Shown piece after piece: positions 1-33,662 of a DNA stretch of 33,662 bases. Positions within the stretch are counted from its first letter, which is position 1; every line of letters starts with the position of its first letter. The position numbers and the translations under genes are program-made. The notes below the pieces were generated by a model. That model searched no databases. It was not told the DNA's origin and saw nothing but the letters and a program-made list of their open reading frames with translations. This DNA is from Epilithonimonas bovis DSM 19482 (GTDB lineage: Bacteria > Bacteroidota > Bacteroidia > Flavobacteriales > Weeksellaceae), in NCBI RefSeq assembly GCF_900108115.1, contig NZ_FTPU01000034.1, forward strand, positions 1 through 33,662, in the 5' to 3' direction.

Positions 1-330
1 CTTTCTCTGGAAATTAATGAAACCATAAAAGAATCGATTGATAATCAAAGCATTGTTTTCACGGATAAAAGCACATCATACGTTGATATTTCAGATTTTG
101 TTGAACTTCATATCACCGAAAAATCTGATAAAGAAACTACCAACGAAACCTTAAAATGGGTTCACATCACCATCAGCAATGCTAAAAGAAATCTATTGGG
201 AAATTATCATAAAATCAAAAGAAAATATCTTCAATTGTATCTCAACGAATTTATTTACAAACTAAATCGAAGATATTTCGGAGACAAACTATTCGAAAGG
301 CTCATTATTGCTAATATTACAGCAGTATGA
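1..330 (+). CDS. IS1595-family (ISXO2-like) transposase, C-terminal part, cut by window start
   Basis: This open frame runs from the first base to a TGA at 328-330 and gives 109 residues. It holds the end of the DDE-type catalytic domain of IS1595-family transposases: an Asp in VFTDKSTSYVDI (fragment residue 22), then HITISNAKRNLLGNYHKI and YLNEFIYKLNRRYFG, the family's conserved C-terminal block. The transposase cuts and joins DNA at the element's terminal repeats. The N-terminal zinc ribbon and first catalytic Asp lie outside the window. Bases 333-350 just after the stop match, in inverted orientation, a segment upstream of the second transposase at 33371, so they are probably the right terminal repeat. 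Family assignment is firm; whether this copy is intact cannot be seen. Confidence 0.85.
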   Translation, partial: LSLEINETIKESIDNQSIVFTDKSTSYVDISDFVELHITEKSDKETTNETLKWVHITISNAKRNLLGNYHKIKRKYLQLYLNEFIYKLNRRYFGDKLFERLIIANITAV

Positions 331-352
331 TTAAAAACGGATATACATAAAA
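331..352. repeat. Probable right terminal inverted repeat of the IS1595-family element
   Basis: The reverse complement of this stretch reads TTTATGTATATCCGTTTTTA. It matches TATATGAATATCCGTAATTA at 33311-33330, upstream of the other transposase, at about 15-16 of 20 positions, with an unbroken ATATCCGT core. The outer boundary is not defined, and the target-site duplication cannot be read because each element is only half present. Confidence 0.55.
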
Positions 353-363
353 ACTTTTAACCA

Positions 364-1329
364 CTAATCATTTTTTGAAATAATATCCTTAATAATCTGT
401 TTGGCGTGGATTCTGGAGTTTTCTATAAACCAAAGATGCGTGTCTTTGCCACCACAAACAACGCCAGCCAGATAAATACCTTTGATATTCGTTTCCATAC
501 TCTCCGGGTTGTATTTTGGATTTTGGCATTCGCCCTGCAGGTCGATTCCGATATTTTGAAGGAATTCAAAATCGGGTAGGTAGCCTGTCATAGCCATTAC
601 AAAATCATTTTCGATTTCCTGGATTTTGCCTTCACGAGTCCTAAATATGACAGAATGTGGTTTTACTTCCAAAAGTTCTGCCTCAAAATGAGCTTTGATA
701 CTGCCTTCTTTTATGCGGTTTTCGATATCCGGCCTTACCCAATATTTTACATTCGGAGAGATATCGCTGTTGCGGATAATCATTGTTACGTTGCCACCTT
801 TTCTGTAAATTTCCAGCGCAGCATCTACCGAAGAATTACTTGATCCTATCACCACAACATCTTGAAATGCATACGGATAAGGTTCTGTATAATAATGTTT
901 TACTTTTGGCAGGTCTTCTCCTGGGATATCCATCCGGTTGGGGATATCGTAGAAGCCTGTCGCAATGATGACGTTTTTGGCAGAATAAGTGTGTTTGCTG
1001 GTTTCTATCTCAAAATTGTCAATTTTTTTGATATTAAGAACTCTTTCGTATGGCCTTATATTAATAGCTTTTTGGCGCGCTATGCCCTGATAATATTCCA
1101 GAGCATCTTGTCTCCCGGGTTTTGCTTTGGTAGTGATGAACGGTATTTCGTCAATTTCTAACCGGTCTGCCGTTGAGAAAAATGTCATGTACAAAGGGTA
1201 GTTGTAAAGGCTGTTGGCCACTGTTCCTTTTTCGATAACAATATAGTTCAGGTTGTTTTTCTTTGCCTCCAGAGCGCAGGCCAATCCTATGGGGCCACCA
1301 CCAACGATAAGAATATCATATAAATCCAT
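364..1329 (-). CDS. ypdA: YpdA-family NAD(P)H-dependent flavoprotein (putative bacillithiol disulfide reductase)
   Basis: A 321-residue two-dinucleotide-fold flavoprotein of the thioredoxin-reductase-like group. Visible are the FAD-binding GGGPIG at residues 10-15, the ATGFYDIPN segment at 123-131, the NAD(P)H-binding GSSNSS at 162-167, and a C-terminal GxYLAG-like FAD contact (GIYLAGVV). There is no CxxC pair, which separates YpdA from true thioredoxin reductases. In Firmicutes YpdA reduces oxidised bacillithiol in the cytosol, and many Bacteroidota also make bacillithiol. The Cys that follows the first glycine motif in Staphylococcus YpdA (Cys14) is Ile14 here; the nearest Cys is at 18. The gene is monocistronic, with a good promoter ending only four bases before the ATG. 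The family is confident; the exact substrate is not. Confidence 0.85.
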   Translation of the reverse strand: MDLYDILIVGGGPIGLACALEAKKNNLNYIVIEKGTVANSLYNYPLYMTFFSTADRLEIDEIPFITTKAKPGRQDALEYYQGIARQKAINIRPYERVLNIKKIDNFEIETSKHTYSAKNVIIATGFYDIPNRMDIPGEDLPKVKHYYTEPYPYAFQDVVVIGSSNSSVDAALEIYRKGGNVTMIIRNSDISPNVKYWVRPDIENRIKEGSIKAHFEAELLEVKPHSVIFRTREGKIQEIENDFVMAMTGYLPDFEFLQNIGIDLQGECQNPKYNPESMETNIKGIYLAGVVCGGKDTHLWFIENSRIHAKQIIKDIISKND

Positions 1330-1333
1330 AGAC

Positions 1334-1364
1334 CAAATTTACGAAGTTTAAACCAACTTTTCAA
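1334..1364 (-). promoter_or_regulatory. ypdA promoter, near-leaderless
   Basis: On the minus strand TAAATTTG (1341-1334) fits the Bacteroidota -7 box TAnnTTTG. A TTG (1364-1362) lies 20 bases upstream, the usual -33 spacing. Only four bases separate the -7 box from the ATG, so the transcript should start at or within a base or two of the start codon. Confidence 0.6.
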
Positions 1365-1383
1365 TTGGGTATTTTTGATTTTA

Positions 1384-1399
1384 AATACCAAATGGTATT
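1384..1399. promoter_or_regulatory. Palindrome AATACCAAATGGTATT upstream of ypdA
   Basis: Perfect 6-base arms AATACC/GGTATT around AAAT, about 20 bases upstream of the ypdA -33 element. A second, nearly identical box, AATACCAGATGGTAAA, lies at 1488-1503 near the end of cbpM. The pair suggests a protein-binding site, but no cognate regulator is identified. Confidence 0.35.
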
Positions 1400-1412
1400 A
1401 ATATTAAAAAAT

Positions 1413-1437
1413 AGCCCGATGACAAAGCACCGGGACT
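1413..1437. terminator. Candidate terminator between cbpM and ypdA
   Basis: AGCCCG and CGGGACT arms with one bulge surround a 12-base loop, with an A run on the left and a T run on the right. It could work in either direction. Only four base pairs are uninterrupted. Confidence 0.4.
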
Positions 1438-1468
1438 TTTTTATTGACAAATATCTTTTTAAAATAAA

Positions 1469-1483
1469 GCTCTTACTCAGAGC
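1469..1483 (-). terminator. Short hairpin terminator after cbpM
   Basis: GCTCT and AGAGC arms enclose a 5-base loop. On the minus strand they are followed by TTTATTTT, 25 bases past the cbpM stop codon. The stem is short, so this is a moderate call. Confidence 0.4.
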
Positions 1484-1507
1484 GTACAATACCAGATGGT
1501 AAATGTG

Positions 1508-1813
1508 TTAAAAATCCGCATCTTCCCAGCTCTCAAATTTCGTTACATGCCCCAGCAATCTTCTGTTTTCTGTTTTAAGATCTTCCAGTTGATTGAGGAG
1601 TTGATGGATAATTTCGATGCCCGGCAGGTTCACATCCAGGTCGTAATGCCAGTTGGCAAAGCGTTCCAGATGTGGTAATTCCTCGTAAATAATATACCGC
1701 ACGCTGTTTTCTATCTCAGGATGCAGCAACTCGGAGTCGATTAACTGATCTACAAAACTATAATCTATTTTGTACAGCCTGATGATGTCTTCTATGGAGA
1801 TTCTTTCTGTCAT
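1508..1813 (-). CDS. cbpM: Chaperone modulatory protein CbpM
   Basis: A 101-residue protein with the CbpM pattern: an N-terminal MerR-like helix-turn-helix (SIEDIIRLYKIDYSFVDQLI, about residues 5-24) and a C-terminal coiled helix (EIIHQLLNQLEDLKTENRRL, about 68-87). In Enterobacteria CbpM binds the J domain of CbpA and inhibits its DnaK-stimulating and DNA-binding activities. The start codon follows the cbpA stop with a 2-base gap, so the two genes are cotranscribed and probably translated in balance. The C-terminus ends with an acidic tail (WEDADF). Partner and order agree with the enterobacterial cbpAM operon. Confidence 0.85.
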   Translation of the reverse strand: MTERISIEDIIRLYKIDYSFVDQLIDSELLHPEIENSVRYIIYEELPHLERFANWHYDLDVNLPGIEIIHQLLNQLEDLKTENRRLLGHVTKFESWEDADF

Positions 1814-1815
1814 TG

Positions 1816-2721
1816 TTAAGAATTTTTAAGTTGCTGAAACAGTTCTTTTTGCTGTTCGGTAAGGTTGGTTGGTATTTTCACCGTATAAGTCACATAAAGA
1901 TCACCAAACTGGCCGTCTTTTTTATAAACCGGGAAACCTTTCCCTTTCAGTCTCACCGTCGTTCCGTTTTGGGTTTCCGGTTTTACTTTCAGGTTAACAG
2001 AACCGTCCAATGTGTGGATGGTAACATCGCCACCTAAAACTGCTGTGTAAAGATCGATCTCCACCGAACTTCTCAGGTTGTCACCTTCTCTTTTAAAATC
2101 TTTATCTTCCGAAATATTGAAGGTGATGTACAGGTCTCCATTGGGTCCGCCATTAGCACCAGGGTTTCCGTGGCCTTTCAGTTTGATTTGTTGTCCGTCA
2201 TACACGCCCGCAGGAATGGTGATTCTTACTTTTTTACCATTGATGTCAAAAGTTTGCTGATGGGTTTTAGCGGCATCTCTCAAACTCAAAGTCAGTTCTG
2301 CCGATACATCCTGGCCTTTGAATTTCCCACTGGCACTTCCGCGTGAACTTCGGCCAAAACCACCACCAGCACCACCAAACATAGACTGGAAGAAGTCTGA
2401 GAAATCCTCACCACCACCGCCAAAATCTCCTCCCGAGAATCCGCCACCGGAGTACTGTTGGCGTTGTTGTTGCTGTGCACGCTCATACTCCTCGCCATGT
2501 TTCCAGTTTTCGCCGTATTTATCATACTTTGCACGGTTCTCTGCATTGCTCAGAACTTCATTAGCCTCATTGATTTCTTTGAATTTTTTTTCCGCCTCCT
2601 TATCATTCGGGTTCATATCCGGATGGTATTTTCGCGCGAGTTTTCTGTACGCTTTTTTGATGTCGTCCGCAGACGCGCTCTTTTCAAGCCCCAGGATTTT
2701 ATAATAATCGATGAATGCCAT
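1816..2721 (-). CDS. cbpA: CbpA-type DnaJ co-chaperone (curved DNA-binding protein family)
   Basis: A 301-residue J-domain protein of class B architecture. The J domain covers about residues 4-70, with the DnaK-activating HPD at 33-35. A Gly/Ser/Phe-rich linker follows (about 90-135), then two beta-rich substrate-binding C-terminal domains. There is no CxxCxGxG zinc finger, which separates CbpA from DnaJ. It should deliver misfolded substrates to DnaK in the cytosol and, as in Escherichia coli, might bind DNA. It is the first gene of the cbpA-cbpM operon and has a well-formed promoter at 2758-2789. The assignment rests on architecture plus the adjacent cbpM. Confidence 0.9.
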
Positions 2722-2757
2722 ATTTTAGATTAGATTTTTATTACAATTCTATGTTCC

Positions 2758-2789
2758 CAAAATTACTAATTAGTTTGGCAAAAGACAAA
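2758..2789 (-). promoter_or_regulatory. cbpA promoter
   Basis: On the minus strand a -7 box TAATTTTG (2765-2758) lies 20 bases downstream of TTTG (2789-2786). Both elements and the spacing fit the Bacteroidota primary sigma consensus. Transcription should begin near 2752, giving a leader of about 30 bases. Confidence 0.6.
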
Positions 2790-2814
2790 CATCACTGTAT
2801 TACTTTTTAGGAGC

Positions 2815-2945
2815 ATTATGCTTCAGTTCTTTTCACCGGGCGACCCGCTGTCCACTGTATCTTTTTTCCCTGCGCAAGATCCAGGCAAAAAAAGGATGCC
2901 GTTCCCATCGGGGCTAAGTTGCAGGTTTTGTATGTCTTTTTTTTG
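2815..2945. repeat. GC-richer structured intergenic block, possibly a dispersed repeat
   Basis: No gene fits here. The block stands out from its AT-rich flanks. It contains self-complementary stretches such as CGGGCGACCCG (2838-2848), CCTGC paired with GCAGG, and a run of A (2887-2893). It looks like the hairpin-rich intergenic repeats scattered in flavobacterial genomes, but that resemblance is from memory and was not tested. Confidence 0.3.
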
Positions 2946-2965
2946 AAATTAGTAGTGCTCTTATA

Positions 2966-3514
2966 TTAATCGGCAGATTGCTCTACCCAAATTAATTCAG
3001 AAGTATTGTAGCCGATAGATTGTGCTTTTTTCAAAAACTGAGACTTGATAGTATCCGGGATGGTTTTTTCGCGGGATAAGATCCAGAGGTAATCCAGGTT
3101 TTTGCCTGCAACCAAAGCGTAACGGTAGTCAGCAGTGATATCAATCACATTGTACCCAGACCAAAATGGTTTGAAAAACGAAACTTTAAGCCGCGCTTCC
3201 TGGTCTGTATTTACAAATTTGGCTTCACCAATACTTTGCTTCCATTCTTTTTTGATATAATCATAGCCCTTGTTATCAACTCGGATGCTTCCGTCAGGAT
3301 TTTTGGAGTATGTAGCCGTTACCTGATTCAGGTTTTTCTCAAACTTAAAATCAAATCTTGCGATCTCGTACCATGTTCCAAGATATTTATCGGAATCAAA
3401 GTTTTGGACTGCCACAGCTTTTCCGGGAATCCCTACGGAGCAGGCATTCAGAATCAATAATCCCAATGCAGCTGCAGAAAGTATCATGATTGCTTTTTTG
3501 AATGTTATTCTCAT
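2966..3514 (-). CDS. blc: Lipocalin-family lipoprotein (Blc-like)
   Basis: A 182-residue lipocalin. The N-terminus has a basic start, a hydrophobic stretch and a lipobox ending at Cys25 (LNAC), so the mature protein should be lipidated and sit in the outer membrane or periplasm. The lipocalin signature GTWYEI is at residues 46-51, after FDSDKYL, and the barrel strands run to about residue 165. Bacterial lipocalins of this type bind lysophospholipids or fatty acids and are linked to envelope stress. Length and motif order match the Blc group. It is monocistronic, with its own promoter at 3540-3571. Confidence 0.9.
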   Translation of the reverse strand: MRITFKKAIMILSAAALGLLILNACSVGIPGKAVAVQNFDSDKYLGTWYEIARFDFKFEKNLNQVTATYSKNPDGSIRVDNKGYDYIKKEWKQSIGEAKFVNTDQEARLKVSFFKPFWSGYNVIDITADYRYALVAGKNLDYLWILSREKTIPDTIKSQFLKKAQSIGYNTSELIWVEQSAD

Positions 3515-3539
3515 ACAGATTTTTTTGCAGGCTTTAATT

Positions 3540-3571
3540 CAAAAATAATTCCATAGCAAGCCTTTTATCAA
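3540..3571 (-). promoter_or_regulatory. Lipocalin gene promoter
   Basis: On the minus strand TATTTTTG (3547-3540) matches TAnnTTTG, and TTG (3571-3569) lies 21 bases upstream. The predicted transcript start is about 20 bases before the ATG. Confidence 0.5.
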
Positions 3572-3592
3572 AGTAAAAGGAAATGTTGTGGA

Positions 3593-3925
3593 TTATATTT
3601 CAGGAGCCAATTGCACAACGAGACCTTCCAGTTCTTCGGTAACCGGAATCTGGCAACCAAGGCGGCTGTTGGGTTTTACATTATCAGCCTCAAAAAGCAT
3701 CGCCTCTTCGTCGGGAAGCATCTCGGGTAGCGGGACATCCTCGCTCAGGACGTAACACTGGCAAGAGGCGCACATCGCCATTCCGCCGCAGATTCCTATA
3801 GTACCTTCGGGGGCCAATTCGTAAGCGCGGACAATTTCCATCAGGCTCATGGCCATATCGGTAGGGGCTGGGATGGTATGAGAAATACCCTCTCTGTCTA
3901 TAATGGTTATATTAACGTCTGACAT
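3593..3925 (-). CDS. 2Fe-2S ferredoxin, adrenodoxin type
   Basis: A 110-residue ferredoxin with four cluster ligands in the adrenodoxin/ISC pattern CX5CX2C...C: Cys46, Cys52, Cys55 and Cys91. Cys57 is an additional cysteine. The C-terminal block RLGCQIPVTEELEGLVV is typical of the vertebrate/ISC-type group rather than of plant-type ferredoxins. It would carry single electrons in the cytosol for iron-sulfur assembly or an oxygenase. A YumC-type ferredoxin-NADP reductase lies 1.2 kb downstream on the same strand and is a plausible partner. No other isc or hsc gene is nearby. It is divergent from the Crp/Fnr gene. Confidence 0.88.
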   Translation of the reverse strand: MSDVNITIIDREGISHTIPAPTDMAMSLMEIVRAYELAPEGTIGICGGMAMCASCQCYVLSEDVPLPEMLPDEEAMLFEADNVKPNSRLGCQIPVTEELEGLVVQLAPEI

Positions 3926-3929
3926 AATG

Positions 3930-3969
3930 CAAAGATACGAGTTAGCTTTAAAAGTTTATTTAAATTTGC
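3930..3969. promoter_or_regulatory. Divergent promoters for ferredoxin and Crp/Fnr genes
   Basis: The minus strand carries TATCTTTG (3937-3930), four bases before the ferredoxin ATG, so that mRNA is probably leaderless. The plus strand carries TAAATTTGC (3961-3969), 11 bases before the Crp/Fnr ATG. Both match TAnnTTTG. No strong -33 element was found for either, and the two promoters must share the same 55 bases. Confidence 0.5.
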
Positions 3970-3980
3970 TTTAAAACTCA

Positions 3981-4547
3981 ATGCTTAATATTAAGAATTT
4001 TTTTTCCGAATTGGTTGATATCAGTGATGAAGACTGGGCGATTTTTTCTTCTAAACTTATCCGGCGTTGCTTTCCCAAAAAATCTGTCATTCTCAGGATT
4101 GGTGAAAGGGAAAATTTTTTGTCCTTTATGGAAAATGGGATTATACGTTATAATATTCCGAAACTGGATTACGATTTTACCTTTGGATTTGCTTTTAGTA
4201 ATTCTTTTGTAAGTGGTTATGATTCTTTTCTTACGCAACAACCTTCCAATTATAATTTGGAAGCCATTACAGATTGTACCTTATGGCAAATATCATATGA
4301 TGATCTTGATTATATTTATGAAAACACAATAATTGGCGACAGGATAGGGCGCAAAATTGCAGAAAGCCTTTATGTTAAAAAAATGAAGAGAGAGCAGTCT
4401 CTCCTGGAGGATTCTGCACAAAAAAAATATGAAGACCTTCTCAAAGAGCAGCCCGAGCTCATTCTGAATATTCCTCTGAAATATATAGCTTCCTACATAG
4501 GAATCAGGCCTCAGTCCCTGAGTAGAATAAGAAAACAGATTAAGTAA
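3981..4547 (+). CDS. Crp/Fnr-family transcriptional regulator
   Basis: A 188-residue protein with a cyclic-nucleotide-binding beta-barrel domain (about residues 10-125) and a C-terminal winged helix ending in IPLKYIASYIGIRPQSLSRIRKQ (about 164-186), the usual recognition helix of Bacteroidota Crp-like regulators. The barrel lacks the Arg-bearing phosphate-binding cassette of E. coli Crp and has no cysteine cluster, so its ligand is unknown. It sits directly upstream of a DoxX-like membrane gene on the same strand (51-base gap), a common regulator-target arrangement in flavobacteria. The start chosen follows the -7 box at 3961. Confidence 0.85.
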   Translation: MLNIKNFFSELVDISDEDWAIFSSKLIRRCFPKKSVILRIGERENFLSFMENGIIRYNIPKLDYDFTFGFAFSNSFVSGYDSFLTQQPSNYNLEAITDCTLWQISYDDLDYIYENTIIGDRIGRKIAESLYVKKMKREQSLLEDSAQKKYEDLLKEQPELILNIPLKYIASYIGIRPQSLSRIRKQIK

Positions 4548-4598
4548 CATTTGTTCATTGACTGGATGACTACGGCAGTATAATTTTGTCAAAAAAAG

Positions 4599-5048
4599 AT
4601 GAAACCACTTATTGTACTTTTAGTTGTATTTGTAGCAAGCCTAATTTTTACAAAACTATTTCAAAATCGGGCTGATTATCATTTTGCAGGTAAATTGGCA
4701 TTGACGGTAATGCTGGTTTTTACAGCAACAGGTCACTTTGTTTACACCAGAGGGATGATGATGATGCTTCCTGATTTTATAATGTATAAAGAAAGCATAA
4801 TCTATCTAACAGGTATTTTAGAAATTGTAGCTTCGGCAGGGATTTTTTTTCCTCCGCTGCAAAATCTTTGTGGTAGCCTGCTCATCCTGTTTTTTGTACT
4901 GCTTTTGCCAGCCAATATTTTTGCCGTCACACATGGTGTCGATTATCAAAGCGCAACTTATGGCCCGATTAATCTCGGTTACCTTTGGTTTCGGGTACCG
5001 TTTCAGTTACTGCTGATTGTTTGGACTTACTTTTTTGTCGTAAAATAA
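4599..5048 (+). CDS. DoxX-like four-helix membrane protein
   Basis: A 149-residue, very hydrophobic protein with about four transmembrane helices: residues 3-20, 30-50, 66-90 and 93-112, and a last one near 128-147. Features of DoxX-like proteins are the early helix followed by a His-containing segment (TATGHFVYTR) and a conserved Pro-rich turn (FFPPLQNLCG). The family is placed in the cytoplasmic membrane and linked to quinone or sulfur redox chemistry, but the role of this one is unknown. Its position after the Crp/Fnr gene suggests that regulator controls it. Confidence 0.7.
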   Translation: MKPLIVLLVVFVASLIFTKLFQNRADYHFAGKLALTVMLVFTATGHFVYTRGMMMMLPDFIMYKESIIYLTGILEIVASAGIFFPPLQNLCGSLLILFFVLLLPANIFAVTHGVDYQSATYGPINLGYLWFRVPFQLLLIVWTYFFVVK

Positions 5049-5050
5049 AA

Positions 5051-5074
5051 TTAGCCGGGCGTAAGCCTGGCTAA
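5051..5074. terminator. Bidirectional terminator between doxX-like gene and fnr
   Basis: TTAGCCGGGC, a GTAA loop and GCCTGGCTAA form a 10-bp stem with one G-U pair. An A-rich stretch lies to the left and TCTATAATTTTATT to the right, so it can stop both converging transcripts. Confidence 0.75.
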
Positions 5075-5116
5075 TCTATAATTTTATTGCTCTGCTTTCA
5101 CAAAGGCAATCAGTTT

Positions 5117-6169
5117 TTAATCAATTGATTTGACAACAGCTTTTTCGGCTTCTTTGCGGGTGCCGTCAAAACCATCCACACCGCTTACAGTGGTGTATTT
5201 CAATACAAATTTTTTACCCGGATTCAGCCTGTTGTAAACACTTTGGCACATCAGCGTAGCCTCATGAAAACCACAAAGGATTAATTTTAATTTGCCAGGA
5301 TATGTATTCACATCGCCAATGGCGTAGATACCGTCAATATTGGTTTGATAATCCAGGGCGTTGTTAACTTTGATGGCATTTTTCTCAATCTCAAGACCCC
5401 ATTCTGCCAATGGACCCAACTTAGGAGTTAATCCAAATAAAGGAATCAGATAATCGGTTTCTATAATGTGTTTTTCGCCGTCTTTGCTCACTTCTATCGC
5501 TGTCAATGTATCATCGCCAATAAGCCCGGTCACTTCTGCCGGTGTTATAAGATTGATTTTACCCTGGTTTTTAAGCTCCTGAACTTTTTCTACAGAATCC
5601 AGTGCACCACGGAACTCGTTTCGCCTGTGAATTAGCGTAACCTCCGAAGCTACATCTGCCAGAAAAACAGACCAGTCCAGCGCAGAGTCTCCGCCACCGG
5701 CAATGACTATTTTTTTATCACGGAACATCTCGGGGTTTCTTACAAAATATTCCACGCCGTTTTCTTCGAACTTTGCAATGTTTTCGAGATCAGGTTTTCT
5801 GGGGTCAAAACTTCCCAATCCACCGGCGATGGCAATGGCTTTACCTTTTACTTTTGTACCTCTGCTTGTGGTAACGATAAAGTCACCATCTTCGGTCTTT
5901 TCGTAGCTGACAGCTTTTTGAGCTAAAGAAAACTGAGGCTCAAACTGCTTGATCTGCTCCATCAGATTATCTACCAATACTCCGGCATCTACGCTGGGAT
6001 ATCCCGGGATATCGAAGATTGGTTTTTTGGGATAGAGCTCTGTCAACTGCCCGCCCGGCTGAGGAAGTGCATCAATCAGGTGGCATCTCATTTTTAGCAA
6101 TCCGGCTTCGAAAACCGCAAAAAGTCCTGTTGGGCCTGCGCCTATTATAATAATATCTGTCTCAAACAT
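5117..6169 (-). CDS. Ferredoxin--NADP+ reductase, YumC/thioredoxin-reductase-like type
   Basis: A 350-residue flavoprotein with FAD-binding GAGPTG at residues 10-15, a central GGGDSALDW NADP(H) motif, an HRRNEFRG segment that usually contacts the NADP 2'-phosphate, and a C-terminal GIYAIGDVN FAD motif. The redox CxxC of thioredoxin reductase is absent. These are the marks of the YumC-type ferredoxin-NADP reductase of Firmicutes and Bacteroidota, which moves electrons between NADPH and ferredoxin or flavodoxin. The 2Fe-2S ferredoxin at 3593 could be its partner. A TAAATTTGC box (6197-6189) lies 20 bases upstream of the start. Confidence 0.88.
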   Translation of the reverse strand: MFETDIIIIGAGPTGLFAVFEAGLLKMRCHLIDALPQPGGQLTELYPKKPIFDIPGYPSVDAGVLVDNLMEQIKQFEPQFSLAQKAVSYEKTEDGDFIVTTSRGTKVKGKAIAIAGGLGSFDPRKPDLENIAKFEENGVEYFVRNPEMFRDKKIVIAGGGDSALDWSVFLADVASEVTLIHRRNEFRGALDSVEKVQELKNQGKINLITPAEVTGLIGDDTLTAIEVSKDGEKHIIETDYLIPLFGLTPKLGPLAEWGLEIEKNAIKVNNALDYQTNIDGIYAIGDVNTYPGKLKLILCGFHEATLMCQSVYNRLNPGKKFVLKYTTVSGVDGFDGTRKEAEKAVVKSID

Positions 6170-6271
6170 TTAGTAAAATTTTGCAGTTGCAAATTTACAG
6201 ATTAAATCTTAGTTTATATTGATTCTAAAGTATGATATTGATTAGTTCCGGAGGATATAACCAACTCAAAA

Positions 6272-7477
6272 TTATGCATTACGCTTGATGAGCGCCATGT
6301 AAAAACCGTCATAGCCTTCGCTAGGCATTATTTTCTCATCTTTGATTAATGAAAAATCCGGATTGTTTTTTAGAAACAGCTGTACCTGTTCGTTATTTTC
6401 CGAAGGCAGGATAGAACAGGTTGCATAGATCATCTGTCCGCCTTTTTTCAGTATTTTAGAATAATCCTGAAGGATCTGCTGTTGTTCGCCTTTGATTCTG
6501 TCGATAAAATCCTGGTCTATCTTCCATTTGGAGTCCGGATTACGTTTCAAAACCCCGAGTCCGGAACATGGCGCATCAATCAGTAATCTGTCTGCCTTCT
6601 CATGAAGCCTTTTGATTACCTTGTTATCAGAAATTAATCTTGTTTCTATGTTGTGAGCTCCGGCTCTTTTGGCTCTCCTTCTTAGTTCAGCAAGTTTCCA
6701 CTCGTAGATGTCCAGCGCAATAATCTGGCCTTTGTTTTTCATCAAAGCGGCCAGGTGCAACGTCTTTCCGCCGGCGCCGGCACAGGCATCTACCACGCGC
6801 ATGCCTTCTTTCACGTCAAGAAGTTCACCAATTTTTTGAGAACTGGCATCCTGCACTTCGAACAGTCCGTCTTTGAAGGCTGAGGTTAAGAATACATTTT
6901 TCTTCTCCTCCAACTGTACAGCATCGGGGTAATTTTTGATCGTGAAACATTCTACATTCTCATCTCTTAGATCGGCAACCAGTTCACGCGGCGTTGTTTT
7001 CAACGTGTTGGTCCGTAAAACGGTTGGTGCCTGCTCATTAAGAGCCAGCATCTCACGTTCCCAGTTTCTTCCCAATTCTTTTTCCAGCGTCTCTGCCAGC
7101 CATTCCGGGATAGAGAACTCGATAGCTTTGGTAGGGACAGTACCTTTTTTTAGTTTTGTAAGAATGTCAGCGACTTTGATGCCGTCAAATTCCTCAAATT
7201 TTTTGTAATGGGATTTGCTCCAGAGAAGATAAGCGAGAATCAGCTTATATACATTGTTGGGCTTTACGCCTTCGCCCATATAATATTCGAGGCGTTTTTT
7301 CCAACGGATTATATTATAAAAGATTTCGGAAACAACTTTTCTGTCTTCACTTCCCCATTTTCTGTGTGCTTTCAGAAGGCGCTCTATAACTTTGTCAGCG
7401 TACTTTTTTTCCTGAAAAAAGGTTTCCTGAAGTGCGTCGTGAATCCCGATCAAAAGATTGCGGTGTATTAGTTCCAT
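6272..7477 (-). CDS. RsmB/NOP-family rRNA (cytosine-C5) methyltransferase
   Basis: A 401-residue SAM-dependent RNA methyltransferase. Residues 1-120 form an all-helical N-terminal region, shorter than in E. coli RsmB (about 430 residues overall). The catalytic core begins near 205. Motif I is VVDACAGAGGKT (228-239). Motif IV is DAPCSG (301-306), with Cys304 as the release cysteine. Motif VI is YATCS (351-355), with Cys354 as the catalytic nucleophile. It should make 5-methylcytosine in 16S rRNA, though the exact base cannot be fixed from sequence. It lies 17 bases downstream of the HNH-like gene and is probably cotranscribed with it. Confidence 0.87.
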   Translation of the reverse strand: MELIHRNLLIGIHDALQETFFQEKKYADKVIERLLKAHRKWGSEDRKVVSEIFYNIIRWKKRLEYYMGEGVKPNNVYKLILAYLLWSKSHYKKFEEFDGIKVADILTKLKKGTVPTKAIEFSIPEWLAETLEKELGRNWEREMLALNEQAPTVLRTNTLKTTPRELVADLRDENVECFTIKNYPDAVQLEEKKNVFLTSAFKDGLFEVQDASSQKIGELLDVKEGMRVVDACAGAGGKTLHLAALMKNKGQIIALDIYEWKLAELRRRAKRAGAHNIETRLISDNKVIKRLHEKADRLLIDAPCSGLGVLKRNPDSKWKIDQDFIDRIKGEQQQILQDYSKILKKGGQMIYATCSILPSENNEQVQLFLKNNPDFSLIKDEKIMPSEGYDGFYMALIKRNA

Positions 7478-7494
7478 TAATTATGTTACGAATG

Positions 7495-8292
7495 TTATGA
7501 TTTGTTATTGATAAGGCTTAGCTGTACATCACTCCAGTTTTCGCCTGTTTTGATCCTGTGTATCTGCATATCAGAGACACCAAATCTCCTTGCCAGTCTT
7601 GCTGCAGGTTCGCCCTTTTTGAGTTTCCTTTTGATCAGAACTACCTCATTATAAGATAGTTTTGATACAGAAGTCGGGTCTTTTTTTGGTTTGGAGATCT
7701 TGTAGCTTATAAATTTTGGGCTTTCAAAACTTCTTTTGACAACCTCATCCTTTGTGGCCCAGCTTAAGTTTTCTGCGCGATTGTCTTTTTTGTCAAAATT
7801 TTTGTGAATTACAAATTTTTTATTTTCCGGATCATCATTGGTTATAAAAAGTTCTGCTACAGCTTTGTGAACCAAAAGATGGTAATACAAAGCTCTGCTT
7901 TTTAGGTCTTTTTTCCGTTGCCTGGATAATCTGCTGACGCAGGATTTGATTTCTGTGGCCAACTCTTCTATCCGTGCAACAGCTTTTTGCAAGTCCTTTC
8001 CGGCTGTGTTTTTTTTCCTGATAATTTTTTTGAGTTCACGGGCTTCAGCTCTCAGTTCAGAAATGTGCTCAGCCTGCTCGTCAAAGTTGGCTTTTACGCT
8101 TTCTGTTATCGGTTTGAACTGAGTGAAACTAATAATAGGATAACCTTCCCTTAGGCTGCCTTTTAAGATTTTGCCTTCGGGATTATTTTTTGTAAAAGAT
8201 TTTACTTCTCCGTATTTTGAAAAATAAAGCTGGTAAGTCTCATCAAAGCTTTCTCCGAATTGGTAGACTTTCCATTCTTCGCTGTTATTCAT
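7495..8292 (-). CDS. HNH/NUMOD-like protein with coiled coil and C-terminal HTH
   Basis: A 265-residue protein resembling the NUMOD4-HNH proteins of phages and Bacteroidota. The N-terminal part (about 5-60) has the WKVY...GEVKSF pattern. Residues 65-130 are a charged coiled coil not usual in the family. The HNH core follows: VHKAVAELFI (His142), then VIHKNFDKKDNRAENLSWAT (His163, Asn171/Asn175). Residues 215-255 form a helix-turn-helix (PAARLARRFGVSDMQIHRI) of the kind that gives homing nucleases their site preference. The core residues of an HNH nuclease are present, but the usual HIDGN loop is HKNFD, so activity is uncertain. It may be a domesticated homing endonuclease. A TAACTTTG box lies at 8375-8368. 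Confidence 0.65.
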   Translation of the reverse strand: MNNSEEWKVYQFGESFDETYQLYFSKYGEVKSFTKNNPEGKILKGSLREGYPIISFTQFKPITESVKANFDEQAEHISELRAEARELKKIIRKKNTAGKDLQKAVARIEELATEIKSCVSRLSRQRKKDLKSRALYYHLLVHKAVAELFITNDDPENKKFVIHKNFDKKDNRAENLSWATKDEVVKRSFESPKFISYKISKPKKDPTSVSKLSYNEVVLIKRKLKKGEPAARLARRFGVSDMQIHRIKTGENWSDVQLSLINNKS

Positions 8293-8484
8293 TAATATAG
8301 TTTTCGATCAAATTGATTTTACTTCAATTTATTAATCTGATATTTTCTCACAGGCATTAGTAGGCAGCAAAGTTAATGATTTATAAATAAAGTTTTTATT
8401 TAATTACCAGACTGTAATATACCTACTCCTGTCCTACGAATATTAATTTTTCGTTAAATGTGTCGATTTTATTTATGAATATAG

Positions 8485-8525
8485 TTTGACAATTTTGTCA
8501 AATCTGATAAAAAAATTTAAATTTG
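8485..8525 (+). promoter_or_regulatory. tetR promoter with palindromic operator
   Basis: The -33 TTG (8495-8497) and -7 TAAATTTG (8518-8525) are 20 bases apart, an excellent Bacteroidota promoter, with start predicted near 8531. TTTGACAATTTTGTCAAA (8485-8502) is a perfect palindrome with 8-base arms overlapping the -33 element, a natural TetR operator for autorepression. TGTCAAATCTGATAAAAAAA (8496-8515) is repeated with two changes at 8547-8566, across the tetR start codon. Confidence 0.7.
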
Positions 8526-8545
8526 CACAAAATTGTTTAACAAAA

Positions 8546-9139
8546 ATGTCAAATCCGACAAAAAAAGACCAAACTCAAGAATTGATCAAAGAGACGACGA
8601 AGAAATTATTCTTTGTACAAGGCCGTTTTGATGTTACTACGCAAGAGATTGCAGATGAGGCGGGTGTCAACAGAACACTGATTAATTATTACTTCAGGTC
8701 GAGAGACAATCTTATACAGATTGTTTCTGATGAGGCACACAAAGTAGAAAAAGAGAAGTCTGAAATCATTATGAACTCTGATCTTCCTTTCAAAGAAAAA
8801 ATTGCAAAATTTGTAGAAAGCAGTTTACAAACAAGCCTACAATATCCTTATCTGGAAACCTATATTGTATCGCAGCTCAACAAAGGTACATGTGCCAAAA
8901 AAGATATTGAGGAAGACGATGTCAAAAAACTCTATAAAGATATAGAGCAGGAGATGAGTCTTGGGAAAATTGAACAGATGGAGCCTTGCCAGTTTATATT
9001 TAATATGATTTCGCTGCTCGTTTTTCCCAGTGCAATGAGACCGCTTTTTATGGAGAATATGATGATTGATGATAAAGAGTTTGACCGTCTTATTTCTGAC
9101 AGAAAAGATATCATTATCAAAATGCTGTTTAAAAATTAA
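8546..9139 (+). CDS. TetR/AcrR-family repressor of the RND efflux operon
   Basis: 197 residues from the ATG at 8546. The N-terminal helix-turn-helix is clear: TTQEIADEAGVNRTLINYYF, about residues 31-50. The C-terminal ligand-binding bundle is variable, as expected. An upstream TTG at 8486 was rejected as a start because it lies inside the operator and before the -7 box. TetR repressors leave their operator when a drug or metabolite binds. The tolC-adaptor-RND genes begin about 190 bases downstream on the same strand, so this protein probably represses both itself and the pump, with readthrough or a second promoter serving the pump genes. The inducer is unknown. Confidence 0.88.
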   Translation: MSNPTKKDQTQELIKETTKKLFFVQGRFDVTTQEIADEAGVNRTLINYYFRSRDNLIQIVSDEAHKVEKEKSEIIMNSDLPFKEKIAKFVESSLQTSLQYPYLETYIVSQLNKGTCAKKDIEEDDVKKLYKDIEQEMSLGKIEQMEPCQFIFNMISLLVFPSAMRPLFMENMMIDDKEFDRLISDRKDIIIKMLFKN

Positions 9140-9205
9140 AAAGTGTTAAAGTATTTTAACTTAAGATACGTTCCTTATAACGATAAACGATTCTAGAAAT
9201 AATAA

Positions 9206-9283
9206 ATGATGAAATCGCCAAGGTTTGAAAACCAAAAACCGATGAAGATTAGGCGACTGCATCTGACCTTTGAAAAAAAATAA
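9206..9283 (+). CDS. Conserved leader ORF upstream of the tolC-RND genes (copy 1)
   Basis: A 25-codon ORF that begins ATGATG and ends TAA. Its C-terminal half reads QKPMKIRRLHLTFEKK, with an internal ATG at 9242 giving a 13-residue version. The same peptide core recurs in the leaders at 15603-15632, 15917-15961 and 25506-25538, with synonymous and conservative changes. TCGCC (9215-9219) can pair with GGCGA (9252-9256) across a 32-base loop. It may act as a leader peptide or as part of an RNA switch controlling the pump genes. A second small frame, MKINDLINYDL (9293-9328), overlaps the tolC start region. Expression is unproven. Confidence 0.45.
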   Translation: MMKSPRFENQKPMKIRRLHLTFEKK

Positions 9284-9332
9284 AATTAACATATGAAAAT
9301 TAACGACTTAATAAATTATGATCTATAACAAC

Positions 9333-10676
9333 ATGATAAAGTGGAAAAAACTGGCTCTGGGTGTTTTGACTGTTACGGGAACTCTGATGTATTCTCAGCA
9401 GACCATAACCCTAAAACAAGCCATAGAATATGCCTTGCAAAACAAAACGGATGCGCTGAAAGCTAAACTGGAAGTGACCAATGCAGATTACAAAATTGCA
9501 GAAGCTAAGGCCGGTGCCCTTCCAAAGATCAATGGAACAGCGAATCTGACTTATAATCCTATTTTGCAACAGAGTGCTCTAGATGTTGGAAAAGCTTTTG
9601 GCGGTCCAAGCAAAATTGAAATGGTTGCATTTGGACAACCTTGGATTGCAGGCGCAGGGGTTCAGTTGCAACAAGCTTTGTTTAATCAGCAGGTTTTTAT
9701 CGGACTGAAAGCTGCAAAATCTACCAAGGAGTTTTATCAACTGAATGCCGATCTTACGGACGAGCAGATCATTGAAAGAGTTTCCAACGCTTATTTCCAG
9801 GTTTTCACGGTTGAACAAAATCAGGAAACGCTCGAAAGCAGTTACACAAGCACGGAAAAAGTCAGAAATATTATTAAAAGTTTGTTTGACAACGGACTGG
9901 CAAAGAAAATCGATCTGGACAGAACTAATGTGAATCTTACCAATATCGAAACTAATATAAAACAGACCAAAAACGGAGTAGCTCAGGCAAAAAATGCACT
10001 TAAGTTTTATATGGGAATGCCAATTGAAAAAGATATACAGCTTGTAAAAGAGGATATGGAAATCACACCACATCTTCTTGAGAATACAATGAGTTCCGAT
10101 AACAGAACCGAAGTCAAAGTTTTGCTTAAAAATAAAGAACTCCTGGAGTATAATAAAAAAGCAACCGAGGCTGCTTATTATCCTACCGTTAATCTTACAG
10201 CGAATTATAACTGGCAGGGAATGGGTCCCAAGTTTCCACTCACAAATGGTACCTCTAACGGGGTTTATTGGTCCGATTATTCCGCAATTGGCTTAGGAAT
10301 CAATGTTCCTATTTTCAATGGATTTGCCACAAAGTCAAAAATTCAACAGGCGCAGATCGATCTGGATAAACTAAACCTAGATATTCAGGAAACCAAGCTT
10401 AGTTTAGATCTGGCTTATCAGAATGCCAAGTCACAAATAGAAAACAGCCTTAATACTTTAGAATATCAAAAGGCTAATGTAGCGCTCGCGGAAGATGTTC
10501 TTGCCAATACAAAAAGTAACTACCAATACGGGCTAGCAACACTGACAGATTTGCTTGATGCCGAAAACTCCTTGGTTCAGGCGAAGAATAATTATACCAA
10601 TGCCATTCTGGATTATAAAATTGCTGAGGTTCAGTATTACAAATCAAAAGGTGAACTTAAAACTTATTTAAAATAA
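9333..10676 (+). CDS. TolC-family outer membrane efflux protein
   Basis: About 447 residues from the ATG at 9333 (an alternative ATG at 9318 adds MIYNN). The N-terminus is a signal peptide (MIKWKKLALGVLTVTGTLMYSQ) cut before QTITLKQAIEYAL, the usual opening of outer membrane efflux proteins. Two repeats of the OEP fold follow, rich in Ala/Asn/Gln helices; the last is ANTKSNYQYGLATLTDLLDA, a typical repeat end. As a trimer it would form the outer-membrane and periplasmic channel of the pump encoded downstream. It is the first structural gene of the three-gene set, 72 bases before the adaptor gene. Confidence 0.92.
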   Translation: MIKWKKLALGVLTVTGTLMYSQQTITLKQAIEYALQNKTDALKAKLEVTNADYKIAEAKAGALPKINGTANLTYNPILQQSALDVGKAFGGPSKIEMVAFGQPWIAGAGVQLQQALFNQQVFIGLKAAKSTKEFYQLNADLTDEQIIERVSNAYFQVFTVEQNQETLESSYTSTEKVRNIIKSLFDNGLAKKIDLDRTNVNLTNIETNIKQTKNGVAQAKNALKFYMGMPIEKDIQLVKEDMEITPHLLENTMSSDNRTEVKVLLKNKELLEYNKKATEAAYYPTVNLTANYNWQGMGPKFPLTNGTSNGVYWSDYSAIGLGINVPIFNGFATKSKIQQAQIDLDKLNLDIQETKLSLDLAYQNAKSQIENSLNTLEYQKANVALAEDVLANTKSNYQYGLATLTDLLDAENSLVQAKNNYTNAILDYKIAEVQYYKSKGELKTYLK

Positions 10677-10748
10677 ACTATCAAAAATAACAGTTATAAA
10701 ATGAAATCTTTGATTCCATTTGACATTAAAAAAAAATAATTATTTCAA

Positions 10749-11810
10749 ATGAAAAAAACTTTAATATATATCATCGTAGCGGCTGTCCTAATTGGTTTAG
10801 CAGCTTGGAAAATTGCCGACAATAAGAAGAAGCAGGAAACTGAAGTAAAAGAAGTAGCAAAGCAGGTTGACAAAATTAATGTTAACGTGATTACCGCTTC
10901 TCGTGAAAATATCGATACAGATTATTCTGCAAACGGAACATTTATTCCAAAACAAGAGCTGCAGCAATCTTCAGAAATTTCCGGACGTATCGTAAATGTT
11001 TTGGTAAAAGAAGGTTCTAGAGTAGGAGCAGGTCAGGTTCTTGCAACCATCAAAAGAGATGCGATAGAGGTAGATGTTTCCCAGGCACAGAACAATTTGC
11101 AGAATGCTATTGCAGACAACCAGCGTTATGAAAACGCATATAAAACAGGTGGTGTTACAAAACAACAGCTTGATAATTCAAGATTACAACTGAAAAACGC
11201 TCAGGCTGCAGTGAGAGCACAAGGCGTAAGAGTAAATGATACCAGCGTAAGAGCAGGCATCAGCGGAACAATCAACAAAAAAATGGTTGAGCCGGGTGCT
11301 GTTGTGGCTCCGGGAACTGCATTATTTGAGATTGTTAATATCAATTCTCTTAAACTTTCTGTTCTCGTAGATGAGAGCCAGGTAGGAAGGATACAACTGG
11401 GCCAGGAAGTCAAAATTAATGTGAGTGTTTTGCCAGAGGATTCTTTTTCCGGCAGGATTACTTTTATTGCGCCAAAAAGTGATGCATCACTTAATTTCCC
11501 GGTTGAGGTAGAAGTTCAGAACAGAGGTAATCTAAAGGCCGGTATGTACGCCACAGCGGTTTTCAAAACCAATAATGGTGCAGCAACTCAAAATATGATG
11601 ACGGTTCCCGCAGAGGCCTTTGTAAACGGGGTAAGCTCCGGACAGCTTTTTATTGTACAAAATGGTGCGGCCAAATTAATCAAGGTCCAAACCGGTAAGG
11701 TGTATGGTGATAAAGTTCAGATTTTAGGAGGACTTAATGGCGGTGAGCAGGTGATCACAAGTGGACAGATCAATCTGGAGAATGGTTCAAAAATCAATAT
11801 CGTAAAGTAA
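10749..11810 (+). CDS. RND efflux periplasmic adaptor (membrane fusion protein)
   Basis: 353 residues with an N-terminal membrane anchor (residues 4-21). The biotinyl-lipoyl half-motifs flank a short alpha-hairpin: GRIVNVLVKEGSRVGAGQVLA before it and VRAGISGTINKKMVEPGAVV after it. A beta-barrel domain (VGRIQLGQEVKINVSVLP) and a membrane-proximal domain follow. Adaptors of this AcrA/MexA class join the inner-membrane RND pump to TolC. The hairpin is short, as in many Bacteroidota adaptors. The RND gene begins only 6 bases after the stop, so the genes are cotranscribed. Confidence 0.92.
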   Translation: MKKTLIYIIVAAVLIGLAAWKIADNKKKQETEVKEVAKQVDKINVNVITASRENIDTDYSANGTFIPKQELQQSSEISGRIVNVLVKEGSRVGAGQVLATIKRDAIEVDVSQAQNNLQNAIADNQRYENAYKTGGVTKQQLDNSRLQLKNAQAAVRAQGVRVNDTSVRAGISGTINKKMVEPGAVVAPGTALFEIVNINSLKLSVLVDESQVGRIQLGQEVKINVSVLPEDSFSGRITFIAPKSDASLNFPVEVEVQNRGNLKAGMYATAVFKTNNGAATQNMMTVPAEAFVNGVSSGQLFIVQNGAAKLIKVQTGKVYGDKVQILGGLNGGEQVITSGQINLENGSKINIVK

Positions 11811-11816
11811 GAGAAG

Positions 11817-14800
11817 ATGAAGTTAGCAGAAATATCCATTAAAAGACCTTCCCTGGTTATTGTATTATTTACAATATTGACGTTGGGAGGCCTGCTCAGT
11901 TACTCTATGATGGGGTATGAGCTAATACCGAAGTTTGAGACCAACATGGTCACCATTTCTACGGTATATCCCGGAGCGTCGCCAAGTGAAGTGGAAACTT
12001 CGGTTACCAGAAAAATTGAGGATGCTGTTGGTGCTTTGGAGAACGTAAAAAAAGTAGAATCATCATCTTACGAGAGTTTGTCTGTTATCATGATACAGCT
12101 GAACACGGGTGCTGATGTTAATTACGCTCTTAATGATGCCCAGCGTAAGGTGAATGCGATTCTGGCAGATCTGCCTGATGATGCCAAAGCACCGTCACTT
12201 AACAAGTTCTCTCTGGATGATCTACCGATTATGACCATGAGTATCTCCAGTGACAAGCTCAACAGCAAAGAACTATATGACCTTTTGGATAAAAAAGTAG
12301 AACCTATCTTTTCAAGGGTAAATGGTGTGGCTCAGGTAGACCTTGTTGGCGGCCAGGAAAGAGAAATCCAGGTCAATATAGATGAGAAAAAACTACAGGG
12401 TTACGGGCTGTCTATCGGTGATGTGCAGCAGGTTATCCTGTCATCTAACTTAGATTTCCCTACCGGGAGTTTAAAATCAAGAACAGACAAGTCTACCATC
12501 AGGCTTTCGGGTAAGTATAAATCAATTCAGGAGATGAACAATCTTGTGGTTTCTGATAAAAACGGAGCTCAGGTAAGGCTTTCTGATATTGCTACAGTTT
12601 TTGACACGCAGAAAGATGTAGAGAAGATTGCGAGATACAATCAGCTGCCTACCATCCTGATGCAGATTAAAAAACAATCGGATGCCAATGCGGTTACTGT
12701 ATCAGAAAGTGTTCAGAAAACCATGAATGAGGTGATGAAAAACTATGCAGCACAAGGCATCAAAGTTAAAATTGTTGATGACAGTACCAATTTTACCCTA
12801 GAAGCTGCGGATCACGTTATCTTTGACCTTTTTCTGGCGATTATATTAGTAGCGGTGGTGATGTTGTTGTTCTTACACAATATCCGTAATGCATTTATTG
12901 TAATGGTATCTATACCGGTTTCGTTGATTGCAACCTTTATTGGGATGTACCTGATGGGCTATACGCTTAACCTGATGAGTTTATTAGGATTATCTCTGGT
13001 TGTAGGTATTCTTGTGGATGACGCCATTGTAGTTTTGGAAAACGTTTACCGGCATATGGAGATGGGTAAAAGCAGAATCCGTGCGGCTTATGATGGTGCA
13101 TCAGAAATTGGGTTTACCGTTGCGGCTATTACGTTGGTAATCGTTGTAGTATTCTTACCAATTGCCATGAGCTCCGGACTTGTGTCTGATATCCTGGCGC
13201 AGTTCTGTGTGACGGTGGTTATCGCAACGCTGTTATCATTGCTGGCTTCATTCACAATCATTCCCTGGTTATCATCCAGATTTGGAAAATTGGTGCATCT
13301 TACAGGGAAAAATCCATTTGAGAAATTTATCCTTTGGTTTGAGAGACAGTTGGACAAATTCACGCATTGGATTACAGGTATCCTGGAGTGGTGTCTCAAA
13401 ACGACAGTGAGAAGAATAGCCACCGTGATTATCACTTTCCTTATTTTGATATCATCTTTTATGCTGGTGGCATTTGGATTTATCGGAGGTGAATTTTTCC
13501 CAAAATTAGACAGAGGCCAGTTCCTCGTACAAATAGAATTGCCTAAAAATGCTACGGTAGAGAAAACCAATCAGGTGACCCTTGCTGTAGAAAAGTATCT
13601 GAGACAAGATAAAGATGTGGTAGATCTTATTACAACCGTAGGGCAGCAATCCACAGGTTTTGGGGCTTCTCAGGCGACCGTTTACCAATCAGAGGTTCAG
13701 GTGATCCTTGTGGATAAAGCGGAGCGTGCAGAGAGTACAGACATTATTGCTGCTAAATTTAAAAGAGATCTTGAGGAGAAATTTACTGGTGTCGAGTTCA
13801 AAACAGCACCAATTGGTTTGATGGGAGCGGATAATGCACCAATCGAGATGGTGGTAACTGCACCTGACAATGAGACTGCAACCAAAGAAGCTACCAGAAT
13901 CTTACAATTACTCAAAAAAGTACCTGGCTCCGTAGATGCAGAATTATCTACCGATACCGGCAGCCCGGAAGTAAGGGTGAATATTGACCGGGATAAAATG
14001 GCAGCATTAGGCCTTAATCTTTCCAGTGTTGGGCAGACGATGCAAACAGCCTTCAATGGTAATACCGATGGTAAATACCGTGCCGGTGAATATGAGTATG
14101 ATATCAACATCCGTTTCGCAGACAACAACAGGCAATCTATTGATGATGTTAGAAACCTGATGTTTACCAACAGCAAAGGGCAGCAGATCAGACTTAGTCA
14201 GTTTGCCAATGTAGACATGAGTTCAGGGCCAAGTTTGCTGCAGCGCAGAGATAAAACACCATCTGTAAAAGTGCTTTCAAAAGTCGTTGGCCGCCCGGTT
14301 GGGGATGTCGCCAACGAATGGTCTGCCCAGTTTATGGATAACGAGAAAACCAAGCCTGCCGGTGTCAATTATATCTGGAGCGGTGATATGGAGAACCAGA
14401 CCGAAGGTTTTGGTACTCTGGGGATTGCCTTGATGGCAGCTATTATATTGGTTTACCTTGTAATGGTATCGCTGTATGACAGTTTTGTATATCCGTTTGT
14501 AGTATTGTTCTCAATCCCGTTGGCATTAATAGGTGTAATGGTGATCTTAGCACTGACAGGCAATTCATTGAATATCTTTACAATGTTGGGTATGATTATG
14601 TTGATTGGTTTGGTTGCGAAGAATGCGATTATGATTGTCGATTTTGCCAATATGAGAAAAGCAGCAGGAGCCAATACGCATGATGCGCTGATCCAGGCCA
14701 ACCATGCACGTCTTCGCCCGATCCTGATGACAACCATTGCAATGATCTTTGGTATGATCCCGATTGCGATAGCAAAAGGAGCAGGAGCGGAGATGAACAA

Positions 14801-15005
14801 CGGACTCGCTTGGGTAATTATCGGTGGTTTGACATCGTCATTATTCCTGACTTTGATTATCGTTCCGGTTGTATATTCATTATTTGACTCATTGCTTCGC
14901 AGAATGGGCAAACATAAAAAAGTGGATTATGAAGCTGAGATGAAAGCGGACTACGTACACAAAGAACTGAGTGAAGATGGCTTTACGCCAAAACATACAG
15001 ATTAA
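11817..15005 (+). CDS. RND-family multidrug efflux transporter, HAE1 type
   Basis: 1062 residues, the normal length for AcrB/MexB-type pumps, with twelve predicted membrane helices and two large periplasmic loops after TM1 and TM7. The proton-relay residues are present: Asp401-Asp402 in TM4 (GILVDDAIVVLEN) and Lys935 in TM10 (LVAKNAIMIVDF). It opens with the standard ISIKRPSLVIVLF start of the family. It should export drugs, detergents, bile acids or similar compounds from the inner membrane and periplasm, powered by protons. The substrate cannot be predicted. It is the last gene of the efflux set, followed by a strong terminator. Confidence 0.94.
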   Translation: MKLAEISIKRPSLVIVLFTILTLGGLLSYSMMGYELIPKFETNMVTISTVYPGASPSEVETSVTRKIEDAVGALENVKKVESSSYESLSVIMIQLNTGADVNYALNDAQRKVNAILADLPDDAKAPSLNKFSLDDLPIMTMSISSDKLNSKELYDLLDKKVEPIFSRVNGVAQVDLVGGQEREIQVNIDEKKLQGYGLSIGDVQQVILSSNLDFPTGSLKSRTDKSTIRLSGKYKSIQEMNNLVVSDKNGAQVRLSDIATVFDTQKDVEKIARYNQLPTILMQIKKQSDANAVTVSESVQKTMNEVMKNYAAQGIKVKIVDDSTNFTLEAADHVIFDLFLAIILVAVVMLLFLHNIRNAFIVMVSIPVSLIATFIGMYLMGYTLNLMSLLGLSLVVGILVDDAIVVLENVYRHMEMGKSRIRAAYDGASEIGFTVAAITLVIVVVFLPIAMSSGLVSDILAQFCVTVVIATLLSLLASFTIIPWLSSRFGKLVHLTGKNPFEKFILWFERQLDKFTHWITGILEWCLKTTVRRIATVIITFLILISSFMLVAFGFIGGEFFPKLDRGQFLVQIELPKNATVEKTNQVTLAVEKYLRQDKDVVDLITTVGQQSTGFGASQATVYQSEVQVILVDKAERAESTDIIAAKFKRDLEEKFTGVEFKTAPIGLMGADNAPIEMVVTAPDNETATKEATRILQLLKKVPGSVDAELSTDTGSPEVRVNIDRDKMAALGLNLSSVGQTMQTAFNGNTDGKYRAGEYEYDINIRFADNNRQSIDDVRNLMFTNSKGQQIRLSQFANVDMSSGPSLLQRRDKTPSVKVLSKVVGRPVGDVANEWSAQFMDNEKTKPAGVNYIWSGDMENQTEGFGTLGIALMAAIILVYLVMVSLYDSFVYPFVVLFSIPLALIGVMVILALTGNSLNIFTMLGMIMLIGLVAKNAIMIVDFANMRKAAGANTHDALIQANHARLRPILMTTIAMIFGMIPIAIAKGAGAEMNNGLAWVIIGGLTSSLFLTLIIVPVVYSLFDSLLRRMGKHKKVDYEAEMKADYVHKELSEDGFTPKHTD

Positions 15006-15032
15006 ACAATACTTATTAATAAGATTATGTAC

Positions 15033-15070
15033 AAAAAGTGCATCAATGAATTTTCATTGATGCACTTTTT
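15033..15070 (+). terminator. Strong terminator after the RND gene
   Basis: A perfect 18-bp stem (15033-15050 with 15053-15070) around a TT apex, starting with AAAAAGTG and ending in TTTTT. It is the strongest hairpin in the window. Confidence 0.88.
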
Positions 15071-15087
15071 CGTTAGTAATAAAACAA

Positions 15088-15117
15088 AAAAGCTTTCAGA
15101 ATAAACTGAAAGCTTTT
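15088..15117. terminator. Second hairpin, bidirectional, serving the J-KTSC gene
   Basis: AAAAGCTTTCAG and CTGAAAGCTTTT form a perfect 12-bp stem around a 6-base loop, just past the stop codon of the minus-strand gene. The A and T ends let it act in both directions. Confidence 0.8.
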
Positions 15118-15136
15118 GATATTAATATCTTAAAAG

Positions 15137-15583
15137 TTAATCCGCCATAGCTTCACCAGACTTTCTATAAATAAAATTTCCATAAATATGACGTCTGGCA
15201 AATCGGCTTGGCGAATCTGAATTTACCATTTTGATGTAAGTATTTCTGGGTACACCAATGTATTCAAACATTTTCCCATTCAGATGCTGGACTGTCAAAA
15301 TCGATTTTTCCAGATAAAAATCCTGGATGTTGGAGGTGGTAATGGTTTCGGTATATTCCTCTTTATACTTTTCCTGAGTTTCCTCGTGGATGCTTACCAA
15401 AAAATGATACGCTTCTATCACAGATTTGCTTTTTTCTTCCGCCTCCAGTTTTCCGGCCTCATCATTGATGAATTTGTCTGGATGCGTATCCTTCATTGCG
15501 TTTCTGTAAACGGTTTTCAAGTCCTTCAACGTAGCGGTTTTGTCTACCCCAAGCAGCTTTCTGTGTTCGCCTATTCTTTTCAT
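15137..15583 (-). CDS. J-domain protein with C-terminal KTSC domain
   Basis: 148 residues. The N-terminal J domain (about 1-68) has the DnaK-activating HPD at residues 34-36. The C-terminal KTSC domain (about 93-143) includes FEYIGVPRNTYIKMVNSDSP and GNFIYRK. KTSC domains occur alone or fused to J or RNA-processing domains; their function is unknown. The J part suggests that the protein brings DnaK to whatever the KTSC domain binds. The gene has a predicted 150-base leader from a TAATTTTG box at 15747-15740, and that leader holds copy 2 of the conserved leader peptide. It converges with the RND operon. Confidence 0.82.
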   Translation of the reverse strand: MKRIGEHRKLLGVDKTATLKDLKTVYRNAMKDTHPDKFINDEAGKLEAEEKSKSVIEAYHFLVSIHEETQEKYKEEYTETITTSNIQDFYLEKSILTVQHLNGKMFEYIGVPRNTYIKMVNSDSPSRFARRHIYGNFIYRKSGEAMAD

Positions 15584-15602
15584 ATTTAGGTTTTTTATTT
15601 TT

Positions 15603-15632
15603 TTAAGTCCTATGTAATCGCCTAATCTTCAT
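15603..15632 (-). CDS. Conserved leader mini-ORF upstream of the J-KTSC gene (copy 2)
   Basis: ATG to TAA gives MKIRRLHRT, 19 bases upstream of the J-KTSC start. The preceding codons in frame read VRQKP, matching the QKP before the core of copy 1. Twenty-four bases are identical to the leader at 9234-9257. Differences within the peptide include CTG to TTA (both Leu) and ACC to ACT (both Thr), which suggests selection on the protein. It lies inside the predicted 5' leader of the J-KTSC mRNA. Confidence 0.4.
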   Translation of the reverse strand: MKIRRLHRT

Positions 15633-15895
15633 CGGTTTTTGCCTCACCTTTTTGATCTTTTTAATCGGAACTCGATGTTGGATCAATTGTTTTTTTTAAC
15701 CAGGGCACTTTTATAAAACTAATTCTCTAATTCGGGGTGCAAAATTAGTTTAATTAATTTTAAAAAACATAACTTATTCATTATTAATTTATTTGACAGA
15801 CTGATCCGGTGATCCTCCGAAGTTTTAGCACCCGTGAATCTAGCCATGTTAAAAGAAAATCCTATCTTTGGGTATCAATTTTTACGACTATAAAA

Positions 15896-15961
15896 TCGCT
15901 ATGATTTGGAATCTAAAAACCAATGAAAATACAGCGATAACGTCTTACTATTAAAAAACAA
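15896..15961 (+). promoter_or_regulatory. Leader element upstream of the META lipoprotein gene (copy 3)
   Basis: TCGCT (15896-15900) pairs with AGCGA (15933-15937) across a 32-base loop, the same loop length as in copy 1 with a compensatory C-G to T-A change. In frame from 15917 the codons read KPMKIQR, stop, RLTIKKQ, which lines up residue by residue with KPMKIRRLHLTFEKK of copy 1. The stop arises from TTA to TAA, so only MKIQR could be made here. The other frame (15901-15954) could encode a 17-residue peptide. Confidence 0.45.
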
Positions 15962-15974
15962 TAAGTATCTCAAT

Positions 15975-16376
15975 ATGAAAAAGTTTTTATATACCGCAAT
16001 GATATCCCTTATGGTGGCTTCTTGTACCACAAGATTGGGAAACACATCAAAAGTGGGGAAAAATCAGGCGCCTATCACAGGCACACAATGGGTTTTGGCC
16101 GATGATGTAACCAATAAACCAACATTGGTTATAGAACAAAACAGAATCTCCGGTAATGCTGGCTGCAACAACTATTTTTCTGATGCAACGATAGATACTG
16201 CTGCGGGTAATTTTTCTGCAAAAAATATTGGATCTACCAGAAAAATGTGCAACAATATGACAACCGAGACCAGTTATCTCAATGTTTTGCAGCAGGCCAA
16301 TAAGTATGTAGTGACAGAAACTACACTGGAACTTTATAAAGACAATCTGTTGCTGCTAAAATTCAATAAGCAATAA
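15975..16376 (+). CDS. META-domain lipoprotein (HslJ-like)
   Basis: 133 residues with a short signal peptide and a lipobox ending at Cys17 (MVASC), so it is a predicted lipoprotein. The META domain covers about residues 36-131. Its marks are TGTQWVLADD, GNAGCNNYFSDATID and STRKMCNNMTTET, then a C-terminal TLELYKDNLLLLKF. Related HslJ proteins are heat-inducible and tied to novobiocin resistance in E. coli, but the mechanism is unknown. In flavobacteria such lipoproteins are common single genes. Its mRNA leader carries copy 3 of the conserved element. Confidence 0.85.
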   Translation: MKKFLYTAMISLMVASCTTRLGNTSKVGKNQAPITGTQWVLADDVTNKPTLVIEQNRISGNAGCNNYFSDATIDTAAGNFSAKNIGSTRKMCNNMTTETSYLNVLQQANKYVVTETTLELYKDNLLLLKFNKQ

Positions 16377-16396
16377 TAGTCTCAATGACTTAACAA

Positions 16397-16428
16397 AAAA
16401 AAGGAACTCAGTTTTGAGTTCCTTTTTT
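16397..16428. terminator. Bidirectional terminator between META gene and small acidic gene
   Basis: AAAAAAGGAACTCA pairs perfectly with TGAGTTCCTTTTTT around GTTT, a 14-bp stem. It ends both converging genes and lies 3 bases from the stop codon of the minus-strand gene. Confidence 0.85.
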
Positions 16429-16431
16429 GTT

Positions 16432-16674
16432 TTATTCTTCGTCTTCCTCGTCGTCGTATTTTGCAAGTTCTTCGTCACACCATTTGAAGGCTTCTTCTAC
16501 AACTTTTGTAGCTTCTGTCGCTACAGTCTCCTCGTCGTCACCCTCCAAGTCATCCAACCATTCTACATCCTCTTCTTCTACGTTAAGGATAAAACGTGGA
16601 TACTCTGTGTGTACTACAAAAAGATCTTCCGGAAAATCAGAATTGTCGGCTAATAAAAACTTAGGTAATTTCAT
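16432..16674 (-). CDS. Small acidic conserved hypothetical protein
   Basis: 80 residues, strongly acidic, with a predicted beta-strand-rich N-terminal part (KLPKFLLADNSDFPEDLFVVHTE) and an acidic C-terminus ending YDDEEDEE. A single Cys occurs in AFKWCDEELAKY. No signal peptide, membrane helix or known motif is visible. The ordered N-terminus, good codon use, own terminator and placement argue for a real gene. I do not recognise a function. The acidic tail could mimic nucleic acid or bind a basic partner, but that is only a guess. Confidence 0.7.
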   Translation of the reverse strand: MKLPKFLLADNSDFPEDLFVVHTEYPRFILNVEEEDVEWLDDLEGDDEETVATEATKVVEEAFKWCDEELAKYDDEEDEE

Positions 16675-16799
16675 AACAAAAAAATTTAAAATAGATAGAG
16701 CTTTATATTGTTACTCTTATGGTTCAAAGATAGAAAATTTCCTGAAAAGAATATTGATAATTATTTTTTTCCAACAAGAATTTCTATACACTACCAGTT

Positions 16800-17696
16800 T
16801 TATTTTTTCAGAAACATGGCTGATACTTTCTCGGCTTTTTTGCTCTGGCTGTAGTCATAGAATCCTTCGCCCGATTTCACGCCTTTTTTGCCTGCCATTA
16901 CCATGTTTACCAGTAGCGGAGTGGGCGCATATTTTGGGTTTTTGAAACCTTCATACATCACATTAAGTATCGCAAGGCAGACATCCAGACCAATAAAATC
17001 CGCCAACTGAAGTGGTCCCATCGGGTGCGCCATCCCCAATTTCATCACCGTGTCGATCTCTTCTACACCAGCTACGCCGTTGTACAGCGTCTCGATAGCT
17101 TCGTTAATCATTGGCATCAGGATCCTGTTGGCTACAAATCCGGGATAGTCGTTGACTTCTACAGGAACTTTACCTAAGCTTTTAGACATTTCAAAAATAG
17201 TATCAAAAGTCTCTTTGGATGTAGAATAGCCTTTGATAATCTCCACCAGTTTCATAATAGGGACCGGATTCATAAAATGCATACCGATTACTTTCTCCGG
17301 ACGTTGGGTTGCAGCCGCAATTTGAGTAATGGATATGGATGAAGTATTGGTTGCCAGGATACAATTCTCCGGGGCCAGTTCATCAATTTGTGCGAATATC
17401 TTTAGCTTAAGATCCAGGTTTTCGGTCGCAGCTTCTACAATAAGATCTGCATTGGGGACGGCATTTTTAAGATCTGTATGAGTAATGATGTTTGCCAGCG
17501 TTTTTGCTTTTTCATCCTCTGTCAGATTGCCTTTGGCGATAATTCTGTCTAGGTTGGCCGAGATGGTTTTTATCGCTTTTTCCAGATTATCAGGCTTTAC
17601 ATCTACCAGATTTACAGAAAAACCGCTCTGTGCAAATGTATGGGCAATGCCGTTTCCCATAGTCCCGGCTCCGATGACAACAATATTTTTGTTCAT
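16800..17696 (-). CDS. 3-hydroxyacyl-CoA (3-hydroxybutyryl-CoA) dehydrogenase
   Basis: 298 residues, the size of stand-alone Hbd/PaaH-type enzymes. The NAD-binding Rossmann motif GAGTMGNGIA is at residues 9-18. The catalytic His-Glu pair is His140 (GMHFMNPVP) and Glu152, with Ser119 and Asn190 (FVANRILMP) completing the active site. It oxidises 3-hydroxyacyl-CoA to 3-ketoacyl-CoA with NAD in the cytosol, in fatty acid, butyrate or phenylacetate catabolism. No thiolase or hydratase gene lies nearby, so the pathway is not set by context. The gene stands alone with about 140 bases before the next gene. Confidence 0.9.
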   Translation of the reverse strand: MNKNIVVIGAGTMGNGIAHTFAQSGFSVNLVDVKPDNLEKAIKTISANLDRIIAKGNLTEDEKAKTLANIITHTDLKNAVPNADLIVEAATENLDLKLKIFAQIDELAPENCILATNTSSISITQIAAATQRPEKVIGMHFMNPVPIMKLVEIIKGYSTSKETFDTIFEMSKSLGKVPVEVNDYPGFVANRILMPMINEAIETLYNGVAGVEEIDTVMKLGMAHPMGPLQLADFIGLDVCLAILNVMYEGFKNPKYAPTPLLVNMVMAGKKGVKSGEGFYDYSQSKKAEKVSAMFLKK

Positions 17697-17835
17697 AATT
17701 TTATAGATTTCTTTTACAGGAAATAAACAATCTTTCGGCTTCTAAGTTATTGAAAAGAATTAATAATATATTTTTAGGCTAAAACAGTTTGATTGTAAGT
17801 TTTTTATCTTTCTCTGTCTATTCCAATGATTATTT

Positions 17836-18807
17836 CTAATTGTTTTTAGTGATCAGTCTCATTATTTCCAACGCCACCTTCAATGCTTCGGTGCCATCTT
17901 CCAGAGAAACCTGTACGGGCAGATTATTTTCTATCGCATTAGCGAAACTTTCCAACTCGTCCAATATGGCATTGTTGGGATGAATGCTTGGATACTCAAA
18001 CAGAATCTGGTTTTTTTCGCCTTCAGCATTTTCGATAATCATATCAAAGTCAGACGGATGTTCCGGAGCCGGCTTCATGCGGATCACTTCGGCTTTTTTC
18101 TCGAGAAAATCTACAGATACATAAGCATCCTGCTGGAAAAACCTTGATTTCCGCATCGCTTTCATCGATATTCTGGAGGTTGTAAGGTTCGCCACACAGC
18201 CATTCTCGAACTCGATTCTGGCGTTGCAAATATCCGGTGTTTTGCTCACGACCGAAACACCGCTCGCATGGATTTCTTTCACTTTAGATTTAACCAGACT
18301 TAATAGAATATCAAGGTCATGAATCATCAGGTCGAGTACAACAGAAACGTCAGTCCCTCTCGGGTTGAATTCTGCCAGTCTGTGGATCTCGATAAACATT
18401 GGATTTTTGATATAATCTTTGGCACCTATAAATGCCGGGTTATAGCGTTCCACATGCCCAACCTGTGCTTTGATACCGTGTTCGTGGCAAAGAGATAATA
18501 ATTCTTCGGCTTGCTCCAAGGTTTGGGTCACCGGTTTTTCTATAAAAAAATGAATGCCTTTTTTGATGGCTTTTATCGCATAATAATAATGGTAGATAGT
18601 TGGCGTTACAATATCCAGCATTTCGATTTCAGCGAGCAGATCGTCAAAATTTTCAAAATATCTGTAGCCCAGTTCAGCTTCCAGCTTTTTCCCGTTTTCT
18701 GCGTCTTTATCATGAAAACCTACCAGATTGTACCGGTCGGATTGGTTGAGTAACCGAAGGTGGATCTTCCCCAAGTGGCCTGCTCCCACAAGTCCTGCAT
18801 TTATCAT
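17836..18807 (-). CDS. Gfo/Idh/MocA-family oxidoreductase
   Basis: 323 residues. The NAD(P)-binding motif GLVGAGHLGKIHLRLL is at the N-terminus (6-21). The family's EKP motif lies near residue 95 (FFIEKPVTQT) and is followed by GHVERYNPAF, then the C-terminal alpha/beta substrate domain. Members oxidise or reduce sugars, inositols or biliverdin-like molecules; VGHVERYNPAF resembles the forms acting on UDP-sugars or related compounds, but this cannot be settled here. A plausible role is in cell-envelope sugar metabolism. The gene lies in a same-strand series with fabI and fabH, separated from fabI by a terminator. Confidence 0.82.
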   Translation of the reverse strand: MINAGLVGAGHLGKIHLRLLNQSDRYNLVGFHDKDAENGKKLEAELGYRYFENFDDLLAEIEMLDIVTPTIYHYYYAIKAIKKGIHFFIEKPVTQTLEQAEELLSLCHEHGIKAQVGHVERYNPAFIGAKDYIKNPMFIEIHRLAEFNPRGTDVSVVLDLMIHDLDILLSLVKSKVKEIHASGVSVVSKTPDICNARIEFENGCVANLTTSRISMKAMRKSRFFQQDAYVSVDFLEKKAEVIRMKPAPEHPSDFDMIIENAEGEKNQILFEYPSIHPNNAILDELESFANAIENNLPVQVSLEDGTEALKVALEIMRLITKNN

Positions 18808-18860
18808 AGCTATTTTCTTAAAGGGGTAAATTTAAGAATAATACAAAATCAACATAAAAA

Positions 18861-18892
18861 AAGACCCAGAATTTTTCAGCTTTCTGAGTCTT
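18861..18892 (-). terminator. fabI-like gene terminator
   Basis: On the minus strand AAGACTCAGAA and TTCTGGGTCTT form an 11-bp stem with one mismatch around a 10-base loop, followed by a T run. It lies 38 bases past the stop codon of the fabI-like gene. Confidence 0.7.
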
Positions 18893-18929
18893 GTCATTAT
18901 TTAATACATTAAATAGTGGAAATTTTACC

Positions 18930-19754
18930 TTATCCCATAATATGAAAACCACCGTCTACATGCCGGATTTCGCCCGTAATCCTGGTCTCGGGACGGAAAA
19001 GATGAACAATCTCATGAGCCAGATCTTCCGGCAGTGCGTTCCCCAACGGGCTGATACTGTTGGCCCGTTCTACATCTTCCACTTTAAGGGTTGCATTGCC
19101 TGCCTTGCTGCCCATATAAGGTGAAAACCGGATCGCATTGGCTCGAATGCCATATTTTTTCCCCAGTTCATAGGCCATTTCTATGGTCAGCCTTTCCAGT
19201 GCTGCTTTGGCAATACTCATATTGATATAAGGAAAAAAAGAAACTTTTTCCGCAGCAATGTAGCTCAGGGAGACAATCGAGGAGCCATTTTGTAAAACAC
19301 CATTTGATAATAATGCATGGCAAAGTGTCACCAGAGAAAAGGCTGAGACATTCATCGTATCACTGAATTCTTCTGCTGTAACTTCCAGCATGGGTTTTAC
19401 AGATTTGTTACGGATGGTTTTATCCATGGCAATGGCATGAAGAAAACCATTCAGCTGTATGTTTTTAGCTTTTAAGTCATCAGCAAGATAGCTCAAGCTT
19501 TCTGGCAATGTCACATCCAGCGGAGCTGTGTAAACGTCATTTCCTAAAACCTTTTTGCAGGCATTTTCAAAGTCTTCATAATTTTTAAGGAGAAATGATT
19601 CTGCTTTTTCCGAAAGGTTTTTATGGAAAGGCGTAACGCCGAGTCCGGTGCAGATCACCTTGCCGTTATTGGCCAGGATTTTTTCTGCGGTAATCATCGC
19701 CAGAGAGTTTTCATCTGCAATGCCGGTGATAAGGAAAGTTTGATTATCTAGCAT
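18930..19754 (-). CDS. Enoyl-ACP reductase (FabI-like SDR), divergent member
   Basis: 274 residues of the atypical short-chain dehydrogenase group. The N-terminus TGIADENSLAMITAEKI resembles the FabI cofactor loop (usually TGIANDRSIAWGIA). The catalytic residues Tyr165, Tyr176 and Lys183 (YINMSIAK, YX6K) are present, with LHAIAM in place of the common LHSIG/VHSIG. The C-terminus GEIRHVDGGFHIMG fits. FabI reduces trans-2-enoyl-ACP with NADH in the last step of fatty acid elongation. Its place next to a fabH-type gene supports a lipid role. The changed cofactor loop suggests a second, specialised copy rather than the housekeeping FabI, which I would expect elsewhere in the genome. Confidence 0.72.
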   Translation of the reverse strand: MLDNQTFLITGIADENSLAMITAEKILANNGKVICTGLGVTPFHKNLSEKAESFLLKNYEDFENACKKVLGNDVYTAPLDVTLPESLSYLADDLKAKNIQLNGFLHAIAMDKTIRNKSVKPMLEVTAEEFSDTMNVSAFSLVTLCHALLSNGVLQNGSSIVSLSYIAAEKVSFFPYINMSIAKAALERLTIEMAYELGKKYGIRANAIRFSPYMGSKAGNATLKVEDVERANSISPLGNALPEDLAHEIVHLFRPETRITGEIRHVDGGFHIMG

Positions 19755-19809
19755 AGTTTACAATTATTTATTAACGCCAAGGCGCTATTCTTTTTATTTG
19801 ATTTTGTTT

Positions 19810-19840
19810 AAAAGTCGCAAATGGAAACTTTGCGACTTTT
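19810..19840. terminator. Terminator/repeat between fabH-like and fabI-like genes
   Basis: AAAAGTCGCAAA and TTTGCGACTTTT form a perfect 12-bp stem around a 7-base loop. Related TCGCAAAGTCGCAAG-like sequence continues at 19861-19875 beside the fabH stop. Such CGCAAAG repeats are common between flavobacterial genes. A further small palindrome, GCCAAGGC, lies at 19776-19783. Confidence 0.75.
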
Positions 19841-19880
19841 ATGAGTTTTAAATTTTAATTCTTGCGACTTTGCGATAAAA

Positions 19881-20858
19881 TTAAGCTTTGTAAAGTGCTG
19901 TTCCCCAGGTCCAGCCAGATCCCACTGCTGCGAACAGAAGTATATTACCGGGTTGGATTCTTCCGCTTTTGTAGGTTTCATCCAGCACAATCGGGATGGT
20001 TCCGCCAGACGTATTGGCATATTTGTCCATATTGGTCATTACTTTTTCAAAAGGGATATTGGTTTTTCTGGCGGTTTCCTGAAGGATTCTGATGCTTGGC
20101 TGATGCGGGATGACCCAATCTACATGGTCAGAAGTCAGTTGGTTGGCATCCAGGATTTCGTTGATGGTTTCCGGTAAAACTCTGGTTGCTGTTTCAAAAA
20201 CTTCTTTCCCATTCATTTGGAAATAATGGAGTTTTTGTTTCAGTGTTTCTTCAGAAGCCGGCATCTCAGATCCGCCTGCCGGGATGTTAAAGTGGTATTT
20301 TCCGGTTCCGTCTGCATGCAGTTTGAAATCGAAAAAACCCTTATCTTCAGTCGTGCCAGACAATAAAATCGCTCCCGCGCCATCTCCGAAAAACACCGAA
20401 TCTTTTCTGTCCCAATCGGTAATAGTCGAAAAAGTATCCGCACCGATGACCAAAACATTCTTATACATTCCGGTTTCGATGAACTGGCAGCCGATCGCAA
20501 TCCCATAAAGACCGCCGGAGCAGACTGCAGAGATGTCAAAAGCAACGGCTTGGGGTGCATTCATTTTTTCCTGAACAAAACAGGCTGTGGACGGCGCTTG
20601 CCTGTCGGGAGTGGAAGTGGCCACAATGATGAGGTCCACATCTTTTGGTGCTACATCAGTATTTTCCAATGCTCTCAGGCCTGCTTTATAAGCCAAATCA
20701 CTGGTTACCTCGCCATCTGCTATTCTGCGTTCCCTAATCCCCAGATTCTTAAAAATCCATTCGTCAGAAGAACCCACTTTTTCAAAAAAATCATTTTTAA
20801 GTACTTTGGACGGGACATAGGAACCGGTGCCTTTTATGTAGGCTCTTATTTTGTGCAT
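19881..20858 (-). CDS. fabH: 3-oxoacyl-ACP synthase III family (FabH-like)
   Basis: 325 residues. The active-site triad is complete: Cys113 (SAVCSGGLYGI), His252 (WVIPHQPSIRI) and Asn282 (YANTSGGTIPI). FabH joins acetyl-CoA, or a branched acyl-CoA in flavobacteria that make iso-fatty acids, to malonyl-ACP and starts chain synthesis in the cytosol. Two positions differ from the usual PHQAN and GNTSAAS forms, so a specialised role in polyketide, flexirubin or aryl-polyene synthesis is possible, though none of those cluster genes is nearby. It is followed by the fabI-like gene after 126 bases and a terminator. A TAAATTTG box (20927-20920) is a possible promoter. Confidence 0.85.
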   Translation of the reverse strand: MHKIRAYIKGTGSYVPSKVLKNDFFEKVGSSDEWIFKNLGIRERRIADGEVTSDLAYKAGLRALENTDVAPKDVDLIIVATSTPDRQAPSTACFVQEKMNAPQAVAFDISAVCSGGLYGIAIGCQFIETGMYKNVLVIGADTFSTITDWDRKDSVFFGDGAGAILLSGTTEDKGFFDFKLHADGTGKYHFNIPAGGSEMPASEETLKQKLHYFQMNGKEVFETATRVLPETINEILDANQLTSDHVDWVIPHQPSIRILQETARKTNIPFEKVMTNMDKYANTSGGTIPIVLDETYKSGRIQPGNILLFAAVGSGWTWGTALYKA

Positions 20859-21050
20859 AACTTTTATATTTTTGTCTGTATAATCAGAAATTTAATTAAA
20901 TTTCTAATAATAAATAACTCAAATTTATAAACTTTATTCTGATTACCTCTTAAAAATGTGATTTAGTTTTAAAAAGATGATTCTTGTTTGGATTTTAAAA
21001 ATATCCTTCGGAAATTGCAGACTGTAACTGAAAACCGGTTAATGATTATC

Positions 21051-21701
21051 ATGAGAGATACTTACGTTCACAAAGGCAAAAGAAAACAGTTGGTTGATTA
21101 TCTTCATCAGAAAATCGGGATTACCGACCGTTTTGTTCTGGATGCCATGAACGAAGTGCCAAGACACCTGTTCATAGAAAGTGTTTTCGAAGATTATGCC
21201 TATGAAGACCGTGCTTTCCCGATTGCGGCAAAACAAACCATTTCTCACCCGTCCACAGTGGCTGAGCAAACCGAATTATTGGAAGTCAATGAAGGTGAAA
21301 AAATTATGGAAATAGGAACCGGTTGTGGTTATCAGACGGCTGTTTTGATTAAGATGAAAGCCTTGGTTTATACCATCGAGCGGCAAAAGGATTTGTTTGA
21401 TTTCTCTCAGAAGCTTTTAAGGACATTAGATCTTCGTCCAAAATTCCAAAGTTTTGGGGACGGCTTTGCAGGATTGCCAACATTTGCGCCTTTTGATAAA
21501 ATCCTGGTGACGTGCGGCGCCGAGATCTTGCCAACGGAACTTCTCAAACAGCTGAAAGTGGGCGGCAAAATGGTAATCCCGTTGGGGAAGACTGATGAGC
21601 AGATTCTTTACCGGTTTACAAAAATTTCTGAAACACAATTTGAGAAAGAGGAATTTGGGGTTTATAAATTTGTTCCGATGCTTCAAAATAAATCACATTA
21701 A
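21051..21701 (+). CDS. pcm: Protein-L-isoaspartate O-methyltransferase
   Basis: 216 residues from the ATG at 21051. A TTG further upstream (20988) and an ATG at 21042 are possible starts, but MRDTYVHKGKRKQL aligns with the usual opening of flavobacterial Pcm. The SAM-binding motif EIGTGCGYQTAVL and the family signature QTISHPSTVAEQTELL are clear. The C-terminal half is the common VGGKMVIPLG block. The enzyme methylates isoaspartyl residues in damaged proteins, the first step in their repair, in the cytosol. It lies 169 bases before mazG on the same strand, with a hairpin repeat between them. Confidence 0.88.
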   Translation: MRDTYVHKGKRKQLVDYLHQKIGITDRFVLDAMNEVPRHLFIESVFEDYAYEDRAFPIAAKQTISHPSTVAEQTELLEVNEGEKIMEIGTGCGYQTAVLIKMKALVYTIERQKDLFDFSQKLLRTLDLRPKFQSFGDGFAGLPTFAPFDKILVTCGAEILPTELLKQLKVGGKMVIPLGKTDEQILYRFTKISETQFEKEEFGVYKFVPMLQNKSH

Positions 21702-21773
21702 TTCAGTTGATTGTGATTGGTTGAAAGTTGTTGGAAATTATTTTATAAATCAAAAGTTCAACTTTGCGCAGTG

Positions 21774-21855
21774 CAGCCCGACTTGAGCGGTTATCCTTTT
21801 TGCGAGAGGCTATGCCGAGCAAAAAGATAATAGCGGAAGGCGGAATAGCTGCCCC
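21774..21855. repeat. Intergenic hairpin repeat between pcm and mazG
   Basis: GCGGTTATCCTTTTTGC (21787-21803) pairs with GCAAAAAGATAATAGCGG (21819-21836) with about two mismatches around a GC-rich loop, and outer GCAG/CTGC bases add to the stem. The block sits 15 bases before the mazG start. The style matches dispersed hairpin elements I recall from flavobacterial intergenic regions. It could end the pcm transcript. Confidence 0.5.
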
Positions 21856-21870
21856 AATAAATAATACAAG

Positions 21871-22641
21871 ATGAATACAAAACAAGAAAAATTAGAGGCT
21901 TTTGGAAGGCTTCTTGATATAATGGATGACCTGCGGGAAAAGTGTCCGTGGGACCAGAAACAGACTTTTGAAACCTTGCGTCATCTCACTTTGGAAGAAA
22001 CTTACGAATTGTCTGATGCGCTTTTGAATGAGGACTTGCAGGAAATCAAAAAAGAGTTGGGTGATGTCTTGCTGCATTTGGTTTTCTATGCAAAAATCGG
22101 TTCAGAAAAAGAGAGTTTTGATATGGCTGATGTCATCAATTCTTTGAACGAAAAGTTAATTTTCCGTCATCCTCATATTTATGGCGACACCGTTGCGAAA
22201 GATGAGGAAGCGGTCAAACAAAACTGGGAAAAACTGAAACTGAAAGAAGGGAATAAGTCCATTTTATCAGGCGTCCCGAAAGGTTTACCGCCGATTATCA
22301 AAGCTTACAGGATTCAGGATAAGGTAAAAGGGATTGGTTTTGAGTTTGATTCTGCCGATGATGCCTGGGAAAAAGTGAGGGAAGAACTGCAGGAGTTCCA
22401 TCAGGAAACAGAAAAAGATAAAAAAGAAGTGGAGTTGGGTGATGTATTTTTCTCATTGATTAATTATGCCAGAATCTCCGGCCTTAATGCTGATACAGCT
22501 TTGGAAAAAACCAATTCAAAATTTATTTCAAGGTTTCAAAAAATGGAAGAGTTGGCTTTGTCTAAAAGCCTTAGTCTAGCTGACCTTAATCTTGTAGAAA
22601 TGGATGAACTTTGGGAAGAAGCCAAGCTTTTTGAAAAATAA
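21871..22641 (+). CDS. mazG: MazG nucleoside triphosphate pyrophosphohydrolase
   Basis: 256 residues with the tandem-domain structure of full-length MazG. In the first domain, CPWDQKQTFETLRHLTLEET ends in the EExxE metal motif (Glu42, Glu43, Glu46), followed by KELGDVLLHLVF. The second domain has EELQEF and VELGDVFFSLIN. MazG hydrolyses NTPs or dNTPs to monophosphates and pyrophosphate, thus cleaning damaged nucleotides and, in E. coli, lowering ppGpp. It is cytosolic. No toxin-antitoxin genes are nearby. Four degenerate copies of a GTCAGGCTGAG repeat follow the stop codon. Confidence 0.9.
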   Translation: MNTKQEKLEAFGRLLDIMDDLREKCPWDQKQTFETLRHLTLEETYELSDALLNEDLQEIKKELGDVLLHLVFYAKIGSEKESFDMADVINSLNEKLIFRHPHIYGDTVAKDEEAVKQNWEKLKLKEGNKSILSGVPKGLPPIIKAYRIQDKVKGIGFEFDSADDAWEKVREELQEFHQETEKDKKEVELGDVFFSLINYARISGLNADTALEKTNSKFISRFQKMEELALSKSLSLADLNLVEMDELWEEAKLFEK

Positions 22642-22667
22642 TTTTTGCTTTGATCTTCCCTGAAACT

Positions 22668-22815
22668 TGTCAGGCTGAGGCGCTCGAAGCCCATAAAATA
22701 TGTCAGGCTGAGCTTGTCGAAGCCCCACAATATTGTCGAGTTGATAAAACTTGTCAGGCTGAGGCTCCAGAAGCTCATAAAATATGTCAGGCTGAAGTGG
22801 AGTTTATCCTAAGCT
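22668..22815. repeat. Degenerate TGTCAGGCTGAG intergenic repeats (four copies)
   Basis: Copies start at 22668, 22701, 22752 and 22785. The fullest, TGTCAGGCTGAGCTTGTCGA (22701-22720), continues with AGCC. GAAGC(C/T)CATAAAATATGTCAGGCTGA occurs twice. Spacing and length vary. A GCTTCGACAAGCTCAGC-like intergenic repeat is frequent in many genomes. A 66-codon open frame through them is judged not to be a gene. Confidence 0.65.
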
Positions 22816-22919
22816 TGACCAAGAGAAGCTCATTTTTTCCATTAAATTAAAAATAAATACGGCTCTAGCATTTAATTTGTATATTTGGTTTAAGTAAAAA
22901 TTTTAAAACACATCAAACT

Positions 22920-23519
22920 ATGAAAGGTAAAGGTTGTATTGTATTAGTTGTCATTGCTGTTATCATTGCAATCATTGGATTTTCCGTTTCCGGAAGATAT
23001 AATTCTATGGTAGTAGCGAACAACGAAGTCCTTAAAAAATGGGCGAATGTAGAAACGGTTTATCAAAAAAGAGCAAACCTGATTCCTAATTTGGAAAGAA
23101 CCGTAAAATCTTACGCCAAATATGAGCAGGAAACCCTGACTCAGGTGGCAGAAGCTAGAGCAAAAGCAACTTCTGTGAATGTAGATCCTACGAATATGAC
23201 AGAAGCTGATATGGCAAAATTCCAGGCTGCTCAAAGCCAGTTAAGTGGCGCTTTAGGAAGATTGCTTATGGTGGTAGAAAAATATCCGGATCTCAAAGCG
23301 GACCAGCAGTATATCAACTTCCAGAGAGAATACACAGCTATTGAAAACAGCATCCGTTCAGAAACCGTTTATTATAATGATTCTGTAGAAAAATTCAATA
23401 ACTTGGTAGAGCAATTCCCTGGCAATATTGTTGCTGCTTTTTTTCCGAAGTTCAAGGTGAAACCAACTTTCAAATCTGACGCTGGCGCAGAAAAAGCACC
23501 AAGTGTATTTTCAGAATAA
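22920..23519 (+). CDS. lemA: LemA-family membrane-anchored protein
   Basis: 199 residues with an N-terminal membrane anchor (about 4-23). The long LemA helical region follows: NEVLKKWANVETVYQKRANLIPNLERTVKSYA is the family signature (given in part: WANVETVYQKRANLIPN). The helices run to about residue 165. LemA proteins are membrane-bound, with their bulk outside the cytosol, and their function is not known. They are regularly encoded next to TPM-domain genes, as here: the next gene starts on the last base of this one. The three genes form an operon. A TATATTTG box (22880-22887) could be the promoter, but no -33 element fits. Confidence 0.88.
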   Translation: MKGKGCIVLVVIAVIIAIIGFSVSGRYNSMVVANNEVLKKWANVETVYQKRANLIPNLERTVKSYAKYEQETLTQVAEARAKATSVNVDPTNMTEADMAKFQAAQSQLSGALGRLLMVVEKYPDLKADQQYINFQREYTAIENSIRSETVYYNDSVEKFNNLVEQFPGNIVAAFFPKFKVKPTFKSDAGAEKAPSVFSE

Positions 23520-23947
23520 TGAATCATTTCCTTACAGATACAGAGATGGCTTCCCTCGTGGAAGCCATCAAAATAGCTGAAGACCATTCTTCGGGAGAGA
23601 TTCGTGTGCATATCGATTCTACGGCCGAAGACGATTTTGCTAACAAAGCTTTTGCAATTTTCCGCTCTTTGGACATGCATCATACCAAAGAGAGAAATGC
23701 CGTGCTGTTCTATGTCAATTTTGAACACCATTATCTTACAATTATCGGTGACGAGGGGATTCATAAAAAAGTTAAACAATCTTTTTGGGATAACTTGCAT
23801 GATGAGATCACTTCTGAATTTGCCAAAGAAAAATATTGCCAAGGTTTACAAAATGCGATCCTCAAAACCGGACTCGAACTGAAAAAATATTTCCCTGTTG
23901 ATGGGGAAAATATCAATGAACTACCCAATGATATCAGCTTCTCTTAA
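23519..23947 (+). CDS. TPM-domain protein (soluble)
   Basis: 142 residues. The TPM domain begins with LTDTEMASLVEAIKIAEDHSSGEIRVHIDS, the usual start in which a conserved SSGEI lies near residue 25, and ends by about residue 125. No signal peptide or membrane helix is visible, so it is likely cytosolic. TPM domains include plant phosphatase TLP18.3 and several bacterial membrane-related proteins; enzyme activity here is unproven. The start codon overlaps the lemA stop by one base (TAATG), and it is followed by a second TPM gene overlapping its end, which argues for coupled translation. Confidence 0.85.
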   Translation: MNHFLTDTEMASLVEAIKIAEDHSSGEIRVHIDSTAEDDFANKAFAIFRSLDMHHTKERNAVLFYVNFEHHYLTIIGDEGIHKKVKQSFWDNLHDEITSEFAKEKYCQGLQNAILKTGLELKKYFPVDGENINELPNDISFS

Positions 23948-24728
23948 ACGATATATTGCCACATTGTTCCTGATTTTTGGATTGTTTTCCAAAGCTCAGT
24001 TGGTGCCGGAAAAACCTGCAGTACTTTATCCGGTTTATGATAAAGCCGGATTACTCTCAGAATCCGAAAAGGATGCTCTTAATCAAAAACTAATCAAATT
24101 CTCCGATTCTACTTCAACAGAGATCGAGGTGATAATTCTCCCAACCACAGGTGGCGAAGATGTGAATTATCTGGCAACTATGTATGGTGAAAAGTGGGGG
24201 ATTGGCCAAAAAGGCGTGGATAATGGCGTTGTTTTCCTGATTGCGACGGAAGATCACACGATGTCTATCCAGCAGGGTCGGGCTGTTGAGCAATATTTGA
24301 CTGCCTCGGTTGCAGGACAGATCATAGATTACCTGGTAACGCCGTCTTTCAAAAAAGGAGAATGGTATAACGGGATCGACCGTGGTACATCTGCTATTAT
24401 GGAAGCGGTTCAGGGGAAATTCAAACCGATTGTTAAAAAGCAGCAAAAAGAGAATGGATTAAGCGTAGGATCTGTAATTGCGATGATTGTTATCGTAGTT
24501 ATTCTCATCAGCATTTTTAACAGCAATAACAGAGGAGGAGGCAATTATGATGATGATGATGTGACATTATCCAGAAGAGGAAGAAGGCGCTACAGTGGTG
24601 GTTTTTTCCCTTTTCCAGGAAGTTTTGGTGGTGGCGGTTTTGGCGGTGGAAGCAGTGGTGGCGGAGGCTTTGGAGGTTTCGGCGGTGGCGGAAGTTTCGG
24701 CGGCGGCGGTGCTTCTGGCGGCTGGTAA
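23916..24728 (+). CDS. TPM-domain membrane protein with glycine-rich tail
   Basis: About 270 residues from the ATG at 23916; an ATG at 23928 is also possible, and both overlap the previous gene. A signal peptide (ending near FGLFSKAQ) leads a periplasmic TPM domain beginning VYDKAGLLSESEKD, with STEIEVIILPTTG in its core. A membrane helix (about 190-206, IAMIVIVVILISIF) follows, and the last 60 residues are rich in Gly, Ser and Phe after an RRGRRRY stretch. This is the YgcG-type layout, with LemA upstream. The three proteins probably work together at the cytoplasmic membrane. Their role is unknown. Confidence 0.85.
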   Translation: MNYPMISASLKRYIATLFLIFGLFSKAQLVPEKPAVLYPVYDKAGLLSESEKDALNQKLIKFSDSTSTEIEVIILPTTGGEDVNYLATMYGEKWGIGQKGVDNGVVFLIATEDHTMSIQQGRAVEQYLTASVAGQIIDYLVTPSFKKGEWYNGIDRGTSAIMEAVQGKFKPIVKKQQKENGLSVGSVIAMIVIVVILISIFNSNNRGGGNYDDDDVTLSRRGRRRYSGGFFPFPGSFGGGGFGGGSSGGGGFGGFGGGGSFGGGGASGGW

Positions 24729-24938
24729 TAATTTTATTAGCTAATTATTTTAAGCAACTAAACAAAAGCCGAGGCTCAATTAGGTATAAGCTTAAAGTAG
24801 TTCACCTGTTGTGCAGGCTTATAATTTTGTCTTTAGAATCATAAGAATCTCCGAGAACTTGAAGATCATGTAACTTGCATTTTAATAAATTTCATTAACA
24901 GTAAATTATCTAAAAGGCGTGTTGATTTATAAAACGTA

Positions 24939-24971
24939 AAAAGGTTTGTAACGGTGTGTTACAAACCTTTT
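24939..24971. terminator. Strong bidirectional terminator
   Basis: AAAAGGTTTGTAAC and GTTACAAACCTTTT form a perfect 14-bp stem around GGTGT. It can end both the plus-strand TPM operon and the minus-strand secreted-protein gene, which stops at 25003. Confidence 0.85.
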
Positions 24972-25002
24972 ATGTTTTTGGCAATATTAATAAAACAATC
25001 TT

Positions 25003-25499
25003 TTACTTTAAAAAGCTCCACACTTTGCCGTTGAAGACAGCAACCGTTTTAGTTATGGTGTCATAACATATCATTCCAGGATATGGGCTTTTTACATTGG
25101 TCTGGGGAGATGCAATCTGAGGAAGTGCCAGGGCTTTGTCTGTAGCTTCCAAAATGAGAACACCTGTGGCTGCAGAAGTATTGTTACCTATAATTACACC
25201 TTTGCCAACTTCGTTGCTTGTGTTTTGTGCTATTTTTGATACATCTCCTGCACTGCTCATTTCGGACCAGTTTGCATTTTGTTTCACTTTAATTTAAGGT
25301 CTGATCTGTCAAGCAGCAGGCTGCCATCCGGCAAACTGGCAGGAAGTTCGGTAGTAGCAGGCAGTACAATCCCGTTGGTCGTATTCTGAGGGAAATCTAA
25401 GATAGCCCCAGGATGGTCTGGAGTTTTACTAATAGCTACCTGCGCGCTTAAGCTGTTACAAAATAGTAAAAATGCTATTATTAGTCCTGTTTTTTTCAT
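25003..25499 (-). pseudogene. Frameshifted secreted flavobacterial surface protein
   Basis: Two overlapping frames look like one gene. The 5' frame (25499 to 25284) encodes a signal peptide (MKKTGLIIAFLLFCNSLSAQ) and the common VAISKTPDHPGAILDF...GIVLP motif, then stops at a TGA. The 3' frame (from 25287) continues with the rest of the family pattern, ending PGMICYDTITKTVAVFNGKVW. The TGA overlaps a GTG (GTGA). In related proteins these parts form one chain, so a one-base indel around AAATTAAAG is likely: a real mutation, an assembly error, or less likely a programmed shift. The C-terminal repeat matches the end of the adjacent 495-codon protein. Confidence is for the broken-gene reading. Confidence 0.65.
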
Positions 25500-25505
25500 A
25501 TTTGG

Positions 25506-25538
25506 ATTCTTTTTAATGGTCATATGCACTCGCCTAAT
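25506..25538 (-). promoter_or_regulatory. Leader element upstream of the frameshifted secreted gene (copy 4)
   Basis: In frame on the minus strand the codons read IRRVHMTIKKN, matching IRRLHLTFEKK of copy 1 with only conservative changes (L to V, L to M, F to I). AGATTAGGCGA is shared exactly. The ATG-AAG part is lost, and the block begins directly after the TAG of the upstream gene. It sits 7 bases before the start of the secreted-protein gene and is in frame with it. It is a partial copy. Confidence 0.35.
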
Positions 25539-26975
25539 CTAGTCAATACAAATTCTTTGGATGCAATGCCACGAAGTGCCATTGTAAAGTTTCACGCATT
25601 TTTCTGCTGTGTCATAGATCAGCATGCCTTCTACGAGATTTGCAGCAGGCACGGCAGATGGTGTTGTCCTGGTCAATACAAGGCCTTTATTTTTGGACTC
25701 CAGTGTAAGAAAGGCATTGGGCACACTAAGAGGCCATGTGCCAACTGGTGTTGCCTGTGTGCTAATCCCTACTTTGGCATAAGAATCAGCAACAGCACTA
25801 TTAAAAGGTTTTGTACAATAACCGCCCGGTATTGTTACAGTCACTTTTGCATTATCGCATTGGTTGGAGTCGCAGATCTGATATTCGAAGACGATTGTCT
25901 TATTGGTTTGTGATGCCGCAGCTGCTGTAAAAATAATCTGATTGCCCGATACCACTGCTGTGCCTTCTGCCGGCGGCACAAAAATAGTGAGCGTGGGCGG
26001 ATTGGCAGAATTGAAAAGGTCATTATTCAGTACGGGAATGTTAACCGATGTGCCGGGATTAGTGGTAGCATAATCGTCATTCGCCAAAAAGAAATGGAAT
26101 GTATCCTCATTATAAGCTAATATTCCGGGGTCACTCTGTCCATTAAAACGGTATTTAAGAGTCTTTACACTGCTGTAATTAGAAGCCGATAAACCAAATG
26201 ATGAGAGATCAGTGGCAAACAGTCTTATATCTCTTGGGCTGTTGGTGTTCCATACGGGTGTGTTCTGTTTGATTTCATAGAAATCAATATTCCATTTCCC
26301 AACTGCGGGATTCTGCGAATTAGAAGAAAAATTGATCGTCACGCTGTTACCTATCATGTTGCCGTTTGCATCTTCAAACCATACCTGGTCAAACCCGTTG
26401 GTACCGGGATCGGCCTGCTGGGTAAAGAAGAGATCGGGGATCCCATCACTAATTTTGGTGTAATCCAGATTGTTCTGAAGAGTAATAACCAAAGGTGTTG
26501 TAGAAGGGACATTGGTAAGTGCGGCACCTAATCCCAAGCCTCTTTCTCCACGGTTTAGCGCTACCGAAATTTTGTAATCCGGAAAGTTGAAAGGTGGTTT
26601 CAGCGCCTGGCTAACGTTGCCATCTATTCCCGACGCAAACGCAAAAAGAAAAGGCCCACCCGAGCCGGATATTGGTTCGCCGGCCGCATTGGCAGGGAAG
26701 ACAATATCTTTGATGGGCAAAGAGCGGAATCTGGTATTCTGATAACTCACGTTATTGTTTGTCAGGATGGCATTATTAACGCCTGTGGCGTACACCAATG
26801 TATTTGTGCCATTGTTATACCGGAAGGCTAACAGCTCACAATCATTATTAATAGGGGTTGTTGACATGCCGGTATTCCAGTAACCGTTGAAGTTGCTATA
26901 GATGTAATCTACCTTTTGAGAATAAAGTGATAGAGGTAACAGCAGGAGGACAAAAATAAATTTTATTCCATTCAT
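25539..26975 (-). CDS. Secreted multidomain surface protein with Ig-like segment
   Basis: About 478 residues from the ATG at 26975, with a signal peptide ending LYSQ and mature KVDYIYSNF. The middle has NNDLDYTKI and DGIPDLFFTQQADPG, common in flavobacterial gliding or adhesin proteins. Residues near 300-390 contain DDYATTNPGTSVNIPVLNND, the mark of a cadherin/Big-type repeat. The C-terminus ends in the same GMLIYDTAEKCVKLYNGTSW repeat as the adjacent frameshifted gene. It carries no classical type IX sorting domain that I can see. It is probably exported and surface-attached; the ligand is unknown. It lies just upstream of the frameshifted gene on the same strand, with copy 4 of the leader between. 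Confidence 0.75.
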   Translation of the reverse strand: MNGIKFIFVLLLLPLSLYSQKVDYIYSNFNGYWNTGMSTTPINNDCELLAFRYNNGTNTLVYATGVNNAILTNNNVSYQNTRFRSLPIKDIVFPANAAGEPISGSGGPFLFAFASGIDGNVSQALKPPFNFPDYKISVALNRGERGLGLGAALTNVPSTTPLVITLQNNLDYTKISDGIPDLFFTQQADPGTNGFDQVWFEDANGNMIGNSVTINFSSNSQNPAVGKWNIDFYEIKQNTPVWNTNSPRDIRLFATDLSSFGLSASNYSSVKTLKYRFNGQSDPGILAYNEDTFHFFLANDDYATTNPGTSVNIPVLNNDLFNSANPPTLTIFVPPAEGTAVVSGNQIIFTAAAASQTNKTIVFEYQICDSNQCDNAKVTVTIPGGYCTKPFNSAVADSYAKVGISTQATPVGTWPLSVPNAFLTLESKNKGLVLTRTTPSAVPAANLVEGMLIYDTAEKCVKLYNGTSWHCIQRICID

Positions 26976-27255
26976 TATCATTTGCTTGTGTTGTATTTTA
27001 TGCAAATATATACAGCAATATTTCAATGAAAATTATTTTTTATTGGGGAAATAGTGATAATTAATAAGAATAATTGTCTATCTATTAATGATCTTTAAAA
27101 TATTTTGAATGACAGAAAATAGATGAGGTGTCATTTTAACGATATTTTATTATGTATATCATTGTTTGTGCGTTTTTTAATTTTTATTAATACTGCCTAA
27201 CGCAGCTATTGACTTTCCTCAGAAAAAACACTATTTTTACCAAAATCAGGTTTCT

Positions 27256-27780
27256 TTGAAAAAAACATTGGTCCTTTTTGCGCATCCCTATTTTGAACAT
27301 TCTACTACAAATGTAAGACTGATAGAGTGTTATGAAGGTATAGAAAATATAACGTTCCGTGACTTGTATGAAGACTATCCCGATTTTCATATACAGCCAT
27401 TTAAAGAAAGGAAAAGAATTGTTGACTTTGACCGTATTATTTTTCATTTTCCATTAATCTGGTTTGGCCTTCCGCCATTACTCAAATTATGGATTGATGA
27501 GGTTTTTGATATGCGGTGGATTACAGAGGATGGCCTTAATATCCTTTCCGGAAAAGATGCTATTATTGTGTCCAGCGTAGGTGGAAGGCATTCGAGTTAC
27601 ACAAGCCTCGGTAAGTACGGCGTGAGTGTAGAGACTTTATTGGCCGGCCTCAGAGTATCTCTTAACGTTAATAAAATAAAACTGAAAAAGTTGCAGGTGA
27701 TCTATAATGCGGACGATCTCAGTCCATCGCAGCTGGATGGCTACGTTGCAGAATTATCACAAATAATTAGAACAGAATAG
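27256..27780 (+). CDS. NAD(P)H-dependent oxidoreductase, KefF-like
   Basis: 174 residues starting at a TTG (27256); no ATG fits the N-terminus MKKTLVLFAHPYFEHS. It is a flavodoxin-fold quinone reductase of the KefF/MdaB group, with the FMN-binding opening LVLFAHPYFEHST and the core FHFPLIWFGLPPLLKLW. The gene ends directly at the ATG of the kefC-like gene with no spacer. In Enterobacteria KefF sits on KefC, activates the potassium-efflux channel and reduces quinones. Gene order and the back-to-back junction support the same pairing here. It is cytosolic, bound to its membrane partner. Confidence 0.85.
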   Translation: MKKTLVLFAHPYFEHSTTNVRLIECYEGIENITFRDLYEDYPDFHIQPFKERKRIVDFDRIIFHFPLIWFGLPPLLKLWIDEVFDMRWITEDGLNILSGKDAIIVSSVGGRHSSYTSLGKYGVSVETLLAGLRVSLNVNKIKLKKLQVIYNADDLSPSQLDGYVAELSQIIRTE

Positions 27781-29637
27781 ATGCAGAACTCAATAGCAAT
27801 GACCATTCTTATTTTTCTTGGTGCAGCCATTATTATGGTTCCGCTGGGGAAAAAACTGGGTCTAAGTTCGGTAATAGGTTATATCCTGGCAGGTATTGTT
27901 ATTGGGCCTTTTTGCCTCCAACTGACCGGGCGGGATGCGGCTGATATTATGCATGCTTCTGAGTTGGGGGTTATCATGCTGCTTTTTCTGGTTGGTCTTG
28001 AGCTGGAGCCTCAAAAACTTTGGCAGATCAGGAAGCGTATTCTTGGGCTGGGCCTCAGTCAGATGCTTTTGAGTATCGCCGGAATCTTTATTGTTTTTTA
28101 CATTGCCGGATTTGGTTTAAAAAAATCATTAATCATCGCCTTATGTTTTGCGATGTCATCCACAGCTATAGTTTTACAAACACTGAAGGAGAAAAACCTT
28201 TTCCGGACTGTGAGTGGCGAAGCCTCGTTTTCTATCCTCCTTTTTCAGGATATAGCGGTTATCCCTATTCTGGCACTGTTGCCCTTTTTGTCCAAATCCC
28301 AGACTGCAGTATCCCAGGCCGGACACGAGAAAATCCTTTTGCAGTACCTGCCTGACTGGTTGCAACCTTTCACTATTATTTTTGCGGTGTTGGCTCTCAT
28401 CCTGCTGGGCCGTTATATTTTTACGCCTTTTCTGCGTTTTGTTTCAAAGTCGGGGCTTAATGAGTTGTTAACCGCTGCTTCCCTGTTCCTGGTTATCGGG
28501 GTGTCAGAGCTGATGATCTCTGTGGATCTCAGTCCTGCTTTGGGTGCCTTTATTGCAGGGGTGATGTTAGCCAACAGCGAGTTTCGCCATGAGCTGGAAA
28601 GTGACATTGACCCATTTAAAGGCCTATTGTTGGCGGTGTTTTTTGTCAGTGTAGGTGCTACAATCAATTTCAACATCATTGCCTCTAAGCCTGTTTTTAT
28701 TTTTTCTTCTGCGATTATCGTTCTGGCTGTGAAGGCTCTCGTTTTGTTTGGGATTGCCAAATACTATAAAATGAACAACGAACAAAGTGTTTTTCTCGCC
28801 TTAGCACTATCGCAGGTTGGAGAATTTGCCTTTGTATTGGTTAATTTTGCGGTCAGTCTGTATTTGATAGATTATCAGGCTAATGGAGAATTGATGGCTA
28901 TTGTGGCCATCACGATGTGTATATCGCCACTGTTATTAATTTTTAAAGAAAAACTGCTTGATAAAAGATTTATAAAGCCGGAAACCGAAGAAAATGAAGA
29001 TTTGGGTATCATCAAGCAGCGCAAGGTTATCATTGTAGGCTTTGGTTTTTTTGGCAGCACGGTAGGCCGCCTGCTAAAAGCTAATGGTATACGGTCGACT
29101 GTATTAGACAATGACCCGGACAGGGTCGCATTGCTCCGTTCCAATGGGTTTAATGTTTATTACGGTGATGCTACCAAACCCGCTCTTCTGCGTGCGGCAG
29201 GGATTGAGGAAGCCGAGCTGCTGGTATTGTGCCTGGATGACGCCGAGAAAAACAAATTGCTGGTGGACTATGCCAAAGAAAATTATCCTGATCTCAAGAT
29301 TTTTGTAAGGGCCAAAAACCGGCTGGATGCCTACGATTTTCTCAATAAAAATGTTGACCACATCTACCGCGAGACGCTGCGGACTGCTGTAGATATGGCT
29401 GTAGACATCCTCCAGGAAAACGGTATGCGAAAGTACACGGCAAGACGCATGGGGAAACGGTTTGTACTTATTGACAAAGCGATGACCAGAAGGCTGGCCA
29501 AAGAGAAAGATAAGGATATGATTACCTTTACGCTACGGAAATCTCTGGAACGTGAGGCCGAATTGCTGGCACTCGACAGCCAGTCTTTTGAGGAGAATCA
29601 CTGGTCAACGGTAGAAGACGAGACAGATGAGGTGTAA
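27781..29637 (+). CDS. KefB/KefC-type potassium-proton antiporter with RCK domain
   Basis: 618 residues. The N-terminal domain (about 1-380) has about twelve helices of the Na+/H+ exchanger fold. A soluble RCK/TrkA-N domain begins near residue 415 with the Rossmann motif KVIIVGFGFFGSTVGRLL and LDNDPDRV. It follows the KefF-like gene with no gap. In Proteobacteria Kef channels release K+ to acidify the cytosol when electrophile-glutathione adducts bind the RCK domain. Bacteroidota generally lack glutathione and may use bacillithiol or another ligand. A YpdA-type enzyme is encoded in the same window, which fits a bacillithiol link, but that is inference. Confidence 0.88.
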   Translation: MQNSIAMTILIFLGAAIIMVPLGKKLGLSSVIGYILAGIVIGPFCLQLTGRDAADIMHASELGVIMLLFLVGLELEPQKLWQIRKRILGLGLSQMLLSIAGIFIVFYIAGFGLKKSLIIALCFAMSSTAIVLQTLKEKNLFRTVSGEASFSILLFQDIAVIPILALLPFLSKSQTAVSQAGHEKILLQYLPDWLQPFTIIFAVLALILLGRYIFTPFLRFVSKSGLNELLTAASLFLVIGVSELMISVDLSPALGAFIAGVMLANSEFRHELESDIDPFKGLLLAVFFVSVGATINFNIIASKPVFIFSSAIIVLAVKALVLFGIAKYYKMNNEQSVFLALALSQVGEFAFVLVNFAVSLYLIDYQANGELMAIVAITMCISPLLLIFKEKLLDKRFIKPETEENEDLGIIKQRKVIIVGFGFFGSTVGRLLKANGIRSTVLDNDPDRVALLRSNGFNVYYGDATKPALLRAAGIEEAELLVLCLDDAEKNKLLVDYAKENYPDLKIFVRAKNRLDAYDFLNKNVDHIYRETLRTAVDMAVDILQENGMRKYTARRMGKRFVLIDKAMTRRLAKEKDKDMITFTLRKSLEREAELLALDSQSFEENHWSTVEDETDEV

Positions 29638-30171
29638 GTATTTCGATAATCTTCTTTATTGGTGATTTGTATAGCTATGAGACCTATTTGTACTGGGTAT
29701 CCTCTATTTTGAGGAATTGATAATATTTGCCTGTTATTTTGAGAACTTTACAATAAGAGCTTTGTTTTCAATCCATGAACTATCCATGGCTTTGGTATGG
29801 CTTTACTATGGCTTTGCTATGGGTGGAGTATTCATAATGGTAGGCCTAAATTTTTGAAAATGCCGTAAAGTCTCATGAATACAAGGTCTGGCTGTTAGTA
29901 TCACCAGGGAAATATAGATGTGATACAATGTGGTGAGGCTCTGCAGAATTGCGAAATTCGTAAAGCAGTTTAAGCGTCGTGGATATTATAATCAATATGC
30001 TGCGTTTATTGCTGGTAAGGGCATATTGCCAGTGAATATCTCAGGTAAGATTGAGTCGTTCGCTAACTTTTGGTAATCTATCTTTCCAATACTCTCATCA
30101 TTTTTCCGCATATAGATACCGACATCAATTGGTATTCTATTGATTTTATGAAAAAAAACATTGTTCGAGAG
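29638..30171. other. Gene-free region with 11-bp repeats and a possible gene remnant
   Basis: 534 bases with no intact gene. At 29786-29829 an 11-base unit, ATGGCTTTRST-like, occurs three times, followed by a diverged fourth unit. From 29924 to a TAA at 30076 a 50-codon frame without an ATG gives KQFKRRGYYNQYAAF and then IAGKGILPVNISGKIESFANFW. I do not recognise it; it may be the 3' remnant of a lost gene. The palindrome ATCAAT...ATTGAT (30124-30144) has a 9-base spacer. Confidence 0.35.
29786..29829. repeat. Tandem 11-bp repeat
   Basis: Units ATGGCTTTGGT, ATGGCTTTACT and ATGGCTTTGCT follow each other, then a diverged ATGGGTGGAGT. The three clean copies differ only at positions 9-10. No function is apparent. 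It lies about 150 bases after the kefC-like stop. Confidence 0.7.
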
Positions 30172-30417
30172 TCATTTTTCGCAGTTCAATTTAAAATCGA
30201 ATAATTGCTGTGGATGCACATCAAGTCCTTTGGCCAATTCTACTACAGTTGACATCTGAATATTTCTTAAACCCTTTTCTATTTTACTAATATCGCTATA
30301 ATCAATTTCACAATTTTGTGCTAATTGTCTAAGACTAAGTTGTTTCTCTTCTCTCAATATTTGAATCCTCTTTCCAAAGCCTTTTAGGAAAGCAATTTTT
30401 TCAGAGTTCATTTTCAT
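30172..30417 (-). CDS. XRE-family helix-turn-helix regulator
   Basis: About 81 residues from the ATG at 30417 (30411 is also possible). The Cro/C1-type domain is complete: RIQILREEKQLSLRQLAQNCEIDYSDISKIEKGLRNIQMSTVVELAKGL contains the two recognition helices (given here in part: SLRQLAQNCEIDYSDISKIE). An in-frame extension upstream to 30480 is weakly coding and overlaps a palindrome, so I exclude it. It is divergent from the sigma-dCas12f operon, about 380 bases away. GTGGG...CCCAC (30463-30480) between them is a candidate site for it. It may control the dCas12f operon or itself. A toxin partner was not seen. Confidence 0.75.
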   Translation of the reverse strand: MKMNSEKIAFLKGFGKRIQILREEKQLSLRQLAQNCEIDYSDISKIEKGLRNIQMSTVVELAKGLDVHPQQLFDFKLNCEK

Positions 30418-30798
30418 ATCAAACAAATTGATAGCAATTTCCATAGAAACAAAAAATAAATAGTGGGTAATTATTCCCACATTAGAATATTTTAATATAT
30501 TTGGAATAGATTATTTATGAAGATGTTTTTTGCGATAGTTTAAAAAAATATCGAAGCTATTGTTTAGATTCTCGACTAGAAAACTGGTAATTTTTTGTAT
30601 GAGGAGATAAGTTGGCGCACGGCTGTCACACGGGTTAATTATCGTACACAAGGTATGTTAGAATCTCTAGTCAATAAGTTGAGTTCCGCGCATTTTATTT
30701 TGGGCAATATGCAATGAGTTGGTGTTTTGAGGCGGAGAATTTATTTTTTTTATCTAAGCAGTTTCTTCAAGCAATAAAATAGATAAAATACGCTGTTT
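30418..30798. other. Intergenic region between XRE and sigma genes
   Basis: 381 bases. Apart from the palindrome and -7 box near 30463-30503, I see GC-richer stretches (30613-30650) and a short inverted sequence near 30568 (TTCTCGACTAGAA). No gene is visible. The region should hold the promoters of both divergent genes. Confidence 0.4.
30463..30503. promoter_or_regulatory. Candidate XRE operator and promoter box upstream of the sigma-dCas12f operon
   Basis: GTGGG (30463-30467) and CCCAC (30476-30480) are perfect inverted arms with an 8-base spacer, 46 bases upstream of the XRE start. On the plus strand TATATTTG (30496-30503) matches the Bacteroidota -7 box. The palindrome covers the region where its -33 element would be. 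If this is the real promoter, the sigma gene has a leader of about 290 bases; no -33 TTG is present, so the call is weak. Confidence 0.35.
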
Positions 30799-31614
30799 AT
30801 GAAAAGAACAAACTCTTTGTCCCGAAAGTTAAGCAATTTTCAGATGTACGAACTGTTGAAAAAGGGCAGTCCAAGCGCTCTGGAACATATTCATCTACGC
30901 TATAAAGGACTGCTTTTTTGGTATGGAAGACAAATGCTTGACGATGATTTTGTTGTTGAAACTCTTATTCAGGATACATTCCTTAAATTATGGCTGCACC
31001 GCGACACCATTGAAATCCCGAATCATATTCTTGGTTTTTTAAAGTTTGTTCTGAAAAGAGATTGCATATCGTATTTCAATGCTCCGAAAAATAAATTTAT
31101 CCGCTTAATTACTTCCCTTGAACGCTTTGAAAATTATCAGGATTATCTTGCAGGTTACGATCCCATGCACGATAAAGCGTATCTTCTCAGCCAGGAATCC
31201 GATCAGAAAAATTTTGATGAGGTTAAAAAGGTTTTGAACGTATTGGATGACAAAAGAAAACACCTGATTGAACTGTGCTTAGAATATGGTTTTCGGTACA
31301 AGCCGATTGCAGAAGTAATTGGAAGCAGTGTGACAGCCATAAGCAATGAGGTGAGCAGGGCCATCGATGATCTTCGGGAAATATTAAATAAAAGTTCTTT
31401 TGAACAGCCACAGGAAAAAGCTTCTGATATTAACGAGCAGTCGCAAAAGCTTACCAGTCAACAGCTCGAAATTATAAAAAGAAGGTTTGAGCAAAACTCT
31501 TCTTTCGCGGCTATTGCCGAACAACTTAAACTCAATGAAAAGGAAGTCCATCGGGAATTTCTGCATGCCTATCAATATATACAAAGTCAAAACATTTCTG
31601 AAATACCGCTTTGA
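30799..31614 (+). CDS. ECF-like sigma factor with extra C-terminal HTH, partner of dead Cas12f
   Basis: 271 residues, longer than common ECF factors (about 160-200). Region sigma-2 covers about residues 24-95 (SALEHIHLRYKGLLFWYGRQ, then LIQDTFLKLWLHRD, the core polymerase-binding helix). Sigma-4 covers about 140-196, ending in the helix-turn-helix YKPIAEVIGSSVTAISNEVS. A further predicted HTH at about 216-262 (LTSQQLEIIKRRFEQNSSFA, then AIAEQLKLNEKEVH) repeats the sigma-4 pattern. The dCas12f gene starts one base after the stop. In this gene pair the factor is expected to bind RNA polymerase and to be placed on DNA by the dCas12f-guide complex instead of by promoter motifs. No anti-sigma factor gene follows. 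Confidence 0.9.
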   Translation: MKRTNSLSRKLSNFQMYELLKKGSPSALEHIHLRYKGLLFWYGRQMLDDDFVVETLIQDTFLKLWLHRDTIEIPNHILGFLKFVLKRDCISYFNAPKNKFIRLITSLERFENYQDYLAGYDPMHDKAYLLSQESDQKNFDEVKKVLNVLDDKRKHLIELCLEYGFRYKPIAEVIGSSVTAISNEVSRAIDDLREILNKSSFEQPQEKASDINEQSQKLTSQQLEIIKRRFEQNSSFAAIAEQLKLNEKEVHREFLHAYQYIQSQNISEIPL

Positions 31615-31615
31615 A

Positions 31616-32710
31616 ATGGAAAAATCCACTATTACACTGACCCGAAAAATTCAATTACTGATCGATCTTCCTGCCCATGAAAAAAATGAAATGTGGGAAA
31701 AACTGTATCGGTATCAGAACCGCTGCTTCCGGGCGGCTAACTTAATAGCTTCCCATTTGTATGTTCAGGAAATGATCAAGGATTTCTTTTACCTAACCGA
31801 AGAAATCCAGTACAAGCTGGCTGATGCAAGCAAAGATGAAATGGGAATGTTCACCCGTTCGAAAACCAATACAACCGCACGCCTAGTCTATGACCTTTTT
31901 AAAGGAGAAATTCCTACCGATATTCTCGGAAGCCTGAATAATACGATCCAATCTACCTTTTCTAAAAATAAGGCTGATTACTGGCAGGGCTTAAGATCAT
32001 TGAAGAATTTTAAAAAAGACATTCCTATTCCGCTTCCGGTCAAATGTATGAGCAAAATGAGATATGATCATGAAAAAAAAGCTTTTTGCTTCAATATGTT
32101 TGCTATTCCGGTTAAAACTTATTTGGGGAAAGACTTTTCAGATAAACGATTAATAATGGAACGTCTGTTAAGGACAGAGATAAAGCTTTGCACATCACAG
32201 ATCCAACTAAAAGCCGGAAAAATCTATTGGCTTGCCGTATTTGAATTTGAGAAAGAAGAGCATCTTTTAAAGCCCGAAGTCATTGCCGAAGCTTCTCTTT
32301 CTCTGGAACATCCTATTGTAGTAAAGGCTAATAACGTACGAATCAATATTGGCTCAAAAGAAGAGTTTTTATACCGCAGGCTTGCAATTCAGGCAAGTCA
32401 GAAAAGAATTCAAGCGGGAGTTGCCTATGCCCATTCGGGAAATGGAGCCAAGCGGAAACAAAAGGCACTTTATAAAACAGAAAATTTGGAAAGCCGTTAT
32501 GTAAGCTATCGGCTTCACTTGTACAGCAGGAAGCTAATTGATTTTTGCATCCAGCAACAGGCCGGAACACTTATTCTTAAAAGTCAGGAGGACAAAATAG
32601 GCATTGCAAAAGAAAAGGAGTTTGTGCTTAGAAACTGGAGTTATTATGAATTGCAAACCAAAATAAAATATAAGGCAGAGAAGGCAGGCATCGAATTGAT
32701 TATTGGATAG
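31616..32710 (+). CDS. Nuclease-dead, truncated Cas12f/TnpB-like protein (dCas12f)
   Basis: 364 residues from the ATG at 31616, one base after the sigma stop. The N-terminal half has a Cas12f/TnpB-like WED/REC layout (KSTITLTRKIQLLI; YRYQNRCFRAANLIAS). The RuvC fold follows, but its catalytic residues are gone. ASLSLEHPIVVKANN (226-240) lines up with GVDLGVEHPAVVA of active enzymes, putting Ser227 in place of the Asp. GTLILKSQ (317-324) replaces GTIVLEDL, with Lys322 for the Glu. The chain stops after WSYYELQTKIKYKAEKAGIE, just before the zinc ribbon and last Asp. The flanking RuvC sequence is well kept (EEFLYRRLAIQASQKRIQAG), so loss of cutting was selected, not decay. It should bind a guide RNA and DNA without cutting. 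No transposase or IS200/605 ends are nearby. Confidence 0.92.
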   Translation: MEKSTITLTRKIQLLIDLPAHEKNEMWEKLYRYQNRCFRAANLIASHLYVQEMIKDFFYLTEEIQYKLADASKDEMGMFTRSKTNTTARLVYDLFKGEIPTDILGSLNNTIQSTFSKNKADYWQGLRSLKNFKKDIPIPLPVKCMSKMRYDHEKKAFCFNMFAIPVKTYLGKDFSDKRLIMERLLRTEIKLCTSQIQLKAGKIYWLAVFEFEKEEHLLKPEVIAEASLSLEHPIVVKANNVRINIGSKEEFLYRRLAIQASQKRIQAGVAYAHSGNGAKRKQKALYKTENLESRYVSYRLHLYSRKLIDFCIQQQAGTLILKSQEDKIGIAKEKEFVLRNWSYYELQTKIKYKAEKAGIELIIG

Positions 32711-32714
32711 CTAA

Positions 32715-32812
32715 AAAAATGAGGGTGCTTGTACACCCGTAGGGTGAGGTTTTGAACACTCACTAAATACTCAACAGTATATACAACGGCGTGGGCTCCT
32801 TTTTACCTAGTA
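32715..32812 (+). ncRNA. Candidate guide RNA of the dCas12f-sigma system
   Basis: Immediately after the dCas12f stop there are three short perfect hairpins. The first is GGGTG (32723-32727) with CACCC (32734-32738). The second is GTGAG (32744-32748) with CTCAC (32759-32763). The third is ATACT (32767-32771) with AGTAT (32776-32780). CACCC can instead pair with GGGTG at 32742-32746, so the fold may switch. The scaffold ends ATACAAC (32781-32787), like the ..GCAAC end of Cas12f repeats. The next 20 bases, GGCGTGGGCTCCTTTTTACC (32788-32807), are the proposed guide. No match to the guide longer than 8 bases was seen in this window, so the target lies elsewhere. The RNA is likely processed from the operon transcript. 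Confidence 0.72.
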
Positions 32813-33370
32813 GCCTAACATCAAGCGACTGAATGAGCAAAATTCCCCTATTTGAGTCGATGAAAAACTCTTTGAATAGCCTTTTAGGGAAAATATGCTT
32901 TTAAGAAGCGATTAGGAATTAGTTCGTCTTAGAGTGATTTTAATTAATTGCAAACCTATTGCTTTTTCATACCAAAAAATTATAAAAGCCTGTAATTCAT
33001 TTGCCGATCATTTTTCTATAACCCAAGGTTTTACAATTTATTATTTATAAAAATAATTTTTACATTATGGGAAACCGTAACAGGTTTTGTAAAGATCTGT
33101 GTATATTTGATGCCGGATATTGTCTGTGTTTTTTTAGAAATTTTAAGAAAATAATTATTAGATCAGGCATAACACATTACTACAATAAATGTTTACTTTT
33201 TCAGTTATTTATATTACTTGCTCAGAAAATCAGCATGTTTTATAGTGTGCGTTCTGGGCACCTAATTACTTTATCTGTTTAAATTAATTTTTACAAATTC
33301 TTTTAAATTCTATATGAATATCCGTAATTACACATAATTTCGTATATTTACTTATAATTTAATTAGTTAG
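32808..33370. other. Gene-free region between guide RNA and IS1595 element
   Basis: 560 AT-rich bases. A small hairpin, GCTTTTAAGAAGC, lies at about 32898-32910 and could end the guide transcript. A 71-codon open frame (33067-33282) has poor composition and no motif and is not called. The left end of the IS1595 element starts near 33300. Confidence 0.5.
33311..33330. repeat. Probable left terminal inverted repeat of the IS1595-family element
   Basis: TATATGAATATCCGTAATTA matches the inverse of 331-352 at the other end of the window at about 15-16 of 20 positions. It lies 41 bases upstream of the transposase start. The outer boundary is uncertain. Confidence 0.55.
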
Positions 33371-33662
33371 ATGAATATATTTAGTTTTACAACGCATTTT
33401 GGGAGAGAGGAAGATTGCAGAATTCATTTTAAGGAGCAGAGAGATAAAATCGGAGTGGTTTGCAAGTGCGGTCACAAGGAGCATTTCTGGATTAAAAGCA
33501 TCTGGAGCTACGAATGCAAAAAGTGTCGTAAAAGAATTTCCTTGAAAAGTGGAACGATTATGCAAAATTCTAATCTTTCATTCTTAATTTGGTACAAAAC
33601 CATGTTTCTAATGAGCGTTACCAAGAAAGGGTTTTCATCGAAAGAGATTCAGAAACAATTGG
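33371..33662 (+). CDS. IS1595-family (ISXO2-like) transposase, N-terminal part, cut by window end
   Basis: Starts at the ATG at 33371 and stays open to the window end (97 codons). The N-terminal zinc ribbon is clear: VCKCGHKEHFWIK and WSYECKKCRKRISLKSGTIM, with Cys pairs near residues 40/42 and 57/60. LSFLIWYKTMFLMSVTKKGF with SSKEIQKQL is the usual next segment of ISXO2-like transposases. The catalytic domain lies beyond the window. Orientation matches the fragment at 1-330. The element lies about 560 bases from the guide RNA, so it may have helped to move or disturb the dCas12f locus. Confidence 0.85.
   Translation, partial: MNIFSFTTHFGREEDCRIHFKEQRDKIGVVCKCGHKEHFWIKSIWSYECKKCRKRISLKSGTIMQNSNLSFLIWYKTMFLMSVTKKGFSSKEIQKQL

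What the first reader, a model, noticed from the sequence alone, without database searches (positions are those of the whole stretch)
30799..32807. Sigma factor plus nuclease-dead Cas12f plus guide RNA: an RNA-guided transcription system
The sequence shows an ECF-like sigma gene, a one-base gap, a Cas12f/TnpB-like gene without its catalytic residues, and a folded noncoding stretch ending in a Cas12f-type repeat end plus a 20-base guide. Loss of all three acidic residues with a well-kept fold says the protein binds but does not cut. A sigma factor in the same operon says the bound site is meant to be transcribed. I recall recent work on dCas12f-sigmaE pairs in Bacteroidota in which the complex recruits RNA polymerase and starts transcription at a fixed distance (about 46 bp) downstream of the target with only a 5'-G target-adjacent motif; I cannot check that here. 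This locus looks like a member with its own guide and partner features.
Basis: partly seen in the sequence, partly recalled or inferred. Interest (0 to 1): 0.97.

Follow-up and report, generated by a model that had tools for sequence, protein, structure and literature searches.

The report
RNA-guided sigma factor and its target
This is a relative of a recently solved bacterial machine in which a cutting-dead CRISPR protein and a sigma factor are thought to use a guide RNA to switch on genes, and its guide matches a conserved control element found in front of such operons and of nutrient-uptake genes, which suggests what the machine naturally switches on.

Summary
The locus is real: an ECF-type sigma gene (30799-31614), a one-base gap, a nuclease-dead Cas12f gene (31616-32710) and a guide RNA (32721-about 32804). 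The dCas12f matches PDB chain 9N9C 'Nuclease-deactivated Cas12f' over its whole length (65.7% identity), the sigma matches 'RpoE' of 9N9Q (46.6%). So it belongs to an already solved dCas12f-sigma kind. Corrections: the RuvC-III/zinc-finger end is absent rather than mutated, and the '20-base guide' is GGCGTGGGCT(C) running into a U-run, shared by most close relatives. New here is the target: the guide copies an invariant stretch of a structured, covarying leader RNA (about 157 nt, no Rfam match) beside an XRE-type gene, before sigma-dCas12f operons and before SusC/SusD-type operons. In 28 carrier genomes, 131 exact matches split into 24 guides, 59 leaders, 48 others; the reversed-pattern control gives 49. 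More distant relatives carry guides copying 14-17 nt of the same stretch. Most likely the system activates itself and a SusC-type regulon from inside this leader. Weak points: the window's own leader is decayed, leaders are nearly as common without dCas12f, long guides match their own operon's leader with 1-2 mismatches, and start sites could not be tested.

The parts
30172..30480 (-). XRE/HTH_3 regulator gene divergent from the leader (102 aa)
   Evidence: Pfam HTH_3 E 4.4e-10; a similar gene stands before leaders elsewhere: HTH_3 in 22 of 32 proteins scanned
30496..30503 (+). TATATTTG, fits the recalled Bacteroidota promoter element TAnnTTTG
   Evidence: such a motif lies within 75 nt upstream of the leader in 21 of 21 loci of L002-L031 in which the leader start was recognised; consensus is recalled, no shuffled control was run
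30554..30698 (+). structured leader element; this copy is decayed and has lost the exact guide match
   Evidence: covariance model R1, 74 bits, E 3.4e-14; alignment
30799..31614 (+). ECF-type sigma factor (271 aa) with two region-4-like domains
   Evidence: 46.6% identity to 9N9Q chain C RpoE over 249 residues
31616..32710 (+). nuclease-dead Cas12f (364 aa), no RuvC-III and no zinc finger
   Evidence: 65.7% identity to 9N9C chain A
32721..32787 (+). guide RNA scaffold (three stem-loops, ends ATACAAC)
   Evidence: model R2, 93.4 bits, E 4.8e-16; alignments A2, A4
32788..32804 (+). guide GGCGTGGGCTCC running into TTTTT; homology to most relatives ends here

Best explanation
It is a dCas12f-sigma RNA-guided transcription operon. 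The stretch after the stop codon encodes a compact guide RNA; dCas12f with this RNA should bind, without cutting, DNA that carries (G)GCGTGGGCT, and bring the sigma factor and RNA polymerase to start transcription a fixed distance downstream. Shown here: homology to the solved complex, loss of the nuclease, linkage of guide RNA and protein, and the identity of guide and leader motif. Inferred: complex formation, DNA binding, transcription start. The natural target is an invariant stretch in the 3' arm of a structured leader that stands, next to an XRE-type gene, before sigma-dCas12f operons (feedback) and before SusC/SusD-type uptake operons. Starting inside the leader would skip the leader's own promoter and most of the folded leader, including the strand that can pair with the trailing CCACGCC-UUUU. 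In this genome the own-operon leader is decayed, so the system probably acts here on three other leaders (contigs C31, C65, C78).
For: Full-length match to 9N9C (E 2.2e-196) and sigma match to 9N9Q RpoE (E 1.1e-76). Guide scaffold in 36 of 36 dCas12f genomes and 0 of 31 without. In 28 carrier genomes 131 exact GGCGTGGGCT: 24 guides, 59 in leaders, all on the leader's strand at offset 73-86, 48 elsewhere; reversed-pattern control 49. Exact motif 169-179 nt before the sigma start in 14 of 30 loci. Leader ahead of sigma-dCas12f in 20 of 28 named loci searched (17 of the 25 at 63-68% identity, two Echinicola included, and 3 of 3 Weeksellaceae). Guides of more distant relatives copy 14-17 nt of leader sequence contiguously, unpaired internal-loop bases included. 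15-mer search in 10 such genomes: 52 hits against 11 control; of the 30 loci fetched from it 16 hold a leader, 10 are guides, 4 neither. Downstream genes: SusC-type receptors, SusD, thioredoxin-like proteins, ECF sigma. For the Allomuricauda guide (genus of the 9N9C protein) 3 of 4 non-guide sites with one mismatch lie 187-216 nt downstream of such a leader.
Against: No transcription, binding or start site was measured. The window's own leader has lost the motif. Leaders occur in 28 of 31 genomes without dCas12f, 3.1 per genome against 4.0 in carriers (recount), and the 12 best ones checked there keep the motif, so the motif is kept for another reason too. Long guides differ from their own operon's leader at 1-2 of 15 positions in 8 of 8 cases. 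With the guide boundary after ACAAC, the base before GGCGTGGGCT is C, A or T in most leaders printed; the 5'-G fits there only if the guide starts one base later. The 10-12-nt match of the short guides is short. The shifted guides of genus g21 show no enrichment, they fall below their control, and the extra guides of tandem arrays have no target found. Divergent guides (e.g. Echinicola) do not match their leader. In Allomuricauda taeanensis itself no non-guide site with at most 1 mismatch was found. Leaders in A1 were collected through the guide motif, so R1 was trained on it.
Confidence: 0.8

Rival explanations
1. The guide stretch acts on the leader RNA, not on DNA: it mimics the leader's 3' arm and competes for the trailing CCACGCC or the 5' arm, shifting a terminator-like fold.
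For: The leader is a real structured RNA (83 double-change cells against 19.0 in shuffles, 0 of 500); the motif can pair with the trailing segment in 100% of cells; the leader is widespread without dCas12f.
Against: Long guides also copy unpaired internal-loop bases of leader sequence contiguously, which RNA mimicry would not need; the partners are a DNA-binding protein type and a sigma factor; in Allomuricauda the guide matches DNA beside, not inside, the leader.
Confidence: 0.1
2. In this genome the locus is a decaying copy with little function.
For: The own leader is decayed (74 bits, against about 150-170 for the better class); several split or stop-bearing dCas12f copies occur among relatives.
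Against: Both window ORFs are open and dCas12f ends like its homologs; the window's guide scaffold gives the best score of the search (93.4 bits); other leaders remain in the genome.
Confidence: 0.2
3. dCas12f blocks rather than starts transcription, like TldR repressors, and the sigma factor works apart.
For: Nuclease-dead TnpB homologs (TldR) are described as repressors (passages of PMC13418256).
Against: The pair matches chains deposited together in 9N9Q as dCas12f and RpoE; DNA homology runs through sigma and dCas12f together in 29 of 29 relatives, and the two genes are neighbours in 9 of 9 g21 loci listed.
Confidence: 0.06

Closest known systems
dCas12f-RpoE complex of PDB 9N9C/9N9M/9N9O/9N9Q (dCas12f identical to that of Allomuricauda taeanensis, L282)
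   Same: dCas12f homologous over its full length with the same truncated C-terminus, sigma over 249 residues; same guide scaffold type downstream; the same leader and a small divergent ORF upstream in A. taeanensis (L334).
   Different: The guide there is TTGTGGGATATACGC..., not the leader motif; in sister species it matches sites just downstream of leaders. Here the guide is short, ends in a U-run and points into the leader.
TldR, nuclease-dead TnpB-like repressors
   Same: Nuclease-dead, RNA-guided; short guides are recalled.
   Different: No sigma partner (recalled); described as phage-encoded regulator of flagellin in PMC13418256 (passages); here activation is expected.
Cas12f (type V-F) nucleases, e.g. 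9NZO
   Same: Cas12f sequence family (E 4.5e-51).
   Different: Catalytic Asp and Glu replaced, RuvC-III and zinc finger missing, one guide RNA instead of an array.

Membership tests
dCas12f-sigma RNA-guided transcription system | dCas12f homolog of the solved complex, full length | tested here: met
   1-365 of 365, E 2.2e-196, 65.7% identity
dCas12f-sigma RNA-guided transcription system | RuvC acidic residues lost | tested here: met
   Ser227, Lys322, RuvC-III absent
dCas12f-sigma RNA-guided transcription system | cognate RpoE-type sigma gene next to it | tested here: met
   46.6% identity to 9N9Q chain C over 249 residues, one-base gap
dCas12f-sigma RNA-guided transcription system | dedicated guide RNA encoded at the locus | tested here: met
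   36 of 36 carriers, 0 of 31 non-carriers
dCas12f-sigma RNA-guided transcription system | genomic target matching the guide, upstream of genes | tested here: met
   59 leader sites in 28 genomes while the rest equals the control; exact site in own genome at C31
dCas12f-sigma RNA-guided transcription system | 5'-G target-adjacent motif (recalled) | tested here: inconclusive
   G precedes GCGTGGGCT-type sites in 8 of 8 long-guide loci, but mostly C/A/T precede GGCGTGGGCT for the short guides
dCas12f-sigma RNA-guided transcription system | transcription starts a fixed distance downstream (recalled) | not testable with these tools
   needs RNA-seq or 5' RACE
Type V-F CRISPR nuclease (Cas12f) | intact RuvC catalytic residues | tested here: not met
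Type V-F CRISPR nuclease (Cas12f) | CRISPR array | tested here: not met
   only one scaffold found in the own genome; no separate array search was run
TldR | flagellin or oppF context, no sigma partner (recalled) | tested here: not met
   sigma partner present; neighbours of the leaders are XRE-type and SusC-type genes

The most novel reading that the evidence does not exclude
The dCas12f-sigma system is the master switch of a leader-marked regulon. One guide, copied from the most invariant part of a new structured leader RNA, lets it start transcription inside such leaders, bypass the leader's own promoter and an attenuator-like fold, and turn on SusC/SusD-type surface-uptake operons and its own operon in feedback. 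Guide and leader have stayed matched in Weeksellaceae and Flavobacteriaceae, and the leader stands before the sigma-dCas12f operon even in another order (Echinicola), where the guide has changed.
Probability: 0.5. Interest if true: 0.88.

Novelty: new variant of a known kind. Interest (0 to 1): 0.74.

Why it matters
A solved machine exists without an account, in what I could read, of what it does in nature. A guide that matches a defined leader before surface-receptor operons and before sigma-dCas12f operons themselves gives a concrete native regulon and a feedback circuit that can be tested. The leader itself has no match in Rfam 15 and appears to be an undescribed RNA family.

Tried and rejected
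The 20-mer guide reading found only itself. The extra guides of tandem arrays (TGAGCGGTTTTC, GGGGCGGTTTTC, AGAGCGCCTTTC) gave no clear targets: pattern KGRGCGGTTTT has 16-32 hits per genome against 3-12 in the control, but alike in all 8 genomes whether or not they carry these guides. The third of these guides was not searched. The shifted guides of g21 (RGCTYACTTATYG, up to 1 mismatch) are below their control in 7 of 7 genomes. The Allomuricauda guide pattern at up to 2 mismatches is only mildly above its control (60 against 39 in 4 genomes). No relative found in viral contigs with this query. Rfam gave no match to the leader in 11 loci; a sub-threshold tmRNA match in L020 covers part of its guide-RNA array, the other weak hits look like chance. 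Considered and rejected: terminal repeats of a transposon (each standalone leader locus printed shows one motif copy only) and a CRISPR array (one scaffold). Literature: six searches, seen as listings, found no paper on the system in the library; its primary papers are recalled only, so I do not claim that the target is absent from print. One paper was seen as passages (PMC13418256).

Full report
What is in the window. The sigma ORF 30799-31614 has Sigma70 region 2 and two region-4-like stretches and passes the NCBIfam sigma70-ECF cut-off. One base later dCas12f starts (31616-32710). A profile of 13 dCas12f sequences (A5) hits PDB chain 9N9C_A 'Nuclease-deactivated Cas12f' over 1-365 at E 2.2e-196; pairwise identity is 65.7%. 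The sigma hits 9N9Q_C 'RpoE' at E 1.1e-76, 46.6% over 249 aligned residues. All 13 aligned sequences end at the same place, just before the zinc finger and RuvC-III of active Cas12f. From the alignment to Cas12f 9NZO the RuvC-I Asp is Ser227 and the RuvC-II Glu is Lys322. So nuclease loss is confirmed, partly by absence of the end.

The guide RNA. A conserved scaffold of three stem-loops follows the stop codon. Covariance model R2 finds it in 36 of 36 dCas12f genomes and in 0 of 31 genomes without dCas12f (67 searched). DNA homology with most relatives ends at about window 32804. The guide is GGCGTGGGCT (or GGCGTGGGTT) followed by a U-run in most loci of the family. Tandem arrays of two to four scaffolds, some with extra guides, occur in genus g26, in g21 and in L290.

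The target. In 14 of 30 loci an exact second copy of the 10-mer lies 169-179 nt before the sigma start. In 28 carrier genomes there are 131 exact copies: 24 are guides, 59 lie in one kind of element, all on its strand and at offset 73-86, and 48 lie elsewhere, which equals the reversed-pattern control of 49. The list of leaders used was cut by the tool, so 59 is a lower bound. The element is a structured leader: in 21 aligned copies 98.3% of cells pair, 18 of 31 pairs show changes on both sides, and 83 double-change cells face 19.0 in shuffles, 0 of 500 reaching it; slid controls pair 28-43%. These 21 copies were found through the motif, so motif conservation in them is partly by selection; the covariation of the other helices is not. 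Rfam has no match (11 loci scanned). A second helix between the motif and a trailing CCACGCC before a U-run pairs in all cells but varies little (one pair with a double change), so it is only suggestive of an attenuator.

Spread of the leader. R1 finds it in 57 of 60 family genomes: 29 of 29 with and 28 of 31 without dCas12f, 4.0 against 3.1 copies per genome (recount). Thus the leader has a life apart from dCas12f. It stands next to a small divergent gene: of 52 leaders examined 44 had an upstream divergent ORF, and of 32 proteins scanned (31 of these 44 plus the window's) 22 match HTH_3. A TAnnTTTG promoter-like motif precedes the leader in 21 of 21 loci of L002-L031 where the leader start was recognised (the consensus is recalled, no control). 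Downstream stand sigma-dCas12f, SusC-type TonB receptors, SusD, thioredoxin-like (TlpA-type by eye) proteins, ECF sigma genes, or unidentified genes.

Why I think the DNA of the leader is the target. Relatives at 63-68% identity in Flavobacteriaceae carry guides such as GCGTGGGCTCTCTTAT or GCGTGGGCTCACTTA, contiguous copies of leader sequence including bases unpaired in the fold (Sinomicrobium is Flavobacteriaceae). A 15-mer search in 10 such genomes gives 52 hits against 11 in the control. Of the 30 loci fetched from it 16 hold a leader, 10 are guides and 4 neither. The own operon's leader differs from the own guide at 1-2 of 15 positions in 8 of 8 cases, each preceded by G, so in these genomes the exact matches lie mostly at other leaders. 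In 20 of 28 named loci searched the leader lies 0.87-1.19 kb before the dCas12f start, that is ahead of sigma: 17 of 25 at 63-68% identity and 3 of 3 Weeksellaceae. Two of the 17 are Echinicola, order Cytophagales, whose guides do not match it. L282 (Allomuricauda taeanensis) encodes the 9N9C protein exactly. Its guide is different, but in sister species 3 of 4 non-guide sites with one mismatch to that guide lie 187-216 nt downstream of a leader, and in L360 the site is 96 nt before a SusC-type ORF. In A. taeanensis itself no such site was found. So the solved system is tied to the same leader-SusC neighbourhood by a second guide.

The window itself. Its leader (30554-30698) is decayed, 74 bits, without the motif. 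The own genome has three more leaders: C31 (exact motif, before a small ORF), C65 (GGCGTGAGCT) and C78 (GGCGTGGCCT), the last two before a thioredoxin-like gene followed by a TonB-receptor-type gene (Pfam run on the C65 pair only; C78 by eye). One further exact 10-mer at C33 is not in a leader.

Against. No function was measured. The leader motif is kept without dCas12f (the 12 best-scoring leaders checked). The 5'-G motif fits the short guides only if they start at the second G. Shifted guides in g21 show no enrichment, and several guides (L281, L284, L282/285-287 in their own leader, L295/296, L150-153 and the extra tandem guides) remain unexplained.

Mechanism and judgement. Established by comparison: membership in the solved dCas12f-sigma kind. 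Inferred: guide-directed recruitment of RNA polymerase inside leaders. If the recalled distance of about 46 bp holds, the start would fall after the last strand of the main fold and before TTGAGTTCCACGCC, so the new RNA would lack the strand that can form the terminator-like helix. The kind is known; the shared short guide, the leader family and the self-plus-SusC regulon are what I would call new, with the caveat that the primary papers could not be read.

Noticed in passing
window 2837-2919 (-): Rfam Flavo-1 RNA, 59.8 bits.
   Followed up: no
window 9318-15005 (+): Tripartite efflux operon: OEP, HlyD-type and AcrB-type proteins.
   Followed up: no
window 33371-33661 (+): Start of an ORF running off the end that recalls an IS1595-type transposase; Pfam gives no match to the 97 aa seen, so the name is recalled only.
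   Followed up: partly
window 29638-30171 (-): No long open frame behind the XRE gene, only a stretch of about 60 codons in one frame; in standalone leaders a full and variable gene often stands there (KAP-like, NYN-like and others by eye).
   Followed up: partly
genus g26 loci L012, L020, L050, L051: Tandem guide RNAs with extra guides TGAGCGGTTTTC, GGGGCGGTTTTC, AGAGCGCCTTTC; targets not found.
   Followed up: partly
L020 804-1248 (-): A tmRNA-like match below the Rfam threshold (35.1 of 47 bits, E 1.1e-10) that overlaps the guide-RNA array and ends in a tRNA-like 3' end; possibly an integration site of an island.
   Followed up: no
L145, L146: dCas12f loci beside relaxase-like mobilisation genes (and a serine-recombinase-like gene in L145), by eye; the patchy, multi-copy spread with broken copies suggests carriage on mobile islands.
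   Followed up: no
L174, L179, L180, L191: A leader subclass (GGCGTGGGCGCTCGC in three of them) with an unidentified gene family starting about 130 nt downstream.
   Followed up: no
L262: Elizabethkingia miricola carries the locus with the same guide and a leader upstream that has a changed motif (GGCATGAGTC).
   Followed up: no
L033 (own genome C33:117449): An exact guide 10-mer outside any leader, near ParA-like and mobilisation-like genes by eye, preceded by G.
   Followed up: no
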